A DNA stretch of 64,000 nucleotides, taken from assembly GCF_000299335.2 (NCBI RefSeq), contig NZ_CP004387.1, positions 3,178,994 through 3,242,993 of the forward strand, given 5' to 3'. Shown piece by piece: positions 1 to 64,000 of this stretch. Made by a program: the position numbers and the translations under genes. The notes under the pieces were generated by a model that saw nothing but the letters and a program-made list of their open reading frames with translations, was not told where the DNA came from and searched no databases. Every line of letters starts with the position of its first letter. The first letter of the stretch is position 1. Source of the DNA: Isoalcanivorax pacificus W11-5 (lineage in GTDB: Bacteria; Pseudomonadota; Gammaproteobacteria; Pseudomonadales; Alcanivoracaceae).

Positions 1-165
1 CCGGTTGGAACGGGCCTTCACTTCATCCGCAAACGCCTGGGCACCTTTGCTCCACTGGTGCGACGGCGGCGTGATGACACCCAGGCGCAGGGTTTTCGCC
101 TGTCCGGTCAGGGGCACAAAGGACAGACACAGCAGTGTCGAAATAAGAATCGCGAGCTTTTTCAT
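1..165 (-). CDS. TRAP transporter substrate-binding protein (DctP family), N-terminal part
   Basis: Only the first 55 codons are present; the gene runs off the window edge. The start is MKKLAILISTLL, a basic-hydrophobic signal peptide ending near LTGQA, followed by KTLRLGVITPPSHQWSKGAQ, which is the usual opening of periplasmic DctP-type solute receptors. It lies 67 bp downstream of a dehydrogenase gene and in the same direction as dctQ and dctM, so it would supply the binding protein for that permease pair. The ligand cannot be read from this fragment; the neighbours suggest a hydroxylated organic acid. Family assignment is firm because of the permease context. Confidence 0.8.
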   Translation of the reverse strand, partial: MKKLAILISTLLCLSFVPLTGQAKTLRLGVITPPSHQWSKGAQAFADEVKARSNR

Positions 166-232
166 GAACCTCTCCCGGTCTCGGGTCATTGTTGTGATAC
201 GAAAAGAAAATCGCGGTGCCTGGGCCGCACCG

Positions 233-1165
233 TTATCCATTCTCCAGCGCACGTGCCGCACGCAGCATGTGTGTCACGCCCTGATCACGGGCGCTGGCGA
301 GTGCCGCCACCTCCCGGCCACGGGTGGCCGCCTGCATGCCCTCGATCAGCAACCGGCGGGTCTCGTCATCCAGCGTCGGGGTGCCCAGATCGGCCCACCA
401 CTGCTCCACTGCTTCGCCCAGGTTATCGAGAAACCCGGCCATGCCACGCTCGGCACCGGCCAGATGAAAAATCATGTGCGGGCCGCAACACGCCCAGCGC
501 GCGCCCAACCCTTCGGTCACCGCCTGGTCCACCTGCTCGACGGTCGCCGCACCGCTGGCCACCAGATGCACGGCCTCACGCCACAGCGCTGCCTGCAGGC
601 GGTTCACCAGATGGCCACGAATTTCACCGGAGAGTTGCACCGTGCGCCGGCCGAGTTGCTGATAGAACGCCGCCGCGCGCGGCAGCACCGCCGCGTCGGT
701 GTAGCGGCCGGGCACCAGTTCCACCAGCGGCATCAGCCACGGCGGATTGCACGGGTGGGCAATGAACAGGCGCTGCGGGTGCACCAGCCCCGCCTGCATT
801 GGCGTCGGCAGGCAACCGGAGGAACTGGAGGCAATCAGCGTGTCGGTGGCAATGAACGGCTCAAGCTGTTCAAACGCAGCCCGCTTCAGCGCAGCGTCTT
901 CAGGCAGCGCTTCCTGCACCAGTGCCACGTCGGCATCGAGTTGTGATGACGAGGCGACATAACCGATGGCCGGCGTCGCCACCGGCGCCAGCCCCAGCGC
1001 CGCCAGCACCGGTCGGGCCTGCGCCACTGCGTCGGCAACCCGCGTGGCGGCGTGGGGATGCGGGTCGATCACTGTCACGCGCCGACCGCACAAGCCAAAC
1101 AGCGCGGCCCAGCCAGCCCCGATCAGCCCGGCACCGAGTACCGCCACATGCCGTATCTCGTTCAT
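233..1165 (-). CDS. 3-hydroxyacyl-CoA dehydrogenase-like / carnitine-dehydrogenase-like oxidoreductase
   Basis: 310 residues. The N-terminus has a Rossmann glycine motif GAGLIGAGW (about residues 11-19), and IAHPCNPPW (about 135) matches the catalytic histidine region of the 3-hydroxyacyl-CoA dehydrogenase superfamily. The C-terminal helical domain has GHLVNRLQAALWREAVHLV and a GPHMIFHLAG segment. The last segment is typical of the carnitine dehydrogenase / lambda-crystallin (gulonate dehydrogenase) branch rather than of fatty-acid enzymes. Expected reaction: NAD-dependent oxidation of a beta-hydroxy acid. Its start overlaps the dctM stop by 4 bp (ATGA), so it is translationally coupled to the TRAP permease. 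The physiological substrate is unknown. Confidence 0.8.
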   Translation of the reverse strand: MNEIRHVAVLGAGLIGAGWAALFGLCGRRVTVIDPHPHAATRVADAVAQARPVLAALGLAPVATPAIGYVASSSQLDADVALVQEALPEDAALKRAAFEQLEPFIATDTLIASSSSGCLPTPMQAGLVHPQRLFIAHPCNPPWLMPLVELVPGRYTDAAVLPRAAAFYQQLGRRTVQLSGEIRGHLVNRLQAALWREAVHLVASGAATVEQVDQAVTEGLGARWACCGPHMIFHLAGAERGMAGFLDNLGEAVEQWWADLGTPTLDDETRRLLIEGMQAATRGREVAALASARDQGVTHMLRAARALENG

Positions 1166-2421
1166 ATCAGCACCGTCACCAGCCAGGGCACATAAATCAG
1201 CAGCAACAGCACTGCCAGCATCGCTGCCAGGTAGGGCAGCAGCAGCACGGCGATACGTTCGGCACGGACGCCGGACAACGCCGAGGCGGTAAACAGCGCT
1301 GAACCCACCGGTGGAGTGAGCAGCCCCATCACCAGCGTCAGGCAGACGATCATGCCGAAGTGGAACGGGCTGATGGCGTACACATCGGTCGCCACCGGCA
1401 GCAGCACCGGCACCACCAGGATCAGTGCCGGGATCGGGTCGAGGATCATGCCCACCACCAGCAGCATCAGCATCACCAGCACCAGGAACGTGGCCGGCGA
1501 ATCCGACAGGGAACTGATCCAGGCGGCCGCCAGCGCCGGCAGGTTTTCAAAGGTGATCACCCAGCTGAACAGGTTCGCGGCAGCAATCAGGAACAGGACG
1601 ATGGCGGAGTTGCGCGCCGTGCGCAGCAGCGCCGGCCACAACATGCGCAGATCGAATTCACGATAGACCAGGCGACCGACCAGAATAGCCGCCACACAGG
1701 CCAGCGCGGCGGCTTCCGTGGGTGTCGCGAGCCCGCCGAGGATGCTGCCGACAATGGTCAGCGGAATCAGCACGGCAGCGGCGCCGTCACGCATGGCTTT
1801 CAGGCGCTGGGCGAAGGTGAGCTTTTCCGTGGTCGGGAAATCATGCCGCCGCGCCATCCAGCCCAGCACGGCAAAAAACGCCAGCCCGAGCAGAACGCCC
1901 GGCACGATACCGGCGATAAACAGGTCGCCGATGGAAATCTGTGCGATCACGCCGAAGATCACGAACATCATCGACGGTGGGATGATCGGCGCCAGCAGGC
2001 CGCCGGCGGCGGTGATTGCCACGGCGGTATCGCGGCGATACCCGACCCGTTCCATTTCCGGCACGGCAATACGCGACATGATGGTGATCTGCGCCACGGT
2101 GGAACCCAGGATCGACGCCATCATCATGTTCGAGAGCAGGTTCACGTAGGCCAACCCGCCCTTGATGGAACCGATCAGCGCGGTGGCCATGTTCATCAGC
2201 CGCCGCGCAATACCGCCTTCATTCATGCACTCGCCCACCAGAATGAACAACGGCAGGGCCAGCAGGCCGTAATTTTCCAGGCCACCGAAAAACTGCTGCG
2301 GGTAGGAATCCAGCAATACGGTATTGCCCGTGGAAAAAATATAGATCAGCGCACTGATCGCGAGCACAAACGCCACCGGCACGCCGATGGCCAGCAGCAC
2401 AACAAAGAGTCCGGCAACCAT
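1162..2421 (-). CDS. TRAP transporter large permease (DctM family)
   Basis: 419 residues from MVAGLFVVLLAIGVPVAF. Hydrophobic along its whole length, about 12 membrane segments. It contains the family-typical stretches GGIARRLMNMATALIG, AAGGLLAPIIPPS and DPIPALILVVPVLLP. It is the ion-coupled membrane subunit of a tripartite ATP-independent transporter and works with the small subunit encoded just upstream. A longer reading frame continues upstream, but this start is preferred because it overlaps the dctQ stop by one base (TGATG), the usual coupling in these operons. The length is normal for DctM. Confidence 0.92.
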   Translation of the reverse strand: MVAGLFVVLLAIGVPVAFVLAISALIYIFSTGNTVLLDSYPQQFFGGLENYGLLALPLFILVGECMNEGGIARRLMNMATALIGSIKGGLAYVNLLSNMMMASILGSTVAQITIMSRIAVPEMERVGYRRDTAVAITAAGGLLAPIIPPSMMFVIFGVIAQISIGDLFIAGIVPGVLLGLAFFAVLGWMARRHDFPTTEKLTFAQRLKAMRDGAAAVLIPLTIVGSILGGLATPTEAAALACVAAILVGRLVYREFDLRMLWPALLRTARNSAIVLFLIAAANLFSWVITFENLPALAAAWISSLSDSPATFLVLVMLMLLVVGMILDPIPALILVVPVLLPVATDVYAISPFHFGMIVCLTLVMGLLTPPVGSALFTASALSGVRAERIAVLLLPYLAAMLAVLLLLIYVPWLVTVLI

Positions 2422-3038
2422 CAGGCCTCCTTCGCGCGCAGCAGGCGCGCCAGACTGATATCCAGGTTGGAGAGCGCGTGGATCAGGCTGGCAATGCCGA
2501 ACACCGGCAGGATCAGCCATAGCCAGAACTTGGCGACGCCCAGCGTCTGCGTCGGTTCCTGGTAGATGAAATTGAAAAACTCGGCCGCCAGCGCATCGGT
2601 ATCAAAGCCGACGCTGTACAGGTCCATCGGCGCGAACCAGCGCCACAGCATCCAGATCAGCGCCAGCACAAACGCCAGCAGCACCAGGTCCACCAACACC
2701 GCCAGCGCGCGCGCGGCAACTGCCGGCAGCGCATCGGTCAGCAGCGTCACGGCGATGTTGGCGCGGGCATACAGGCTCACAGAGGCTGCCAGAAACGCCA
2801 TCCACACCATCGCTGTCACGGCTGCTTCATCGACCCAGTACAGCGCATTGCCGAACGCACGTGTGCTGATGTTCAGGATCAGCAACAGGAACACGAGCCC
2901 CACAAACACACCGGCCAGGACCTGTTCTGCCCGGGCCAGCCGATAGCTCGCGCGTTGCAGCCATGGCAGAAAGCCCTGCCCGGAAAAATCGGGCAGCGTC
3001 ACATCGTTGCTGTCAGGTGTCGCTGTCTGCGCACTCAT
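2421..3038 (-). CDS. TRAP transporter small permease (DctQ family)
   Basis: 205 residues from MSAQTATPDSNDVTLPDF. Four predicted membrane segments, with YWVDEAAVTAMVWMAFLAAS, a DctQ signature (…E-x4-W…). The N-terminus is longer than usual (about 40 residues before the first helix). The start overlaps the upstream aldolase stop by 4 bp (ATGA), and the stop shares a base with the dctM start. It therefore sits in a tightly coupled order: aldolase, dctQ, dctM, dehydrogenase, dctP. Confidence 0.88.
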   Translation of the reverse strand: MSAQTATPDSNDVTLPDFSGQGFLPWLQRASYRLARAEQVLAGVFVGLVFLLLILNISTRAFGNALYWVDEAAVTAMVWMAFLAASVSLYARANIAVTLLTDALPAVAARALAVLVDLVLLAFVLALIWMLWRWFAPMDLYSVGFDTDALAAEFFNFIYQEPTQTLGVAKFWLWLILPVFGIASLIHALSNLDISLARLLRAKEA

Positions 3039-3733
3039 TCGGGGTCTCCATGGGTCAGGTAGTCCCACATGCGCTCGAAGATCAGGCCCGAGCGGGTGGC
3101 CCGCCGCTGCGACTCTTCCAGGCTCAGTTCTTTTGCCGGCTGGCCGCTGGCGAGGCAATCCATCTCTACGCGCGCGGCATCTTCCAGGTACCAGGTCAGC
3201 ACCACGGCGGATTGCAGCGATTCGGCGGCGGCCACCACGCCGTTGCCCCGCATCACCAGCGCCGGGCTGTCAGCCATCAGGTCTGCCAGTTGCTCGGCAG
3301 CCAGGTCATCACGGATCAGTTGCGGGTCATCCCACAGCGGCGTGCCCGGCGCGAAATAGCTGCCCATGCCGTGCAGTACACGGGGCGTGCGGCCCAGCGC
3401 GGACAGCGCCATGGCGCGCGCCGGCATGCTGCGCACGATGCCGCCGATGTCCGGCCGGCGGCGGTAGATTTCCCGGTGAATACGCACTTCGCCCAGCACA
3501 CCGTCCGGCAACGGGCCGTTGACCGGCACCACGGTCCCGGCCTCACCTGGCGCAATGGTGCCCAGCGGTTTGGCGGTACAGACCAGAAAATGATCGGCGT
3601 CCAGACGCTGGCTGCAATGTCCGTAGGCATGCACCAGGCCATGCCGGCCGAGGGCGCGCGCAGCGCGGCGAACAATGATTTCTGCGTCAGCGCGCGTGAC
3701 GGTGTCAGCCTGGGGAGAAGGGGCGTCAGTCAT
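3035..3733 (-). CDS. class II aldolase/adducin family protein
   Basis: 232 residues. GHCSQRLDADHFLV resembles the class II aldolase opening (GN-S-R), and TAKPLGTIAPGEAGTVV is the following loop. IHREIYRRRPDIGGIVRSMP corresponds to the family's H-x-iY-rpdv-ggvvH-tHP element, although the usual metal-binding H-x-H pair is here SMP. ALVMRGNGVVAAAESLQSAV matches the lll-rgHG-v element with N in place of H. The loss of two canonical metal histidines makes classical aldolase chemistry doubtful. It is the first gene of the TRAP operon, so it probably acts on the transported compound, perhaps as a decarboxylase or lyase of the AraD/FucA fold. Confidence 0.8.
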   Translation of the reverse strand: MTDAPSPQADTVTRADAEIIVRRAARALGRHGLVHAYGHCSQRLDADHFLVCTAKPLGTIAPGEAGTVVPVNGPLPDGVLGEVRIHREIYRRRPDIGGIVRSMPARAMALSALGRTPRVLHGMGSYFAPGTPLWDDPQLIRDDLAAEQLADLMADSPALVMRGNGVVAAAESLQSAVVLTWYLEDAARVEMDCLASGQPAKELSLEESQRRATRSGLIFERMWDYLTHGDPE

Positions 3734-3949
3734 GAAGCAGGTTCCTTACCGTGGTTGTGTGGTCGCCGGAGCGACGATTTCCGGGCACAACGACGGGCTC
3801 TGGCGCGAACCTGCAGGACGGGTCAGGGACCCGGCGGCGGGATGAACGGACATCAGGCGCTCCCGTTGTTGTTATTCAGCGCCCCGCCTGACTCATGACA
3901 GCAGCCATCACAGGGCATCTCTGGCGATTGACTCTAACCAGCCAGCGCC

Positions 3950-3965
3950 ATTCCCTGAAATGAAT
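3950..3965. promoter_or_regulatory. possible LysR-type operator (ATTC-N8-GAAT dyad)
   Basis: A dyad of ATTC and GAAT separated by 8 bases, of the T-N11-A kind bound by LysR regulators. It lies in the 265-bp space between the LysR gene and the aldolase/TRAP operon, about 220 bp upstream of the operon's first start codon. It is immediately downstream of the LysR stop and next to an A/T-rich stretch. Support is positional only; no other copy was found. Confidence 0.3.
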
Positions 3966-3998
3966 ATGTGTCTATGTAATATAACTTGAAGTAATAGC

Positions 3999-4940
3999 CT
4001 AGAAGGGCGACAGCGCCTCGCTGCCCGCTGCCCGCAGCTCGCGCAGCAGCGCCTCTGCGGCCTTGGAGAGGGGGCTGTCCTTGCGCAACGAGACCCCGAC
4101 CGGGCCAAAGAACAGGGGTTCTGCCATATCAATCCGTGCCAGCAGCCCGGCGCGCACGTCCGGCTCGATGACCCGCGCCGGGAAGGCACAGATGTAGTCC
4201 GTCTCCAGCAGCATGCACCGGTTACCGATCACGGAGAGGGATTCGCACGGCGCCACCGGCAGTTCCAGGTTGAGATCATGGAACGCCGCTTCCAGCATCT
4301 GCCGCAGCGTGGTGTCCGGCAGCGGCAGGATCCAGGGCCACTGGCGCAACGCGGCCAGGTCCGGCTGGCGCAGCGACAGCGCCTGATGGCCGGGGCGCAC
4401 AATGAAGTGGATTTCTTCCTGATAGAACGGCTCCACCACCAGCCCTTCCCGGTAACGGTGGGCCGGCAGCCGGCCGACGATCATGTCCAGCTCGCCCTGC
4501 CGCAGCGCCGGCACCAGTTGCCGGTAGGTGCCTTCGCGGATCGAGGTACGAATGCCCGGCGCCAGCCGGTGCAACCGCACCACTGCCTGCGGCAGCACCT
4601 GCGCCGACCCGGCGATCAGCGCCCCCACCGACACATGGCCACTGAGCCCCTCGCGGGCATTGTGGATTTCCTGCTCCACCTGGCTGAGCTGGGCAAACAC
4701 CGCCTTGGCCTGGTTGGCGAGCATCTCACCGAACGGTGTGGTGTGCGTGCCACGACTGGTACGCACAAACAACTGCACGCCGAGATCTGCCTCGACTTCG
4801 TGCAATATCTTGCTCACCGCCGGCTGGCTCAGGCCCAGCTCCTCGCCGGCCTTCACCAGGCTGCTGTTCTGCGCCACGGCCAATACAGTGCGCAATTGCT
4901 GCAGTCTCACCCGGCGTGCCCAGCCCGGATCTGTCATCAT
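3999..4940 (-). CDS. LysR-family transcriptional regulator
   Basis: 313 residues. The N-terminal winged helix is plain: LRTVLAVAQNSSLVKAGEEL, then LSQPAVSKILHEVEADLGVQ and LFVRTSRGTHTTPFGE. The C-terminal effector domain follows (SVGALIAGSAQVLPQAV, MIVGRLPAHRYREGL), the layout of the GbpR/PcaQ type regulators of sugar-acid and aromatic-acid catabolism. The start is the first of two ATGs behind AGGAGAGC. It is transcribed in the same direction as, and just upstream of, the aldolase/TRAP operon and is its likely regulator. Confidence 0.9.
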   Translation of the reverse strand: MMTDPGWARRVRLQQLRTVLAVAQNSSLVKAGEELGLSQPAVSKILHEVEADLGVQLFVRTSRGTHTTPFGEMLANQAKAVFAQLSQVEQEIHNAREGLSGHVSVGALIAGSAQVLPQAVVRLHRLAPGIRTSIREGTYRQLVPALRQGELDMIVGRLPAHRYREGLVVEPFYQEEIHFIVRPGHQALSLRQPDLAALRQWPWILPLPDTTLRQMLEAAFHDLNLELPVAPCESLSVIGNRCMLLETDYICAFPARVIEPDVRAGLLARIDMAEPLFFGPVGVSLRKDSPLSKAAEALLRELRAAGSEALSPF

Positions 4941-5053
4941 TGCTCTCCTCTCTTCCTCCGGCTCCGGCCGTCGGACATCCCCCGTTTGGGGTATGCGCCG
5001 CAGAAAACATCATGTTATCAAACCCGCCTGACGAAACGGGAAGGGAACACATC

Positions 5054-7483
5054 ATGACGTATCTCAACAGAGCAGCAACCGTCTGCCTGGTCACCGTGGC
5101 ATTGTCACTTCTGCTTGGTGGATGCGCCTCGACCAGGGCGGTCAACGCCGCCAGCCAGGGGGATCTCGATACCCTCCGGGCATTGCATGCCGAAGGCAAG
5201 TCCGTGGACAAACGGGATCTGCGCCGACGCACGCCGCTGTATCAGGCCGCCGCTGCGGGCCACACGGATACCGTGGCCTTTCTGCTGCAGTCCGGCGCCG
5301 ACATCCACGGCACCAACGAATCCCGAAAGTTGACGGCCTTGATCGCCGCCGTCCAGAGCGGCCATGTCGACACCGCCACGCATCTGTTGAACGCCGGCGC
5401 CCGCGCAGACCAGACCGACACCAACGGCAACAGCGCGCTGGCCGTTGCCGTCGCCAACGGAGACAGCACACTCACCGCCTTGCTGCTGGCCGCCGGCGCC
5501 GACCCCGCGCAACAGGATGGCGAGGGCATGACCATGCTGTACCGCACAGCACGGCATAACCAGATATCCCTGATGCAACAACTGCTGGATGCCGGCGCCA
5601 ACCCGAACCAGATGACCGCCGGACAGAGCACACCGCTGCTCGCAGCAGCCACCCACGACAGCGCCGATGCCGTGGCGCTGCTGCTTGTCGCCGGGGCCGA
5701 CCCCAATCTTCAGGACGGCGACGGCCGGACTGCCGTGCAGGTGGCCGTGGAAAAAGACAACCGCGCGCTGCTGGAATCACTGCTGGCCGCCGGCGGCAAT
5801 CCGAACGGTACCGAACAGGTTCCACTGTTGAGCCTGGCCCTGAAAAACGAGCATTCCGCCATGGGGAAGCTGCTGCTGGCAGCGGGTGCCCATCCCGAAC
5901 CGCCGGTGAGCGCCCAGTACAGCCAGCCGCTGCTCTATGCTGCCCAACACAATGACGCCGAGATGGTGGCACTGCTGCTGGCCGCAGGCGCCGACGTCAA
6001 CAGCAACAGCCATTCCGGCTTCAGCAGCCTGTACCAGGCCGCCTATTACGGCGCCGGGGAAACGCTCGACCAACTGCTGGCGGCCGGTGCCGACGTCAAC
6101 AGCCGCAACGGCGACGGCCCGTTCACCCCGCTGATGGCCGCCGCAGACCATGGCCATCAGGACATCGCGGTACGCCTGCTGGCGGCCGGCGCAGATCCGA
6201 ACATCACCACCCGGAACGGCTACAACGCGCTTTATTACGCCGTGGGCGACAACGCCGGTGAGATGGTCAGAATCCTGCTGGCGGGCGGTGCCCACCCGAA
6301 TCTGCGCACCCCGGATCAGTACAACTGGACGCCAGTGCACCGTGCGGCCAACGCCGGCCACTACGAAGTGCTCGAATCACTGCTGCAGATGGGCGGCAAC
6401 CCGAACCTGCTGGATGCGGACAACGACTCCCCCATGGACCTGGCCCTGTACAAGGAATACAGCACCACCCCGCAGGTGCTGGCCCGGTACGGCGGCCGGA
6501 CCCACAACTACAAGGGCCGCAAAAGCGGCGGTGACAATTTCATGCGGACCTTCGCCACGGTGGCCATCGGCGCGACGGCCTTGCAGGCGGACCTGCCCAC
6601 CCACCAGACCGCCGACATCATGAGCGCGTCCATCCGTGATATCTGGCTCGACAACGGTCAGGGCAACAATCTTTCACAACTGCAACAGCAATACGCCAGC
6701 GGCAATTTCCAGATACGTGACCCGCTCGTGCAACAGGTGTTCAGCGCCTCACTGGAAGCCGAAGAAACCAACCGCCGCCTGCAAGCCCAACTGGCCGAGG
6801 CCCAGGCCGAACAACAGCGCCAGCAGGCCGCACAGCAACAGGCCCTGCGTGAACGCCAACAGGCGCTGGCCGCCCAGCAGGCGGCGCGTCAACAACAACC
6901 GGTACGTCGGGCAGCGACACCCGCACCGCAGGCCACGCCTGTCGCCATGACATCCGGCGCGCCGGCTACGGTGCCCGCCTCCCGCACCCCGCCTCCCGCC
7001 GCCGCCCCGCGCCGGGTGGAACCTTCCCCCAACAGCGCCAGCCTGCAACGCGGCCGCATGCAGTCCGCCGAGGGCATGGCGTGCGACTGCGAAGGCACCA
7101 TCACCCGCCGCAACCTGACCGTCGGCAGTTGCCAGATCAGCGAGATCACCGTGGCCTACCAGCTCGGTGTGTTCTTTGGCGAACCTACCGTGAATGGCAA
7201 TTTCCGCTGGCGAGCCGGCACCAACACGCCGGCGGACTGTCTGCCGTACAACTTCAACGCCTGGGTGAAGGTGCAAAACGATCAGGCCTACGGTTACGTC
7301 AAGATTGATCCGACCGTGCCGAAAGCCGGCGATACCGGTTTCAATGTCACCGGCAGCCCGAACTGGGACAGTTTCATCTGCGGCTTTCAGGGCACCCGCC
7401 AGAGCGGCTGCTTCAGCGCCGAGGATGCCAAGCAGTTGCTGCGCAAAGGCCGCGTCACCGACGTCCTGTTTTCCTTGCGCTGA
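5054..7483 (+). CDS. large ankyrin-repeat lipoprotein with Q-rich coiled coil
   Basis: 809 residues from MTYLNRAATVCLVTVALS, behind AAGGGAA; frames open further upstream lack a signal and are rejected. LLLGGC is a lipobox (Cys about 26), so the protein is lipid-anchored. Residues about 30-560 are some 14-16 ankyrin repeats (…LLLAAGADPN…, …LLAAGADVNSRNGDG…). About 620-700 is a Gln/Ala-rich coiled coil (LAEAQAEQQRQQAAQQQALR), then a Pro/Ala linker. The last 70 or so residues form a small Cys-containing domain (GMACDCEGTITRR … GTRQSGCF). A periplasmic or surface scaffold is likely; ligand unknown. The gene stands alone. Confidence 0.8.
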   Translation: MTYLNRAATVCLVTVALSLLLGGCASTRAVNAASQGDLDTLRALHAEGKSVDKRDLRRRTPLYQAAAAGHTDTVAFLLQSGADIHGTNESRKLTALIAAVQSGHVDTATHLLNAGARADQTDTNGNSALAVAVANGDSTLTALLLAAGADPAQQDGEGMTMLYRTARHNQISLMQQLLDAGANPNQMTAGQSTPLLAAATHDSADAVALLLVAGADPNLQDGDGRTAVQVAVEKDNRALLESLLAAGGNPNGTEQVPLLSLALKNEHSAMGKLLLAAGAHPEPPVSAQYSQPLLYAAQHNDAEMVALLLAAGADVNSNSHSGFSSLYQAAYYGAGETLDQLLAAGADVNSRNGDGPFTPLMAAADHGHQDIAVRLLAAGADPNITTRNGYNALYYAVGDNAGEMVRILLAGGAHPNLRTPDQYNWTPVHRAANAGHYEVLESLLQMGGNPNLLDADNDSPMDLALYKEYSTTPQVLARYGGRTHNYKGRKSGGDNFMRTFATVAIGATALQADLPTHQTADIMSASIRDIWLDNGQGNNLSQLQQQYASGNFQIRDPLVQQVFSASLEAEETNRRLQAQLAEAQAEQQRQQAAQQQALRERQQALAAQQAARQQQPVRRAATPAPQATPVAMTSGAPATVPASRTPPPAAAPRRVEPSPNSASLQRGRMQSAEGMACDCEGTITRRNLTVGSCQISEITVAYQLGVFFGEPTVNGNFRWRAGTNTPADCLPYNFNAWVKVQNDQAYGYVKIDPTVPKAGDTGFNVTGSPNWDSFICGFQGTRQSGCFSAEDAKQLLRKGRVTDVLFSLR

Positions 7484-7598
7484 ACACCCGACCGTTCAGG
7501 AAATCCGATCAATACGTTCAGTTCGCCGGGGTGGAGCCACCACCCCGGCCACGTCTATGCTCGAAGGCTTCCGTATCGCTCACTCATGGAGGATCTTC

Positions 7599-8210
7599 AT
7601 GCGCCTGTTCGCTCCTGCACTGACCCTGGCCCTGCTGGCCACCGCGCCACTGGCCCAGGCCGACACCCTCACCGAATACACCCTTGATCCGACGCATACC
7701 CAGGTGCGCTTCAGTTGGGACCACTTCGGCTTTTCCACCCCCGGCGCCAGTTTCGATGAAGTGACCGGCACGGTGTATGTGAACGAAGCACACCCGGAAC
7801 AATCCCGCGTCGACGTCACCATCCCCGTGCGCAGCGTACACACCCACGTGCCGCTGCTGGACGAGCACCTGCTGACCAAACCGGAATTCTTCAAGGCCGA
7901 TGATCACCCGACCATCACCTTCCGCAGCACCGGCATCCGCAACGCGGACCGCGAGGAACAGGAATTTGATCTGGTCGGTATCCTGACGGTGAACGGCATC
8001 AGCAAGGAAGTCGTGCTCGACACGGAAGTAAACAAAGTCGGCGAACACCCGATGTGGGACAACGCCCGCGCCATTGGCCTGAGCGCAGAAACCACCGTCA
8101 AGCGCTCCGATTTCGGCATGGGCGCCTACGCCCCGGCCGTCAGTGACGAGATGGAGGTCAGCATCACGCTGGAAGCTATCGAAGCCAGTGCGTTTGCAAA
8201 AAAGCAATAG
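7599..8210 (+). CDS. YceI-family periplasmic lipid-binding protein
   Basis: 203 residues with a signal peptide (MRLFAPALTLALLATAPLAQ-A). The mature part begins EYTLDPTHTQVRFSWDHFGF, the YceI opening, and includes VNEAHPEQSRVDVTIPVRSV, HLLTKPEFFKADDHPTITFR and LSAETTVKRSDFGMGAYAP, all hallmark stretches of the lipocalin-like YceI barrel. These proteins bind polyisoprenoid-type lipids in the periplasm. The chosen start has GGAGGATCTTC before it. The gene is followed by an inverted heptamer repeat that separates it from the convergent histidine kinase gene. Confidence 0.93.
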   Translation: MRLFAPALTLALLATAPLAQADTLTEYTLDPTHTQVRFSWDHFGFSTPGASFDEVTGTVYVNEAHPEQSRVDVTIPVRSVHTHVPLLDEHLLTKPEFFKADDHPTITFRSTGIRNADREEQEFDLVGILTVNGISKEVVLDTEVNKVGEHPMWDNARAIGLSAETTVKRSDFGMGAYAPAVSDEMEVSITLEAIEASAFAKKQ

Positions 8211-8218
8211 GGGAAGCG

Positions 8219-8298
8219 GCGAGCTGCGAGCCGCGAGCTACGAGCTACGAGCGGAAGAGCTCTTTTCTTTCGCTCGCGGCTCGTAGCCCGTAGCTCGC
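8219..8298. repeat. inverted arrays of 7-bp repeats (GCGAGCT type), intergenic
   Basis: Five consecutive heptamers on the left (GCGAGCT, GCGAGCC, GCGAGCT, ACGAGCT, ACGAGCG) are mirrored after a 17-base pyrimidine-rich spacer by four heptamers in inverse orientation (CGCTCGC, GGCTCGT, AGCCCGT, AGCTCGC). The RNA would fold into one long imperfect hairpin. Placed between the stops of two convergent genes, it may act as a two-way terminator. The regular 7-bp step is unusual for a plain terminator. Confidence 0.8.
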
Positions 8299-8321
8299 AA
8301 CTGCGTTGCATTGCGCCGATG

Positions 8322-9659
8322 TCATCGGCGCAAGGCAACGCTCACCCTTAACCCGCCAAGTGGCGATTCATCCAGAGTGAGTGTGCCGCCGTAGAGTGTG
8401 ACCAGTTCGGCCACGATGGCCAGGCCGAGGCCGGAGCCGGGGCGTTGTTCATCCAGACGTGCGCCGCGTGCCAGTGCGGCGTCGCGTTGTTCAGCGGTCA
8501 TGCCGGGGCCGTCGTCTTCAATGCACAGTAATCCCTGTTCACCGTCGCGCTCCAGCGTCACACGCACTCGTGCGCGCGCCCAGCCGAGTGCATTTTCCAG
8601 CAGATTGCCGACCAGCTCCTGCAAATCCTGCGGGTCAATGCGTAATGTCAGTTGCTCGTTCACCGCCGTTTCCATCGCCAGGCCGCGGCGCGAGGCGAGC
8701 CGGCCCAGGCCGTCCAGCACCGGCCTGATCACCGGCATAACGCGCGTGCGCCCGGCCAGCGCCGCGCCGCCTGCGGCAGAGGCGCGGGCCAGGTGATGGC
8801 GCACGGCATCGTCAATGCGTGCGAGTTCGGCACGAAGCTGTTCGCGCTGCTCCGGCGGCAGGCGATCGGCCTGCGTCTGCAATACCGCCACCGGGGTTTT
8901 CAGCGCGTGCGCCAGATTGCCGGCGGCACTGCGGCCGCGTTCGATCAACCGCTGGTCTTTATCAATCACTTCGTTCATGGCTGTGGCCAGGTCCGCCAGT
9001 TCACCGGGCAGGCCCTGTTCGTCCAGGCGCGCGGCATCGCCGGCTTCCACTCTGCGCAATGCCGCGCGCATGCGCCGTAGCGGTGTCAGCCCCCAGCGAA
9101 TCTGCAACGCCAGCCCGGTCAGTAACAGCACCGCCAATGCCAGCAACGACACCCCCAGCAACCGCTCGAAGCTGCGCACCTCGGCATCCGGTTCTTCCCG
9201 CGAGGCCGCCACGGTGACGTACAGCGGCCGGCCGAGCGAGGCGAGCAGGATCGGCCGTTGCATGGCCCGCAGCGGCGTGTTGCGCGGGCCGGTGGTGTCG
9301 AAGGCCACCTGCCCCGGCGTGGCAGACAACCGCACCGCCAGCCGCTGGTCCCACAACGAGCGTGAGGTGACCGCCAGCATTTCGCCGTCGCTGGCCTGCC
9401 AGTACCAGCCGGAAAACACCCGGTCGAAACGGGCATCGCCCAGCGAGCGGGTGACCACAAGCTGGTCCGCCAGCGGGTCATAGCGCACACCGGCCAACAC
9501 TACGTTGAGCAGCGAGCCAAGACGTTCATCAAAGGAATGGTTGACCGCCTGCCGGAAGTTGTAGGCCAGTGCCAGCCCGGCCAGCGGCAGAATCACCAGC
9601 ACCAGCACCAGCGCGGCGATCCACAGCCGCAGGCCCACCGACAGTGGCCGCCGGATCAT
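8322..9659 (-). CDS. sensor histidine kinase (PhoQ/QseC-like)
   Basis: 445 residues. Membrane segments at about 10-35 and 165-188 flank a periplasmic sensor of about 130 residues; HAMP region follows. The phosphoacceptor box is NLAHALKTPVAVLQTQADRL (His about 253), then N box NLLENALGWARARV, G boxes IEDDGPGM and GSGLGLAIVAELVTLYGG. The start overlaps the response-regulator stop by 4 bp. Cotranscription with a secreted PepSY protein upstream of the regulator suggests an envelope-stress or cation/peptide sensor. The signal is not readable from the sequence. Confidence 0.92.
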   Translation of the reverse strand: MIRRPLSVGLRLWIAALVLVLVILPLAGLALAYNFRQAVNHSFDERLGSLLNVVLAGVRYDPLADQLVVTRSLGDARFDRVFSGWYWQASDGEMLAVTSRSLWDQRLAVRLSATPGQVAFDTTGPRNTPLRAMQRPILLASLGRPLYVTVAASREEPDAEVRSFERLLGVSLLALAVLLLTGLALQIRWGLTPLRRMRAALRRVEAGDAARLDEQGLPGELADLATAMNEVIDKDQRLIERGRSAAGNLAHALKTPVAVLQTQADRLPPEQREQLRAELARIDDAVRHHLARASAAGGAALAGRTRVMPVIRPVLDGLGRLASRRGLAMETAVNEQLTLRIDPQDLQELVGNLLENALGWARARVRVTLERDGEQGLLCIEDDGPGMTAEQRDAALARGARLDEQRPGSGLGLAIVAELVTLYGGTLTLDESPLGGLRVSVALRR

Positions 9660-10318
9660 TCGATTGCCACCAGCCGGTAGCCCTGGCCCCGGACTGTTTC
9701 GATACGCTCACCCCCGAGCTTGCGGCGCAGCCGGCTCACCTGCACATCGATGACATTGGAATCCGGTTCACTGTCGCGGTCGTAAACGTGCTCGGACAGT
9801 TCCGTGCGGCTGACGATACGCGGCGCCGCACGCATCAGGCAGGCTAGCAGGCGCAGTTCCTGCGCGGTCAGGGTGACCGGCATGCCGGCGCGGGTGACGC
9901 TGCCGACATGGCTGTCATACCGCAGGTCGCCCACCGTCAGCACCGGGTGCGCATGGCCGTGGCTGCGGCGCACCAGTGCATGCAGGCGGAACAGCACCTC
10001 GCCGGTTTCAAACGGTTTGGTGACGTAGTCGTCGGCCCCGGCGGAAAAGCCGGCGGCCTTGTCCGACCAGCGCTCGCGTGCGGTCAGCACCAGCACCGGC
10101 AGGTCGATGTCATCCGCACGCCACTGCGCCAGCCAGCGGGTGCCATCGCCATCGGGCAGGCCGAGATCAAGGATCACCACGTCGTACCGTTCCGTGCGCA
10201 CCAGGAAATCCGCATCGCTGCCGGTGCCGCTGGTTTCCACCAGCAGGCCGGCGTCAGTGAGCGCCCGGGCCAGAGCCGTGCAAAGTGCCTGATCATCCTC
10301 CACCAGCAACACTTTCAT
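9656..10318 (-). CDS. OmpR-family response regulator
   Basis: 220 residues. Receiver domain: MKVLLVEDD, phosphoacceptor in VVILDLGLPDGDG (Asp about 51), conserved T/K in VLTARE and DDYVTKPF. The C-terminal winged helix has LTAQELRLLACLMRAAPRIVSR and VDVQVSRLRRKL-type sequence (IDVQVSRLRRKLGGERIETV). It lies directly behind the PepSY gene (no intergenic base) and is coupled to the kinase gene, so the three form one transcription unit. Confidence 0.95.
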   Translation of the reverse strand: MKVLLVEDDQALCTALARALTDAGLLVETSGTGSDADFLVRTERYDVVILDLGLPDGDGTRWLAQWRADDIDLPVLVLTARERWSDKAAGFSAGADDYVTKPFETGEVLFRLHALVRRSHGHAHPVLTVGDLRYDSHVGSVTRAGMPVTLTAQELRLLACLMRAAPRIVSRTELSEHVYDRDSEPDSNVIDVQVSRLRRKLGGERIETVRGQGYRLVAIE

Positions 10319-10645
10319 TCAGCGTTTCATCCCGTTGATATTGACGCCCTCGATACCGACCAGCTCGCCGGTCGCCGCATCAAATTCGAACTCCACCACC
10401 TGCCCCTGGGGGCCGACCATCTCGATTTCGTAGTACACCTTGCCGTCGTCGCGGTCCAGCTCCACCTCGATCACGTTGCCGACATAATGCTGCTCAAGCC
10501 AGTCGAGCACCGACCCGAGGCTGACCAGCCGCCCGGCCCGCACATCATCATGCAGCGAGCGCCAGTCATCATCGGCACGGGCGGCCGGCCACAGCGCCAA
10601 CAGCAGGGCAAAGGTGCATGACAGTACTTTAATTGATGTCTTCAT
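10319..10645 (-). CDS. secreted PepSY-domain protein
   Basis: 108 residues from MKTSIKVLSCTFALLLALWP, a signal peptide cleaved near AARA-DD. The mature protein is one PepSY domain: VLDWLEQHYVGNVIEVELD, then KVYYEIEMVGPQGQVVEFEF and DAATGELVGIEG. An ATG three codons upstream exists, but the internal start gives a better signal peptide. PepSY proteins are periplasmic inhibitors or sensors; here it heads the response regulator/kinase operon and probably modulates the kinase. Confidence 0.85.
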   Translation of the reverse strand: MKTSIKVLSCTFALLLALWPAARADDDWRSLHDDVRAGRLVSLGSVLDWLEQHYVGNVIEVELDRDDGKVYYEIEMVGPQGQVVEFEFDAATGELVGIEGVNINGMKR

Positions 10646-10792
10646 GGCGCCCATTGTCGCGGCTCGAACATGAACGGCACATTAACAAGCCACTCAGCTT
10701 CCTGAAAACCGCCTTGTGTGAGTATGGCTTTCAACGACGGGGCACACCGCCCCCGTCGCAACGATACCAAGCGCTGAACAAGGAGATTCACC

Positions 10793-11257
10793 ATGCAAAC
10801 GAAACATGCCCTGATGCTGCCCCTGATCGCCGGTTCCCTGTCCCTGGCCGCTGTCAGCGCCCAGGCCCGGATGACACCTGACCAAGTCGACGCACTGCTG
10901 AAGCAGACCGGTGAATATGGCTTTACCCACTATGAAGAAATCAGCTTCGATGATGGCGAGGTGGAAGTCGAAGGCTGGCTGGACGACAACTGGACCGCCG
11001 ATGTCGACTTCACCCTGCAGGGTGAAGCGGTCCGAGAGGAACGCCGTCGCCGGGACGGTGGTGCCCGCGGCCTGAGCGCCGATGACGTGCGCAACGCCGT
11101 GAAAGCCGCCACGGACGAGGGCCTGACGCAGATCGAGGAAATCCAGACCCGTCGCGGCAATACCATTGAAGTGGAAGGCTATGGCCAGAACGGTGGCGAA
11201 ATGGAAATTCATATCGACGCGGAGAGCTACAAGGTGATCAATATCGATCGCGACTGA
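10793..11257 (+). CDS. secreted PepSY-like protein
   Basis: 154 residues with a signal peptide (MQTKHALMLPLIAGSLSLAA … AQA). Two related halves: MTPDQVDALLKQTGEYGFTH-YEEISFDDGEVEVEGWL and LSADDVRNAVKAATDEGLTQ-IEEIQTRRGNTIEVEG, so this is a tandem PepSY-like fold. It diverges from the PepSY/regulator/kinase operon and is a paralogue of the minus-strand gene downstream. A strong terminator hairpin follows. Confidence 0.85.
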   Translation: MQTKHALMLPLIAGSLSLAAVSAQARMTPDQVDALLKQTGEYGFTHYEEISFDDGEVEVEGWLDDNWTADVDFTLQGEAVREERRRRDGGARGLSADDVRNAVKAATDEGLTQIEEIQTRRGNTIEVEGYGQNGGEMEIHIDAESYKVINIDRD

Positions 11258-11283
11258 TATCGCCTTTTGCCCGGGGTATCACA

Positions 11284-11313
11284 AAAAAATCCGGCCTTCG
11301 GGCCGGATTTTTC
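11284..11313. terminator. intrinsic terminator hairpin
   Basis: AAATCCGGCC-TTCG-GGCCGGATTTTT: a GC-rich stem with a stable TTCG loop, flanked by A's on the left and T's on the right, so it can stop transcription in both directions. It serves the plus-strand PepSY gene and the convergent minus-strand paralogue. Confidence 0.9.
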
Positions 11314-11414
11314 GTGCGCCTCACGCCGTTGTCAGGTGGCTGGAGAATCGCTCCCGTCGAGCGGTTTCCAGAACCGCTTCAACCCGCACAGGCCTGGCGT
11401 ATTGATCATGCCTG

Positions 11415-11891
11415 TCAGTCATCCTTGTCCACTTTGACGATATCGAAACTGCCCAGCTGGACACGCACATCGATATCCTTGCCATCGGCGGTCTGCCCTT
11501 CCACCTCAATCACATTTTTGCGATTGATCTGCACATCATCGACACGGGTCAGGCCCTCGCCGGCCGCAGCCTGCACGGCAGCGCGCACATCGCTTTGCTG
11601 CATGCTGTGCTTGCGCTCGCGCTCGCCACGGGTTCTTTCCTCGACCACCGCGCCCTGCGCGGAGAAGGTCACCTTGGCCATGGCATTGCCGGCCAGCCAG
11701 CCTTCGATCTCCGCCGAACCATCGTCGTCGATCTCGATGTCCTTGTAGTAGGTAAAGCCGTATTCCGCGCTCCGTTCCAGCACACCGTGCAGATCTTCCA
11801 CACTGATGTCGGCCTGTGCCATCGGCATGGACAGCGCGCCCATCGCCAGCACCCCTGCCAGGGGCAACACTCGACGTATAGACTTTTTCAT
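11415..11891 (-). CDS. secreted PepSY-like protein, paralogue
   Basis: 158 residues from MKKSIRRVLPLAGVLAMGAL, signal peptide ending AQA-D. Again two repeats: VEDLHGVLERSAEYGFTYYK-DIEIDDDGSAEIEGWL and QQSDVRAAVQAAAGEGLTRV-DDVQINRKNVIEVEG. The same layout and motifs as the convergent neighbour point to a local duplication. A longer reading frame extends upstream but lacks a start in a sensible context; this ATG sits behind AGGAGGTCAGT, a strong ribosome site. Confidence 0.85.
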   Translation of the reverse strand: MKKSIRRVLPLAGVLAMGALSMPMAQADISVEDLHGVLERSAEYGFTYYKDIEIDDDGSAEIEGWLAGNAMAKVTFSAQGAVVEERTRGERERKHSMQQSDVRAAVQAAAGEGLTRVDDVQINRKNVIEVEGQTADGKDIDVRVQLGSFDIVKVDKDD

Positions 11892-12090
11892 ACTGACCTC
11901 CTGCATGTCTTCACACAGGCCGGAGAACGGACCCGTCGCCCTCCGAGGCGACCGGCAGCGTTGCCTCGGGCAACCGCTCCTGCTGGCATGATGTTGGCCC
12001 TCCGTGCGCCGGGTTGTCGCCCAGCACGGCGTCCTTTTGACAATGTTTTGCAGGGGCAACGCGCTGCCCCGCCAGCCTCCGGGGGAGGGG

Positions 12091-12516
12091 TCAGGCCGGC
12101 GGGGCCTTGCGTTGTTCACTATGTCGACGCAGGGAGGTGGTCGGACGGCCTGCCTGTTGCCAGGCGCGGAAACCGCCTTCCAGATGGCAGACGCGTGGCA
12201 CCCCCATGCGCGTGAGTTGCGCGGCGGCCAGCGCCGAGCGCCAGGCGCTGGCGCAGTACAGCACCAGCCGCTTGCCGCTGCCGAATACCGGCTTGAAGTA
12301 AGGGCTTTCCGGATCGACCCAGAATTCCAGCATGCCGCGCGGTGCATGGAAGGCGCCGGGCAGCAGCCCGTCGCGCTCCAGCTCACGCAAATCACGCAGG
12401 TCCACAAAGACCACGTCGCTGTCGTGCAACAGCGCAGCAGCATCCTGCTGGGACAGCAGTTCTGCCTCGCGCCCGGCTTCCGCCAGCAGCGCCTTGTAGC
12501 CGATCTTCAGTTTCAT
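12091..12516 (-). CDS. rhodanese-like domain protein
   Basis: 141 residues. Single rhodanese domain: DVVFVDLRDLRELERDGLLP, GAFHAPRGMLEFWVDP, and the active-site loop YCASAWRSALAA (Cys followed by a six-residue loop), then GVPRVCHLEGGFRAWQQAG. It has no signal peptide, so it is cytoplasmic; expected role is sulfur transfer from a thiol or persulfide donor. Single-domain rhodaneses of this size are common and partner-dependent; nothing nearby identifies a partner. Confidence 0.9.
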   Translation of the reverse strand: MKLKIGYKALLAEAGREAELLSQQDAAALLHDSDVVFVDLRDLRELERDGLLPGAFHAPRGMLEFWVDPESPYFKPVFGSGKRLVLYCASAWRSALAAAQLTRMGVPRVCHLEGGFRAWQQAGRPTTSLRRHSEQRKAPPA

Positions 12517-12597
12517 GGACCACGCTCTTGCAGACGGACAGAACGTCAGCCTAGAACACCGCCTCCGAAGACAACATCCGACCTTGGGAGGATGGCC

Positions 12598-13026
12598 TTA
12601 CGGTGCAGCGTCGAATATTGCCTTGCCGGTCTGCATGTCGATGGGCATGGAGAAGTGTTCATGCACAATCCGCCAGCCGTCACCCTGGCGACGGTAGCAG
12701 GCCGTACCGCGCGTATAACCGCTTTCCATTTCGCCCTGCTCGTTGGGGCCGCTGCAGCGGTCGATAAACCAGGCCACCGCCAGATCGTCGCTTGCCTGCA
12801 CCGTCACGCTGTGCAGCACAATGCTGCCCTCGCCCATGAACTGCAGGCACTGCGCCCAGTGTTCGCGGTATGCCGCTGCGCCGACAAATTGCAGTGTCGC
12901 AATCGCGTCAAACGCCACCACGTCATCGTCGTAGAACGCCATGATGCGATCAAGATCGCCACCGGTCACCGTGGCGTGCCAGGCTTCTACCAGCGCGCGA
13001 ATCTCGTTTTCCACCGTGTTACTCAT
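12598..13026 (-). CDS. SnoaL/NTF2-like protein (YybH/DUF4440 type)
   Basis: 142 residues from MSNTVENEIRALVEAWHATV. Sequence features: GGDLDRIMAFYDDDVVAFDA, YREHWAQCLQFMG and WRIVHEHFSMPID, the cone-shaped NTF2-like fold with the usual closing HEHFS. An upstream ATG adds 12 residues but has a poorer ribosome site. It lies 13 bp downstream of the VOC gene in the same direction. Small-molecule binding or turnover is likely; substrate unknown. Confidence 0.85.
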   Translation of the reverse strand: MSNTVENEIRALVEAWHATVTGGDLDRIMAFYDDDVVAFDAIATLQFVGAAAYREHWAQCLQFMGEGSIVLHSVTVQASDDLAVAWFIDRCSGPNEQGEMESGYTRGTACYRRQGDGWRIVHEHFSMPIDMQTGKAIFDAAP

Positions 13027-13039
13027 GCTGTTTCTCCTG

Positions 13040-13495
13040 TCAGGCACAGCCGGGTTTGTCATTGTTCTGTGAGAACTGCTGCATTGCTTCCTGCAATGCT
13101 TCCGGGCTCACATCCCGCACGTGAGAAGCGATCGACCAGCGGTGTCCGAACGGGTCGCTGAGCACGCCGTAGCGATCGCCCCAGAACATATCCTCCAGCG
13201 GTATCACCGTCTCGCAGCCGGCGTCCAGTGCGCGTTGGAACAGCGCATCGCAATCATCCACCTGCAGGTGCAGCGTGACCGGGCTGATGGCACCGGCCTG
13301 CGGTACATCACCGCACTCCTCGAACACGTCGCACAACATCAAGCGGGCATCGCCGATCTGCAGTTCACCGTGCATCAGGCGGCCATCCGGTGCCGGCATC
13401 ATCATGTTCACTTCCGCGCCAAAGGCACGCTGATAAAATTCCGCCGCCTTGCTGGCTTCTCGGCATTGCAGATGGGGAATCAGGGCAACACTCAT
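13040..13495 (-). CDS. VOC-superfamily protein (PhnB-like)
   Basis: 151 residues. Opens IPHLQCREASKAAEFYQRAF, has MHGELQIGDARLMLCD and ends with GDRYGVLSDPFGHRWSIASH, the standard PhnB/glyoxalase-bleomycin-resistance pattern with one domain formed by two beta-alpha-beta modules. Together with the downstream NTF2-like gene and the neighbouring DGPF/ECF42 module it makes a cluster of small proteins often seen together around ECF42 sigma factors. Enzymatic activity cannot be predicted. Confidence 0.88.
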   Translation of the reverse strand: MSVALIPHLQCREASKAAEFYQRAFGAEVNMMMPAPDGRLMHGELQIGDARLMLCDVFEECGDVPQAGAISPVTLHLQVDDCDALFQRALDAGCETVIPLEDMFWGDRYGVLSDPFGHRWSIASHVRDVSPEALQEAMQQFSQNNDKPGCA

Positions 13496-13557
13496 GGCAC
13501 ACCTCCTGTGTCAGTGGGAGTTATAACGGTTCATCGCGTAATAGCGGATAAGGGAGG

Positions 13558-13693
13558 GTCGGACGTCTGACGTCGGACGTCTGACGCCAAACCGAAAGCA
13601 AACGACTCTGGTAATGGAAAGGCAGCGCCGTCCGCGTCGGATATCAACCGCTTTTAGCGTCCGACGTCAGACGTCAGACGTCCGTCGTTCGAC
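13558..13693. repeat. inverted arrays of 7-bp repeats (GTCGGAC/GTCTGAC type), intergenic
   Basis: Four heptamers (GTCGGAC, GTCTGAC, GTCGGAC, GTCTGAC) on the left, then after about 72 bases their reverse complements GTCCGAC, GTCAGAC, GTCAGAC and degenerate GTCCGTC, GTTCGAC on the right. The arrangement is the same as that of the repeat near 8.2 kb but with a different heptamer. It fills the space between the DGPF gene and the VOC gene. Confidence 0.8.
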
Positions 13694-13706
13694 CCACACC
13701 ACCCTG

Positions 13707-14051
13707 TCATACGTCCAGATCACGAATCGGACGTACTTCGATACTGCCGACACGCGCGGGGGGAATCTTCGCGGCGATCTGCAGGGCTTCATTCATGTCG
13801 CGCGCTTCCACCAGGTAGAAACCCGCCAGCTGTTCCTTGGTTTCCGCAAACGGCCCATCGGTGACCACGGTCTTGCCGTCGCGCACACGCACCGTGCTGG
13901 CGGTCGCCACCGGCTGCAGCGCTTCACCGGCGATCATGCGACCGCTCTCGTACAGGCTGCTGGCGTAGGCATGGCATTCCGGATCCTTCGGGCTGTCCGG
14001 CAGGCTGTGGAGCAACTGTTCATCACTGTAGACCAGGCACAAATATTTCAT
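13707..14051 (-). CDS. YCII/DGPF-domain protein
   Basis: 114 residues from MKYLCLVYSDEQLLHSLPD; an ATG further upstream is out of context. VVTDGPFAETKEQLAGFYLV is the DGPF signature, followed by ARDMNEALQIAAKIPPARVG-SIEVRPI. Such proteins are small ferredoxin-like folds encoded beside ECF42 sigma factors, as here. It lies after the sigma gene; a second DGPF gene precedes it. Confidence 0.92.
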   Translation of the reverse strand: MKYLCLVYSDEQLLHSLPDSPKDPECHAYASSLYESGRMIAGEALQPVATASTVRVRDGKTVVTDGPFAETKEQLAGFYLVEARDMNEALQIAAKIPPARVGSIEVRPIRDLDV

Positions 14052-14092
14052 GGTGCGTCCTCCAACGCGGTAAGGTCGTATACAAGCTCGGT

Positions 14093-15343
14093 TCATTCAT
14101 TCAGTTCCTGCAGGCGACGGGAGAGAAACGCCCGCTCGGCATCCTGCTGTGACAGCGACAGCGCGACGCTGTAGGCCGTCCGGGCGGCCTCGTTGTCACC
14201 CTGCCGCCGCAACAGGTCGGCACGGGCCGCGTGGGACAGCGCGTAGCCACGCAACTCGCCCTGCGCATGCAACGCATCGATCAGCGCCAGCCCGGCGCGC
14301 GAGCCGTCGCGCATGGCCACGGCCACCGCGCGATTCAGCGCCACCACCGGCGACGGCGTCAGGTTCATCAGGGCATCGTAGAGGCCAACGATCTGCGCCC
14401 AGTCGGTGTCGGCCGCATTCACGGCTTCTGCATGCACCGCCGCAATCGCTGCCTGCAGCGTGTAGGCGCCAAAGCGACGCGAACGCAAGGCGCGCAGCAC
14501 CAGCCGGTCGCCCTCTTCTATCAGGGCACGGTCCCACAGCGTGCGATCCTGTTCTTCCAGCAGCACCGGATCACCGGAGACATCCAGCCGCGCCGGGCGG
14601 CGTGCCTCGATCAGCAGCATCAGGGCCAGCAGCCCTGCAACCTCCGGCTCGGGCAGCAATTCCAGCAGCAGACGGCCAAGCCGGATCGCCTCTGCGGACA
14701 CATCCGTGCGCGTCAGCGAGCCACCCGAGGACGCGTAGTAGCCTTCATTGAACACCAGGTAAATAACCCGCAGCACACTGTCCAGCCGCATCGGCAATTC
14801 CGCCAGCGTGGGCACCTCGTAGGGAATGCCGGCGTCACGAATCTTGGTCTTGGCGCGCACGATGCGCTGCGCCACGGTGGGCGTGCTGATCAGAAAGGCA
14901 CGGCCGATTTCTTCGGTCGTGAGGTCGCAGATTTCACGCAGCGTCAGGGCAATTTGCGCTTCTGGCGCCAGCGCCGGGTGACAACAGGTGAAGATCAGCC
15001 GCAAGCGATCATCCTCGACACTGTCGTCGAGCAGGTCGGTGTCATCCACCTCATTGTGCAACAGCGCCATTTCCGCCACCGACGCATTAAAGCGCGCACG
15101 GCGGCGCAGGTTGTCGATCGCCTTGAAGCGGCCGGCAGACACCAGCCAGGCGCGGGGATTGTCCGGCAAACCATCATGCGGCCATTGCTGCATCGCGGCC
15201 ATGAAGGCTTCCTGCAATGCTTCCTCGGCCAGATCGAAGTCCCCCAGCAGGCGGATCAGCGTCGCCAGCACCCGCCGCGACTCCTTGCGGTAAAGCGCTT
15301 CGACCTGTTGTTGCATAGCGATACTCCGCGGCTGGCTGCTCAT
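14093..15343 (-). CDS. ECF42-type RNA polymerase sigma factor
   Basis: 416 residues. Region 2 is visible at [20 protein letters not shown] and [20 protein letters not shown]; region 4 at [20 protein letters not shown]. After it comes the long C-terminal extension ([20 protein letters not shown] … [20 protein letters not shown]) that defines the ECF42 group and is required for activity in characterised members. It is sandwiched between two DGPF genes, its usual partners, with no anti-sigma gene. An alternative start nine codons in ([12 protein letters not shown]) is possible. Confidence 0.93.
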
Positions 15344-15355
15344 GACATCTCCCGG

Positions 15356-15709
15356 TCACGGCCCCAGCGGGCGGATTTCGACACAGCCCAGGGCACCGGC
15401 GGGAATCTGCGCGGCGATGCGAATCGCCTGATCCAGATCGCCGGCCTCGATGAGCATATACCCACTCAACTGCTCGGACGTGTCAGCATAGGGCCCGTCT
15501 GTGATCAGCGGCACATTTGCATCCGGGTGGCCCGGCCGCACCGTGGTGGCCAGCTGGGCCGACCGCAGGCAACGGGCATCCAGCACACAGTGACGCTGCT
15601 GCAAGGCGCTGTCGTAGGCGGCGCTGTCCGCCGCCAGCCGGTCCAGCGCCTGGCGTGGCAGGGCCGCCAACCGCTGTTCGTCGATGTAGACCAGGCACAG
15701 GTATTTCAT
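15356..15709 (-). CDS. YCII/DGPF-domain protein, second copy
   Basis: 117 residues, MKYLCLVYIDEQRLAALPRQ, with LITDGPYADTSEQLSGYMLI (DGPY variant of the signature) and GDLDQAIRIAAQIPAGALGC-VEIRPL. It lies 12 bp upstream of the ECF42 gene and is clearly paralogous to the DGPF gene on the other side. Having both copies flank the sigma factor suggests that they act together or bind different ligands. Confidence 0.92.
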   Translation of the reverse strand: MKYLCLVYIDEQRLAALPRQALDRLAADSAAYDSALQQRHCVLDARCLRSAQLATTVRPGHPDANVPLITDGPYADTSEQLSGYMLIEAGDLDQAIRIAAQIPAGALGCVEIRPLGP

Positions 15710-15791
15710 GGCATCAAACCGTCGGGTAGATGCCTGTAGTCGCCGGGCGGCGCCGGGATTCGACAGCCGCCGGAAAAAAAGACGGGGCGGC

Positions 15792-16784
15792 TCAGTCCTC
15801 GTCGTCGTCCTCTTCCTCGCCGAGCTTCTCTGCCTCCTTCTTGAGCAGGTCGCTGAGGGCGTCTTCGTTGTCGCTGACGATCTCGTAGGCCTTTTCCAGC
15901 CACTTGGGTGGCAGGCCGGATTCAGTGACCGTGGCGAGCAGGGAGACCGTGCCCAAGCCCATCAACTGGCCGTCAAACCCGACCGACAGCGGCACCCTGG
16001 GCAGGCGAGGCACCTGACCCCATTTAACCGGTTCGTCCACGTCTTGCTTCAGAGGCTCCCCCTCGCCGGTCAGGAAATACTGTACCGTCGGCCCACCCCG
16101 GCGCGGGCAGTACACCACCGGGAAGCGGTGCTCGAACAGCGTCTCCTGCATGCCCCGGTTGCCCTGCTGCCAGGTGGCGTCGGCGGTCAGACTCAATTGC
16201 ACGGCAATGCGGCGCCGATCCGCCGGGACCGCCGGCACGTTACAGTAGACCCGGCGCAGCACCATTTGCAGGGCATCAGCGCTCTCCTCCTGTGGACGGA
16301 TTTCCACCAGCGCCTCGAACGCCGGCTGGTCCGCGTGAAAGCGCACCAGCCGCAGGCAACGCCAGGGCGATACCGGCTTGCCGGCGTCATCCATGCGATA
16401 GAAGTCGAACTGGCCTTCTGCCTCATACTGTGCGGTGTACTGTTCGATCTTTTTCGCCAGCGACCGGCTCATGCGCTCGGTCAGGTAGTCGCCCAGGGCG
16501 CCGCCAAGCGCCACCAGCAGCTTCACGCCCACAGCAGGCACTCCCTTTTCGGACTCGCTGCCACAATATTGCCGGATGCGCTGTTCCTGCTGGGGAAAAA
16601 CGCCGCTCACGCCATCCTGTGCCGACCAGTCCCGTGGCAGCGCGTCGCTGCGCGGGTTGGCGTCGAACGGTATCAGCATCAACGCCACGTCTTCCTGTTT
16701 CGGTGCAACAAAATGGGTCTGCTTCAGACAGCCGGCCAGTGACAACAGCATCAGCACGGCAAACCCCATCAGATAACCTTTCAT
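15792..16784 (-). CDS. lipoprotein of unknown function
   Basis: 330 residues from MKGYLMGFAVLMLLSLAGCL; LAGC is a lipobox. No catalytic motif was recognised. The body contains GVKLLVALGGALGDYLTERM (possibly amphipathic), many charged segments, and an acidic tail EEEDDDED. The upstream ATGs in this frame lack a signal and are rejected. It lies 10 bp after an HExxH-containing lipoprotein gene and probably forms one transcription unit with it and a third small gene. I do not recognise the family. Confidence 0.75.
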   Translation of the reverse strand: MKGYLMGFAVLMLLSLAGCLKQTHFVAPKQEDVALMLIPFDANPRSDALPRDWSAQDGVSGVFPQQEQRIRQYCGSESEKGVPAVGVKLLVALGGALGDYLTERMSRSLAKKIEQYTAQYEAEGQFDFYRMDDAGKPVSPWRCLRLVRFHADQPAFEALVEIRPQEESADALQMVLRRVYCNVPAVPADRRRIAVQLSLTADATWQQGNRGMQETLFEHRFPVVYCPRRGGPTVQYFLTGEGEPLKQDVDEPVKWGQVPRLPRVPLSVGFDGQLMGLGTVSLLATVTESGLPPKWLEKAYEIVSDNEDALSDLLKKEAEKLGEEEDDDED

Positions 16785-16794
16785 TGGATTCCCC

Positions 16795-17502
16795 TTACCC
16801 GTCACAGGAGACGTTTTCCGGCCGCACCATGCGCACACCCGCCGGTACCGCTGGTGCAGTGCCAAATACCGGCTCTACCACCGCGCGCAACTGTTCGAAC
16901 CAGGGAGTGCTGGGGTAATAGCTGCAGATCACATAGCGCTGGATCATCGCGCCCTGCTGCTCAAAGCGGTATTCCAGGAACGCCTTGCCCGGTGCCAGCC
17001 GGAAGGCGTACGGCTGGTCATAGCGCAGGTGTTCAAGGATCACCGCCGCCAGGCTGTAGCCCGTGCGCTCGCGATGCTGGTTTTGCCAGACATGGGTGAT
17101 TTCGTGGGCCAGCAGAGCCAGGTCCCACACCGGCACCTCCCCATTTGGACCACGCGCAAAATTATCCCGATACATATCACGCTGGTAATAGATGTGATTC
17201 CCCAGCGTCAGTGCATCCGGCCTGTCCGCAAAGCGCTGGACAGCCTCCCGCTCCGTCAGTGGTTCGCCGCTGTCGTCGGTGAGTGCCGCCTGTTCCAGCA
17301 GCGCCGCCAGGGTACTGCCTTCCTGGCGCAGCGCCTTGCGCACCTTCGCCGTGCGCCGGAACAGGCCATCGTGCACACGCACGTCGTCATAGCGCACCTG
17401 TGCACCCTGAATATCGCGCAGAGCCATCACTTCGTCCGGCACCAGCGGCCGGCCACAACAGCCCGCCAATATCAGCAGCGCCGGTATCATCCATATTTTC
17501 AT
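16795..17502 (-). CDS. putative lipoprotein with HExxH metallopeptidase-like motif
   Basis: 235 residues from MKIWMIPALLILAGCCGRPL (lipobox LAGC). The centre has LTLGNHIYYQRDMYRDNF and then LALLAHEITHVWQNQHRE, an HExxH zinc motif (His about 138 and 142) in the DUF4157-like/'vgr-related' style, where the motif sits after a G-N-x-I-[YF]-F element. Proteolytic activity is not proven by the motif. Start overlaps the upstream gene's stop by 4 bp (ATGA). Confidence 0.75.
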   Translation of the reverse strand: MKIWMIPALLILAGCCGRPLVPDEVMALRDIQGAQVRYDDVRVHDGLFRRTAKVRKALRQEGSTLAALLEQAALTDDSGEPLTEREAVQRFADRPDALTLGNHIYYQRDMYRDNFARGPNGEVPVWDLALLAHEITHVWQNQHRERTGYSLAAVILEHLRYDQPYAFRLAPGKAFLEYRFEQQGAMIQRYVICSYYPSTPWFEQLRAVVEPVFGTAPAVPAGVRMVRPENVSCDG

Positions 17503-17942
17503 GAGCACGCCTCCCATTGCACCGGCCCGAACAGGGTGGCGGCGGCCCGCACGATATATTTCGACTGCTCCTCCGTGATACTGAAACTCCACACGTTGCG
17601 GCGATCCGTGTCACGGCAACTGATATGGTCGGCTATGTCCGTCGTGAATTCAGTACCTCCGCCCTGGTTCTGCATGATCAGGCGGGAACTGAAATGAGGT
17701 GTGCTGGCGGAAACTGCGGTGACATTGTGACCGTATACAGCGGTGTAGCATTGGGGCCCGTTATCCCACAACACCCTTGTCGCCGCAGAGCGCTGCGTCA
17801 GCCGCGCCCTGACGACGCCAGTGGTGGCATCGGTCAGTTCAATATCGGGAAAACGAAAAAAACGAATGTAGTGCCAGTTACCGGCCGCTTCGGCGAACAA
17901 CGCCTCATCCAGCTCGCCGGGCGGCAATGCGTCATGAAACAT
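17499..17942 (-). CDS. hypothetical protein
   Basis: 147 residues from MFHDALPPGELDEALFAEAA, with AAGGGAAGGG before the ATG. No signal peptide or membrane segment, no known motif seen. It has beta-rich character (IELTDATTGVVRARLTQRSA, YTAVYGHNVTAVSAST). It is the first gene of a coupled trio with two lipoprotein genes, one carrying an HExxH motif. A cytoplasmic partner or cargo role is possible but unsupported. Confidence 0.65.
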   Translation of the reverse strand: MFHDALPPGELDEALFAEAAGNWHYIRFFRFPDIELTDATTGVVRARLTQRSAATRVLWDNGPQCYTAVYGHNVTAVSASTPHFSSRLIMQNQGGGTEFTTDIADHISCRDTDRRNVWSFSITEEQSKYIVRAAATLFGPVQWEACS

Positions 17943-18124
17943 AACCCTTCCCTTCCCATGGTGAGTAGTGAGCTTCCTGCTCCGGAGGCTGCTGCCCGAT
18001 CTGCGTCGGGCTATGCCAGGTAAGGTGCCCCGGCGACAGAAAACGCTTCATTTCTACCGGATCAGCGCCGCCTTGTCATGCGCGCCTGGATGAAAGCGTC
18101 CCGCGCCGGGTGAGTGGAGTGGGG

Positions 18125-18937
18125 TCAGCGAAACAGGCGCGCCAGCTCAGCGCCGGGATCCTCGGCGCGCATGAAGGCTTCACCGATCAGGAAGCCGTGC
18201 ACACCCTGCTCGCGCATCAGTGCGACGTCAGCAGGGGCAAGGATGCCGCTTTCGGTGACCAGCAACCGGTCCGCCGGCACATCGGCCAGCAGCGACAGGG
18301 TGACATCCAGCGACACATCGAAGCTGTGCAGGTCGCGGTTGTTGATGCCGATCAGGCGCGCCGGCAGGCGCAGGGCACGCTGGAGCTCTTCGGCAGTGTG
18401 GACTTCCACCAGCACGTCCAGGCCGGCGTCAACAGCGCTCTGGTACAGCTCGGCCAGCAGCGCGTCCGACAGCGCCGCCACGATCAGCAGCACACAGTCG
18501 GCGCCGAGGGCGCGGGCTTCCCACACCTGATACGCATCGATGGTGAAGTCCTTGCGCAGTACCGGCAGGGTGCAGGCGGCACGGGCGGCTTGCAGGTAGT
18601 CATCGCTGCCCTGGAAGAAATCCCGATCCGTCAGCACCGACAGGCAGGCCGCGCCACCGCGCTCGTAGCTGGCGGCAATCGCGGTGGGCTGGAAATCCTC
18701 GCGGATCACGCCTTTCGACGGCGACGCTTTCTTGATCTCGGCGATCACCGCCGGCTTGCCCTGCCCGATGCGATGCGCCAGCGCGCGGATAAAACCCCGC
18801 GCCGGGGATTGCTGGTTCATGGCCTGCGCCTGCTCTCGAATCTGCGCCAGCGGGTGCGCTTTCTGCAGTGCCGCGACTTCCTCCTGCTTGCGCAGCAGAA
18901 TGCGGTCGAGCACCGTGCCGGTGTGCTGAATACTCAT
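18125..18937 (-). CDS. trpC: indole-3-glycerol phosphate synthase
   Basis: 270 residues. TIM-barrel signatures [60 protein letters not shown] and [16 protein letters not shown] place it as TrpC, the ring-closure step making indole-3-glycerol phosphate. Catalytic Lys and Glu are in the [10 protein letters not shown] and LRKDF stretches. No fused TrpF is present. The start overlaps trpD by 4 bp. Normal length. Confidence 0.97.
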
Positions 18938-19980
18938 GCCTGGCCACTCTTGAGCAGGTCGGTGAAACGGGCCACTTCGCGCATGCGCTCGCCGGCCTCG
19001 CCGTTATGCACCAGGTCTTCGGCCATGCGCACGCCATCCTTGAGTGTTGCGGTGACACCGGCGACATAAATGGCGGCGCCGGCGTTGAGGGCCATCATCT
19101 CGGCGGCCTTGGCACTGGCGGCCGTCTTGCGCTTGCCGAATGCGTCGCGGATCAACGCCAGGGATTCATCGGCACCGGCCACATCCAGGCCGACCAGCGA
19201 GGCCGATTCCAGGCCCACGTCTTCCGGAGTGAGCATGTACTCGTTCAGTTCACCGTGACGGAATTCCGCCACATGCGTGCGGCCCGCCAGGCTGATTTCA
19301 TCCAGCCCGTCCAGGCCGTGCACCACCATGACGTGTTCAGCGCCCAGGCGTCCGAGCACTTCCGCCATCGGGCGGCAGAGCTTGTCGGAAAACACCCCCA
19401 CCACCTGACGCCGCACGCCGGCCGGGTTGGTCATCGGGCCAAGGATATTGAACAGCGTGCGCAGGCCCAGTTCCTTGCGCGGCCCGATAGCATATTTCAT
19501 GGCGCTGTGATGCGCTGGAGCAAACATGAAACCCACGCCCACTTCGCGGATGCAGCGGCCGATTTCTTCCGGCGACAGGTCAATCCTGATCCCGGCGGCC
19601 TCCAGCAGATCGGCGGCGCCACTTTTTGAACTGACGGAGCGGTTACCATGCTTGGCCACGCGGCAGCCCGCCGCCGCCGCAATGAACGAGGCACCGGAAG
19701 ACACGTTGAACAGGTTGGCACCGTCGCCGCCCGTGCCGACGATATCGACCAGGTAATTCAGGCCGCTGACATCCACCGGCGTGACCAGCTCGCGCATCAC
19801 TTCCACAGCCCCGGTGATTTCATCCAGCGATTCGCTTTTCATGCGCAGGCCCATCAGGAAGGCACCAATCTGCGCATCGGTCGCGCCGCCGGTCATGATC
19901 TGCCGCATCACCTGCTGCATGTCTTCGCGGCTCAGGTCGATATGCTCCACCACCCGCGCCAGGGCATCACGAATATCCAT
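18934..19980 (-). CDS. trpD: anthranilate phosphoribosyltransferase
   Basis: 348 residues. [20 protein letters not shown] (PRPP-binding GTGGD), [20 protein letters not shown] and [32 protein letters not shown] are the invariant TrpD elements. It transfers phosphoribose to anthranilate in tryptophan synthesis. It starts 3 bp after trpG and is coupled to trpC. Confidence 0.97.
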
Positions 19981-19983
19981 GGC

Positions 19984-20568
19984 TCAACGCTCCAGGAAGT
20001 TTTTCAGCAGAGCATGGCCATGCTCCGTGAGAATGGATTCCGGGTGATACTGCACCCCCTCGATGTCCAGCGTGCGGTGCCGCATGCCCATGATCTCGTC
20101 CACGCTGCCGTCCGCGTGCTGCGTCCAGGCGGTCATTTCCAGGCACTCCGGCAGGCTGTCTTTTTCCACCACCAGTGAATGGTAACGCGTGGCGGTGTAC
20201 GGCGAAGGCAGGCCACGGAACACCCCGACACCCCGGTGGTAAATCGGCGAAGTCTTGCCATGCATCACCTGACGCGCCCGCACCACTTTGCCGCCGAACA
20301 CCTGGCCGATGCTCTGGTGCCCCAGACAGACACCCAGGATCGGCAGCTTGCCGGCAAAGTGAGCGATGGCTTCCATCGAAATACCGGCTTCATTGGGCGT
20401 GCAGGGGCCGGGGGAAATCATCAGCCGGTCCGGCGCCAGCGCCTCGATCTGCGCCAGCGTGATAGCGTCGTTGCGATGCACCAGCACCTCGGCGCCCAGC
20501 TCCTGCAGGTACTGCACGATGTTGTAGGTGAAGCTGTCGTAATTGTCGATCATCAACAGTTTAGCCAT
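19984..20568 (-). CDS. trpG: anthranilate synthase glutamine amidotransferase subunit
   Basis: 194 residues. [20 protein letters not shown] opens the class I amidotransferase; the nucleophile is Cys in [16 protein letters not shown], with the H-E pair in [13 protein letters not shown]. It supplies ammonia to TrpE and, in many gammaproteobacteria, also to PabB. AGAGG precedes the ATG. No trpE lies upstream in this window: the next 20 kb are mobile and metal-resistance DNA, so trpE must be elsewhere. Confidence 0.96.
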
Positions 20569-20615
20569 GACAACCTCTTGTTTTATTTGAATTTCTTATC
20601 TTAGAACCATGGCTG

Positions 20616-20635
20616 TTATACACTTTATTATACAC
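20616..20635 (-). promoter_or_regulatory. candidate trpGDC promoter
   Basis: Read on the minus strand there is a perfect TATAAT (20627-20632) about 60 bp upstream of the trpG start, inside two direct copies of GTGTATAA. A convincing -35 box is not seen at 16-18 bp. The direct repeat could be an operator, but it does not match the TrpR consensus well. Confidence 0.45.
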
Positions 20636-20835
20636 ATCAGCAGTGGATTTCAGCAGAACGAACGCTAGAAAGCGGTCTTGGCGAGGAAAAATCGGCACTA
20701 CCGTGTCTATGCTTGGCTGCAACAAAGCTTCCGGCAAGAACCTGCACGAAGTCGACCGAGCCGGCCACCTGTTAACGGCGCGCACGATCACACTCCACGG
20801 AGCAGCCCGCAAGGTGTCGACAAGGGAGGTTTTTA

Positions 20836-20985
20836 ATGGCATCGGGCAAATCTCCTGAGTCTTGGAGCTGCCGTGCCGGAGAGCCATCTGCTGAATCTTG
20901 CCCACCGATACGGCGGCAAGGTGCGGGTCGAGGCCGCAACGACGTGCCGCTTCCTATTGGAAGCGCCACCACTGAGCAATGTTGA
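20836..20985 (+). pseudogene. possible small ORF or tail of a broken gene at the island edge
   Basis: An ATG sits behind AAGGGAGG and opens 49 codons, a composition-poor peptide. The next frame over reads instead as a plausible protein tail, …PESHLLNLAHRYGGKVRVEA-ATTCRFLLEAPP…, ending at the TGA around 20988. The second reading looks more like real protein and implies a truncated gene. Family not recognised. It lies between the trp promoter and a broken IS3-type orfA. Confidence 0.25.
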
Positions 20986-21017
20986 TTGAAGCGGTACGGG
21001 TCATGGCAGACCGAGGT

Positions 21018-21356
21018 TCAGTTAACAGGGAAGATGCGAGCGGAAGCCAATCTCCACGGCAGCCTCATATCCAAGCAATAATAACATGCAGGCTCTTCTC
21101 CGTCTATTAGTTGAATCTGCAGAGAGTCGCCCTTGCGTGGCGCACCAGATCCCGCTCCAGCTTGGGCTTGCGATTCTCGCGGCGTAGCCTGGCCAGCTAG
21201 CTCATCACGCTCCGCCCGTTTGACCGCTGCCGGATCGACCACGAGGGTACAGCCGAATTCCGGGCCCAGATCCTCATACTTGCGTCCGAGCCGGACCAAC
21301 TCGACCATCTGCTGGCGGAACTGCGGCATGTATATCCGCTGCTGTCTCCTCGCCAT
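21018..21356 (-). pseudogene. degenerate IS3-family transposase orfA remnant
   Basis: Begins MARRQQRIYMPQFRQQMVEL-VRLGRKYEDLGPEFGC, which matches the helix-turn-helix opening of IS3-type OrfA proteins (…R-x-Y-x-PEF-x-QQMVELVR-G…). Soon afterwards the match fails: KRAERDELAGQATPRESQAQ keeps only echoes of the 'ERDELARLRRE' leucine-zipper region, and the frame ends early without the OrfB integrase. So it is a decayed insertion sequence fragment; terminal repeats were not identified. It marks the junction between trp genes and accessory DNA. Confidence 0.6.
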
Positions 21357-21471
21357 GAGAACACTCCTCCCTTTTTGTGAAGATGAAGGGTCCACGACAG
21401 CGGATCAAGACGCCTTAGAGGACGCCCCCATTCCTTCAGGTATTCACTTCGCGCTTACGACGCTAGCAATG

Positions 21472-22284
21472 TCACCCGTGCGCCACGACGATGTGAGTAA
21501 ACATCATGAAACGCAGCTCATCCCCGTCACCGTAATAGTGGACGACTTCTCGTGTATCCTCCTTGACAGCTTCGACCAGTTCAGACCGGGCTGTGGAATC
21601 CAGCTTTGCAAATAACGGCACTGTGGTCGCTGCGCCCATCACCATGAGCTGTACAAAACGCTCAGGCATAGGCAGGAATACCTCAAGTGATCGTGGGTGG
21701 ATTTCGACGCGCCGAAAGCCGGCGTCGTTCAGCAGCATACGCAACTCATCGGCATCGCCGAGCGAGAAGGACAGGCTAACATCAGCTATAGCCACCCCCA
21801 GATGACGCGCTGTCGATTCGAATACTTCCCTGTATAGCGGGTGCTGATCCAGCGACTGCCAGACGCTGATTCCAGCACGACCTTCCGCTGTCAGCACCCG
21901 ATGCATCTCCCTCAAGGATGCAGTACGGTCGGAAAAAAATTGTAGCCCTTGCTGACAGAGCACCAGGTCAAACGACTCGTCCTGCAGTCCCAGAGTCACT
22001 GCCGAGCCTTCCCGCCATTCAATCAGTGCTCCGGTCGGCGCCGCCTGGGCTTGCCCAACAGCTAGCATGTCGGGATTGATGTCGAGCGCAAGCACTTTGC
22101 CGTCGGTACCAATCATCGGAGCGACCCCTCTTGCCACGCTCCCTGTGCCACAGGCCAGATCCAGCACGCGCTCGCCGCGCTGCGGGCCAACAATCTCAAG
22201 CAATATTCGTGTGAATGGATCAGCCATAGCGGGGCTGAGGTAGTGCTCATAAGTTTCTGCCGGGCTCGGCGCGTCGTTAGTCAT
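21472..22284 (-). CDS. class I SAM-dependent methyltransferase (UbiE-like)
   Basis: 270 residues. Motif I is VLDLACGTGSVARGVAP, followed by GKVLALDINPDMLAVG, then FDLVLCQQGLQFFSDRTASL and MHRVLTAEGRAGISVWQS, the UbiE/Coq5-like Rossmann methyltransferase. C-terminal half (LGDADELRMLLNDAGFRRVE) is typical of small-molecule methylases. The substrate is unknown; it sits between IS debris and the copper ATPase gene and is probably cargo. Confidence 0.88.
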   Translation of the reverse strand: MTNDAPSPAETYEHYLSPAMADPFTRILLEIVGPQRGERVLDLACGTGSVARGVAPMIGTDGKVLALDINPDMLAVGQAQAAPTGALIEWREGSAVTLGLQDESFDLVLCQQGLQFFSDRTASLREMHRVLTAEGRAGISVWQSLDQHPLYREVFESTARHLGVAIADVSLSFSLGDADELRMLLNDAGFRRVEIHPRSLEVFLPMPERFVQLMVMGAATTVPLFAKLDSTARSELVEAVKEDTREVVHYYGDGDELRFMMFTHIVVAHG

Positions 22285-22624
22285 TTACTTGCTCCTTGGT
22301 CCGTTAGCCGCCCAACCCGATCTGCGCAGACCACAACACAAATTCGTAGAGGGGAAAGCGTGCGAGATACCCTCGGTCTATCGTTTTCTCATACCTTGGC
22401 CCACGTGGTGCCGGGCAGCGGTCTGCGGCTCTAGCGCTAAGAGGAAGCTCACCATGCCAAAGCGGTGGTACAACGGCATAGCTCTATCGCCTGGCAATGG
22501 CTTGAAGACGAAGTCATGCCAACCGTTATCAACTCTGGCCGGCGCTGGCGTCCTTGCCAACTACCAATCTGGCGCTAGTGGGAATTCCTGATGTGCCTTA
22601 GCTAGTTTCAAGGTGTCGCTTTAT
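22285..22624. other. 340-bp gap without recognised feature
   Basis: Lies between the ATPase stop and the methyltransferase start, both on the minus strand. Short frames on both strands have no ribosome site or recognisable similarity. It probably holds the methyltransferase promoter. Confidence 0.4.
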
Positions 22625-24955
22625 TTAGGTTGATCTGCGAAGCCGGAGGGCATTGAACACCACTGACGCCGAACTCAAGCTCATAGCCAATGCGGCAAAC
22701 ATCGGCGAAAGAAGAAGGCCCGCAAACGGGTACAAGACGCCTGCTGCAAGCGGTACACCCAGCGCGTTGTAAACAAATGCGAAGCCGAGGTTCTGCTTCA
22801 TATTGCGGACGGTCTTCTCCGACAGGAAGCGAGCCGTGGAAATACCGCGCAGGTCCCCCCTAACCAATGTGACTTGCGCGCTGTTCATGGCCACATCAGT
22901 TCCGGTCCCCATGGCAATGCCGACATTGGCCTTGGCAAGAGCCGGCGCATCATTGATGCCGTCGCCCGCCATCGCAACGATCCGTCCTTCGGATTGAAGC
23001 TTATTTACCAAATCGAGCTTGTCGCTAGGGGTCACTTCACCAAAAATCTCGTCGATGCCCAACCGTTCAGCAACAGCCCTCGCTGTAGAGACGCCATCTC
23101 CAGTGGCCATGATGATGCGGATCCCCGCTGCCTTCAGGGCGTCCACGGCCTCAGGGGTGGTTTCTTTGATGGGGTCAGAAACCGCCAACAAGCCAGCGAG
23201 TTTGCCGTCCACTGCCAGATACATAACGCTCGCACCCCTGGTTCGGAAACTTTCGGCAGTATCGCTCAGCTCGGCCACGTCGACGTTCTCCTGCTCCATG
23301 AGCGCGGTGTTACCCAGCGTGAGCGGTTTGCCATCCACCCGACCGCTCACGCCGATACCGCTGCCGGATTCAAATTCTTCCACCGGGCTTAGATTCAGCC
23401 CGCGCTCGCGAGCGGCAGTGACGATCGCGTCAGCAAGGGGATGTTCGCTACCTTGATCCAAGCTGGCCGCAATTTGCAGGACTTCATCAGCGGCAAAGTC
23501 GCCAGCGGGAACGGCTTGATCGAAGGCCGGGCGGCCTTCGGTCAAAGTGCCCGTCTTATCAACGATGAGCGTATCGACTTTCCGCAGATTCTCTATTGCT
23601 GCAGCATCGCGGAACAGCACGCCCTGGGTGGCACCGCGACCCGTTGCCACCATGACGGACATCGGCGTAGCGAGCCCCAGCGCACAAGGGCAGGCGATGA
23701 TCAATACAGCCACTGCGTTAATCAGACCATAGACCCAACTTGGCTGCGGGCCGAAAACTCCCCAGACAAAGAATGTCGTGATTGCGATCACGACCACAGC
23801 CATCACAAAGTAGCCGGCCACGAGGTCAGCCATCCGCTGCATTGGCGCGCGAGAGCGCTGGGCTTGCGCAACAAGTTGGACAATTTGCGACAGCACCGTG
23901 GCTGAACCTACTTTTTCTGCTCGTATCACTAGCGCGCCGGATGTATTCATGGTCGCGCCAATGACTTTGTCACCTGGGCGCTTGCTGACGGGAATAGGCT
24001 CCCCTGTAAGCATGGATTCATCGAGTGAACTGTTGCCTTCTTCGACGACCCCATCAACGGGTACTTTTTCTCCGGGTCGCACTCGAAGGCGATCACCTTC
24101 GTGAACATGCGTCAGCGGTACATCCTCTTCAGTTCCGTCTGCATTGATACGACGGGCAGTTTTGGGTGCTAAACCGAGTAATGACCTGATAGCAGCGGAG
24201 GTCTGGGATCGGGCGCGGAGTTCGAGAACCTGGCCAAAAAGAGTGAGTGAGATGATGACCACCGCAGCTTCAAAGTAAACGCCAACGCGCCCCATCGACT
24301 GGAAGGTTTCGGGGAAAATGCCCGGGGCCACTGTTGCGACCGTGCTGTACATGAATGCCGCCCCCGTACCCAAACCAATGAGCGTCCACATGTTGGGACT
24401 GCGGTTGATAACAGATTGCCAGCCGCGCACAAAAAATGGCTGCCCTGCCCATAGCACTACCGGTAATGACAGTACGAGCTCTATCCACGCCTGCATGCCC
24501 ATGTTGAACCAGCCAAGCTGGGGACCGAACATCGCCAGCACGGTGACCACGATGGTGAAAGGCAGCGTCCACCAAAATCGTCGGGAAAAATCTTTTAGTT
24601 CTGGATTATCGTCATCTAGGCTGGGCATGAGCGGCTCGAGCGCCATGCCACACTTGGGACAGCTTCCTGGATGGTCCTGTTGAATTTCAGGATGCATAGG
24701 GCAAGTGTAGATTGTACCAGGCTCTACTTGTCCGGCAGATTCTTCTTTATTTCGTGGTGCAGTGAATTTCTCAGGCTCGCTTTCGAACGTGTGCATACAC
24801 TTTGCACTGCAAAAATAAAAAGACTTTTCTTCATGTGCAACGTGATAGGGAGACTCTTCTGTTACATTCATCCCGCACACAGGATCAGTAAGCTGCGACC
24901 CGAAGTCCTGTTTTTTTACGGCCTGATTATGGGACCGTTCATTGTTCTCCGCCAT
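22625..24955 (-). CDS. copper/silver-translocating P1B-type ATPase with YHS domain
   Basis: 776 residues. The N-terminus has a YHS domain ([20 protein letters not shown] … [18 protein letters not shown]) and a 'heavy-metal binding' stretch [22 protein letters not shown] instead of an HMA domain. Then the P1B core: [11 protein letters not shown] (ion-binding CPC), [13 protein letters not shown] (phosphorylated Asp), [22 protein letters not shown] and TGEPIPVSK. Expected export of Cu(I)/Ag(I) to the periplasm. It is 96 bp downstream of the cusS-like gene on the same strand, so probably part of the copRS transcription unit. Confidence 0.95.
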
Positions 24956-25051
24956 GACTATAAGACCTCTTCAGGAATAAGCGATACTTCGCGACTTAAT
25001 GTGCGAGCACGAACCCATCCGCGCGTCGCGATGAATACAATATTTTTCGGG

Positions 25052-26503
25052 TTACCCATCGTTTAGCCTAGCTTTGGTCGCAAACAAAGGGTTACAAAAA
25101 GTATGCGGTAGCGTGACGACAAAGCGCGTAAGGCTGTCATCCGACTCCGCATGGATTCTACCCTTGTGCGCCTCGACGATAGTCTTGACAATCACCAGGC
25201 CCAACCCCGCGCCTTCACCTTTGCTCTGACGTGAAGGATCAACGCGGTAGAAGCGATCAAAGATTCGAGATAATGCTTGTCGCGGAATCTTTGGTCCGGG
25301 GTTTTCGACACTGATCGTGGTAGCTCCCACATCTTGATGCAGTCGAACAGTAATGCTTGCGCCGCGCGGCGTGTAACGGATCGCATTGGAAAGGAGATTG
25401 CTGAGTGCGCGGCGAAGCATTTCTCGATCGGCCTGTATCGGTGCTGCGCGCCCCTTGAGCTGCAACGAGACACCCCGATCTTCCACCCATGCCTCGAAAT
25501 ACTCGAACAATCCCTGGGTCGCTTCGGTGAGGTCCACGGTCTCCAGATAGAGATCGTCCGGGGCGTTCTCGGTCTGTGCCAGAAACAGCATGTCGTTGAT
25601 CATCCGATTCAGGCGCCCGAATTCCTCTAGGTTCGAGTAAAGAATTTCCCGGTACTCATCAGCGGAACGGGGCTGACCCACCGCCACTTCCGTCTGAGTG
25701 GTCAGGTTGGTGACTGGCGTGCGCAGTTCATGGGCGATGTCGGCGGAGACATTGGCGAGTTGGGCGTATCCCTCCTCGATGCGCCCGAGCATAGCGTTGA
25801 ACGAGGCGATGGTCTCTTCCAGTTCGATCGGTACTTCCTTCGGGTCCAATCGCATGTACAACTTGGAAGAGGTGATCGCTCGAATCTTTTCGTTGGCCCT
25901 GCGAATCGGTTTGTGCCCCCAGCGAACCGCACTCCAGGCCACCAGAATCACGATGCACATGACGACGCAGACCGTCCACCACTGGATGCGTTTAAAACTG
26001 CTGATGAATGTGAGATGGACACCGATATCCATCGCAACGGCTATCGTGTACTTTTCACTCAGGGTGTTATCGCCGCCGATCTGTAAAACAGCGCCGCGAT
26101 AGTGCGTCCCGCTTTCTTCCCATATTGACATTTCCTGCTCACTTGCGAGATTGACAGGATGCTCATTCGCGGCAAAGCGCGCCAGATCGGGACCACCTCT
26201 GGGAGCATAGAGTGCTTCTCCAGCAGCATTGGCTACATAGTAGTAGACGCCATGATGCCCACGGACTGCACGCTGCAAGGCCTGCGCATCGCTATTGTCA
26301 TGCACCTCACCTAGCGCTCGGATCACCGAACTGGCTATCACCCTCAGCTCTTCTTCATCCATCTCGGCGAAGTGCTGATCCAATGATTTGACACTGATCC
26401 AGTTAAATATCAGAAATACCAGCAGCATCGCCAGGCCGACCAACCAGGTTATCCGCAGCGCGAGTGAGGCTGGACGGCGAGCGATAGCAGGCTTATTCGT
26501 CAT
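25052..26503 (-). CDS. cusS: heavy-metal sensor histidine kinase (CusS/CopS type)
   Basis: 483 residues from [20 protein letters not shown]. Two membrane segments (about 18-38 and 185-205) enclose a periplasmic metal-sensing domain; HAMP follows. H box: [31 protein letters not shown] box [19 protein letters not shown] boxes VENPGPKIP and [20 protein letters not shown]. The chosen start overlaps the regulator by 11 bp; a longer frame starting upstream is out of context. Function: sensing periplasmic Cu(I)/Ag(I). Confidence 0.92.
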
Positions 26504-27191
26504 CCGGAACATCCAGCGTATAGCCCATGCCCCTGACGGTATGAATGAGCTTGGGCTCGAAGTCATCATCGATCTTTGCCCGCAGCCGACGAATCGCAAC
26601 ATCGATCACATTGGTGTCGCTGTCGAAGTTCATGTCCCAGACCTGGGACGCGATCAGCGAGCGCGGCAACACTTCACCCTGGCGACGCGCTAACAACTCA
26701 AGCAGCGCGAACTCCTTGTTGGTCAGATTAATACGCCGTCCGCCGCGGATCGCGCGCCGCCGAGCCAGGTCCAGTTCTAGATCCACGATCTGCATGCGGT
26801 CGTGGTGGATAGGCATGCCGCCGCGACGCAGCAAAGTGCGCACACGGGCAAGCAGCTCGGCAAAAACGAACGGCTTAATCAGGTAATCATCGGCACCCAG
26901 CTCCAGCCCCTGCACGCGATCATCCACATTGCCACGTGCGGTCAAAAACAACACCGGAACCTGGTTGCCCGCCGCTCTGATTGATTGCAGAATGCGCCAG
27001 CCGTCTATATCAGGAAGCATGACATCAAGCATGATCAGGTCGTAGGCTTCGGTCATGGCCATGTGGTGACCATCGAGCCCGTTGCGCGCCAAGTCAACTA
27101 CAAACCCTGCTTCCGTAAGGCCCTGACGAACATAGTCCGCCGTCTTGTTCTCGTCTTCGACAACCAGCAGTTTCATCGTTGTGTTACTCAT
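26493..27191 (-). CDS. cusR: heavy-metal response regulator (CusR/CopR type)
   Basis: 232 residues. Receiver: [40 protein letters not shown] (Asp about 56), [18 protein letters not shown]-binding half: [40 protein letters not shown] and [16 protein letters not shown], very close to the CusR/CopR/IrlR group. It is divergent from a DUF305 gene across a 176-bp space that holds a perfect CopR-like palindrome. Confidence 0.95.
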
Positions 27192-27279
27192 GCGATGCCC
27201 GGGCCTTCCAGGGGAATCGGGTCAGGTGGCTTCAACCAGCAGCTTATCTAGCTGGACCTGCCAGAATGATGACACGGAG

Positions 27280-27295
27280 ATTACAAAAATGTAAT
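27280..27295. promoter_or_regulatory. CopR/CusR box (ATTACA-AAAA-TGTAAT)
   Basis: A perfect dyad ATTACAAAAATGTAAT in the divergent space between the regulator gene and the DUF305 gene. It agrees with the TTACA-N4-TGTAA type of site known for CopR/CusR-like regulators. Two related sites occur near 32.36 and 32.84 kb. Confidence 0.75.
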
Positions 27296-27367
27296 CGAAA
27301 TATCATCAGAATGACAGCGACAGCTCCTCAGGATGACCATTACTGAAGCTGGAGAAAGGGATTCGAT

Positions 27368-27883
27368 ATGGAGCACACTTCACACACGACTGACGATGGT
27401 CACGGGAAGAGAACACATCGACCCTACCTGATGTTCTGGATCAACATGGGCCTCGCCCTGATTGTCATGTATATCGTCATGTTTACGATGATCGATGGCA
27501 TCCACGACTTCCGGAACAATCTCAACATGTTCTATATGGCGGTGACGATGTGGGCGCCTATGGGAATTTTCATGCTCGCAACGATGCCGCACATGTTTTC
27601 CAAGGGAGGTCTTAACGTCGCGCTCTATGTACTTTTTGCCGTTTTAACGGTTGGATCGTTTACCGCGACGCGTGCGCAAATTCTCATCAACGATCGCCAG
27701 TTCATCGATTCGATGATTCCGCATCACTCCGGCGCGATCCTGATGTGCCGCGAAGCCGATCTCAATGATGCTGAGCTTGTTGACCTTTGCACTGAAATCA
27801 TTAGAGCGCAGCGATCCGAAATCGATCAGATGGAGCAAATTAGAACGCGCTTAGATGGCGGAGCGTTACACTCGCCGCAGTAG
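27368..27883 (+). CDS. DUF305 membrane protein
   Basis: 171 residues. An N-terminal cytoplasmic stretch rich in His, then three membrane segments (YLMFWINMGLALIVMYIVMF, MAVTMWAPMGIFMLATMP, VALYVLFAVLTVGSFTATRA) and a C-terminal DUF305 ferritin-like part with DRQFIDSMIPHHSGAILMCR, the conserved MI-HH motif. DUF305 proteins are common in copper and silver islands; metal binding through the His pair is inferred. Under control of the CopR box just upstream. Confidence 0.88.
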   Translation: MEHTSHTTDDGHGKRTHRPYLMFWINMGLALIVMYIVMFTMIDGIHDFRNNLNMFYMAVTMWAPMGIFMLATMPHMFSKGGLNVALYVLFAVLTVGSFTATRAQILINDRQFIDSMIPHHSGAILMCREADLNDAELVDLCTEIIRAQRSEIDQMEQIRTRLDGGALHSPQ

Positions 27884-28070
27884 GATTCAGCCAAGTTAGT
27901 CTGCAGATCCCCGCATTCATTGACAGACATTCTTGGAGCTCGTACTTCCGATGACAGACCATCGTGCGGCAATCAAGCACCCGGAGAAACCTAGGTAGTA
28001 GGGTCGCTCTCGCTGATGCGGGTTAAAGATACAGCCGTCGAAAAGCTTCGTGAACGTACCACTTTTCTGA

Positions 28071-28844
28071 TTACATCCATCCCATGCGCAGCGGCATCCA
28101 TATGGCCATTGCAATCATGATGAGATTCTCCGTAAGGGAGACGAAGCCTAGTGGCACATTGCTGTTGCCGCCAACGCAGGCGCATTTGAGCTTGCGCCTG
28201 TCGATGTAGACCGCCTTGAATACCGAGACGGCGCCTACTGTACCGATGAACAGAGCCAGGGGCGATGCGACCCACATCAGGACTCCGGCCAGCATCAGAA
28301 CTCCCGCCAGCGTCTCGCCGAAGGCATAGAAATGCGCATAGGGTACATAGCGGCGCGCGAGAAGATCGTAGTTGAGGAACATGGTCGAGAAACTTTCGAC
28401 GTCCTGGAGTTTCTGCACACCGAGGAAGCACATGGCGACGGCAATTGACGCTTCGACGGCATGGATGCTGAACAAGGTTCCGGCGACGGACCAGCTCACT
28501 GCAAACCCCATCAAGAGCGCAACGCTGAATAGCGCAATAATCGGCTGATAGGTCGTCTCGTCCTTGCCGCGCAGTCTTTTGCCGAAGTGCTTGCGTGTAT
28601 CGTCATAGCCGCCGATCCGCTCGCCTCCGATGAAAACTTGCGGTGTGGTCTTGACCTCATGCTCCTGCATGAAGCGATCGGCTTCCTCTCGCGTCGACAA
28701 TGGATGGTCTTCGACCGAGAAGCCTCGTCGCTCCAGGAACGACTTCGTCTTCAAACCATACGGACATAAGTGATCGCTCGTTGCCAGGCGATAGAGCGAT
28801 GCCCTCGTACCACCGCTTCGGCCCGGGACAGTCTGCTTTGTCAT
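28071..28844 (-). CDS. glutaredoxin-MauE/DoxX fusion protein
   Basis: 257 residues from MTKQTVPGRSGGTRASLYRL, behind AGAGGAGGTTTACC. Residues about 15-85 are a glutaredoxin: active site CPYGLKTKSFLERRGF (CPYG, single Cys), VKTTPQVFIGGERIGGYDD. The rest has four membrane segments of the MauE/DoxX type (FAVSWSVAGTLFSIHAVEAS, FGETLAGVLMLAGVLMW), ending KLKCACVGGNSNVPLGFVSL, with a CAC pair. A membrane-bound thiol redox protein is likely. Same direction as copA-copB, probably the end of that operon. Confidence 0.85.
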   Translation of the reverse strand: MTKQTVPGRSGGTRASLYRLATSDHLCPYGLKTKSFLERRGFSVEDHPLSTREEADRFMQEHEVKTTPQVFIGGERIGGYDDTRKHFGKRLRGKDETTYQPIIALFSVALLMGFAVSWSVAGTLFSIHAVEASIAVAMCFLGVQKLQDVESFSTMFLNYDLLARRYVPYAHFYAFGETLAGVLMLAGVLMWVASPLALFIGTVGAVSVFKAVYIDRRKLKCACVGGNSNVPLGFVSLTENLIMIAMAIWMPLRMGWM

Positions 28845-28849
28845 GGTAA

Positions 28850-29040
28850 ACCTCCTCTTAGAACCAGAGCCGCCGGCCGATGTGTTCGGCCCACAGCCCA
28901 TGGTACCCAGGTCGGGTTGTAGACGACCATCAGCGGTAGCCCGCCTTCAGCCGGAACATTGGCGGCCGCCGGAGCCGTCCTCGACATGATGGGTGCTGAC
29001 GACCAACATAATCGAGGCCTTACGTTTCAGGAGCGACATA
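28850..29040 (-). pseudogene. possible frameshifted small secreted protein between copB and the glutaredoxin fusion
   Basis: Downstream of copB on the minus strand, ATG at 29038-29040 opens MSLLKRKASIMLVVSTHHVE, a start typical of a signal peptide, but ends after 30 codons. A second frame beginning at MSRTAPAAANVPAEGGLPLM-VVYNPTW overlaps it and reads like the mature part of a small periplasmic protein. Joining the two needs one frameshift. I cannot name the family; it recalls the opening of DUF411 proteins but lacks their CGCC motif. Confidence 0.3.
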
Positions 29041-29053
29041 GCGGTGGGCTCTC

Positions 29054-30253
29054 CTAGAACCAGATGCGCACGCCCGCGACAACGCGCGTGTCCTCGATGT
29101 CGCGGGACTGTTCGCGCCGGTAGTCGGCGGTGCCACCGTATGCGCGCTCCCACACCACGCCGATGTAGGGCGCGAACTGACGATGGAACTCGTAGCGTAG
29201 ACGGAAGCCAGCCTCTAGCGTGCTCAGGCCGCTACCGATGCCGCGCTTCCGATCGTCTTGTCCCCATACTTCGGCCTCGACCAGCCACGTCCCGATTAGG
29301 CGGTTGGTGAACAGCGTCTCGTACTCGGCCTCAAGCCCGAGACCGGTCTGGCCCGATTCGCCGAGGTAGGCGGTCGCCTCAACTTCGAACATGTACGGCG
29401 CCAAGCCCATCACACCGACGGCAGCAAAGGTTTGCGACGGCCCTTCCCCAAAGTCGTGGCGAACACCGGCGACGAGGTCCCACCACCGTGCGATCGCGCG
29501 GCCATAAAGCACTTCGACGTCGGCCGACTCGATACTGCCGTCGATCGACTCGCCCTCGCTGCGCACCCATACGCGGTCAAGGTCGGTGCCGACCCAGCCG
29601 CGGCCTTCCCATCCGATCGCGTTGCCCTCGTCCGCGTCCCAGGTTTCGAGCCGGTTGAGCAGCGCGAACCAGTTTATGCCGTCGTCGTGCACAGTGTGTC
29701 CGGCGACGTCGGGGAATGCCGCCGCGCGATCGGAATCGGTCACCGCCGGGATCGGTTCGCGCGGTGCGGCGTTCGCCGGCAGGTCTTGTCCTTGCATGCC
29801 GGCATGTTCTTCCGCCGTCATGCTTTTCATGTCGTGGCCCATGGCGGAGTGATCCATTTCCTCGGTTGGCTCGTCGGGCGGCATGTCATGACCCATTGCC
29901 GAGTGGTCCATCGCCTCCGTGGGCGGCATCTCGTGACCCATTGCGGCATGGTCGACCGACGTGGCTTGGGCCGGGGCCGGCCCGAGTGCGAGTTTTGGCT
30001 TGGAATTTGGCGCCGGCATGACATGGCCGGCATGCGGATCGATCGCTGGCTTTGGCGCGGCGGTCGGGGCTGTAGACGGCTGCGGTTCGGGCTTGCGGGC
30101 CGCTGGGGCGGGTTTCGGCGCCGGCATCTGCATTTTCGAGTGGTCCACTTCCTGTGCGAGGACTGGCGCGGACACAGCGCCCAGCGCGATTGCGATCGCA
30201 ACGCCGAGTGCGCGCGTGCGTGTGGTGAGAGGTGTCGATTTCATGATGCTCAT
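29054..30253 (-). CDS. copB: copper resistance outer-membrane protein CopB
   Basis: 399 residues from MSIMKSTPLTTRTRALGVAI, signal peptide ending VLA-Q. A Met/His/Pro-rich segment of about 130 residues carries repeated metal motifs (MDHSAMGHDM three times with variants, HAGMQGQD). The C-terminal half is a beta barrel (VEVLYGRAIARWWDLVAGVR-HDFGEGP … GVRIWF ending in aromatic F), as in CopB/PcoB. It overlaps copA by 4 bp (ATGA), which favours this start; MKSTP three codons later is also possible. Confidence 0.95.
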   Translation of the reverse strand: MSIMKSTPLTTRTRALGVAIAIALGAVSAPVLAQEVDHSKMQMPAPKPAPAARKPEPQPSTAPTAAPKPAIDPHAGHVMPAPNSKPKLALGPAPAQATSVDHAAMGHEMPPTEAMDHSAMGHDMPPDEPTEEMDHSAMGHDMKSMTAEEHAGMQGQDLPANAAPREPIPAVTDSDRAAAFPDVAGHTVHDDGINWFALLNRLETWDADEGNAIGWEGRGWVGTDLDRVWVRSEGESIDGSIESADVEVLYGRAIARWWDLVAGVRHDFGEGPSQTFAAVGVMGLAPYMFEVEATAYLGESGQTGLGLEAEYETLFTNRLIGTWLVEAEVWGQDDRKRGIGSGLSTLEAGFRLRYEFHRQFAPYIGVVWERAYGGTADYRREQSRDIEDTRVVAGVRIWF

Positions 30254-32091
30254 TCCTCTATCCGCACTTCGCGGAACATGCCGGCTTCCATGTGGTACAG
30301 CAGGTGGCAGTGGAACGCCCACCGTCCGAGCGCGTCGGCGCGGACGCGGAAGCTGCGGCGGCTGCCGGGCGGCATGTCGATGACGTGCTTGCGCACCTGG
30401 AAGTTGCCGTCAGCGTCCTCCAGATCGCTCCACACGCCGTGCAGGTGGATCGGATGGGTCATCATCGTGTCGTTGACCAGCACGATGCGCATGCGCTCGC
30501 CGTACTTGAGCACCAGCGGTTCGGCCGACGAGAACTTGATGCCGTCGAACGACCAGGCGAAGCGTTCCATGTGGCCGGTCAGGTGCAGCTCGATGGTGCG
30601 GCCGGGCTCGCGTCCGTCGGGGTCGGGGAAGGTGCTCTTGAGATCGGCATAGGTCAGCACGCGGCGGCCGTTGTCGCGCAGGCCGATGCCGGGGTCGTCG
30701 AGCTTCGCGGTCGGGGCCATGGTCTGCATGTCGACCAGCGGGTTGTTGCTCTCGCTGGCGGGGTGCTGCTGCATGCCGCCTGCGCCATGGTCCATGCCGG
30801 CCATGGCGCCGCCGGCCATCGCGGACATGTCGTGACCGCTGTGGTCCATGCCTTCCATGGAACTGTTTTCCATCGAGCCGCCTGACATCGACGACATGTC
30901 GTGACCACCACCGCCCATGCCGCCATGACCCATGTCGTCCATGGTCAGGATCGGTTTCGGATCGACTGCGGGCACCGGCGCGCGCAGGCCTTCGCGCACC
31001 GCGAGGGTGCCGCTGACGTAACCCGTGCGGCCCATATCCTGCGCGAAGATCGTGAAGGCATCCTGGCCGGTGGGCTCCACGATCACGTCGAATGTCTCGG
31101 AGGTTGCGATGCGGAACTCGTCGACCGACACCGGGCGCACGTACTGGCCATCGGCGGCGACAACGGTCATCTTCAGACCCGGGATGCGCACGTCGAAATA
31201 GGTCATGGCCGAGCCATTGATGAAGCGCAACCGCACCTTTTCACCGGACTGGAAAATCCCCGTCCAGTTGCCCAGCGCGGTGGTGCCGTTCAACAGGTAG
31301 GTGTAGGTGTTGCCGTTGACGTCCGACAGGTCGGTCGGGGTCATCCGCATCTCGCCCCACGCCTTGCGGTGCCGCAGAGTGGCCGCCAGACCTTGTTCCT
31401 TCACGTCATTGATCCAGTCGCCGACCGTGAGCTTGGCGAAGTTGTCGTAGTCCGATGCCTTTTTGAGCCGCGCGAACAGATCCGTGGGGTCCAGATCGGT
31501 CCAGTCCGACAGCAGTACGACGTAGTCGCGGTCGTAGGTGAAGGGCTCTGGCTCCAGCGGATCGATCACGATCGCGCCGTAAACGCCGGCCTGTTCCTGG
31601 AACCCGGAATGGCTGTGGTACCAGTAAGTACCGTTCTGGATCACGTCGAAACGATACGGATACGTTTCACCGCGATTGATGCCGTCGAAACTCAGGCCGG
31701 GCACGCCATCCATGTTGGCCGGCAACAGGATGCCGTGCCAGTGGATCGAGGTCTGGTGGCCGTGGATCGAGTCGGCCGGCAGTTTGTTGGATACCCGCAG
31801 ATTGACCGTGTCGCCCTCGCGCCAGCGCAGCAGTGGTGCCGGCACCGATCCATTCACGGTAATGCCGGTACGGGTGGCGCCAGTGAAGTTCAGCGGTGTT
31901 TCGCCGATCGAGAGGTCGAATTCGGTGCCTGCCAGCACCGTCTTCTGCCCGTGCGATTTCAGCGCCCACACAGGTTTGGGCCACAGCCCGAGACCGAACA
32001 GCGCGCCGCCAGCGGCCAGCCCGTGGACAAAATGCCGCCGTGAGAGTGCGAATTTTTCCTCGGCGTCTGAGCCGAAAGGTCTGGATGACAT
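30250..32091 (-). CDS. copA: multicopper oxidase CopA (copper resistance, periplasmic)
   Basis: 613 residues from MSSRPFGSDAEEKFALSRRH; SRRHFVHGLAAGGALFGLGL is a twin-arginine-like export signal. Copper ligands: HWHGILLP, WYHSHSGFQEQ, HPIHLHGVW and HCHLLYHMEAGM. Between cupredoxin domains 2 and 3 there is a Met/His-rich insert (MDDMGHGGMGGGGHDMSSMS … MDHSGHDMSAMAGG) that binds extra copper. It oxidises Cu(I) in the periplasm. First gene of copA-copB-…-glutaredoxin fusion operon. Confidence 0.97.
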   Translation of the reverse strand: MSSRPFGSDAEEKFALSRRHFVHGLAAGGALFGLGLWPKPVWALKSHGQKTVLAGTEFDLSIGETPLNFTGATRTGITVNGSVPAPLLRWREGDTVNLRVSNKLPADSIHGHQTSIHWHGILLPANMDGVPGLSFDGINRGETYPYRFDVIQNGTYWYHSHSGFQEQAGVYGAIVIDPLEPEPFTYDRDYVVLLSDWTDLDPTDLFARLKKASDYDNFAKLTVGDWINDVKEQGLAATLRHRKAWGEMRMTPTDLSDVNGNTYTYLLNGTTALGNWTGIFQSGEKVRLRFINGSAMTYFDVRIPGLKMTVVAADGQYVRPVSVDEFRIATSETFDVIVEPTGQDAFTIFAQDMGRTGYVSGTLAVREGLRAPVPAVDPKPILTMDDMGHGGMGGGGHDMSSMSGGSMENSSMEGMDHSGHDMSAMAGGAMAGMDHGAGGMQQHPASESNNPLVDMQTMAPTAKLDDPGIGLRDNGRRVLTYADLKSTFPDPDGREPGRTIELHLTGHMERFAWSFDGIKFSSAEPLVLKYGERMRIVLVNDTMMTHPIHLHGVWSDLEDADGNFQVRKHVIDMPPGSRRSFRVRADALGRWAFHCHLLYHMEAGMFREVRIEE

Positions 32092-32358
32092 GAATGATCT
32101 CCGGTGATCGGTATTGATTGATCTCGGTGGCAGAGCACGCATCACTGCGGCACATGCCATCGGGTATCTGCTGCACCTGAAGTCGCTATGGCGGAAGGAT
32201 TCGATTCAGAGCATGCCGGATGTGGCAACCCGCAGAGGCTGCAATCCCCGGGGCCGTTCTGAACAGACATCACATAGCGCACCGCCATAAGAACCCAAGT
32301 CTGTGGAACTCAGGCATCCAACATAGGCGACGGTCACTGTCGCCGAGATGACTCGTCC

Positions 32359-32374
32359 ATTACATTCCCGTCAT
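32359..32374. promoter_or_regulatory. CopR/CusR-like box upstream of copA
   Basis: ATTACATTCCCGTCAT, matching the 27.28-kb palindrome at the left half-site and with one change (GTCAT for GTAAT) in the right. It lies about 270 bp upstream of the copA start, in the space between copA (minus) and the decayed RND gene (plus). Confidence 0.5.
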
Positions 32375-32410
32375 CCAATAGTCATTTTCGGATGAGCTTG
32401 AGGCCATAGG

Positions 32411-32722
32411 CTCTTGGTGGGCCTGATCGCTGTCGGCGGAGTCGCGGCACAAACCGGTATCGTGGTGATGGTCCATTGTTGACCGCACCTATCGTGACGC
32501 GCTGGAACAGGTCGCCTGCGATCCGGCAGGACGTGGATGCGGCCATGATCGACGGCACCCTGAAATGCCTGCGCTCGATGCTGATGACGATGGTGACTAC
32601 GACCTTCGAATTGATGCCGCTGCTGTGGAAGTCGAACGTCGGTGCCGACATGTCGGCACGCATCATGAAGCCTGTCGTGGGCAGGCTGTGGTTCTGCATG
32701 TCCCTGACCCCGCTGGGCACAG
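32411..32722 (+). pseudogene. decayed C-terminal fragment of a CusA/CzcA-type RND efflux pump
   Basis: Three consecutive frames give matching pieces of one RND protein: LLVGLIAVGGVAAQTGIVVM (the 'GFIALAGVAAETG' helix), then VDRTYRDALEQ, then AAMIDGTLKCLRSMLMTMVT-TTFELMPLLWKSNVGADMSA-RIMKPVVGRLWFC (the 'R-x-RP-x-MMT…PL-W-GTGA-V-R…P-VGG' stretch). At least two frameshifts and many substitutions make it non-functional; nothing of the first 850 or so residues remains. It shows that this island once carried a CusCBA-like pump. Confidence 0.8.
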
Positions 32723-32835
32723 CCGGCGGCCTTTGCCATCTGGTGTCGCTTGCAGTTCAGCGACTCCGCGCCCCGAGCAGGCGACCGCAAAGCAGTGACT
32801 GATTGCTGTGTGGAACCCGCGTAGATGACACGTGA

Positions 32836-32851
32836 ATGACATAAATGTAAC
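32836..32851. promoter_or_regulatory. CopR/CusR-like box upstream of the DUF411-copCD arm
   Basis: ATGACATAAATGTAAC, close to the perfect palindrome at 27.28 kb (TGTAA half-site kept, TGACA for TTACA). It lies about 135 bp upstream of the DUF411 start and would place the plus-strand copper genes under the same regulator. Confidence 0.55.
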
Positions 32852-32985
32852 GCGCGGGTCATTTGTCTGACAGCGCCTGCTCTCTAGCATCGGTATGAAG
32901 ACGCATGGTGCATTTCGGGCCTCGAATCACAGCCGAGCATCATGAATCCCCCTGTACCGACAGTTAAAGAGTCACGGAGCCGAGC

Positions 32986-33453
32986 ATGATGAATGTCACT
33001 ATCAAATCCCGCATCTGGCTGGCGGGCCTGTTTCTGTCGTCCATGCTCGGTACTAATGTGGCAACCGCATCGGAGCTGAGCGCAGAAGTCTGGAAAGACC
33101 CCAGCTGTGGCTGCTGCACCGAATGGGTCCAGCATCTTGAAGAAGTGGGCATCCAGGTGCGTACTTCCAATACCGGCAACACCGGCATACGTGAACGGCT
33201 CGGCATTGCCAAGCAGTTTGGCTCGTGCCATACCGCCAGAATCGGCGGCTATGCCATCGAAGGCCATGTACCGGCTGCCGATATCAAGCGTCTCCTGAAC
33301 GAAAAGCCCGAGGCGATCGGCTTGGCCGTGCCCGGAATGCCGATCGGGTCACCTGGCATGGACGGCCCGCTCTATGGCGACCGCAAAGACCCCTACGACG
33401 TTCTGCTGATCCATGTCGATGGCAGCACCAGCGTCTATCAAGCCTATCGCTGA
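32986..33453 (+). CDS. DUF411 metal-binding protein
   Basis: 155 residues with a signal peptide (IKSRIWLAGLFLSSMLG … ATA-S). The DUF411 signature is VWKDPSCGCCTEWVQHLEEV (CGCC), then GSCHTARIGGYAIEGHVPAA-DIKRLL and AVPGMPIGSPGMDGP. Periplasmic DUF411 proteins (CopG/SilG-like) bind copper or silver through the CxCC and Met residues. Either of two adjacent ATGs may be used. First gene of the plus-strand copper arm. Confidence 0.93.
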   Translation: MMNVTIKSRIWLAGLFLSSMLGTNVATASELSAEVWKDPSCGCCTEWVQHLEEVGIQVRTSNTGNTGIRERLGIAKQFGSCHTARIGGYAIEGHVPAADIKRLLNEKPEAIGLAVPGMPIGSPGMDGPLYGDRKDPYDVLLIHVDGSTSVYQAYR

Positions 33454-33513
33454 TCGATGCGATGAAACGGCCAATGTCCCGGTGACCTTCGGGATCAAGA
33501 GGAGAACGCAGTC

Positions 33514-33789
33514 ATGAACACAGTGGATCTCGATGTGCAGGGTATGAGCTGCGGCTCATGTATCGCGAAAGTCACCGATGCGTTGAAAGAGCTGTCGGGA
33601 GTCGATGCCGTGGAAGTGCATTTGGCCACCGGTCGCGTTCGAGTTCGAGGCAACTTCGATCAAGGCAACGATCTGCTGCTGTCGACGTTGCAACGGGCCG
33701 GGTATCCCGCGCGTCTGGCACGCGGCGACACCCTGTCCGGCCAATCAACAGAAGGCGGCGGCCGAAGTTGCTGCAGCCGAAATTCTTAA
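33514..33789 (+). CDS. small HMA-domain metal-binding protein (copper chaperone-like)
   Basis: 91 residues. One HMA domain with GMSCGSCIAKVTDALKELSG (CxxC) and VHLATGRVRVRGNFDQGNDL; the tail adds SCC near the C-terminus. CopZ/MerP-like fold without a signal peptide, so it is cytoplasmic. GAGGAGAACGCAGTC precedes the start. Part of DUF411-HMA-copC-copD. Confidence 0.9.
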   Translation: MNTVDLDVQGMSCGSCIAKVTDALKELSGVDAVEVHLATGRVRVRGNFDQGNDLLLSTLQRAGYPARLARGDTLSGQSTEGGGRSCCSRNS

Positions 33790-33813
33790 AACATAGGAAG
33801 AGGTGTAATACAC

Positions 33814-34200
33814 ATGAACCGTACTACTCAATTTCGCTCTCTGATTGTTGGTGCCTGTCTTGCGACCGGGTTGCTGATCACATCGGTCGCTCAGGCCCAT
33901 ATCTCCCTCGTCAAATCCACACCGACGGCCGATGCTGTTGTCACGACACCGCAGCAGATCGATCTCGTCTTCAGTGAACAGCTTGTACTTCGCGCCTCGC
34001 GCTTGGAGCTGAGCGTCATAAAGGACGGTGGGGCCGCAGAGAAAGTCGAGCACATCGACGTTGAACTCATCAACGACGGCAAGACGCTGCGCGCTACGTT
34101 GCATAATCCCCTCGGAGTAGGCGTCTACCACGTGCAATGGCGCGCCGTCGGTGATGACAACCATCCGATGACTGGCGAATACAGCTTCACCATCAGATGA
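33814..34200 (+). CDS. copC: copper resistance protein CopC
   Basis: 128 residues; signal peptide cleaved at AQA-HISLVKSTP, so the mature protein starts with His, the N-terminal copper ligand of CopC (HxxL-SxP). The end, HVQWRAVGDDNHPMTGEYSF, contains the second Cu(II) site histidine (…D-x-H-P-x-x-G-x-x-x-F). Periplasmic copper carrier. 15 bp before copD. Confidence 0.95.
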   Translation: MNRTTQFRSLIVGACLATGLLITSVAQAHISLVKSTPTADAVVTTPQQIDLVFSEQLVLRASRLELSVIKDGGAAEKVEHIDVELINDGKTLRATLHNPLGVGVYHVQWRAVGDDNHPMTGEYSFTIR

Positions 34201-34215
34201 GAGGGCGCCAACATC

Positions 34216-35160
34216 ATGTCCAGTCTTCCCGACTATACGCTTCGGTTCATGCAGTACCTGGACTTGATGCTGCTGTTCGGATTGCCGCTATTCGCGTGGT
34301 ACGGTCCGGTCGCCTCAACGATCGGCGGCGATAAGCGCTCCCCCCAGCCCAGATGGGCCTTGACCCGGGGGCTCCTGGTCTGTGGAGTGCTCGGCTTGGC
34401 GCTAGTGGGCATTGAGATTGTGCGCAGCACGGCTGGCATCATGGGGGTCGCGGTTTCCGATCTGGTGCGGGACGACTTGGCCTGGTATCTGTTCGACACC
34501 GCCGCTGGGCGCGCCGGGCTGACGCGAGCATTCCTGCTGGTTCTGCTGCTTGCTGTACTCGGCTGGCAGTCGCAGCGCGCCGAGCGCCCATTCCCCATTC
34601 GGCGAGTGACCCTGCTGGCCGGTGTGGCGCTGGTCAGCCTGGCGTGGAACGGACACGCTGCCAGTGGCGAGGGTGTGAGTGGTACGGTGCGGCTGGTGGC
34701 TGGTATGGCGCACCTGCTCGCTGCCGGCGGCTGGATCGGGGCCATCTTCGCCTTGCTGATTCTGTTCGTTCGACACGGAAAGCCCGCCGCGGGTGAGGGC
34801 TTGCACATGCTGTGGCGGGCACTGCACACCTTTTCGCGCCCAGGCACCGTCTTCGTCGGTGTCCTGGTGGTGACCGGCATCCTTCACTACGGGGATCTGG
34901 TCGGCTGGTCCATCGCACCGCTGTTTCACAGCCGGCACGGCAACCTGATGCTGCTCAAGCTGGCGCTGTTCGCTGCGATGCTGGGCCTCGCCGCCCTGCA
35001 TCGCTGGTGGTTGGTGCCCCGGCTCGAACGTGACATCCATACCGGCGCCCCCTCGCACTCTGCACAGCACCTGCGACTGAGTGTGACCATCGAGGCGACG
35101 ATCGCGCTCCTGATTCTGGTAAGCGTAGCGGTACTCGGCACCCTCAGCCCTCATGGATGA
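34216..35160 (+). CDS. copD: copper resistance inner-membrane protein CopD
   Basis: 314 residues, eight membrane segments. LAWNGHAASGEGVSGTVRLV-AGMAHLLAAGGWIGAIFALL carries the conserved H and the 'H-x-LAA-xWIG' motif of CopD; TFSRPGTVFVGVLVVTGILH and LMLLKLALFAAMLGLAALHR follow. Predicted to take part in copper transfer across the inner membrane with CopC. Confidence 0.95.
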   Translation: MSSLPDYTLRFMQYLDLMLLFGLPLFAWYGPVASTIGGDKRSPQPRWALTRGLLVCGVLGLALVGIEIVRSTAGIMGVAVSDLVRDDLAWYLFDTAAGRAGLTRAFLLVLLLAVLGWQSQRAERPFPIRRVTLLAGVALVSLAWNGHAASGEGVSGTVRLVAGMAHLLAAGGWIGAIFALLILFVRHGKPAAGEGLHMLWRALHTFSRPGTVFVGVLVVTGILHYGDLVGWSIAPLFHSRHGNLMLLKLALFAAMLGLAALHRWWLVPRLERDIHTGAPSHSAQHLRLSVTIEATIALLILVSVAVLGTLSPHG

Positions 35161-35239
35161 CAACACTTGGAGGCCAACAGGTGGACAACAACCAACCAGG
35201 GACTTCGTGCATGCCATGCACGAGTAATGAAGGGGCCTC

Positions 35240-36139
35240 ATGGAGCTACGTCATTTACGATGCTTTATTGCAGTTGCGAAAGAACTCCATTTCGCCCGCG
35301 CCGCCGAACGCCTGAACATCGAACAGTCTCCTCTCTCCCGGACGATCAAGGAGCTTGAGTCGGAGTTGGGCACACAACTCTTCGAACGAACCTCTCGTGG
35401 AACACGTCTGACCTGGGCGGGGGAGGTATTGACGGAAGATGCCCGTCGCGTCTTCACCACCCTTGATCAAGCGCGGGCAAACGTTCAGGCCGCTGCCTCC
35501 GGCTATCGCGGCATGCTGAGAATTGCTCTATCCGATGGCATCGTGGCACAACGCTTGGCAACACTGCTGGCTCAATGTCGACTAGAGGAGCCTGAGGTGG
35601 AAATACGCCTGTTTGAAGTGCCGCTCTCTCACCAGGCAAAAGGATTGCGCAACGACTTGTATGACGCCGGTTTTTCCCGCTCGGACGAAGGCTGCGATGG
35701 GATGTATTCGCAAGCTGTCTGGCACGATCCCTTGATCGTGGCGCTGCCCGCACGCCATCCTTTGCTAGTGTGCAAACAACTGCCTTTGGAGAAAGTGCTC
35801 AAATACCCGTTGATCCTCTGCCATCCGGAAAACTGCGAAGGCCACTACAAACAGATCGAACGTCTGTTGAGAGCCGTTGAAACTCAGCCGGTCATCGCCG
35901 AGCACGCGTCGAGCCATGACGTGATGTTCGCCCTGATCGCAGCAGGCTACGGACTGGGCTTGGCATGCGAAGCACAGGTTCGTGCGTACCATAACCCCGA
36001 CGTCGTTTCGCGCCCCATAGATGGTGGGCCTCTCATGCTGACCACCTATCTTCTGCGGCCGGATAACGAACCTTCGGTCCAGCTCGGCAGATTCATCCAA
36101 CGCGCCACACTCGCAGGTGATGGCGCTCTGGCAAGGTAA
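35240..36139 (+). CDS. LysR-family transcriptional regulator
   Basis: 299 residues. MELRHLRCFIAVAKELHFAR-AAERLNIEQSPLSRTIKELE, then LFERTSRGTRLTWAGEVL, a canonical LysR winged helix; effector domain of the CbnR/CatR kind. Only 79 bp after copD in the same direction, but copper operons seldom carry LysR genes, while accessory LysR genes of this sequence style are frequent in ICEs, so it may belong to another cargo. GGGGCCTC precedes the start. Confidence 0.9.
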   Translation: MELRHLRCFIAVAKELHFARAAERLNIEQSPLSRTIKELESELGTQLFERTSRGTRLTWAGEVLTEDARRVFTTLDQARANVQAAASGYRGMLRIALSDGIVAQRLATLLAQCRLEEPEVEIRLFEVPLSHQAKGLRNDLYDAGFSRSDEGCDGMYSQAVWHDPLIVALPARHPLLVCKQLPLEKVLKYPLILCHPENCEGHYKQIERLLRAVETQPVIAEHASSHDVMFALIAAGYGLGLACEAQVRAYHNPDVVSRPIDGGPLMLTTYLLRPDNEPSVQLGRFIQRATLAGDGALAR

Positions 36140-36687
36140 GAGAATAGACAATCTTGTCAATCCGCAGTCAGGCCAGGTTTCTTTTTTGGTCTCGACTCAG
36201 ACCCGAGAGGTATCGCCCCACTCACCAAGCTGTCGCCCAACAGGTCACCCGTCAGGCGCTATCGGGTCACGTCACTCCGCAAGATCACGCGATTTTAAGC
36301 GGCCATCCTACTGATGGCACCCTGCCAGTCCGCCACGTTCAACTGCGATGTCCGGAAAAGTCTCAACACCGGCCTATGTCCTCATCAAGATCGATTCTGA
36401 CCATATGCGTCTTTACTCAGACGCAATAGGAAACAACACTCCCAAGCTCCGGGATTACGCCGGTCGAAACGGCTATCTCTGGTCCAGAATTTTGTACTTA
36501 ACGGGGGCTTTATGCCGGTGCAACGCAGTATTCATAGAAATTCGTGGCAAGTGCTGTCTACATCAATTTCCCTATGCTCCATCCCTGGCGCCTTCCGCGC
36601 GCAGTTAATACTCGCTTGATACAGACGGCAACATGAATCGCAGTCAACACCGGCATCGGAGATGAATCGAATGTAAAGAATAGACGG
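36140..36687. other. 548-bp stretch without recognised gene
   Basis: Lower-GC than its surroundings and interrupted by stops in all frames; short frames (for example about 36.35-36.61 kb, plus) have no ribosome site or similarity that I recognise. It may hold the promoter of the next ICE gene; nothing else is seen. Confidence 0.4.
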
Positions 36688-37452
36688 ATGGAAACGCAAA
36701 TGCGCAAGGCCAGACACCATCACTACTCCAAGGTCTCTTACCGACCGATTGAAGCGGCCATTCGCTGGAGTGATCTAATGCGGTTCGAGTCGCGCATTCT
36801 CCACGTGATCGGAGACAAGCCAATACCTGACCGCCAGGATTTTCCGCGATGGCCAATGCTCTGCCTCAATACCGAACGCATCTTCGATGCTATCAGAAAC
36901 GGAGATCTATCGTTTGGAAAGAATGGCATCACATCCAACGATCCCATGCTGTTCGATGATCCCGACCTAACCGTGCGCCACGTTGATCTCAAGCTGTGGA
37001 TGTCGCACTTCTACCCAGACCAAAAACCCGCCTTCCTTTTCGATGTCGTCGAGCGGCAACTGCAGCCGGCCATCAGTGTCAGATCCCTGCAAACCCTGCT
37101 GGCCGATCGCGAAGCGCTCAGTGTACAACTGGCGGAACATGAGCAGTCCCTGGCCACGATGCAGGCCAAGTACGAATCGGTATGCGAAGAACTTGAACAC
37201 AAGCGCGATCCATCTCGCGAGGTGGCGCCCAGGAGTGAAACGACCTATCTCAACATCGTTGGCGGGCTGCTGACCTTGCTGCTCGGCAAGTCACCGGGCG
37301 GGAGGCCGTACTCGTCGTTCGAGACGACGGATTCCGTCATCAGCGCATTGCTTGCCCACTACGAAGGCCGGCCCGGAATCAGCGAGCGCACTTTATGGGC
37401 AAAATTCTCTGCGGCAAGGCGGCATCTGGACGCCAGCGATCGCCGACGGTAG
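36688..37452 (+). CDS. conserved ICE hypothetical protein
   Basis: 254 residues. Opening RHHHYSKVSYRPIEAAIRWS, a middle coiled coil (LLADREALSVQLAEHEQSLA-TMQAKYESVCEELEHK) and a C-terminal segment YLNIVGGLLTLLLGKSPGGR … SERTLWAKFSAARRHLD of the kind that resembles a small DNA-binding or replication accessory domain. I do not recognise a named family. Its last 24 codons are repeated as DNA about 3.88 kb downstream, just before alpA, which suggests that the cadmium module was inserted next to it. Confidence 0.75.
   Translation: METQMRKARHHHYSKVSYRPIEAAIRWSDLMRFESRILHVIGDKPIPDRQDFPRWPMLCLNTERIFDAIRNGDLSFGKNGITSNDPMLFDDPDLTVRHVDLKLWMSHFYPDQKPAFLFDVVERQLQPAISVRSLQTLLADREALSVQLAEHEQSLATMQAKYESVCEELEHKRDPSREVAPRSETTYLNIVGGLLTLLLGKSPGGRPYSSFETTDSVISALLAHYEGRPGISERTLWAKFSAARRHLDASDRRR
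37376..37447 (+). repeat. direct repeat, left copy (72 bp perfect)
   Basis: Identical over 72 bp to 41256-41327 and similar for about 20 bp more (3 changes, ending …AGTCGAACCG). It forms the end of the 254-residue ICE gene and bounds the CadR/CadA/methyltransferase module on the left. Confidence 0.97.
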
Positions 37453-37514
37453 TTGTAGTCGAACCGCTCTCGGAGGGGCAGCTCGTCAAGAAACAAACGC
37501 GAAATGCTGTGGTA

Positions 37515-38075
37515 TCACAGAGTCTGCGCCCGCGAGGTTCTACTCTTGGCCTCCTTTGGAGTCAACTGGCGAGTCCGACCGCCAGTGCGCGTCGGGCGCG
37601 CGCCGTTTGGCACATCCACTGCAGCAACCAACAGTTCGGCCTGCGGATTGGGATTCCGAAGGTCGGCGTCGTGGCAATCGCCATCTGACAACCCCTGCAA
37701 GATGCCGCACGCTTCCACCGGCCGAGCACCCGAGCACGTCTCGCGCAGTGCGAGCAAGTGCCGTTTCAACTGCAACAGCGCCTCCATGCGGACTTCCACC
37801 TGCTGGATATGAGCGTCCAGCAGCGCATTGACCTCGCCACAATCCCGAGTCGGGCTATCTCGCAGGCCCAATAGCGTCCGGATCTCGCTCAGCGACATGT
37901 CGAGAGAACGGCAGTGGCGGATGAAACGCAAACGCTCGACGTGCGCGGCGCCGTACAACCGGAAGTTGCCGTCGCTGCGCGCGGGCTCTGGCAACAACCC
38001 TTCCTTCTCGTAGTAGCGGATGGTCACGACCTCGCATCCTGTCCGCTTCGCAAGCTCTCCAATCTTGATTTCCAT
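37515..38075 (-). CDS. cadR: MerR-family Cd(II)/Pb(II)-responsive regulator (CadR/PbrR type)
   Basis: 186 residues. MEIKIGELAKRTGCEVVTIR-YYEKEGLLPEPARSDGNFRL is the MerR winged helix; metal cysteines C79 (TRDCGEV), C114 (ETCSGA) and C123 (VEACGIL), plus C14, fit the CadR/PbrR pattern. About 40 residues follow the usual end (DVPNGARPTRTGGRTRQLTP…), longer than the roughly 145-155 residues normal in the family and without the His-rich tail of Pseudomonas CadR; this tail runs toward the module edge and may be acquired by read-through. Divergent from the ATPase gene. Confidence 0.92.
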   Translation of the reverse strand: MEIKIGELAKRTGCEVVTIRYYEKEGLLPEPARSDGNFRLYGAAHVERLRFIRHCRSLDMSLSEIRTLLGLRDSPTRDCGEVNALLDAHIQQVEVRMEALLQLKRHLLALRETCSGARPVEACGILQGLSDGDCHDADLRNPNPQAELLVAAVDVPNGARPTRTGGRTRQLTPKEAKSRTSRAQTL

Positions 38076-38097
38076 AGCTCATCTACCCATCTATCAC

Positions 38098-38128
38098 TTG
38101 ACTCTATAGTAACTATAGAGATTCTAAT
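38098..38128 (+). promoter_or_regulatory. MerR-type operator/promoter of the cadA gene
   Basis: TTGACT (-35) is followed by the dyad CTCTATAGTAACTATAGAG and an AT-rich -10 region near ATTCTAAT, with the overlong spacer usual for MerR-family promoters. It lies in the 92-bp divergent space between the regulator and the ATPase gene. Confidence 0.8.
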
Positions 38129-38167
38129 GGGCAACAACATAGATGACCCATGTGACGGAACTTATTC

Positions 38168-40570
38168 ATGAGCGAACACAGCCCAGAAGGGTGTGACTGT
38201 GCGGCCACACCGATCATTCCAGCCGCAACGCAAGCCCGACCTATCGCCGAATCGGCCGAGGCTGTCTACCGCATCGAGAACATGGATTGCCCGACTGAAG
38301 AGGCACTGATCCGAAGCAAACTAGGCGGCCTATCGGGTGTGATCGGACTCGACTTCAATCTGATGCAGCGTACCTTGGCGGTGCGACATGAACTGCCTTC
38401 GCTGTTGCCGGTTGAACAAGCCCTGAAGGCGATCGGCATGCAGGCTGTACGCATGGATGCAGCCGTGGCCGGGCAGACCACCAGATTATCCATTGCCAAG
38501 ATGGATTGCCCGACCGAAGAAACGCTGATCCGTAACAAGCTGGCAACCGTGGCCGGCGTCTCCTATCTCGATTTCAATCTGGTGCAACGCACCCTGTCCG
38601 TGCGTCATGCCGACCACGCGCTGCCAAATGTGCTCGCCGCACTGCAAGCGCTTGGATTCGAGGCACAGGTGCTTGAGGCAGCGGACACCACTACATCGGC
38701 TGCCCCGGCGACAGCACCTACCAAGTGGTGGCCGCTTGCCGTCTCCCTAGTGGCGGCATCGGCAGCGGAGGTCGTCTACTGGCTTCATGACGGCAACCAC
38801 TGGTCAGTCATCGCTCTGGCGCTCGTCGCCATTTTCACGGGAGGTCTCTCCACCTACAAGAAGGGCTGGTTTGCGCTCAAGAACCTCAATCTCAACATGA
38901 ACGCCCTGATGTCGATTGCCGTCACGGGCGCAATGCTGATCGGTCACTGGCCGGAAGCGGCGATGGTGATGGCGCTTTTCACGCTGGCCGAGGTGATCGA
39001 AGCCAGATCGCTGGATCGCGCCCGTAACGCCATACGCGGGCTACTCGACTTGGCCCCGGAAAAGGCCACCGTGCGACAACCCGACGACACATGGCGCGAT
39101 GTGGACGCCAAGCAGGTCGCCATTGGCGCCCGTGTTCGAGTCAAACCGGGAGAACGGATCGCCCTCGACGGCGAAATACTGGTAGGACATTCCACGGTCA
39201 ATCAGGCGCCGATCACCGGCGAAAGCCTCCCGGTTGAAAAGACGCTTGGCGATCCGGTGTTCGCCGGCACGATCAACGAATCCGGTTCGTTCGAATACCG
39301 CGTCACAGCCATAGCCACCAACTCTACGCTAGCCCGCATCATCCATGCCGTAGAGGCCGCCCAAGGCAGCCGTGCGCCGACCCAGCGCTTTGTGGATCAG
39401 TTTGCCCGCTGGTACACCCCAATCGTCTTCGTCGTAGCCATCGTCGTCGCATTGGTACCACCGCTGTTCATGGGCGCAGCGTGGCTGGACTGGATTTACC
39501 GCGCGCTGGTTCTGTTGGTCGTTGCCTGTCCGTGCGCTCTCGTGATTTCCACGCCTGTCACCATCGTCAGCGGATTGGCCGCCGCTGCGCGCCGCGGCAT
39601 TCTCATCAAGGGTGGTGTCTATCTGGAAGAAGGCCGCAAGCTGCGCTGGCTGGCGCTGGACAAGACCGGCACGATCACGCATGGCAAGCCAGCGCAATCC
39701 GATTTCGTGGCGTGGGCCAATGCACAGCCTAGCGACAGCCGCAGAATTGCCGCGAGTCTGGCGGCTCGCTCGGACCATCCCGTATCCAAGGCTGTGGCGC
39801 AAGCCGCCAAGGCTGATGGGGTCGCCTTGCTCGAAGTTGCCGATTTCACCGCATTGCCCGGCAGAGGGGTGAGTGGCCGCATCGACGGTGAGACCTATCA
39901 CCTCGGCAACCATCGGATGCTCGAAGAGCTGGGGCACTGCACGCCGGAACTGGAACAGCGCATCTCCGCGATGGAAGTCGAAGGCAAGACCGTGGTGACG
40001 CTGGTATGTACAAGTGGCGCGCAAGCCCTTATCGCGGTAGCGGACACCATCAAGGACAGCAGCACGAGCGCCATCGAGGATCTGCATGCCCTGGGCATCA
40101 AAACCATGATGCTGACCGGCGACAACCCACATACGGCACAGGCCATTGCCAGGCAAGCCGGCATCGACCGCGCGCAGGGCAACCTATTGCCAGACGACAA
40201 ACTGCGCGAGATCGAACAACTGGCGCGGACGGGGAAGGTCGGCATGGTGGGCGACGGCATCAACGATGCGCCCGCCTTGGCTCGCGCTGACATCGGCTTC
40301 GCGATGGGTGCCGCCGGTACCGACACGGCCATCGAAACGGCTGACGTAGCGCTGATGGATGACGACCTGCGCAAGATTCCGACGTTCATTCGCCTGTCAC
40401 GTGCAACCGCGCGCGTGCTGACGCAGAACATCGTGCTGGCGCTTGGCATCAAGGCGGTCTTTCTTGCGCTCACTTTCTCGGGACACGCCACGATGTGGAT
40501 GGCGGTGTTCGCCGACATGGGCGCAAGCCTGATTGTGGTGCTCAACGGATTGCGTTTGCTGCGCCACTGA
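38168..40570 (+). CDS. cadA: Cd2+/Zn2+/Pb2+-exporting P1B-type ATPase (CadA type)
   Basis: 800 residues. Two HMA-like domains whose metal loops read ENMDCPTEEALIRSKL and AKMDCPTEETLIRNKL (a single MDCPTEE Cys-x-x-Glu type rather than CxxC), then six to eight membrane segments, VVACPCALVISTPVTIVSG (CPC), [47 protein letters not shown]. The MDCPTEE motif and the neighbouring CadR-type gene indicate divalent Cd/Zn/Pb rather than copper. Inner-membrane efflux pump. Confidence 0.95.
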   Translation: MSEHSPEGCDCAATPIIPAATQARPIAESAEAVYRIENMDCPTEEALIRSKLGGLSGVIGLDFNLMQRTLAVRHELPSLLPVEQALKAIGMQAVRMDAAVAGQTTRLSIAKMDCPTEETLIRNKLATVAGVSYLDFNLVQRTLSVRHADHALPNVLAALQALGFEAQVLEAADTTTSAAPATAPTKWWPLAVSLVAASAAEVVYWLHDGNHWSVIALALVAIFTGGLSTYKKGWFALKNLNLNMNALMSIAVTGAMLIGHWPEAAMVMALFTLAEVIEARSLDRARNAIRGLLDLAPEKATVRQPDDTWRDVDAKQVAIGARVRVKPGERIALDGEILVGHSTVNQAPITGESLPVEKTLGDPVFAGTINESGSFEYRVTAIATNSTLARIIHAVEAAQGSRAPTQRFVDQFARWYTPIVFVVAIVVALVPPLFMGAAWLDWIYRALVLLVVACPCALVISTPVTIVSGLAAAARRGILIKGGVYLEEGRKLRWLALDKTGTITHGKPAQSDFVAWANAQPSDSRRIAASLAARSDHPVSKAVAQAAKADGVALLEVADFTALPGRGVSGRIDGETYHLGNHRMLEELGHCTPELEQRISAMEVEGKTVVTLVCTSGAQALIAVADTIKDSSTSAIEDLHALGIKTMMLTGDNPHTAQAIARQAGIDRAQGNLLPDDKLREIEQLARTGKVGMVGDGINDAPALARADIGFAMGAAGTDTAIETADVALMDDDLRKIPTFIRLSRATARVLTQNIVLALGIKAVFLALTFSGHATMWMAVFADMGASLIVVLNGLRLLRH

Positions 40571-40589
40571 TTCGCCAGGAGAGAAAAGA

Positions 40590-41204
40590 ATGTCAGATCA
40601 ACACTATTGGGAAAGTAAAGCGCGCATCTACGATCGAATCACCGCCCCGTTGGCGCGTCCTATGAAAAGCGCCGCTATCCTTGCGGCGGATGCCGTCCGC
40701 GGCGAGAACCGGGTTCTTGAGGTTGCCGCCGGCACCGGCTTGTTCACCACTGCTATCGCAGGTGCGGCACGCGAGGTCGTTGCCACGGATTACGCCACCG
40801 CAATGGTGGCCATACTAGCGAAACGAGTACAGGAGGCAGGGTTCCAGAACGTCCGTTGCGAGCAAGCCGACATCAAAGCACTGCACTTTGATCGTGCCTC
40901 ATTCGACTGTGTTGTCGCTGCGAACGTGCTGCACCTAATGCCTGACCTTGCCGCAACGCTTGCGGCGCTGAGACGGGTGCTACGACCAGACGGAAAACTC
41001 GTTGTGCCAACGTTCTGTCACGACGAAACCAGATTGGCTACCGTCCTGTCGAGATTACTTTCACTTACGGGCTTTCCCATCAAGCATCGCTTCTCCACCC
41101 GCTCGCTGTGCAACGCACTAGAAGCTGCCGGCGTGCGTGTCACGCGCTTCAAGACCTTACCGGGCCTTATTCCGGTTGGCTACGTCGAGGGTGTATTCGA
41201 CTGA
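40590..41204 (+). CDS. class I SAM-dependent methyltransferase
   Basis: 204 residues from MSDQHYWESKARIYDRITAP behind AGGAGAGA. RVLEVAAGTGLFTTAIAGAA is motif I, with VVATDYATAMVAILAKRVQE, FDCVVAANVLHLMPDLAATL and LRRVLRPDGKLVVPTFCHDE. Starts 19 bp after the ATPase gene, so it is part of the cad transcription unit. Methyltransferases are seen beside some cad/pbr genes, but no role in metal resistance is established; methylation of a metal or small thiol is speculative. Confidence 0.88.
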   Translation: MSDQHYWESKARIYDRITAPLARPMKSAAILAADAVRGENRVLEVAAGTGLFTTAIAGAAREVVATDYATAMVAILAKRVQEAGFQNVRCEQADIKALHFDRASFDCVVAANVLHLMPDLAATLAALRRVLRPDGKLVVPTFCHDETRLATVLSRLLSLTGFPIKHRFSTRSLCNALEAAGVRVTRFKTLPGLIPVGYVEGVFD

Positions 41205-41205
41205 G

Positions 41206-41335
41206 ACTCAACCCCCTCATCAACGTGCTGCTCGTGCATTGCGAGAGTCACCTAAGAATCAGCGAGCGCACTTTATGGGCAAAATTCTCTGCGGCAAGGC
41301 GGCATCTGGACGCCAGCGATCGCCGACTGTAATTG
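41206..41335 (+). pseudogene. 3' remnant of a second copy of the ICE gene at 36.7 kb
   Basis: Reading LNPLINVLLVHCESHLRISE and then RTLWAKFSAARRHLDASDRR-L, this is a diverged tail of the same protein family as the intact gene upstream (ISALLAHYEGRPGISERTLW…). No start or body is present. The last part is the right copy of the 72-bp direct repeat. Confidence 0.8.
41256..41327 (+). repeat. direct repeat, right copy (72 bp perfect)
   Basis: Same 72 bases as 37376-37447. Marks the right boundary of the cad module, about 110 bp before the alpA-like gene. Confidence 0.97.
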
Positions 41336-41435
41336 CAGTCGAACCGTCTGCAGTTGCAGTGCAATCCGTTCCGATGCGCTATTGAATACGAGGCACTTTC
41401 CGAACAGCGCCGATGAGCGTCAAGGAGTGCCCACC

Positions 41436-41654
41436 ATGTCTTCGCAGACCACCGCCCCGGCGACGCCGGTTGAACGTCGCATCCTGCGCCGCGCCGAAGT
41501 CGAAGCCAAGACCGGCTTCAAGCGCGCACACATCTACAGCCTGATGAAAGAAGGCAGGTTCCCGAAGGCACTGCGTTTGGGCGTGCGCGCAGTGGGCTGG
41601 GACTCGACCGAGATCGACCAGTGGATCGCTGATCGCCTCAAAGAACGCGCCTGA
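41436..41654 (+). CDS. AlpA-family regulator/excision-type HTH protein
   Basis: 72 residues from MSSQTTAPATPVERRILRRA behind CAAGGAG; a longer frame starts 18 codons earlier but lacks this site. ILRRAEVEAKTGFKRAHIYS-LMKEGRFPKALRLGVRAVGW plus EIDQWIADRLKERA is the AlpA (phage-type winged helix) family. It heads the ICE maintenance operon before parA, the usual place in this ICE superfamily. Confidence 0.92.
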   Translation: MSSQTTAPATPVERRILRRAEVEAKTGFKRAHIYSLMKEGRFPKALRLGVRAVGWDSTEIDQWIADRLKERA

Positions 41655-41698
41655 CGCTTCTCCTTTTCCGGTTCATCCCATTCCGTGAGGAGAAGCCC

Positions 41699-42550
41699 AT
41701 GCAGGTGGTATCCATCATTTCGACCAAGGGCGGCGTGGGCAAGACAACCACGGCGGCCAACCTGGGCGGCTTCGCGGCCGACGCAGGGTTGCGTGTGCTG
41801 CTGCTGGACCTGGACGTGCAACCCACTTTGTCGAGCTATTTCGAGTTGCAAACGCGCGCCTCGGCCGGCATCTACGAGCTGTTGGCTTTCAACGAGCAGG
41901 ACATGGGGCGCTTGGTGTCGCGCACCGCGATTGCGGGCCTGGACCTGGTGCTTTCCAACGACGACAAGGGGCAGTTGAATACCCTGTTGCTGCACGCGCC
42001 GGATGGGCGACTTCGGTTGCGCAATCTGCTGCCCATATTCCACGCACACTACGACTTGCTGCTGATCGACACGCAGGGCGCACGCAGTGTCCTGCTTGAA
42101 ATGGCCGTGCTGGCCTCTGACCTGGCACTCTCGCCAGTCACCCCCGAGATACTGGCTGCACGCGAATTCCGACGTGGCACCTTGCAACTGATGCGGGACA
42201 TCGCGCCATACCGGCGCCTCGGCATCGAGCCGCCGCCGCTACACCTGCTCATCAACCGCGTGCATCCGGTTTCCAGCAACGCGCGGCTCATACAGCAGGC
42301 ACTGCGCGACCTGTTCCGATCCGAGTCTGGCATCGCCGTGCTCGATACCAGCATCCCCGCCATCGAAGCCTATCCGCGCGCATCGACCCAGGCCTTGCCG
42401 GTGCATCGCGTAGAACACCGACGCCCTACGGGGCGGACGACGCCGGCCGCTTTCGACACGATGCGCGCACTCGCCTGCGAACTGTTGCCGAGTTGGGAAC
42501 CCTCGTTCACTCGACTGAAAGCGGGAGCGCACCGGAGGAGCAGCACATGA
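41699..42550 (+). CDS. parA: ParA-family ATPase (ICE partition/maintenance)
   Basis: 283 residues. Deviant Walker A: SIISTKGGVGKTTTAANLGG; LLLDLDVQPTLSSYF; Walker B-like YDLLLIDTQGARSVLL. Lacks an N-terminal helix-turn-helix, as the short ParA/Soj type does. In ICEs of this group it aids retention of the excised circle, working with the ParB-like gene two positions on. The stop overlaps the next start by ATGA. Confidence 0.93.
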   Translation: MQVVSIISTKGGVGKTTTAANLGGFAADAGLRVLLLDLDVQPTLSSYFELQTRASAGIYELLAFNEQDMGRLVSRTAIAGLDLVLSNDDKGQLNTLLLHAPDGRLRLRNLLPIFHAHYDLLLIDTQGARSVLLEMAVLASDLALSPVTPEILAAREFRRGTLQLMRDIAPYRRLGIEPPPLHLLINRVHPVSSNARLIQQALRDLFRSESGIAVLDTSIPAIEAYPRASTQALPVHRVEHRRPTGRTTPAAFDTMRALACELLPSWEPSFTRLKAGAHRRSST

Positions 42551-42804
42551 CCATCGCGCGCTCACTACAGCGTGGCAACAAGCGACTGAAACCGCTCATC
42601 GACTTCGCACTGAAGGAAGGCTGGGAGGTCGCTCGCACAGCGGGCGGACACCTGAAGTTCACCAAGCCGGGCCTGCCTCCGATCTACACCGGCTCGACGC
42701 CCGGCGATCGCCGCGCCGGCCTCAACGCGCGCGCTCGACTGCGCCGCACCGATCGCGCCACCGACCTGAAAGCGACGACAAGGGAGGCCGACGCCGATGG
42801 CTGA
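42547..42804 (+). CDS. HicA-like small protein
   Basis: 85 residues from MTIARSLQRGNKRLKPLIDF. VARTAGGHLKFTKPGLPPIY keeps the Gly-Gly-His of the HicA mRNA-interferase/dsRBD fold, followed by TGSTPGDRRAGLNARARLRR. No HicB-like antitoxin is next to it; it is embedded between parA and parB with overlaps of 4 and 8 bp. It is therefore more likely a fixed part of the maintenance operon than a free-standing toxin-antitoxin pair. Confidence 0.7.
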   Translation: MTIARSLQRGNKRLKPLIDFALKEGWEVARTAGGHLKFTKPGLPPIYTGSTPGDRRAGLNARARLRRTDRATDLKATTREADADG

Positions 42805-44518
42805 ACCGACCCCCCAGGACATGGCGGCCAAGTTGCTGGCCGAGCGCTTCGAGCGCAGCGGCCCGGTCGCTGAGGCACTGAGCGATCCCATCGCCGATAC
42901 TCCCATGACGGTGACGCTGGACCAGCTCCAGCCCTATGACCTCAATCCGCGCGTCACGCGCAATCCGCGTTACGACGAAATCAAGGCATCGATTCGGGAG
43001 CGTGGCCTCGACGCGCCGCCGGCCATCACCCGCCGGCCCGGCGGGACGCACTACATCATTCGCAATGGCGGCAACACGCGACTCGCCATCCTGCGCGAGT
43101 TGTGGAGCGAAACGAAGGACGAGCGCTTCTTCCGCATCCCCTGCCTGTTCCGGCCCTGGCCCGAACGCGGCGAGATCATCGCGCTCACCGGCCACCTGGC
43201 CGAGAATGAACTGCACGGCGGCCTGTCGTTCATCGAACGCGCCCTGGGCGTGGAGAAGGCCCGCGAACTCTACGAACAGGAGTCCGGCCAGACGCTGACG
43301 CAGAGCGAGCTGGCGCGTCGCCTCAGTGCCGACGGCTACCCGATCGCCCAGCCACACATCAGCCGTATGCAGGACGCCGTGCGCTACCTGCTGCCGGCGA
43401 TCCCAGCCGTGCTCTACGGCGGTCTCGGCCGGCCCCAGGTGGAACGGCTGACGGCCCTGCGCAGGGCGAGCACACGGATATGGGAAGCGCGCGGCGCGAA
43501 CAAACGGCTGGCCGTCGATTTCCCGTCGCTGTTCAACGACGTGCTCGCCCTGTTCGACGGCGACACCGACGGCTTCTCGATCAAGCGGGTGCAGGATGAA
43601 CTCATCGGGCAGATGGCCGAGTTGCTGGAAGCCGACTACGATAGCCTGACGCTGGAGATCGGCGAGACCGAGAACCGGCAGCGTGCGCTGACCAGCGATC
43701 CGGTGCCCCCCGCACCGCAGTCCGGCAATGCCGCGGCCGCGCCCGTGACGCCACAGCCACCGCACTCGCCCGACCCGGCGCCGCCAGTTCCCATGGCGCA
43801 GCCCCCAGCCACATCGCCGAAGCCACCACGGATGCCGGAACCGCCGGCATCGCCCCCTCCCTCGGAAACGCCCGGCAGTGTGCAGCCTTCGGACGACGAT
43901 CACGACGAACGCCTGCGAGGCCATATCGTGTCGCCGGCGCCGACCACCGAACGCTTGCAGGCGATCCAACGCCTGGTGGCCGACCAGACCGGCGAGGCAT
44001 TGCCCGACTTCGAGGCAAACGCCTTGCAGGCGATTCCGGTGCAGGCCGGCGGTCTCTATCCGATTTCCGATGTCTGGTACATCGAACCGGGCCTGGACGC
44101 GCCGGATCGGCTGCGCGTGCATATCACGCAGTTCGCGCGCGAGATCGCCGAGGAAGCCGGACAGGCCGAGCGCATCGAGGCCATCGACGACGGCATCGGC
44201 TTCCTTTGCGACATAGGCGCCCTATCGACGGACCCGCAGGCGATGCCGCTCATCGCCCGCGCGACGCTCACCCTGCTGCACGCCCTCAGTGCGGGATACC
44301 GGCCGGCGGCCGCAGCACCCACCGCACTCGACAACCTGCGCCTGACCGATGCCCTGGGGCCGCTGCTGCAGGGTCGGAAGAATGGCGACAAGGCGCAGGC
44401 CTCGCGTCTCAGCGACAGCGGCCTGGTCAAACTCTTTCGTCTGCTGCGACTCGCGCGCCGGCTGCTGGAACTGGAATCCGGCACGGCATCGGGCGCGCGC
44501 ACCGCCACCGAACCGTAA
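42797..44518 (+). CDS. parB: ParB-like partition protein, ICE type
   Basis: 573 residues. ParB/Sulfiredoxin-type nuclease-like domain: TLDQLQPYDLNPRVTRNPRY, IIRNGGNTRLAILRELW, ALTGHLAENELHGGLSFIER; then a helix-turn-helix GQTLTQSELARRLSADGYPI. A Pro-rich low-complexity linker (PPAPQSGNAAAAPVTPQPPH … PPPSETPGS) separates a C-terminal domain specific to ICEs. It is longer than chromosomal ParB (about 290). Confidence 0.92.
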   Translation: MAEPTPQDMAAKLLAERFERSGPVAEALSDPIADTPMTVTLDQLQPYDLNPRVTRNPRYDEIKASIRERGLDAPPAITRRPGGTHYIIRNGGNTRLAILRELWSETKDERFFRIPCLFRPWPERGEIIALTGHLAENELHGGLSFIERALGVEKARELYEQESGQTLTQSELARRLSADGYPIAQPHISRMQDAVRYLLPAIPAVLYGGLGRPQVERLTALRRASTRIWEARGANKRLAVDFPSLFNDVLALFDGDTDGFSIKRVQDELIGQMAELLEADYDSLTLEIGETENRQRALTSDPVPPAPQSGNAAAAPVTPQPPHSPDPAPPVPMAQPPATSPKPPRMPEPPASPPPSETPGSVQPSDDDHDERLRGHIVSPAPTTERLQAIQRLVADQTGEALPDFEANALQAIPVQAGGLYPISDVWYIEPGLDAPDRLRVHITQFAREIAEEAGQAERIEAIDDGIGFLCDIGALSTDPQAMPLIARATLTLLHALSAGYRPAAAAPTALDNLRLTDALGPLLQGRKNGDKAQASRLSDSGLVKLFRLLRLARRLLELESGTASGARTATEP

Positions 44519-44534
44519 GGCCGAGGGAGACGCG

Positions 44535-45095
44535 ATGTCGGCACCGCATCCACTCAACCAGGCCGTGATCGCCCAGGCGCTGCACAATCTGCGCAACGGC
44601 CAGTTGCGCCGCTGCAAGGCGATGGGCTTCGGCGACCGGGAGCTGGACGCACTCAAACACCCGGAGCTGGTCAGCATGCTGGTCAACGCCACGGTGTCCT
44701 GGTGCTCGGTCAAGGTGAACCGCGAGGTGCTGCAACGCCTGTTGAACCAGGTGGAGGACGTCGAGAAGGAGATCGCCACCGTCGATCGCATGCTCCGCCT
44801 GGGCGCGAGCACGGAGATGGTCAGCAAGTTCTACGGCCTGACCCATCAGGAAGTGGCGTTGCGCCGGGACGTTCTCGGCCTGCCCAAACGCAAGGGCCGC
44901 CATCCGGTATTGAGCGAGGAACAGGACACCGGCTTGTGGGGGCGCTGGAAGCCCGCCGTCGAGCAACGCGGCATCGCGCTGGACGACGACATGGCGATGC
45001 TCGACCTCACCCTCGATCTTGCCGAACAACTCGCCCTGCCGGCCTCCGTCATCTGGGCGACGATTCGGAGCTGGATCGATCAGGGATTGGTGTAG
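44535..45095 (+). CDS. DUF2857-family ICE protein
   Basis: 186 residues from MSAPHPLNQAVIAQALHNLR (GAGGGAG upstream). LRLGASTEMVSKFYGLTHQE-VALRRDVLGLPKRKGRHPVL resembles a helix-turn-helix followed by a basic tail, typical of DUF2857 proteins located between parB and the replication gene of these elements. Probable DNA-binding regulator (several DUF2857 genes are described as FlhC-like regulators); that role is not shown by this sequence alone. Confidence 0.78.
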   Translation: MSAPHPLNQAVIAQALHNLRNGQLRRCKAMGFGDRELDALKHPELVSMLVNATVSWCSVKVNREVLQRLLNQVEDVEKEIATVDRMLRLGASTEMVSKFYGLTHQEVALRRDVLGLPKRKGRHPVLSEEQDTGLWGRWKPAVEQRGIALDDDMAMLDLTLDLAEQLALPASVIWATIRSWIDQGLV

Positions 45096-45098
45096 GCC

Positions 45099-46304
45099 AT
45101 GGCGATCGACAAGCCTCATCGGGGAGGCGGTCCAGTCTCGCTCTCCGCCCTGCTGGACGAGGCCGCTCAACGCCTGCCGCCACGACAGACCGTGCCGGCG
45201 GCCAGCGATGGATTCCTGTTCAGTGGCAACCGCCATGAGAGCGTGCCGCGCGCGCTGTTCTTCGATCATCGCCTCACGCCACTGGAACGCAACGCCTGGC
45301 AGGTGTTCCGGCTGCTGCTCGACGACGACGGCATCACCGCCTTTCCCACCTACGAACAACTCCGCCCCTACCTGGCCTCGACACCGTGCGCGCCGAAGGC
45401 CTCCCACGAGACGGTGGCGCGCGCACTCACGCTGCTGCGCCTGACGCGCTGGCTCAGTCTGGTGCGGCGTCGGCGCGATCCGCGCACCGGGCGCATCCAG
45501 GGCAACCTGTACGTGCTGCACGATGAACCGCTGACGCCCTTCGAGGCCATGCAGCTCGATCCCGATTACCTGGACCTGGTAAGCCAGGCGCTGACGCATG
45601 CGAGCAAGGCGGTGCAGCACGTCGGCGTCCACACACTCCAGGAGATCGCCGAAGACCCACTGCTCAACGGCCGCGCTCTGCCCACGCGCCTGCAGGTGCT
45701 GGCGCAGCGGTTGGCAAGCCAGGGGTGGAACGCTCTCGAAAGTTATCCACAGGACGAGACCATTCACGAAGCCGAAGAAGGCCCGAAAGCCCTTCTTCGG
45801 CACGGAGAACAGCAGTCTTCGGAATCCGAAGCGGGTCGCAAAGCCCCGTCAGACGCCCTTCTTCCGAATCCGAAGCAGGACCGTACAGTACGTAAAGAAA
45901 GTATTAAAAATAATAAAGTACGTACAGTACCGCGCGCGCGCGAAAACCTTCGTCTGCCTCAGCGCTTCCTCGCCTTGAAAGAGGAACAGCAGTCCGGCGC
46001 ACTGGTCGCAATTCAGCGGGTGGACGACACCCTGCAACAGGCGGTGCTCGACGAATGGGCGGCCCGCTGCCAGGCCGGCGGCATCCGCAATCCCGCCGGT
46101 TATCTCTTCGGGGTCATCCAGAAAGCGATCAAGGGCGAGTTCCATGCCTGGGCCGGCCAACCGGAACACGCACCGACCGCTATTTCACCGTCGTCTCTGG
46201 AATCGCTGCGCGCACCCGAGCGCGACTGGTCTCCGCCAGCGATCGATCACGAAGCCGCGCAGCAGCATCTGACCCGCCTGCACGATCTGTTCAAGGAGTC
46301 TTGA
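45099..46304 (+). CDS. STY4528-family ICE replication protein
   Basis: 401 residues. Opening GNRHESVPRALFFDHRLTPL-ERNAWQVFRLLLDDDGITAF-PTYEQLRPYLASTPCA-KAS-ETVARALTLLRLTRWLSLVR is the winged-helix initiator-like domain of STY4528 proteins. A linker rich in K/N/R (KESIKNNKVRTVPRARENLR) is coded by an AT-rich DNA stretch with repeats. C-terminal part: QAVLDEWAARCQAGGIRNPA-GYLFGVIQKAIKGEFHAW. Predicted to initiate replication of the excised circle. Confidence 0.88.
   Translation: MAIDKPHRGGGPVSLSALLDEAAQRLPPRQTVPAASDGFLFSGNRHESVPRALFFDHRLTPLERNAWQVFRLLLDDDGITAFPTYEQLRPYLASTPCAPKASHETVARALTLLRLTRWLSLVRRRRDPRTGRIQGNLYVLHDEPLTPFEAMQLDPDYLDLVSQALTHASKAVQHVGVHTLQEIAEDPLLNGRALPTRLQVLAQRLASQGWNALESYPQDETIHEAEEGPKALLRHGEQQSSESEAGRKAPSDALLPNPKQDRTVRKESIKNNKVRTVPRARENLRLPQRFLALKEEQQSGALVAIQRVDDTLQQAVLDEWAARCQAGGIRNPAGYLFGVIQKAIKGEFHAWAGQPEHAPTAISPSSLESLRAPERDWSPPAIDHEAAQQHLTRLHDLFKES
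45883..45930. other. AT-rich segment flanked by GTACAGTAC repeats: candidate replication origin
   Basis: Inside the replication-protein gene, two direct copies of GTACAGTAC (45883-45891 and 45922-45930), extended to ACGT on the inner sides, bracket about 30 bases of almost pure A/T in an otherwise GC-rich gene; an alternating CG run follows at once. Iteron-like repeats beside an AT-rich unwinding stretch in or near the initiator gene is the layout of many plasmid origins. Confidence 0.4.
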
Positions 46305-46314
46305 AGCCAGCGGG

Positions 46315-46331
46315 CTATACCAGTGGTATAG
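46315..46331. promoter_or_regulatory. palindromic operator candidate, copy 1
   Basis: CTATACCA-G-TGGTATAG, a perfect dyad around a central G, 120 bp upstream of the PFL_4669 gene. The 19-bp core TATACCAGTGGTATAGCGC is repeated exactly before topB. The left arm supplies a -10-like TATACC. The inverted pair CTGCCTT / AAGGCAG follows within 40 bp. Confidence 0.7.
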
Positions 46332-46451
46332 CGCAACAGCCTGCCTTCCCGTTCCTGTAAACAAGGCAGCGGCGCAATGCGGTTTGTTGACTGACAGCCT
46401 TCCACTGCTTGTCGATGCTGGCGACTCGTTCATTCACAGCGAGTCGCTCTT

Positions 46452-47240
46452 ATGGCAAACGAACCCCTGCAACTGAATCTCGGGTCGCTGCGCAGCGCGA
46501 TGGCGCTGACGCTGCACACGCATCACGCCTCACGCATCTGGCACGGCCGCGCGCCCGCCGAAGGCCGGCCCGGCATCATCGGCCTGAACGGCTTCATCTC
46601 CATCATGAACAAGCTCAAGCGCGGCGCCGAGCAGGACGACCCCTACTCGGACTGGTGGATGCTGCGCATCGAGGAAAAGATCGCCGACACCAAGACGCGC
46701 CTGCAAACGCTGCGCGAACAGGTTGACCAGGCCCTGGCCGACGTACCGCCAGCTCTCAGCCTGGGCGAGAACCTCAACGTGCAGCCGGTCAAGCTGCCCC
46801 TGTTCGTCAATTCTCAGTTGGGGTTCATGGCGGTCTACCTGCTGGCCGACTACGACGACCTGGCGCGGCGCCTGATCCTGGCGCATCACACGGCGTTGAT
46901 CGATCGCAGCACCCTGGAGCGCTGGCTCAACGACGGTGCGCATGCGCTGCGCAGCCTGTTCTCCCTGGCCCAGCAGTACCGCTATTCCGGCACCACGCGC
47001 GATGACTTCGCGGCGAAGAACGCAGCGGCGCGCGCGGCATTGGAGAAGTTCGGCGAGCTGCCGACCGACGTGCTCGAAGGCACGCGCCGCTCGCGCTTCG
47101 CGCCGCCGATCAACCGCCGGTCATCGCAGGATGGCAGGCAGGAAAGGACGGATATCCCGAGCGCTGCGCCAGCCGACGAAGCCACGGAAGACGACGCGAA
47201 CGACGACGGCGCCGCATCCGATGAGGATGAGCCAGCATGA
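46452..47240 (+). CDS. TIGR03761-family ICE protein (PFL_4669 type)
   Basis: 262 residues. LGSLRSAMALTLHTHHASRI-WHGRAP, then IGLNGFISIMNKLKRGAEQD-DPYSDWWMLRIEEKI and AVYLLADYDDLARRLILAHH, the PFL_4669 family that is found only in ICEs and genomic islands. Acidic C-terminal tail (DEATEDDANDDGAASDEDEP). Function not established; the genomic place beside SSB and topoisomerase III suggests DNA processing. Overlaps the next gene by 4 bp. Confidence 0.9.
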   Translation: MANEPLQLNLGSLRSAMALTLHTHHASRIWHGRAPAEGRPGIIGLNGFISIMNKLKRGAEQDDPYSDWWMLRIEEKIADTKTRLQTLREQVDQALADVPPALSLGENLNVQPVKLPLFVNSQLGFMAVYLLADYDDLARRLILAHHTALIDRSTLERWLNDGAHALRSLFSLAQQYRYSGTTRDDFAAKNAAARAALEKFGELPTDVLEGTRRSRFAPPINRRSSQDGRQERTDIPSAAPADEATEDDANDDGAASDEDEPA

Positions 47241-47788
47241 CGGAATCTGCTCTCACCGACAAACCGACACGCTTCACGCCACTGGAACAGGCGGACTTCC
47301 AGCGCCTGGAACACGCAGCCTACCTAAAGGGCCTTTTACAGCCTTTTAAGGGTAAGGGACGTTTGGAGTCCTGGGCCAACCAGTGTGCGGCGCTGCGCGA
47401 CGACCTGATCGTGCTGGCGCAGCGGCGGGTACTGCCCCAGGCGCGCGGCTATCCCTTCAGCCTGCTCGGTGTGCAACTGGCCCAGCAGACCACTGGCGCA
47501 GGCACGACCTTTCTGCGCTGGCGCAATCTCGACCGTTCTAGCATGGGCGTCGCCTTGTGGGAGGCGCTGCTGGCCGATCCCGCGACACCGGCATCGCTGA
47601 TCGACGACCTCTACGCGATGGAGCTGCAGCGCATCGCGCTGAACATGCAGATCAGCCTCACGCACAGCATTGCCCGCCAAACCCTGGACTGCGCCGGAAA
47701 GATGGCCCAGGCCGAAGCGGCTTACCTGCGGCGTATCCAGGGGCACGCCGCCTCGATCAACCCCACCACTTCCAAGGAGTCACCATGA
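47237..47788 (+). CDS. DUF3158-family ICE protein
   Basis: 183 residues. FTPLEQADFQRLEHAAYLKG-LLQPFKGKGRLESWANQCAA, and GVQLAQQTTGAGTTFLRWRN, match DUF3158, a family located between PFL_4669 and SSB in ICEs of this group. Coupled to both by ATGA overlaps. Unknown function, presumed DNA metabolism. Confidence 0.85.
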   Translation: MTESALTDKPTRFTPLEQADFQRLEHAAYLKGLLQPFKGKGRLESWANQCAALRDDLIVLAQRRVLPQARGYPFSLLGVQLAQQTTGAGTTFLRWRNLDRSSMGVALWEALLADPATPASLIDDLYAMELQRIALNMQISLTHSIARQTLDCAGKMAQAEAAYLRRIQGHAASINPTTSKESP

Positions 47789-48183
47789 GCACGCATTTCT
47801 TCGGCGAGGGCAACATCGGCTCTGCGCCAGATTATCGCGAGTTTGCCAACGGCAACGACGAGCCGCGCCGGCTGCTGCGCCTGAACGTCTACTTCGACAA
47901 CCCGGTGCCGATGAAGGATGGCACTTTCGAGGACCGTGGAGGTTTCTGGGCGCCGGTGGAACTGTGGCACCGCGACGCCGAACACTGGAGCACGCTATAC
48001 CAGAAGGGCATGCGCGTGCTGGTCGAAGGCCGCACTGTGCGCGACGAGTGGGAAGACGCCGACGAGAACGAGCGCGTGACCTTCAAGATCGAAGCGCGCC
48101 GGGTTGGCATCCTGCCGTATCGCGTCGAGGATGTAACGCTGGGTGTCAAGGGACAGGCCATGGAGCAACCCCACGACGAGTAG
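47785..48183 (+). CDS. ssb: single-stranded DNA-binding protein (ICE type)
   Basis: 132 residues from MSTHFFGEGNIGSAPDYREF. OB-fold features: GEGNIGSAPDY, RRLLRLNVYFDNP, GGFWAPVELWHRD and GMRVLVEGRTVRDEWEDADE. It lacks the acidic DDDIPF tail of chromosomal SSB, like other ICE SSB-like proteins. Protects single-stranded transfer or replication intermediates. Confidence 0.88.
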   Translation: MSTHFFGEGNIGSAPDYREFANGNDEPRRLLRLNVYFDNPVPMKDGTFEDRGGFWAPVELWHRDAEHWSTLYQKGMRVLVEGRTVRDEWEDADENERVTFKIEARRVGILPYRVEDVTLGVKGQAMEQPHDE

Positions 48184-48254
48184 CCGCTGCGCAGGATCGT
48201 GTGAGCGGCTGGACCAGCCGTCAGCCGCTCACCGTGCGCCAGCTCATGCACCCG

Positions 48255-48271
48255 TTATACCAGTGGTATAG
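48255..48271. promoter_or_regulatory. palindromic operator candidate, copy 2
   Basis: TTATACCA-G-TGGTATAG, 158 bp upstream of topB, in the 246-bp space after ssb. Shares 19 consecutive bases with copy 1 near 46.3 kb. Probably the target of an element-encoded regulator that links the two transcription units. Confidence 0.7.
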
Positions 48272-48429
48272 CGCCATCCTGTTCCGCCGACATCCACTCA
48301 CCCGGCCTTCGAGCACCGACCGAAAGCCGGTCTCATGCCGATCCGGCTTGTTTGCTGTCGCGCCGCCCTTGGACCGCCATGCTGGAGCCTGACTCAGAAA
48401 GCGCCATGCCATGACGAAGGAGGCCAAGC

Positions 48430-50445
48430 GTGCGGGTGTATCTGTGCGAGAAACCCTCGCAAGGCAAGGACATCGCCAGGGTGTTGGGCGCCCGGCAGCG
48501 CGGCAACGGCTGCTACAGCGGTTCGGGTATCACGGTGACATGGTGCATCGGCCATCTTGTCGAGGCGGCACCGCCGGAAACCTACGGCGAGCAGTACAAG
48601 CACTGGTCCATCGAGCAGTTGCCTATTCTTCCCGAGCGCTGGCGCATCGAGGTCAAGGCCAAGACCGCCGCGCAGTTCAAGATCGTGAAGCAGTTCGTCG
48701 CCCAGGCCGGCGAGCTGGTGATCGCCACCGACGCCGACCGCGAAGGCGAAATGATCGCGCGCGAGATCATCGATCTGTGCGGCTACCGTGGCCCGATCCA
48801 GAGGCTGTGGCTGTCGGCGCTCAACGATGCGTCGATCCGCAAGGCGCTGACTCAACTCAAGCCGGGTGGCGAAACGCTGCCACTGTATTTTTCCGCACTG
48901 GCCCGTTCGCGCGCGGATTGGCTGATCGGCATGAACCTGAGCCGCCTGTTCACGGTGCTGGGTCGGCGGTCCGGGTATCAGGGCGTGCTGTCGGTCGGTC
49001 GCGTACAGACACCGACACTGAAACTGGTGGTGGACCGCGACCGCGAGATCGCACGCTTCGTCTCCGTACCGTATTGGACCATCGACGTCACGCTGTCCCA
49101 CGCGGGCCAGTCCTTCGCGGCAAGCTGGATGCCGCCCGACGGCACAACGGACGCAGCCGGTCGCTGCCTGCAGCAGCCAGTGGCGCAGCAGGCTGCCGAC
49201 CGCATCCGTGCGGGTCGTGAATCGAAGGTGCTGTCGGTGGAAACCGAGCGTGTGCGCGAAGCCGCGCCGCTGCCGTTCGACCTCGGCACCTTGCAGGAAG
49301 TGTGTTCGCGGCAACTCGGGCTGGACGTACAGGAGACGCTGGACATCGCGCAGTCCTTGTACGAAACGCACAAGGCGACGACTTATCCGCGCAGTGACTC
49401 CGGCTACCTGCCCGAGAGCATGCTGGCCGAAGTGCCGACCGTGCTCGACGCGCTGCTCGCCACCGATCCCGGCCTGCGCCCGTTGATCGACCGGCTCGAC
49501 AGGACACAGCGCTCGCGCGTCTGGAACGACAGCAAGATAACGGCGCACCACGGCATCATTCCCACGCTGGAGCCTGCGAACCTCTCGGCCATGCCGGAGA
49601 AGGAGCTGGCGGTCTACGCGCTGATCCGGGCGCACTACCTGGCGCAGTTCCTGCCGCATCACGAATTCGACCGCACACTGGTGATGCTCGACTGTGCAGG
49701 GCAATCGTTGCAGGCCGTCGGCAAGCGGGTGATCGTGCCTGGCTGGCACCTGGCGCTCCCCGGCAAGGGGCAGGATGCGGCGGACGACGAGCCGGCCCAG
49801 CGCAGCCAGATCCTGCCGCCGCTGGACACCGGAGCGCGCTGCGGTGTCCAGCAGGTCGAACTGAAGGCACTGAAGACGCTGCCCCCCAAGCCTTACACCC
49901 AGGGCGAATTGATCAAGGCGATGAAGGGTGTCGCCAAGCTGGTCACCGATCCACGGCTGAAGCAGAAGCTGAAGGAGACGACGGGCATCGGCACCGAAGC
50001 CACGCGCGCCGGCATCATCAACGGCCTGTTGGCTCGCGGCTATCTGGTGAAGAAGGGTCGCGCCATCCGCGCGTCGGATGCGGCTTTCACACTCATCGAC
50101 GCGGTGCCGGCGGCGATCACCGATCCCGGCACGACGGCGATCTGGGAACAGGCGCTGGACATGATCGAGGCCGGCCAGATGACGCTGGACACCTTCATCG
50201 ACAAGCAATCGGCCTGGGTCGCGCAGTTGGTTCAGCAATATCGAGGCACCGTCCTGTCGATCAAGCTGCCCGAAGGGCCGGCCTGCCCGGTATGCGGTGC
50301 GGCGACGCGCCAGCGCAACGGCAAGAACGGTGCCTTCTGGTCGTGCAGCCGCTATCCCGACTGCAAGGGCACGCTGCCGGCCGAATCCTCGACGGGCAGG
50401 CGCAGGGCTTCGCGCCAGCGGCGCGCTGCGCCTAAGGCGTCCTGA
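48430..50445 (+). CDS. topB: DNA topoisomerase III
   Basis: 671 residues. Toprim: MRVYLCEKPSQGKDIARVLG … ELVIATDADREGEMIAREII. Catalytic Tyr in KATTYPRSDSGYLPE (about residue 320). RADWLIGMNLSRLFTVLGRR, SVGRVQTPTLKLVVDRD. C-terminal zinc ribbon CPVCGAATRQRNGKNGAFWS-CSRYPDCKG and a basic tail. Typical TraE-like topoisomerase III of ICEs, useful for resolving transfer intermediates. Start has GGAGGCCAAGC. Preceded by the repeated palindrome. Confidence 0.95.
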   Translation: MRVYLCEKPSQGKDIARVLGARQRGNGCYSGSGITVTWCIGHLVEAAPPETYGEQYKHWSIEQLPILPERWRIEVKAKTAAQFKIVKQFVAQAGELVIATDADREGEMIAREIIDLCGYRGPIQRLWLSALNDASIRKALTQLKPGGETLPLYFSALARSRADWLIGMNLSRLFTVLGRRSGYQGVLSVGRVQTPTLKLVVDRDREIARFVSVPYWTIDVTLSHAGQSFAASWMPPDGTTDAAGRCLQQPVAQQAADRIRAGRESKVLSVETERVREAAPLPFDLGTLQEVCSRQLGLDVQETLDIAQSLYETHKATTYPRSDSGYLPESMLAEVPTVLDALLATDPGLRPLIDRLDRTQRSRVWNDSKITAHHGIIPTLEPANLSAMPEKELAVYALIRAHYLAQFLPHHEFDRTLVMLDCAGQSLQAVGKRVIVPGWHLALPGKGQDAADDEPAQRSQILPPLDTGARCGVQQVELKALKTLPPKPYTQGELIKAMKGVAKLVTDPRLKQKLKETTGIGTEATRAGIINGLLARGYLVKKGRAIRASDAAFTLIDAVPAAITDPGTTAIWEQALDMIEAGQMTLDTFIDKQSAWVAQLVQQYRGTVLSIKLPEGPACPVCGAATRQRNGKNGAFWSCSRYPDCKGTLPAESSTGRRRASRQRRAAPKAS

Positions 50446-50651
50446 TGCCAACGAACACCTCTGCCGCGCCGGGATTTCACTGACGGCGAGGCAAACCGTC
50501 CCGCGCCCCGTGGGACTCCCCAGCGCGCGTCTCCTTCTGCAACGGTGTGCGCGTTCCGCCTGGCCGATACAGGGCCACGGGACGAGAAGGTCGTTTCTCC
50601 ACGAATGGCGCTCGCCGCCATTCCATTGATCGGTGTTCCTTCCGTTGATCG

Positions 50652-50714
50652 CGAGGGGTCTCCTGACGACTTGCCGGCCCGCCGGCGCTGCGCGAATCGT
50701 CAGGAGACCCCTCG
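50652..50714. repeat. perfect 18-bp inverted repeat with 27-base loop
   Basis: Arms CGAGGGGTCTCCTGACGA and TCGTCAGGAGACCCCTCG pair without a mismatch; the loop contains a second self-complementary GCCGGC. No T-tract follows, so a simple terminator is unlikely. Candidate oriT hairpin, protein-binding site or structured RNA. Confidence 0.85.
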
Positions 50715-50893
50715 GGTCCACGGTACTCGGTGCCGGTGCCCGCCGGCGAAACAACGGGTTCCCTTTGTGCGCGGATGTGTGCCAGAGGTTTCCGGCCCCA
50801 GCCACGAAACGGGTCGGGTGAGATTGCTGGACCAGCGGCAGGCTTTGACGACGGCCACGCCCTGCAACAGCCCACGGGTGGTGATTCCTCCCC

Positions 50894-50922
50894 GCCGAAG
50901 GCTCGCGCCTTCGGCTGCTTTT
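50894..50922 (+). terminator. terminator-like hairpin
   Basis: GCCGAAGGC-tcgc-GCCTTCGGC followed by TGCTTTT, a 9-bp perfect stem with a short U-tract, downstream of topB. Confidence 0.65.
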
Positions 50923-51033
50923 CCCTTCACGCCAGCTTTCGCTGCGCCGACGCACCACGCTCGGCAAGCAATCGGGCGATCACCGCGAGCGGATTTCGGC
51001 TCGCCAATGCACGCCAAGCCTCCGAACCTACAG

Positions 51034-51128
51034 CCCATGCGCGCTGACCTCCGTCAGCACCATGCCCAGGCAGCTTCGGTCTTCAAAGCTGCGACGCGGT
51101 TCTTCCGCGTTGACCGATCCAGTCCGCT
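51034..51128 (+). ncRNA. three-hairpin leader RNA element, copy A
   Basis: P1 GCTGAC/GTCAGC (51043-51058), spacer CACCATGCCCAG, P2 GCAGCTT/AAGCTGC (51070-51092) with loop CGGTCTTCA, P3 ACGCGG/CCGCGT (51094-51110), then TTGACCGATCCAGTCCGC. The same order recurs at 52.85 and 56.22 kb with compensating base changes in the stems. It lies in the leader of the 77-residue protein gene. Confidence 0.7.
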
Positions 51129-51178
51129 TCGCATCGCTCGTGCGGACGATCGCCATGTCCTGGCGACGATGCTTCGTT

Positions 51179-51246
51179 CCACCCCACGGGAATCCGCTTC
51201 ATCCCGTCGGGATGTGGCGCTTCCCATCCCTTCATAGGAGAGCACC
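51179..51246 (+). promoter_or_regulatory. attenuator-like leader, copy 1
   Basis: ATCCC-gt-CGGGAT hairpin (51201-51213); its GGGATG can pair instead with CATCCC (51225-51230) just before a short T-rich run and the ribosome site AGGAGAG. Fits the C-G-C-G-C-U order shared by seven leaders in this region. Confidence 0.55.
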
Positions 51247-51480
51247 ATGTCCTTCGATCCTGTCGCACTCAAGCCCACAGGCCCTTCGGGTCTGCTGGCG
51301 CTGGCGTATGTGGGCAAAAGCCTGCCCTTGCAGGTGCTGCGCAGTGCCGCCGGGCACTACATCGGCACCTTCGACGACGACGGCCCCGTCTCCCGCGAGT
51401 CCGTCGAGTATTTCCCGAGCCACGAGGCCGCTCGCCATGCCCTGGAAACCGGCGCATGGACGCAGCGCCAGTACCCGTGA
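51247..51480 (+). CDS. small conserved ICE protein
   Basis: 77 residues, MSFDPVALKPTGPSGLLALA-YVGKSLPLQVLRSAAGHYIG-TFDDDGPVSRESVEYFPSHE. Resembles small proteins found after topB in ICEs; no motif for a function. It may bind nucleic acid weakly (small, basic-to-neutral). Has a strong ribosome site AGGAGAGCACC. Confidence 0.75.
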   Translation: MSFDPVALKPTGPSGLLALAYVGKSLPLQVLRSAAGHYIGTFDDDGPVSRESVEYFPSHEAARHALETGAWTQRQYP

Positions 51481-51513
51481 TCCCCATCCATCTGTCATCA
51501 GGAGAACCTCGTC

Positions 51514-51906
51514 ATGAATCCGATGAGCGAGCAGGCGATCTTTGACGAGATCGCGCGCAACGATCTGCACTTCTCGAAAGCCCCCGACGCCTTTTTCCAC
51601 GCCTGGAAGCGCGGCGTCGAACTGGTCGGCCCCGGCCTGTTCGGCAACGGCACGCAGGAATGTCTGAACCTGGCCGTAGACAAGTGGGACTTGTGCCCGA
51701 ACGTCGCCGTCATCAGGAAGACCATCGGCGCCATGAGTTCCGGCGAAAGGGTCTTTCTCGCCGCGATGGTGAGCTTCTACAACGCCAAGGACGGCGGTGC
51801 GCTGCTCAAGCGCGTTGGCGTCCACGGTCTGGCCGACCTGGGCGGCCTGGACCTGGAGCGACGCAAGATCATCGCCACGCTGATCCTCAACTACACCGGC
51901 TGGTAA
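51514..51906 (+). CDS. conserved ICE hypothetical protein
   Basis: 130 residues. MSEQAIFDEIARNDLHFSKA-PDAFFHAWKRGVELVGPGLF, then SSGERVFLAAMVSFYNAKDG-GALLKRVG. Alpha-helical, soluble. No named domain recognised. 33 bp behind the previous gene with AGGAGAA, so likely cotranscribed. Confidence 0.75.
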   Translation: MNPMSEQAIFDEIARNDLHFSKAPDAFFHAWKRGVELVGPGLFGNGTQECLNLAVDKWDLCPNVAVIRKTIGAMSSGERVFLAAMVSFYNAKDGGALLKRVGVHGLADLGGLDLERRKIIATLILNYTGW

Positions 51907-51948
51907 CAGCACCGGCGGCCCATCATTCGTGACGGGCACCGTTTCTTT

Positions 51949-52012
51949 CATCCCTCTGGGGTCGATCCCCGGCAGGGGATCGGCTCCGCCTTTCCTCTAC
52001 TGGAGAACCATC
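51949..52012 (+). promoter_or_regulatory. attenuator-like leader, copy 2
   Basis: GATCCCC-ggca-GGGGATC (51964-51981), a perfect 7-bp hairpin; its GGGG can pair with CTCC (51984-51987) in front of CCTTTCCTCT and the ribosome site TGGAG. Confidence 0.55.
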
Positions 52013-52738
52013 ATGAACCCCAATGCCAATCCTGTTTCCAATCCCTTCGTCCGTGGCTACAACGGCCTTTCCATTCAGCGAATGATCGCCATCGCCTACG
52101 ATGACGACTGCCCGCTGACCTATCTTCCGCTGCACGCCTCGCAGTCCCATCTGCGGGACGACCAGATCCTGCGTTTTGAATGCGTCTTCTGCGACGACTT
52201 CACCTTGATCACTCAAGGCCAAGCCGTGCCGGATGAACTGGACGCTCAATGCCGGAACCATGGCTTCGCGCGCACGGTGATCTATGCCGTCATGGCGGAC
52301 GACTTCGGAACGCCGGTGCATGTCGGCGATACCTATTCCGAAGAAGCCGCCCGCGACGTGGTGCGGCGTCTGACCTTCGACACCGGCCACTACAGCCGAT
52401 GCTGGGAGATCAGTTCCGGGCATCTTCCCGAGGAAACGATGCAGTATCTCGAAGACCTCGCGGACACGTCCACGCTCACCGGCCTGTTGTTTGAAGCCTT
52501 CAGGATTCCCGACAGCGATGCCGTGGGCGTGAAGTTGATCGCTACGCCCTGGACCGACGCCAACCTCGAAATCGTCGATGGCCGCGATGTCCAGGCCCTG
52601 TATAACGAGCAGGCGAATGCGCGCGTTCCTTCATCGCTGCTGAACGTGCTGCACCTGGCCGCCATGGCGGACGTGCGCGTACTGATCTTCGATCCGAACG
52701 CCGCGATACTGGACGGCCTCCCCGTCTACGAAGAATGA
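52013..52738 (+). CDS. conserved ICE hypothetical protein
   Basis: 241 residues from MNPNANPVSNPFVRGYNGLS. Segments IQRMIAIAYDDDCPLTYLPL, HGFARTVIYAVMADDFGTPV, YSRCWEISSGHLPEETMQYL and LNVLHLAAMADVRVLIFDPN-AAILDGLPVYEE. The last phrase is typical of a family of ICE proteins (possibly the DUF5983 group). Soluble; no catalytic motif seen. Confidence 0.75.
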   Translation: MNPNANPVSNPFVRGYNGLSIQRMIAIAYDDDCPLTYLPLHASQSHLRDDQILRFECVFCDDFTLITQGQAVPDELDAQCRNHGFARTVIYAVMADDFGTPVHVGDTYSEEAARDVVRRLTFDTGHYSRCWEISSGHLPEETMQYLEDLADTSTLTGLLFEAFRIPDSDAVGVKLIATPWTDANLEIVDGRDVQALYNEQANARVPSSLLNVLHLAAMADVRVLIFDPNAAILDGLPVYEE

Positions 52739-52751
52739 CCCCCTCCACCTT

Positions 52752-52781
52752 GAGCCCCTTCACGGGGCTCTTTCTCTTTGT
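52752..52781 (+). terminator. intrinsic terminator
   Basis: GAGCCCC-ttcac-GGGGCTC followed by TTTCTCTTTG, 13 bp after the stop codon. Confidence 0.85.
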
Positions 52782-52850
52782 GCCCCACAGAAATAGGGAT
52801 GGCTGCGGAAGCCGATTGACGGTCGCCGGTTCGCCGCCGCCATGCCACGC

Positions 52851-52948
52851 TGCGGCCATGTTCCGCTGATCCGTCAGCAACATGCCCAGGTAGTCACGGT
52901 CTTCGAGGCTACGACGCGGTTCCGACCGCGTGACCGATCCAGTTCGCA
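52851..52948 (+). ncRNA. three-hairpin leader RNA element, copy B
   Basis: P1 GCTGA/TCAGC (52865-52878), AACATGCCCAG, P2 GTAGTC/GGCTAC (52890-52912) with loop ACGGTCTTCGA, P3 ACGCGG/CCGCGT (52914-52931), TGACCGATCCAGTTCGC. Upstream of the DUF3577 gene. Shares the linkers of copies A and C, but P2 differs in sequence while still pairing. Confidence 0.75.
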
Positions 52949-53020
52949 CCAGCATCCCATGCGCGAACGTTCGCCCCTCCCAGGGCGAAGGATGCACAAG
53001 CAGTACCTGGATCGTTCGAT

Positions 53021-53103
53021 CCATCAACCCGCGCGGGGGTTATGCCTCCCCGCCGGGGTGGGTGTGTCTCCGCCTTCTTGTCCCTCAAGTCTGGAGATTC
53101 ACC
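53021..53103 (+). promoter_or_regulatory. attenuator-like leader, copy 3 (DUF3577 gene)
   Basis: AACCC-gcgcg-GGGGTT (53026-53041), then CCCC-gcc-GGGG (53048-53058). The second CGGGG can instead pair with CTCCG (53068-53072) before CCTTCTTG. Ribosome site TGGAG follows. It stands behind copy B of the three-hairpin element. Confidence 0.6.
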
Positions 53104-53634
53104 ATGACCACTTCATCCGAAAAGTCCAACTTCTTCGATCTGCACATCACCGGCCTCGGGTATCTCAATCGCATCCGCGAAGTGAAGCCCAAGAAAGGCG
53201 ATGCCTTCCTGGCCTGCGACATCGCGGCGCTCAATGGTCCCAGCGATAAGCCGGAGTACCGCCGTTTCGACGTGCGCGTATCCGGCAGCGAAGCGCAGCA
53301 CCTGATCCGCCGTTGCGTCCCCGCCGTCGAGGCCGAACGCAAAGTGCTGATCGGCTTTCGCCTGGGCGATCTGTGGACCGACATCTTCACCTACAGCAAG
53401 GGGAAGCGTGTCGGCGAACAGGGCGTCAGCCTGAAGGCCCGCCTGCTCTTCGTAAGCTGGATCAAGGTCGATGGCCAGCTCGTCTACAAGGCCGAACCCA
53501 AGGCCTCCGAGGAAGCGGCTCGCGACGAAGCGCCCAGCGTTTCGAGCGAACTCACTGCCCAGGATGCACCCGCATCCGAGGCGGTTTCCGACGACGAAGC
53601 AGCCGAAGTACCGGCGTTGGCCGAGTCGTTCTAA
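53104..53634 (+). CDS. DUF3577 / STY4534-family ICE replication-associated protein
   Basis: 176 residues from MTTSSEKSNFFDLHITGLGY-LNRIREVKPKKGDAFLACDI-AALNGPSDKPEYRRFDVRVS, the DUF3577 signature, with an OB-fold look. C-terminal tail acidic and Ala-rich. STY4534 homologues are described as ICE replication proteins, possibly single-strand DNA-binding. A structured-RNA motif has been reported in front of DUF3577 genes in other bacteria, which fits the long leader here. Confidence 0.88.
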   Translation: MTTSSEKSNFFDLHITGLGYLNRIREVKPKKGDAFLACDIAALNGPSDKPEYRRFDVRVSGSEAQHLIRRCVPAVEAERKVLIGFRLGDLWTDIFTYSKGKRVGEQGVSLKARLLFVSWIKVDGQLVYKAEPKASEEAARDEAPSVSSELTAQDAPASEAVSDDEAAEVPALAESF

Positions 53635-53640
53635 ACCCAC

Positions 53641-53662
53641 AAGGCCCCCTCGCCGGGGCCTT
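53641..53662 (+). terminator. terminator-like hairpin
   Basis: AAGGCCCC-ctcgcc-GGGGCCTT, 6 bp after the DUF3577 stop, followed by a T-poor run GCTTCCTTTCC; moderate terminator or processing site. Confidence 0.6.
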
Positions 53663-53735
53663 GCTTCCTTTCCATCCAACGGGCCGCCGGTCTTTCCGAT
53701 CGGCGTCTCGTAACCTCATCGTAAGGAGCTGACCC

Positions 53736-54347
53736 ATGATCACTCTTCCCGGCCAATTGGCCATCAAGACCATCCACGGCAGGAACGGCGACTTCAACGT
53801 CGGCCGCCTCGCCACCTCCATCGGCGAGTTCGTCATCAAGAACGCCGAGCTGGACCAGTACCGCGAAGGCAAGTACGAGGGCGATTTCGTCATCACCGAG
53901 ATTCGCCCTTCGACGTACAACACCAGCGGTCGCATGGTCATCGAGATCCGCGCACACCTGGGCGGAATGACCTTATCGAACATCGACCACCTGAGCCGCG
54001 ATGAAGCCAACCGGCTGAGTCCGCAGGAAGTCGATCCGATCGACGAGGAAGCGCAGGCACCTGTCCCTTCCACTTCGGCACCTGCCGAAGCGAAGGCGGC
54101 AACGTCCAGCGATCCCCTGGTCGATACCACGCCGTTCGGCGCCGACGTTCCCGCCAAGCCGGCTTCCAAGCCGGTGACACAGGACGACGACGCCACGCTG
54201 TTCGGCGCTCTCTGGCCGCTGGGCGAGATCGTCAAGCTCGATGCCACCGTCGATCGCCGCCTGTTGCGTCAGCAACGCGACCGTCTCGGTGCCTTGGGCT
54301 ACGAGTTCGCGCCGCTGTCCCAGGACTGGCATATCGCCTCCGCCTGA
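53736..54347 (+). CDS. DUF3275-family ICE protein
   Basis: 203 residues. MITLPGQLAIKTIHGRNGDF-NVGRLATSIGEFVIKNAELD-QYREGKYEGDFVITEIRPS is the DUF3275 domain (OB-like). A disordered Ala/Pro linker follows and a C-terminal segment LLRQQRDRLGALGYEFAPLS-QDWHIA. Found beside DUF3577 in this ICE family. Function unknown. Confidence 0.87.
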   Translation: MITLPGQLAIKTIHGRNGDFNVGRLATSIGEFVIKNAELDQYREGKYEGDFVITEIRPSTYNTSGRMVIEIRAHLGGMTLSNIDHLSRDEANRLSPQEVDPIDEEAQAPVPSTSAPAEAKAATSSDPLVDTTPFGADVPAKPASKPVTQDDDATLFGALWPLGEIVKLDATVDRRLLRQQRDRLGALGYEFAPLSQDWHIASA

Positions 54348-54373
54348 TCCCTCCGTCGCTTCCCGCGACGTTC

Positions 54374-54440
54374 CAACCACCCGCCGGGGTATTTCCCCCG
54401 TCGGGGGAGTGCTCCGGCTTTTTTTCACAGGAGAACTCCC
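54374..54440 (+). promoter_or_regulatory. attenuator-like leader, copy 4
   Basis: ACCC-gcc-GGGGT (54379-54390), CCCCC-gtc-GGGGG (54395-54407), then CTCCG (54412-54416) and seven T's. CGGGG/CTCCG plus the T-run is a textbook terminator; pairing of the same G's with the upstream C's would prevent it. Ribosome site AGGAGAA lies just after. The clearest copy. Confidence 0.7.
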
Positions 54441-54821
54441 ATGGGCTGGTATTTCTCGCGGCAAACCCGCGACCAACTGATTCGCGAATTGATCGAACCG
54501 CAGGAGGGCGAAAACGCTCGCTCGGAGGTCATCGCCCACACCATGCGCGGCAACGTGCTGTGGTCCGTGACGCGCATCACCGCCAAGCAGGCGGGATTCA
54601 TGAAGCTCGCTGCCGGCGATTCCATCAACGTCATCCGTTGCGACCTGCTGCAAGGCTCGGGCGGCGAATGGGGCCACAAGCCCCTGGATGAATCCATGCA
54701 CCCCTACTACTACTCGTGCCCGTTGCGCTATCTCGACATGGCGCCGGTGCAATCCCCCGAGTGGCGGGAAGGCGTGCTCGCTCATCACGCACGTCGACGC
54801 ATGCCGGCGTCAGTGGCCTGA
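54441..54821 (+). CDS. conserved ICE protein (DUF6927-like)
   Basis: 126 residues: MGWYFSRQTRDQLIRELIEP, NVLWSVTRITAKQAGFMKLA, SINVIRCDLLQGSGGEWGHK, LDESMHPYYYSCPLRYLDMA. These stretches recall the DUF6927 family, common on plasmids and ICEs. Soluble, unknown function. Preceded by an attenuator-like leader and strong ribosome site. Confidence 0.78.
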   Translation: MGWYFSRQTRDQLIRELIEPQEGENARSEVIAHTMRGNVLWSVTRITAKQAGFMKLAAGDSINVIRCDLLQGSGGEWGHKPLDESMHPYYYSCPLRYLDMAPVQSPEWREGVLAHHARRRMPASVA

Positions 54822-54837
54822 GCACGAGAGGTACGTC

Positions 54838-55143
54838 ATGGACCCGATCCTGGCCTCTCTCCCGGCGTCGTTGCTGCGCCTCGTCGAAGATCAGTTGTCC
54901 AACAACGAAGTTTCCTCCGACGAGGAACTGCTCGATCACTTCATCAGCGACGGTCTCACCGAGGAACAGGCACGGCAGGCGTTGACCTACCGCGACCAGT
55001 ACCTCGCCAACCTCTACCTGGACGGTTTCACACCGACCCTCAAAAGGGAGCGAAGCGCTTCGCCTCAACCCCTACAGCCGGCAATTCGAGCCGGACTGAA
55101 CCGCAGGTCTGTGCTTCACGGGGCTGCATTCCTCTTTACCTGA
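54838..55143 (+). CDS. small conserved ICE protein
   Basis: 101 residues from MDPILASLPASLLRLVEDQL-SNNEVSSDEELLDHFISDGL-TEEQARQALTYRDQYLANLY. The first 60 residues are helical and acidic; the last 35 (SASPQPLQPAIRAGLNRRSV…) are low-complexity and may be read into the terminator region. 16 bp behind the previous gene. Confidence 0.65.
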   Translation: MDPILASLPASLLRLVEDQLSNNEVSSDEELLDHFISDGLTEEQARQALTYRDQYLANLYLDGFTPTLKRERSASPQPLQPAIRAGLNRRSVLHGAAFLFT

Positions 55144-55151
55144 TCCATACA

Positions 55152-55177
55152 GGCCCTGCTCCGCAGGGCTTTCTTTG
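55152..55177 (+). terminator. intrinsic terminator
   Basis: GCCCTGC-tcc-GCAGGGC followed by TTTCTTTG, 9 bp after a stop codon. Confidence 0.85.
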
Positions 55178-55250
55178 TCCCATGCAATCGCACGCATCCG
55201 GCTTTTGACCTCTCGATGCCGATTGCTCCAATCCTCAAAAGGAGATAGTT

Positions 55251-56078
55251 ATGAAACTCGCATCCCGCTTTTCTTATCGTTCTCCGGTGCTGCGTTCGGA
55301 TCACCCGTTGTCGGATGATCAAATCCGCACCGTCGCCCCATCCATCTTCGCGAAAACCCCGCACGAAAGCCGTTCCCAGCGCTACAGCTACATACCGACC
55401 GCAGCCGTGTTGACGGAGTTGCGCAAAGAGGGCTTCCAACCGTTCATGGTGTGCCAGACACGTGTGCGCCACGAAGATCGGCGTGACTACACCAAGCACA
55501 TGCTGCGGCTTCGTCATGCGAGCCAGATCAATGGCACCGAGGCAAGCGAGATCATCTTGCTCAACTCGCACGACGGCACCAGCAGCTATCAGATGCTGGC
55601 GGGCATGTTCCGCTTCGTCTGCCAGAACGGCCTGGTGTGCGGAGACACCTTCGCCGACGTCCGTGTTCCTCACAAGGGCAACGTCACCGATCACGTCATC
55701 GAAGGCGCCTACGAGGTCTTGCAGGGTTTCGAGCAAGTGCAACACTCGCGCGACGCCATGGGTGCTATCACACTCGATGACGGTGAGGCCAAGGTCTTCG
55801 CCAGATCGGCGCTGACCCTCAAATACGACGATTCCGGCAAGACCTTGCCGATCACGGAAAGTCAGGTTCTGCGGCCACGTCGTTTCGACGACAACCGTTT
55901 GGACCTCTGGTCCACCTTCAATCGAGTCCAAGAGAACCTCATCAAAGGCGGCCTGACCGGTCGTACTGCGAACGGGCGCCAGCAACGCACGCGGCCCGTT
56001 CAAGGCATCGACCAGAACGTCCGGCTGAACCGGGCGCTCTGGCTGCTGGCGGAAGGTCTGCGTCAGCTGAAAGCCTGA
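55251..56078 (+). CDS. DUF932-family protein
   Basis: 275 residues from MKLASRFSYRSPVLRSDHPL behind AAAAGGAGATAG. DUF932 stretches: YSYIPTAAVLTELRKEGFQP, HMLRLRHASQINGTEASEII-LLNSHDGTSSYQMLAGMFRF-VCQNGLVCG and LVCGDTFADVRVPHKGNVTD-HVIEGAYEVL. DUF932 proteins occur on plasmids, phages and ICEs; the fold is beta-rich and an early-entry (phage-like LGT) role has been proposed. Function unproven. Confidence 0.9.
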   Translation: MKLASRFSYRSPVLRSDHPLSDDQIRTVAPSIFAKTPHESRSQRYSYIPTAAVLTELRKEGFQPFMVCQTRVRHEDRRDYTKHMLRLRHASQINGTEASEIILLNSHDGTSSYQMLAGMFRFVCQNGLVCGDTFADVRVPHKGNVTDHVIEGAYEVLQGFEQVQHSRDAMGAITLDDGEAKVFARSALTLKYDDSGKTLPITESQVLRPRRFDDNRLDLWSTFNRVQENLIKGGLTGRTANGRQQRTRPVQGIDQNVRLNRALWLLAEGLRQLKA

Positions 56079-56084
56079 CCCTCA

Positions 56085-56123
56085 AGCGGATCATGCCCAT
56101 GACGGCATGGTCCGCTTTTTTTG
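56085..56123 (+). terminator. strong intrinsic terminator
   Basis: A 13-bp stem AGCGGATCATGCC / GGCATGGTCCGCT (one G-T pair) with a 6-base loop and seven T's, 7 bp after the DUF932 stop. Confidence 0.92.
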
Positions 56124-56221
56124 TTCGGCAGACACCCCTTCGGAGCCCTCTTTGCAAACAGGGTGGCGTCGCGTGGCGGTTTTTCGCTCCCGCTCATCGG
56201 CCTGTTGAAGCAGGCTACTTC

Positions 56222-56300
56222 CCATGTCCGTCGGCGTTGCCGACAACATGCCCAGGTAGCCGAGACCTTCAAGGCTACGGTGCGTTGCGACGCACTGGTT
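56222..56300 (+). ncRNA. three-hairpin leader RNA element, copy C
   Basis: P1 GTCGGC/GCCGAC (56230-56244), AACATGCCCAG, P2 GTAGCC/GGCTAC (56256-56278) with loop GAGACCTTCAA, P3 GTGCGT/ACGCAC (56280-56295). All three stems differ in sequence from copy A yet pair perfectly; single-stranded linkers are kept. Lies in the leader of the 215-residue protein gene. Confidence 0.75.
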
Positions 56301-56335
56301 GTTCTCTTTGCCAAGACGCTCACCGGGCGTTCCCT

Positions 56336-56403
56336 TCCATCCCCCTGGGGCAGTGACTGCCCTCGCGGGTGGTGCTGCCTCTGTTTTCTTCGAGGACATC
56401 ACC
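56336..56403 (+). promoter_or_regulatory. attenuator-like leader, copy 5
   Basis: CCCCC-t-GGGG start, GGCAG-tga-CTGCC (56349-56361), and CCC-tcgc-GGG (56360-56369), sharing bases so that only one can form; then GCCTCTGTTTTCTT and ribosome site CGAGGA. The terminator arm is weaker than in copies 4, 6 and 7. Confidence 0.5.
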
Positions 56404-57051
56404 ATGCCTGCATCTACATCACCCAATGTGCTCTACCGCATCGACGAATGCCCCGACCTCATGGCCGACGGCTGCATCGGTGACGAGCACGGCAACTTGG
56501 TCTTCCTGTCCGTCTGGGCGCGCGATACCGCCGTCCAGGAGTTCCTTGCCCGTCTGACCCTCGGTCGGTCCGAGCAGGGGCTGGATCAGTTCCATCTCGT
56601 CACCGATCAGGCATCGATCCCGGTCTTCGTCGGCAATGCGGACAACCTGGAGAAGCGCACCACGCGCGTCTTCCGGCGCACGCTGTTCGGCTCGATGTCT
56701 CATCTGTGGCTGTTCGACAAGCGCTGCGTGAAGCCCGACAAGGCCAACGCCAGCGCATTGGCGCTACTGCCCAGGACAGTGACCGACCACACCGAACGCC
56801 TATGGGCGCTGGTGCGGGAGACCTGCCCCCTGCCTCTACTCGATCACTGGCGCGATGCCGTGCTGGAGCTGCTGCAATCACGGGACATGCTGACCCGCCT
56901 TCCGTTCGCCCTCGGGCCGCTGGAAGGCCATCGGCTGGCCCTGGACGTTCCGGCGCTGACCACAGCGCTGGGCGAACTGATCCGCAACGGCACCCTTGGT
57001 GTTTCGCAGGTCGAGCTGGCCTCGGGCAAACCGCTGCGGCGGGTGGCCTGA
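56404..57051 (+). CDS. conserved ICE hypothetical protein
   Basis: 215 residues from MPASTSPNVLYRIDECPDLM. NLVFLSVWARDTAVQEFLAR, LFGSMSHLWLFDKRCVKPDK, HTERLWALVRETCPLPLLDH-WRDAVLELLQSRDMLTRLPF. Soluble, mixed alpha/beta, no known catalytic motif. The start was chosen because it follows the conserved leader and CGAGGACATCACC. Typical of genes between DUF932 and the DUF6094 methyltransferase-like gene. Confidence 0.75.
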   Translation: MPASTSPNVLYRIDECPDLMADGCIGDEHGNLVFLSVWARDTAVQEFLARLTLGRSEQGLDQFHLVTDQASIPVFVGNADNLEKRTTRVFRRTLFGSMSHLWLFDKRCVKPDKANASALALLPRTVTDHTERLWALVRETCPLPLLDHWRDAVLELLQSRDMLTRLPFALGPLEGHRLALDVPALTTALGELIRNGTLGVSQVELASGKPLRRVA

Positions 57052-57115
57052 CGCTCACCACACGGGCATGTGCGTCGCGCGTGCCCCGCTTTCATCCCAC
57101 TCACAGGAGATTCCC

Positions 57116-58225
57116 ATGGCTCTCATGTTTCCGCGCCTTGCGCGCAACTTCATCAAGAACGGCTACTTCCCGACGGACGAACCCACGTTGGAAAGAGCCC
57201 TGACCGCGCTGGCACCCTCATCCGGCGCCATGTGCATTCTCGATCCCTGCGCCGGCGAAGGCGTGGCGATCGCCGAAGCCGCTCACGCCCTCGGGCGCGA
57301 ACAGGTGAAGGCATTTGCCGTCGAGTACGACACGGAACGCGCCACCCATGCGCGCGGACTCGTCGATCGTTGTCTGCACGGCGACCTGATGGACTCGCTG
57401 ATTTCCCGCCAGTCCTTCGGACTGCTGTGGTTCAACCCGCCCTATGGCGATCTGACGCGGGGCGTCGATGGCAACATCGGCTACCAGGGTCAGGGCCGCG
57501 CACGGCTGGAAAAGCTGTTCTATCAACGCAGCCTGCCGCTGTTGCAGTACGACGGCGTGCTGGTGCTCATCATCCCGGCCTATGTACTCGATGCCGAGTT
57601 CGTCGGCTGGCTGACCCGCCACTTCGCCGACCTGCGCATCTACCGTGCGGTAGACGTGCAGTTCAAGCAGGTGGTGATCTTCGGCCGGCGCGTGCGTCAG
57701 CGCGAGCAGGTGCCGGAGGACGCCAAGACGGCGCGCAGCCTGTTGCTGCAAGTCGGGCAAGGCGACATCGAAGCCGAGGAATTGCCCTGCGAATGGCCGT
57801 TCCAGCCTTACACGGTTCCGGCGTCTCCCGCCGAACCGGAGCACTTCTATCGCGTCACGCTCGAACCCGAGCAGTTCGCCGACGAGGTACAACGCCTGCA
57901 AGGGCTGTGGCCGTCAATCGACACGCACCTGGGCGCCGCGCAGCATTTGCCACGGCCCCCGGCGCGCGCCCTGTCGCACTGGCATCTCGCCCTGGCTCTG
58001 GCAGCAGGCGCGGTTTCAGGCGTCGTGCAATCGAAGAACGGCCGCACGCTCGTCGTCAAAGGTGATACCCACAAGGAGAAGTCTCACCAGACGGAATACA
58101 CCGAGCGTGACGATGGCTCCGTGGCCGAGACGCGCATCCTCACCGACAGGTTCGTGCCTGTTATCAGGGCGTGGGACATGACCCTTGGCTCTCCCACATG
58201 GGGCCAGGTACTGACCATTCGCTGA
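57116..58225 (+). CDS. DUF6094-type N6-adenine methyltransferase-like protein
   Basis: 369 residues from MALMFPRLARNFIKNGYFPT (CAGGAGATTCCC upstream). A DNA methyltransferase-like core: ILDPCAGEGVAIAEAAHALG (motif I, DPCAGEG), AVEYDTERATHARGLVDRCL, and LLWFNPPYGDLTRGVDGNIG (NPPY catalytic motif), followed by LIIPAYVLDAEFVGWLTRHF. The C-terminus lacks an obvious target-recognition domain. Role in methylating element DNA, possibly to evade restriction, is inference. Confidence 0.87.
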   Translation: MALMFPRLARNFIKNGYFPTDEPTLERALTALAPSSGAMCILDPCAGEGVAIAEAAHALGREQVKAFAVEYDTERATHARGLVDRCLHGDLMDSLISRQSFGLLWFNPPYGDLTRGVDGNIGYQGQGRARLEKLFYQRSLPLLQYDGVLVLIIPAYVLDAEFVGWLTRHFADLRIYRAVDVQFKQVVIFGRRVRQREQVPEDAKTARSLLLQVGQGDIEAEELPCEWPFQPYTVPASPAEPEHFYRVTLEPEQFADEVQRLQGLWPSIDTHLGAAQHLPRPPARALSHWHLALALAAGAVSGVVQSKNGRTLVVKGDTHKEKSHQTEYTERDDGSVAETRILTDRFVPVIRAWDMTLGSPTWGQVLTIR

Positions 58226-58258
58226 TCGTTGTTCCTTGACGGTTCGCCGTCGTTTTCA

Positions 58259-58325
58259 TCCACCCACCGGGGTCATGTCGCCCCTGTGGGGTGCCGTGGC
58301 CCCTTTTTCTTGAGAGGTAGTCACC
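58259..58325 (+). promoter_or_regulatory. attenuator-like leader, copy 6
   Basis: ACCC-acc-GGGGT (58262-58273), CCCC-tgt-GGGG (58281-58291), then CCCC (58300-58303) and TTTTT. GGGG-tgccgtgg-CCCC-TTTTT is a terminator that competes with CCCC/GGGG upstream. Ribosome site TTGAGAGG follows. Confidence 0.68.
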
Positions 58326-58622
58326 ATGGCACTCGCAGTTCTGTCTCAACCACGCTTTCGGGCCGGAAAATTGCTCATGACCGCAGGCGTGAATGACCTT
58401 GTTCAACGGGGTGTGTTCAACCCCGGACCCTATCTCCAGCGCCATCTCAACGGCGATTGGGGCGATCTCTGCGACGACGACAGGCGGCAGAACGATGTCG
58501 CTTTGAAGTCCGGCGAGGATCGATTGTTCTCGTCCTACCAAGTCACTTCCGACCTGAAACTCTGGATCATCACCGAATGGGATCGCAGCGTGACCACGTT
58601 GCTGTTGCCTGAAGAATATTGA
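58326..58622 (+). CDS. small conserved ICE/plasmid protein
   Basis: 98 residues: MALAVLSQPRFRAGKLLMTA-GVNDLVQRGVFNPGPYLQRH-LNGDWGDLCDDDRRQNDVAL. The 'L…H-GDWGD' phrase is common in small plasmid and ICE proteins of unknown function. Soluble. It lies between two attenuator-like leaders and between the methyltransferase-like and helicase genes. Confidence 0.8.
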   Translation: MALAVLSQPRFRAGKLLMTAGVNDLVQRGVFNPGPYLQRHLNGDWGDLCDDDRRQNDVALKSGEDRLFSSYQVTSDLKLWIITEWDRSVTTLLLPEEY

Positions 58623-58660
58623 TCCGCTTTCTCCGCGACGTGTGAGCGTCGCGTTTCTTC

Positions 58661-58726
58661 CCAACCCTGGGGCATGTCACTGCCCCAAGGGGGAGGTGCA
58701 TGCCCCATTTTTCTTGGAGCATCACC
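58661..58726 (+). promoter_or_regulatory. attenuator-like leader, copy 7
   Basis: GGGGCA-tgtcac-TGCCCC (58669-58686) uses the same C's that can pair with the next GGGG (58683-58693); that GGGG can pair with GCCCC (58702-58706) before ATTTTTCTT. Ribosome site TTGGAG follows. Same order as the other six. Confidence 0.68.
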
Positions 58727-60994
58727 ATGTCCCTCGATCTCGAAACCATTCCCGATGCCGCGCAGGGCGACCTGCTGGAAGCGGCTAATTCCCCACTCAC
58801 GATCAGCTTGCAGGATTTCGTCACCGAGTTCGGCGACGAGCTGCTCGATTCTCTCAACCGCGCCAACCCGCCTGTCTACGCCGGGCAGGCACGGGCGCAT
58901 CGCCAGGGCATCCTGGCCGGCCTGAAGCGGAAGTTGTTTCCCGCCCAGGCCGAGGTCGTCCATGCCGTCACCGAGCTGCTGGTCGATCGTGGCGAACGTG
59001 CCGCGATCGTCAATGGCGAGATGGGCTGCGGCAAGACGACCGTCGGCATCGCCACGGCCGCCGTGCTCAACGCCGAAGGCTACCGCCGCACCCTGGTGCT
59101 CTCGCCACCCCACCTGGTCTACAAGTGGCGGCGCGAAATTCAGGAGACGGTGGCCGGCGCCAAGGTCTGGGTGCTCAACGGCCCGGACACACTGGTCAAG
59201 CTGCTGAAACTGCGCGAGCAGTTGGGCGTACCGCCCCAGGGGCAGGAGTTCTTCGTCCTCGGCCGTGTGCGCATGCGCATGGGCTTTCACTGGAAGCCGG
59301 TGTTCGTGCGTTGGCGTACCCGTCACGGCGACGTGGGGGCATGCCCGCATTGCGGCCAGGTCATCACCGATCTGGACGGCGAGCCGATCAACCCGGTGGA
59401 ACTCGAAGCGGAGGAAACCCGCCGCAAGTGCGGACACTGCGCCTCGACGCTGTGGACGCTGATCCGTCCCCGGCGCCTGTCGGTCAACGACCAGTCCCAC
59501 GCCGTGCTCAAGGCGCTCAAGCGTATTCCCACGATCGGCGAAGTCACGGCGCAGAAGCTGATGAAGAAGTTCGGCGAGTCGTTCCTGGCTTCGATGCTGG
59601 GCGACAACCTGTACGAGTTCATCAATCTCATGGACGACAACGGCGAGCTGGTGTTTTCCGACCGGCAGGCCCAGCGCATGGAACGTGCGATGGCCTCGAT
59701 GGAGTTCGGCTTCGGTGAAGGGGGTTATCAGCCTTCGGAATACGTCAAACGCTACCTGCCGCAAGGCACGTTCGACCTGCTCATCGCTGACGAGGCGCAC
59801 GAGTACAAGAACGCGGGTTCCGCCCAGGGGCAGGCGATGGGGGTCTTGGCCTCCAAGTCACGCAAGACGCTGCTGCTGACCGGCACCTTGATGGGCGGCT
59901 ACGGCGACGACCTGTTCTACCTGCTGTTCCGCGCCCTGCCTGGGCGAATGATCGAAGACGGCTACCGGCCGAGCAAGCAAGGCAGTCTGACGCCGGCCGC
60001 GATGGCGTTCATGCGCGATCACGGCGTGCTCAAGGACATCTACTCCGAGAGCAACGGCTCGGCCCACAAGACCGCCAAGGGCAGCAAGATCACGGTGCGA
60101 ACCGTGAAGGCCCCCGGCTTCGGTCCCAAGGGCGTGCTGCGCTGCGTATTGCCGTTCACGGTCTTCCTCAAGTTGAAGGACATCGGTGGCAACGTGCTGC
60201 CGCCCTACGACGAGGAGTTCCGCGAAGTGGCGATGGACGCGGAGCAGGCGCAGGCCTATGGACGCCTGGCGGGGCAACTGACCGCCGAGCTGAAGCAGGC
60301 GCTGGCGCGCCGCGACACGACGCTGCTGGGTGTGGTCCTCAACGTGCTGCTGGCCTGGCCGGACACGTGCTTTCGGTCCGAGACGGTCAAGCATCCGCGC
60401 ACCCGCAACCTGCTGGCGTTCACGCCGTCGCTGTTCACCGATCTGGAGGTCATGCCGAAGGAGCGGGAGCTGATCGATATCTGCCGCGAGGAAAAAGCGG
60501 CGGGACGCAAGGTGCTGGTCTACAGCGTCTATACCGGCACGCGCGACACCACATCGCGCTTGAAGGTGCTGCTGGAGCAGGAAGGCTTCAAGGTGGCGGT
60601 ACTGCGCGCGAGCGTGGATGCCTCCCGCCGGGAAGACTGGATCGCCGAGCAGTTGGATCGCGGCATCGACGTGCTCATCACCAACCCCGAACTGGTGAAA
60701 ACCGGCCTGGACCTGTTGGAGTTTCCGACCATCGTGTTCATGCAGTCGGGCTACAACGTGTACTCGCTGCAGCAGGCCGCGCGCCGTTCCTGGCGTATCG
60801 GGCAGAAGCAGCCGGTCCGGGTGATCTACCTCGGCTACGCGGCCACCTCGCAGATGACTTGCCTGGGGCTGATGGCCAAGAAGATCACGGTGTCGCAGAG
60901 CACGTCGGGAGACGTGCCGGAATCAGGGTTGGACGTTCTCAATCAGGACGGCGACTCGGTGGAAGTGGCACTGGCACGGCAGTTGGTACATTGA
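58727..60994 (+). CDS. SNF2-like DEAD/DEAH-box helicase of the ICE
   Basis: 755 residues from MSLDLETIPDAAQGDLLEAA. Walker A: NGEMGCGKTTVGIATAAVL; then LVLSPPHLVYKWRREI; DLLIADEAHEYKN (DEAH box); LLLTGTLMGGYGDD; C-terminal helicase part LITNPELVKTGLDLLEFPTI and QAARRSWRIGQKQPVRVIYL, the SNF2-type motif VI. Between motifs I and II a zinc-ribbon-like insert CPHCGQ … CGHCAS is present. It is a long-conserved gene of this ICE family; DNA translocase or remodeller. A terminator follows. Confidence 0.92.
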   Translation: MSLDLETIPDAAQGDLLEAANSPLTISLQDFVTEFGDELLDSLNRANPPVYAGQARAHRQGILAGLKRKLFPAQAEVVHAVTELLVDRGERAAIVNGEMGCGKTTVGIATAAVLNAEGYRRTLVLSPPHLVYKWRREIQETVAGAKVWVLNGPDTLVKLLKLREQLGVPPQGQEFFVLGRVRMRMGFHWKPVFVRWRTRHGDVGACPHCGQVITDLDGEPINPVELEAEETRRKCGHCASTLWTLIRPRRLSVNDQSHAVLKALKRIPTIGEVTAQKLMKKFGESFLASMLGDNLYEFINLMDDNGELVFSDRQAQRMERAMASMEFGFGEGGYQPSEYVKRYLPQGTFDLLIADEAHEYKNAGSAQGQAMGVLASKSRKTLLLTGTLMGGYGDDLFYLLFRALPGRMIEDGYRPSKQGSLTPAAMAFMRDHGVLKDIYSESNGSAHKTAKGSKITVRTVKAPGFGPKGVLRCVLPFTVFLKLKDIGGNVLPPYDEEFREVAMDAEQAQAYGRLAGQLTAELKQALARRDTTLLGVVLNVLLAWPDTCFRSETVKHPRTRNLLAFTPSLFTDLEVMPKERELIDICREEKAAGRKVLVYSVYTGTRDTTSRLKVLLEQEGFKVAVLRASVDASRREDWIAEQLDRGIDVLITNPELVKTGLDLLEFPTIVFMQSGYNVYSLQQAARRSWRIGQKQPVRVIYLGYAATSQMTCLGLMAKKITVSQSTSGDVPESGLDVLNQDGDSVEVALARQLVH

Positions 60995-61011
60995 GCATCG
61001 CTCGATTTTTG

Positions 61012-61040
61012 GCGGCCCCTTCGGGGGCCGTTTTCTTTTC
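61012..61040 (+). terminator. intrinsic terminator
   Basis: CGGCCCC-ttc-GGGGGCCG with TTTTCTTTTC, 18 bp after the helicase stop; it separates the accessory block from the pilus/conjugation genes. Confidence 0.9.
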
Positions 61041-61174
61041 TGTCGGGCCGGTGCGTAATCGGCCCCGCGATACCTGGCAGTCGAAAAATCGGGCGGCCCG
61101 CAGTTCCCTTTGTTCGCTGATGCGACGGCCTTCCCCTGCGAAGGTGGCATCACGAAGCCCCTGGGAGCCGCCGC

Positions 61175-61681
61175 ATGCTATCCATTCACCGCCAACACCC
61201 GGTCGGACACGCCGCGCTTGCCGCCGGCCTGATCGCCGCCGCTCTGACCGCCGGATGCGCCACGTCATCCGTCGCGCCACCCGTCATCGAGCCGGAGCCT
61301 GAAGCACGCGCGCAACCCGTGCCGGACGGCTGGATTCCCATCGTCCGCTATGGCCGCTACACGCTGGTGGAACTGGTCCCGGAGGCCGCCCAGCAAGACC
61401 TGCTGCTGCAAGTCATCGACGTATCGATGCCCGCAACCCTGCCCGCGACGGTCGGCGAGGCCCTGCGCTACGTGCTGCTGCGCTCCGGCTACACCCTTTG
61501 CGAAGCCGGTTCCGACGCCGCAGTGTTCCATGACCTTCCGTTGCCGGCAGCGCACCTGCGGCTTGGGCCGCTGTTTCTGCGCGACGCCCTGCTGACGTTG
61601 GCGGGGCCGGCCTGGGAGCTTCACGTCGATGATGTGGGGCGGCGGGTGTGCTTCACCCAGGAACAGGAGCCTCTGCCATGA
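61175..61681 (+). CDS. PilL N-terminal-type conjugative pilus protein (TIGR03748 type)
   Basis: 168 residues from MLSIHRQHPVGHAALAAGLI-AAALTAGCATSS; AGC is a lipobox. Body: WIPIVRYGRYTLVELVPEAA-QQDLLLQVIDVSMPATLPAT-VGEALRYVLLRSGYTLCEAG, the PilL N-terminal domain found in ICE conjugation clusters. Outer-membrane lipoprotein of the type IVb-like pilus/transfer machinery. Its stop overlaps the next start by 4 bp. Confidence 0.9.
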   Translation: MLSIHRQHPVGHAALAAGLIAAALTAGCATSSVAPPVIEPEPEARAQPVPDGWIPIVRYGRYTLVELVPEAAQQDLLLQVIDVSMPATLPATVGEALRYVLLRSGYTLCEAGSDAAVFHDLPLPAAHLRLGPLFLRDALLTLAGPAWELHVDDVGRRVCFTQEQEPLP

Positions 61682-62337
61682 CCCTGCCTCCTGACTTCCA
61701 TCCGGCATCCCGTACCCGTCTCCTGCAAGTCGCCGCAGCAACCTGGCTGCTGCTGGTCAGCGCGGCCGTCGTCGTCAATCACGTGGCCCTGTCCCGTCTG
61801 GCCGGGGATGTGCGCACCAGCGCGCCGGCCATTGAGGTCGCGCTGCTCGATAGCCGCCTCACCGAACTGGAACTGCTGACGGACAGCACCGGGCACCAGC
61901 CAGAACCGCTGACCCAGGCCAGCCTCGACGCGGTTCGCCAGGCGCTGGAGGAACGGCTCGCCCGGCTCGAACAGACGGACGCCGAACCGCCTGCCACGAC
62001 CGACATCGCACACCTGGAAAGCCGCCTCGATCAGCTCGAAGCGCGCTTGAAGGAAGTCCGCCAGCCACCGCCACCCGCTGCCGCGCCGGCACGTCGCCCG
62101 CCTCCGGCCGAGGCCGCACGGCCCGCGACCGTCGAACCGCCATTCCGGCTGCTGGACATCGAACTGCGTGCGGGCGAGCGCTTCCTGTCCATCGCACCCA
62201 CCGATTCCCGCTCGCTCGCGGCGGTCCGCGTGCTGCGTCTCGGCGAGACCGAGAGCGGTTGGCGGCTCGAATCCCTCGAAGGGCGGACCGCGACCTTTCT
62301 GTTCAACGGGCAGGCGCGGCGTTTGAGCGTGCCGTAG
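61678..62337 (+). CDS. inner-membrane coiled-coil conjugation protein
   Basis: 219 residues from MTLPPDFHPASRTRLLQVAA. One membrane segment (LLQVAAATWLLLVSAAVVVN), then coiled coil (LASLDAVRQ-type heptads: QALEERLARLEQT, LESRLDQLEARLKEVRQ), a Pro-rich linker and a small C-terminal beta domain (RLLDIELRAGERFLSIAPTD). Bitopic envelope protein of the transfer cluster; no named family recognised. Confidence 0.75.
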   Translation: MTLPPDFHPASRTRLLQVAAATWLLLVSAAVVVNHVALSRLAGDVRTSAPAIEVALLDSRLTELELLTDSTGHQPEPLTQASLDAVRQALEERLARLEQTDAEPPATTDIAHLESRLDQLEARLKEVRQPPPPAAAPARRPPPAEAARPATVEPPFRLLDIELRAGERFLSIAPTDSRSLAAVRVLRLGETESGWRLESLEGRTATFLFNGQARRLSVP

Positions 62338-62346
62338 GAGGTCTTC

Positions 62347-63078
62347 GTGAAGCCGTGGTTCGTTCGTTTCGTTCTCGCCTTCGCCGTGGCGTCGATGGCT
62401 TCGGCGATCGCCGTCGCGCAGAACGCGCCCGCCGCCGACTCTCGCATCGTCCAGAGCCGCGACCGGACCGCCATCGACGCCGATCTCGACGAACGCCTGG
62501 CACGGGATTGGGGGCTGCAAAACGAGGAGTGGGCACGCTACCGCCAGTTGATGCAGGGGCCGCTGGGCGTGTACTCGCCCGGCCTCGACCCCTTCACGGC
62601 CCTGGGCATCGAAGCGCGCACGGACGAGGAACGCCGCCGCTACGCAGAGCTTCAGGTGCAGGCCGAGGCCCGCCGCGTCGAGAAGCTGCTGGCGTACCAG
62701 CACGCCTATGACGATGCCTGGAAGCGGCTCCATCCCACGCTTCAGCCCGTCGTCCTGACCGATGCCGGTGCCACTCCCGCCACGTCCGGCGCCCTGGGCC
62801 GGCTGGCGGTCTTCGTCAAGGACGACTGCCCGCCCTGCGAACAGCGCGTGCGGCAATTGCAGACAGCAGGCACGGCCTTTGATCTCTACATGGTCGGCAG
62901 CCGCCAGGACGATGCGCGCATCCGGCAATGGGCGGCCAAGGCGGGCATCGAGCCGGCCAAGGTGCGCGCACGGACCATCACCCTGAATCACGACGCCGGC
63001 CGGTGGCTATCGATCGGTGTGCCGGGCGAGCTGCCGGCCGTCGTGCGCGAGGTCAACGGGCAATGGCTGCGTCAGTGA
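62347..63078 (+). CDS. TIGR03759-family ICE protein
   Basis: 243 residues, signal peptide MKPWFVRFVLAFAVASMASA. DLDERLARDWGLQNEEWARY-RQLMQGPLGVYSPGLDPFTA-LGIEARTDEERRRYAEL is the conserved TIGR03759 N-part; the C-part has a thioredoxin-like VFVKDDCPPCEQRVRQLQTA (CPPC). Periplasmic; perhaps disulfide handling for pilus assembly. Overlaps the next gene by 16 bp. Confidence 0.9.
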   Translation: MKPWFVRFVLAFAVASMASAIAVAQNAPAADSRIVQSRDRTAIDADLDERLARDWGLQNEEWARYRQLMQGPLGVYSPGLDPFTALGIEARTDEERRRYAELQVQAEARRVEKLLAYQHAYDDAWKRLHPTLQPVVLTDAGATPATSGALGRLAVFVKDDCPPCEQRVRQLQTAGTAFDLYMVGSRQDDARIRQWAAKAGIEPAKVRARTITLNHDAGRWLSIGVPGELPAVVREVNGQWLRQ

Positions 63079-63647
63079 GCCTTTGCCGGGCAGGCGTCCT
63101 GTGCCTGCTCTGCCTCGCTGTCTGGACCGCGCCCGTCCTGGCGCGGGAGATTCCGCCGCCGGCCTATCAACTGGCCGCGCACGACGCCGGCATTCCCTCG
63201 GCGGTGTTGTACGCCGTGGCCTTGCAGGAAAGCGGCATCGCGCTGCGCGGGCAGCGAACTCCGTGGCCCTGGACCTTGAATGTCGCCGGCCAGGCACGGC
63301 GGTTCCAGACCCGCGAGGCCGCCTGCGCAAACCTGCGGCGCGCGCTGCGGGAGGTGCCGGCGACGCGCATCGACGTTGGTCTGGGGCAGATCAACCTCGG
63401 CTACCAGGCGCACCGTTTCGATCACCCCTGCGAACTGCTGGACCCGTACCGGAATCTCGCGGTCGCCGCCGCGATCCTGCGCGAACACCACAGGCCCGGC
63501 GATGACTGGCTGCTCGCCATCGGCCGCTATCACCGCCCCGCCGGTGGCGCACCGGCAGCCCGCTACCGCCGCAGCGTTCAAAAACATCTGGCGCGTGTGC
63601 AGGGCAGCCCGGTTCCGTCCATCGCATCGAGGAGTCATCGACCATGA
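63063..63647 (+). CDS. conjugation-associated lytic transglycosylase
   Basis: 194 residues from MAASVSLCRAGVLCLLCLAV, with signal peptide ending VLA-R. SLT fold: YQLAAHDAGIPSAVLYAVAL-QESGIALRGQRTPWPWTLNV (catalytic Glu in QESG), IDVGLGQINLGYQAHRFDHP, LAVAAAILREHHRPGDDWLL-AIGRYHRP. Opens the peptidoglycan for the transfer apparatus, as in PilT/VirB1-like proteins. Confidence 0.92.
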   Translation: MAASVSLCRAGVLCLLCLAVWTAPVLAREIPPPAYQLAAHDAGIPSAVLYAVALQESGIALRGQRTPWPWTLNVAGQARRFQTREAACANLRRALREVPATRIDVGLGQINLGYQAHRFDHPCELLDPYRNLAVAAAILREHHRPGDDWLLAIGRYHRPAGGAPAARYRRSVQKHLARVQGSPVPSIASRSHRP

Positions 63648-64000
63648 ACATCCGCCTGTGCGTACTGCCGCTGCTGGGTCTGCTGGCCCTCACCGCCCAT
63701 GCCGCCGACCAGACCCTTGTTGTCGTCGAGGATCGGGGCGGCGCGTCCGCCTTGCCCTACTACCAGGCGCTGAACCTCCAGCCCCGAAACCCTCGCCAGG
63801 CACTACCGCCACCGCATATCGAGGTGCCGCCGCTGCCGGGGGAACGTCACGGCGAGGCCGACATGCTGCCAGTGCGCTCGACGCTGTTGACGCCGGGCAC
63901 GGTGGAGCGTCGGGTGATCGAGGCGCAGGGGTTGCGCCCGCTGTTCCTCGTCGGTGATGACGAACGCTCACGCGCCTGGCTGCGTCAGCGCGTGGAAGTC
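63644..64000 (+). CDS. PFL_4695-type ICE protein (TIGR03765), N-terminal part
   Basis: First 119 codons; runs off the window. MNIRLCVLPLLGLLALTAHA-A is a signal peptide, then DQTLVVVEDRGGASALPYYQ-ALNLQPR and HGEADMLPVRSTLLTPGTVE-RRVIEAQGLRPLFLVGDDER-SRAWL, the TIGR03765 pattern. Periplasmic component of the conjugation cluster. Start overlaps the previous stop by 4 bp. Confidence 0.88.
   Translation, partial: MNIRLCVLPLLGLLALTAHAADQTLVVVEDRGGASALPYYQALNLQPRNPRQALPPPHIEVPPLPGERHGEADMLPVRSTLLTPGTVERRVIEAQGLRPLFLVGDDERSRAWLRQRVEV

Follow-up and report, generated by a model that had tools for sequence, protein, structure and literature searches.

What does an RNA that recurs three times ahead of the genes of one ICE do there? 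The question is raised by a stretch of 64,000 nucleotides from Isoalcanivorax pacificus W11-5 (hereafter the window), for which an earlier note, written from the letters alone, had described three related elements, each composed of three covarying hairpins and lying in a long untranslated leader. The element sequences and the P1, P2 and P3 stems are present as described there, and their coordinates are collected in Table 1.

Identity and extent of the elements

All three elements match the radC RNA (Rfam RF01754) in a cmscan search of the 64 kb, at more than twice the curated cut-off of 40 bits, and are real structured RNAs, far above chance. Above the cut-off no other Rfam family matches in the window, and a fourth genomic copy (125.9 bits) lies beyond it, ahead of a radC gene. 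The core helices P1, P2 and P3 and the conserved CCCAGG of the radC RNA are present in the window copies, and CATGCCCAGG is identical across the three. The radC RNA motif (Weinberg 2010, PMC2864571) resembles our copies in sequence, structure, CAUG/CAUG helix, CCCAGG and P1-P3. As all copies match RF01754, the family is known: it is already catalogued, an orphan since 2010 with its function unexplained, and the identity of the elements is thus not new. A further radC match (56902-57028, 21.3 bits, below the cut-off and within a coding frame) was set aside as chance.

Because the Rfam element spans 149 model positions, the extents first assigned to copies 1 and 2 ended early (by 44 and 47 nt, respectively); three elements there are, with the fourth copy elsewhere in the genome. 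Likewise, the three-hairpin picture holds for P1, P2 and P3 but leaves out a pseudoknot (PK1), the helices P4 and P5, and a second pseudoknot (PK2). Copies 1 and 2 form the 3' hairpins of the Rfam model. Copy 3 was aligned to the model in full length, but with 7 broken pairs marked in these hairpins.

It had also been noted that one copy precedes a DUF3577 gene, which is true of copy 2, and the possibility of a DUF3577 RNA motif had been raised. That link was not borne out: no match to this motif (whose model presumably belongs to the search library) was obtained up to E = 5 in the 44-64 kb searched, the sole non-radC overlap at the elements being a weak and unrelated one to mir-1905 (22.3 bits). 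We found no literature pairing DUF3577 with 'RNA motif' and, among open-licence papers, nothing on the function of the radC RNA.

The radC RNA was detected in at least 2 of 369 genomes of the class, this one included (Rfam search, with at most 8 candidates scored per genome), and in 5 of 72,556 plasmid records (three of which were inspected). A phage origin was rejected, as blastn gave no match among 50,697 phage records and viral contigs gave a single exact pattern match, the locus of which was included in the later scanned pool.

Table 1. Coordinates in the window of the radC RNA copies, their predicted helices and pseudoknots, and neighbouring features
Feature	Position	Strand	Remarks
radC RNA copy 1	51026-51172	+	architecture A (P1, P2 with PK1, P3, P4, P5, PK2); 114.9 bits, E = 3.3e-21
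radC RNA copy 2	52847-52995	+	architecture A; 124.5 bits, E = 2.2e-23
radC RNA copy 3	56213-56360	+	architecture B; 88.5 bits, E = 3.3e-15; core P1-P2-P3-PK1 about 56222-56300
P1, copies 1, 2, 3	51043-51058; 52865-52878; 56230-56244	+
P2, copies 1, 2, 3	51070-51092; 52890-52912; 56256-56278	+
P3, copies 1, 2, 3	51094-51110; 52914-52931; 56280-56295	+
PK1 copy 1	51078-51115	+	GGTC 51078-51081 (P2 loop) / GACC 51112-51115 (after P3)
PK1 copy 2	52898-52935	+	GGTC 52898-52901 / GACC 52932-52935
PK1 copy 3	56264-56300	+	GACC 56264-56267 / GGTT 56297-56300; one G-U pair
3' domain copy 1	51122-51172	+	P4 GTCCGC/GCGGAC 51122-51127, 51142-51147; P5 51148-51167
PK2 copy 1	51131-51136, 51167-51172	+	GCATCG/CGATGC; one base shared with P5 as written
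3' domain copy 2	52942-52995	+	P4 GTTCGC/GCGAAC 52942-52947, 52963-52968; P5 52970-52989
PK2 copy 2	52952-52957, 52990-52995	+	GCATCC/GGATGC
77-aa ORF	51247-51480	+	first gene after copy 1; no Pfam/NCBIfam match
DUF3577 / STY4534 family ICE replication protein	53104-53634	+	first gene after copy 2
215-aa ORF	56404-57051	+	first gene after copy 3; no Pfam/NCBIfam match
Motif-like stretch AATCGGGCGATCACCGCGAGCGGATT	50970-50995	+	upstream of copy 1; by eye, absent from the window's pattern hits
Promoter-like motif ATAGGGATGGCTGCGGAAGCCGATT	52793-52817	+	upstream of copy 2
Promoter-like motif AACAGGGTGGCGTCGCGTGGCGGTT	56157-56181	+	upstream of copy 3
Intrinsic-terminator-like hairpin	50894-50915	+	between ORF ending 50445 and copy 1
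Terminator-like hairpin	51957-51988	+	24 nt before ORF 52013; between copies 1 and 2
Intrinsic-terminator-like hairpin	52752-52770	+	76 bp before copy 2
Terminator-like hairpin	53640-53663	+	between DUF3577 and DUF3275 genes, behind copy 2
Terminator-like hairpin	54383-54418	+	16 pairs then seven T; 22 nt before ORF 54441, behind copy 2
Terminator-like hairpin	55151-55171	+	before DUF932 gene
Intrinsic-terminator-like hairpin with T run	56084-56117	+	95 bp before copy 3

A fuller fold and its support among homologues

Homologues support a predicted pseudoknot, PK1, between the P2 loop and bases after P3. For copies 1 and 2 they also support a predicted 3' domain that includes hairpin P4 and a second pseudoknot, PK2. 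Comparison shows that this putative second pseudoknotted domain comes in one of two architectures; copy 3, which lacks P4, PK2 and the PK2 motif, has the shorter one, differing in this from the Rfam radC RNA. Across a set of 107 distinct cores, pairing in the five core helices amounted to 95.9-99.7%, against tree-based null means of 79.1-91.5%, and an all-pairs covariation test returned four pairs at E < 0.05 (P5 with two, P4 and P2 with one apiece), while no PK1 or PK2 pair reached significance in it (best E 3.0 and 14.2). That the stems keep pairing while their sequence changes, as had been read from the three copies, is upheld by the larger set; since four pairs pass the test, the outcome named in the earlier note as contrary to an RNA structure (no significant pair) did not arise. 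Gains of G-U exceed gains of A-C by about 3:1 (61:20 and 63:20; p about 1e-6), which argues that it is the mRNA strand that folds.

The architecture-A set comprised 76 distinct rows (95, then 81 of 116 matches). Rows had to form at least five of the six P4 pairs and to carry a GCnYC motif in the P4 loop, so that the P4 percentage of this set is inflated by the choice, and four of the five letters of the PK2 5' strand are fixed, or almost so, through anchoring. Among 14 rows left out for want of the motif, L150:1106 and L149:4387 have P4 with no such PK2 strand, the remainder being architecture-B or misaligned. In a set of 23 rows selected by 5'-strand pattern, alignment quality and eye (P4 pairs not counted), P4 and PK1 were paired in 100% of cells and PK2 in 58.3%, the latter because the 5' strand is one column misaligned in about half of the rows. 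The covariance model used (R1) includes P4 and neither pseudoknot; its search covered 51 chosen sources. Separately, 24 of 289 hits (edge or unanchored), as well as 3 of 224 at an earlier stage, were left out.

The cmscan consensus line for radC has neither P4 nor pseudoknots (such lines may omit the latter), whereas P4, PK1 and PK2 are supported here. Rivas 2020 (PMC7657543) places radC among families whose covariation support exceeds the database structure, and some of the helices given here may already have been proposed in that paper. The present analysis contributes a more complete fold, a map of ICEclc and a hypothesis on function.

Terminators and a possible antitermination role

The earlier reading, in which structured RNAs occupy the long leaders of ICE genes, is supported, with radC RNA matches lying ahead of ICE genes. 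We tentatively propose that the radC RNA is a cis-acting antitermination element in the leaders of ICEclc-type ICEs. Each element is a radC RNA and occupies the 5' leader of a transcript of such an ICE; the nascent RNA, by itself or together with host factors, would act in cis on RNA polymerase during elongation, and this polymerase would then pass downstream terminators. Polymerases arriving from the chromosome or from leaky promoters, having made no radC RNA, would stop at these terminators; transfer genes would stay silent in non-competent cells, and long transcripts would become possible once the ICE promoters fire.

The proposal draws on the position of predicted intrinsic terminators, which lie inside the units downstream of radC RNAs. 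In 81 loci (homologous, so that the counts are not independent) we predicted 475 sense and 29 antisense terminators over 724 kb, measured from the first element of a locus to a point 5 kb beyond its last one, and 38 sense and 21 antisense in 357 kb upstream. Nearly half of the 475 (211) end at most 60 nt before a gene start, which leaves scant room for a promoter in between. Against the proposal, 116 of the 475 directly precede a radC RNA, where they are likely to end units, and 38 fall inside the element itself. The window follows suit, with 11 sense (one inside copy 3) and 0 antisense terminators at 51.0-61.1 kb, 4 and 2 in the preceding 10.9 kb, and 2 and 1 over the 18.3 kb that follow. Also speaking against antitermination, the T tract of the leader hairpins is imperfect in many cases, and the same hairpins precede genes without a radC RNA. 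The attenuator-like unit previously described behind each copy is real, but similar hairpins also stand before ICE genes lacking the element (51957-51988 and 54383-54418).

Of 177 distinct upstream stretches, 79 carry a promoter-like motif (AATGCGG...GCCGATT type), compared with 206 of 20000 random windows from the same loci; the pattern was written after inspection of these same upstream regions. In all 79 the motif ends 26-31 nt before the element. Against the proposal, it was missed in the other 98, including 8/8 radC-gene copies. By eye, the radC RNA of L149 and that of L151 stand immediately next to a terminator and a sigma-70-like promoter. With such candidate promoters, the radC RNA may lie near the transcript start and would then be made before the terminators.

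ICEclc, which carries five radC RNAs, allows a comparison with published transcripts. The radC-led transcripts, 25.5 kb in all, hold 16 predicted terminators, and the remaining transcripts, 21.1 kb, hold 3 (p = 0.007); leaving aside the terminator that falls inside an element, the first count is 15 (p = 0.011). The placement of these terminators between or within genes was worked out for some. Transcript 83350-84835 encloses terminators 84,750-84,722 and 84,317-84,296, and transcript 68241-81655 encloses 81,651-81,626; RT-PCR connects the ORFs of both transcripts (Gaillard 2010, PMC2892462). By contrast, transcript 85934-88400, with a radC RNA at its head, appears to stop at terminator 85,926-85,909, and RT-PCR failed across terminator 74,407-74,392 in the radC-led 68241-81655, where the tiling array showed no break (Gaillard 2010, PMC2892462). 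Some ICEclc terminators are hence within continuous transcripts and others where transcripts stop; not all are passed, which counts against antitermination, and for processive passage the published transcripts are mixed. Also counting against it, no radC RNA lies at UR73676, which belongs to a group of three ICEclc regions where reads rise but no promoter is seen.

The leader of ORF81655 contains a radC RNA. Sulser 2022 (PMC9286271) reports that coverage is highest before this ORF, yet its reporter is no brighter than Pint, and for this reason suggests additional post-transcriptional mechanisms. The newest ICEclc transcriptome paper (PMC13098234) makes no mention of antitermination, terminators or leaders, and in PMC13023037 the word antitermination is confined to the reference list. 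No ICE-encoded NusG-like partner was found, the genome's two NusG-family genes being more than 800 kb from the window.

Precedents are described in PMC11658703. In canT of Tn916, likewise in an ICE, the terminator shields ICE genes from host read-through; it differs in being Gram-positive and in having its function shown by experiment (here inferred). Two further antiterminator RNAs, put (phage HK022) and EAR (eps operon of B. subtilis), reportedly need no protein factors, whereas the sole above-cut-off Rfam match of our elements is radC. The conAn1/conAn2 system of pLS20 involves RNA in the antitermination of a long conjugation operon, but employs a protein, ConAn1.

Competing readings and meaning for the ICE family

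The main rival, which we regard as rather unlikely, is a leader switch on the adjacent gene, in which the radC RNA would sense a ligand, a protein or a state and the hairpin unit behind it would open or hide the Shine-Dalgarno (SD) site or form a local attenuator. A conserved core with a variable 3' part does resemble an aptamer with its expression platform; the SD is less often unpaired at 154 distinct radC-led starts (mean 0.12) than at 300 further starts in these loci (0.22, p = 3e-15), being least accessible in DUF3577 (0.006, n = 58) and RadC leaders (0.027, n = 8), and in five families repeated GGG/CCC/CUCC strands can pair alternatively with it (by eye). However, the 265-aa family (n = 27) has an unpaired value of 0.34, the 218-aa family (n = 16) one of 0.21 and the small-protein family (n = 43) one of 0.12; SD sequestration is strong in only two of five gene families and was rejected as a general rule. 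Moreover, similar hairpin units precede genes without a radC RNA, and the RNA is common to several gene families unlinked by blastp; as to a riboswitch, such mixed downstream genes suggest no ligand.

We consider it improbable that the radC RNA is a processing or stability element (a cleavage site or protective 5' structure setting mRNA ends in polycistronic ICE transcripts). Two of the five ICEclc RNAs (before 84835 and 89247) do sit at read-coverage rises without promoter activity, for which Sulser 2022 (PMC9286271) mentions transcript processing, and a slope break around 86,000 (Gaillard 2010, PMC2892462) adjoins one ICEclc radC RNA. Against this, a promoter-like stretch is seen (by eye) at the element before 84835, so that a promoter which the cloned fragment failed to capture could account for the rise there; the suspected cleavage site at the RT-PCR gap 73676-74436 has a terminator and no radC RNA, and the fixed motif distance is more in keeping with the start of a transcript than with a site within one.

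Frpo-like single-strand promoters are known from plasmid work, and a single-stranded DNA element of this kind (or a priming site) on the transferred strand would suit an element that, in the loci examined, stands before ICE genes of replication type and of other kinds, both on chromosomes and on two inspected conjugative plasmids, but the wobble asymmetry given above, which fits an mRNA-strand RNA, and the promoter-like motif upstream make it highly improbable.

Returning to antitermination, we suggest, with a shade more caution than for antitermination as such, that the two-pseudoknot radC RNA might gate terminator-studded transfer genes to the polymerases of ICE late promoters, as a Gram-negative counterpart of canT, and so confine transfer competence to few cells. 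The fuller fold (P4, PK1, PK2 and the two architectures) is useful under any function. If true, antitermination would explain the terminator-like hairpins just before start codons in a widespread ICE family, could bear on the mismatch between coverage and reporter at ORF81655, and would offer an answer to a question raised by Sulser 2022 (PMC9286271), namely how transfer genes stay off in cells that are not transfer-competent.

Identity and fold of the RNA elements

Scanning the 64-kb window with cmscan and the Rfam 15 models yielded exactly three matches above cut-off (40 bits for RF01754), all of them to radC RNA. The earlier note had described three hairpin-bearing elements with covarying stems here; both positions and stems were as claimed and its reading of them as structured RNA was correct. 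It had also raised the DUF3577 RNA motif, to which a scan of 44-64 kb up to E = 5 gave no match; the other matches in this range (E <= 5, besides radC RNA) were weak only and are taken as chance. A fourth copy in the same genome (125.9 bits, ~15 kb beyond the window end) sits 5' of a RadC-family gene. The elements thus belong to a known family, first described, according to excerpts of the source, in PMC2864571.

Coordinates of the features
Feature	Sequence	Position	Score (bits)	Following gene or remark
radC RNA copy 1	window	51026-51172	114.9	77-aa ORF
radC RNA copy 2	window	52847-52995	124.5	DUF3577/STY4534
radC RNA copy 3	window	56213-56360	88.5	215-aa ORF
GC-rich hairpin	window	51957-51988
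GC-rich hairpin	window	54383-54418
GC-rich hairpin	window	55151-55171
ORF	window	51514-51903		neither Pfam nor NCBIfam match
ORF	window	54441-54818		neither Pfam nor NCBIfam match
ORF	window	54838-55140		no Pfam match
radC RNA	ICEclc	89,718-89,581		ORF89247
radC RNA	ICEclc	88,820-88,685		ORF 88400
radC RNA	ICEclc	85,833-85,682		ORF 84835
radC RNA	ICEclc	82,808-82,663		ORF 81655
radC RNA	ICEclc	59,141-58,994		ORF 58432

The Rfam model's printed consensus line holds P1 with a CAUG/CAUG extension, P2, P3 and 3' hairpins, to which the comparison of homologues adds three helices (the pseudoknots PK1 and PK2, and P4). In PK1, 4 nt of the P2 loop pair with 4 nt directly 3' of P3 (GAUC/GAUC, GGUC/GACC and GACC/GGUC among copies); P4 is GUUCGC/GCGAAC (variants GUCCGC/GCGGAC, GCUCGC/GCGAGC, GAUCGC/GCGAUC, GGCCGC/GCGGCC), and PK2 joins GCAUC of the P4 loop to GAUGC 3' of P5 (variants GCACC/GGUGC, GCUUC/GAAGC). 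Across 23 seed rows P4 and PK1 were paired in 100% of cells and PK2 in 58.3%, its 5' strand being one column out of register in part of the rows. Against a null in which each column's changes were placed randomly on the tree (1000 simulations, rows re-anchored), the core (107 rows) had 61 PK1 double-change cells vs 5.5 (0/1000 simulations as high) and 96.4% PK1 pairing vs 88.6% (27/1000). In architecture A (76 rows, with the P4/P5/PK2 3' domain) double-change cells numbered 32 vs 2.3 for PK1 (3/1000), 10 vs 1.1 for PK2 (18/1000), 37 vs 2.5 for P4 (1/1000) and 117 vs 17.7 for P5 (0/1000); PK2 was paired in 99.7% vs 95.4% (0/1000), the P4 and PK2 percentages being inflated because rows were partly chosen by P4 pairing and the PK2 5'-strand motif. 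Support for PK2 came mainly from changes at pairs three (AU 71, UA 4) and four (UA 69, CG 6, CA 1), and a stricter all-pairs covariation test returned four significant pairs, none of them in PK1 or PK2. Gains of G-U (61 over all helices, 63 in the core) exceeded those of A-C (20 in each), which marks the mRNA strand as the one that folds.

Downstream genes and the upstream motif

Genomes were searched with the DUF3577 protein adjoining copy 2 as query; the best 80 of 115 relatives were used, and the homologue set is biased to DUF3577 loci. A profile built from eight copies recovered 224 elements, 218 of them plus-strand, from 86 sequences, 76 of which carried 2 to 4 each; the addition of further loci gave 289 hits (265 anchorable, 170 distinct). 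Copy 3 falls among the elements devoid of the P4-type 3' domain, in which PK1 leads into another hairpin and then the leader unit.

First downstream gene, P4-type 3' domain and upstream motif, by family
First downstream gene	Copies (n = 265)	P4-type 3' domain	Upstream motif
DUF3577/STY4534	95	present, 94/95	38/69
Small protein, ~78 aa	72	present, 71/72	12/46
265-aa protein (weak KfrB match, under cut-off)	58	absent, 58/58	24/31
218-aa protein	20	absent, 20/20	3/16
RadC	11	present, 11/11	0/8
130-aa protein	7		2/5
Singletons	two
Other			0/2

Plasmid copies were found ahead of STY4534 (Enterobacter ludwigii) and of a hypothetical protein (Pseudomonas veronii). One genome (G371; loci L092, L094, L097, L100, L138-L144 and L153) has twelve radC RNA matches on four contigs and apparently harbors more than one ICE. 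Divergent radC RNAs with PK2 altered to GCUUC/GAAGC (L149 996-1889, L151 1885-3101) precede a ~120-aa unknown protein (MSTFSY...) in two cases and a DUF3577-like protein in two; by eye, terminator, sigma-70-like promoter and RNA stand back to back at these loci.

A motif of the type AATGCGGACAGCCGCGAGTGCCGATT was present in 79 of 177 distinct upstream stretches, ending 26-31 nt from the element in all 79 though 120 nt were searched; 206/20000 random windows from the same loci (coding included) contained it. We infer that it is a late promoter of the ICE and may be the same as the 27-bp motif in Sulser 2022 (PMC9286271); excerpts of that paper place the 27-bp motif in eight of nine bimodal promoters and in no other ICEclc region. 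A motif-like stretch before ICEclc 84835 conflicts with this distribution, unless the two motifs differ.

Predicted terminators and ICEclc transcripts

Behind radC RNAs we predicted 475 sense and 29 antisense intrinsic-terminator-like hairpins (724 kb, 81 loci), vs 38 sense and 21 antisense in the 357 kb upstream. The sense ones lay <= 60 nt (211/475), 61-120 nt (47/475) or 121-400 nt (27/475) before a gene start, no more than 350 bp ahead of a radC RNA (116/475), in the element itself (38/475), or had no start inside 400 nt (36/475). Within the window, 51.0-61.1 kb holds 11 sense (one within copy 3) and 0 antisense terminators, the 10.9 kb before it 4 and 2, and the 18.3 kb after it 2 and 1. 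Many ICE genes without a radC RNA likewise have a GC-rich hairpin with a T tract, 20-30 nt ahead of their start codons (51957-51988, 54383-54418 and 55151-55171 in the window, and like sites in L010-L089), and a GGG..CCC..GGG..CUCC design adjoining the Shine-Dalgarno (SD) site recurs, with no Rfam match within the window.

Genome G528, very probably P. knackmussii B13, was the only one among 398 with chlorocatechol dioxygenase above cut-off (two identical-scoring copies), and has two sets of five radC RNAs. ICEclc positions equal 3469498 minus the G528 position (from the ORF table; ORFs 91884, 94175 and 95213 agree). The radC-led transcripts contained 16 terminators in 25.5 kb (one within an element) vs 3 in 21.1 kb of other core transcripts (p = 0.007; the 89247-89746 transcript, with its RNA inside and 1 terminator, is omitted). 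Excerpts of Gaillard 2010 (PMC2892462) report the ORFs within 83350-84835 and those within 68241-81655 as joined by RT-PCR, the latter apart from 73676-74436, and no tiling-array break at this gap, where mRNA cleavage was suspected. Because RT-PCR joins those ORFs, the predicted terminators at 84,750, 84,317-84,296 and 81,651 seem to be passed in vivo; another (74,407-74,392) falls in the gap, and one at 85,926 coincides with the boundary of a transcript, behind a different radC-led unit. Provided that the predictions hold, read-through in ICEclc is real but incomplete. In the copy ahead of ORF89247, a terminator-like hairpin (89,593-89,577; L137 19906-19921) shares bases with the 3' strands of P5 and PK2 and has seven T directly after it; pseudoknot and terminator would therefore compete there.

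The excerpts of Sulser 2022 (PMC9286271) list bimodal promoters ahead of 88400 and 81655, a weak bimodal one, unconfirmed by RNA-seq, ahead of 58432, and a coverage rise without promoter activity ahead of 84835, 89247 and 73676 (in the last region we found no radC RNA). Of all regions, coverage was highest ahead of 81655, while the reporter for that promoter equalled that of Pint, a mismatch for which the same excerpts suggest extra post-transcriptional mechanisms.

A possible role in antitermination

Our leading, though tentative, reading is that the radC RNA is a cis-acting antitermination element: its own promoter would start the transcript, the structured RNA would be made near the transcript start, and it would act in cis so that RNA polymerase passes internal terminators. 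Such an arrangement, with a promoter of its own, a structured RNA close to the 5' end of the transcript and terminators inside the unit, is like that of put, EAR and canT, as described in excerpts of PMC11658703. The main rival, a leader switch, draws on SD accessibility, which is lower at radC-led starts overall (0.12 vs 0.22, p = 3e-15), with strong occlusion in DUF3577 and RadC leaders, but not lower in the 265-aa and 218-aa families. A processing element or a single-stranded DNA element is less likely. The analysis establishes the family membership, the fold (by comparison), its strand, the constant spacing to the upstream motif and the density of predicted terminators; the promoter identity, the action on RNA polymerase and the biological role we infer. 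The RNA family was already known, and what is new, within the reach of our searches, is a fuller fold, the placing of the RNAs on ICEclc transcripts and a testable proposal for their function.
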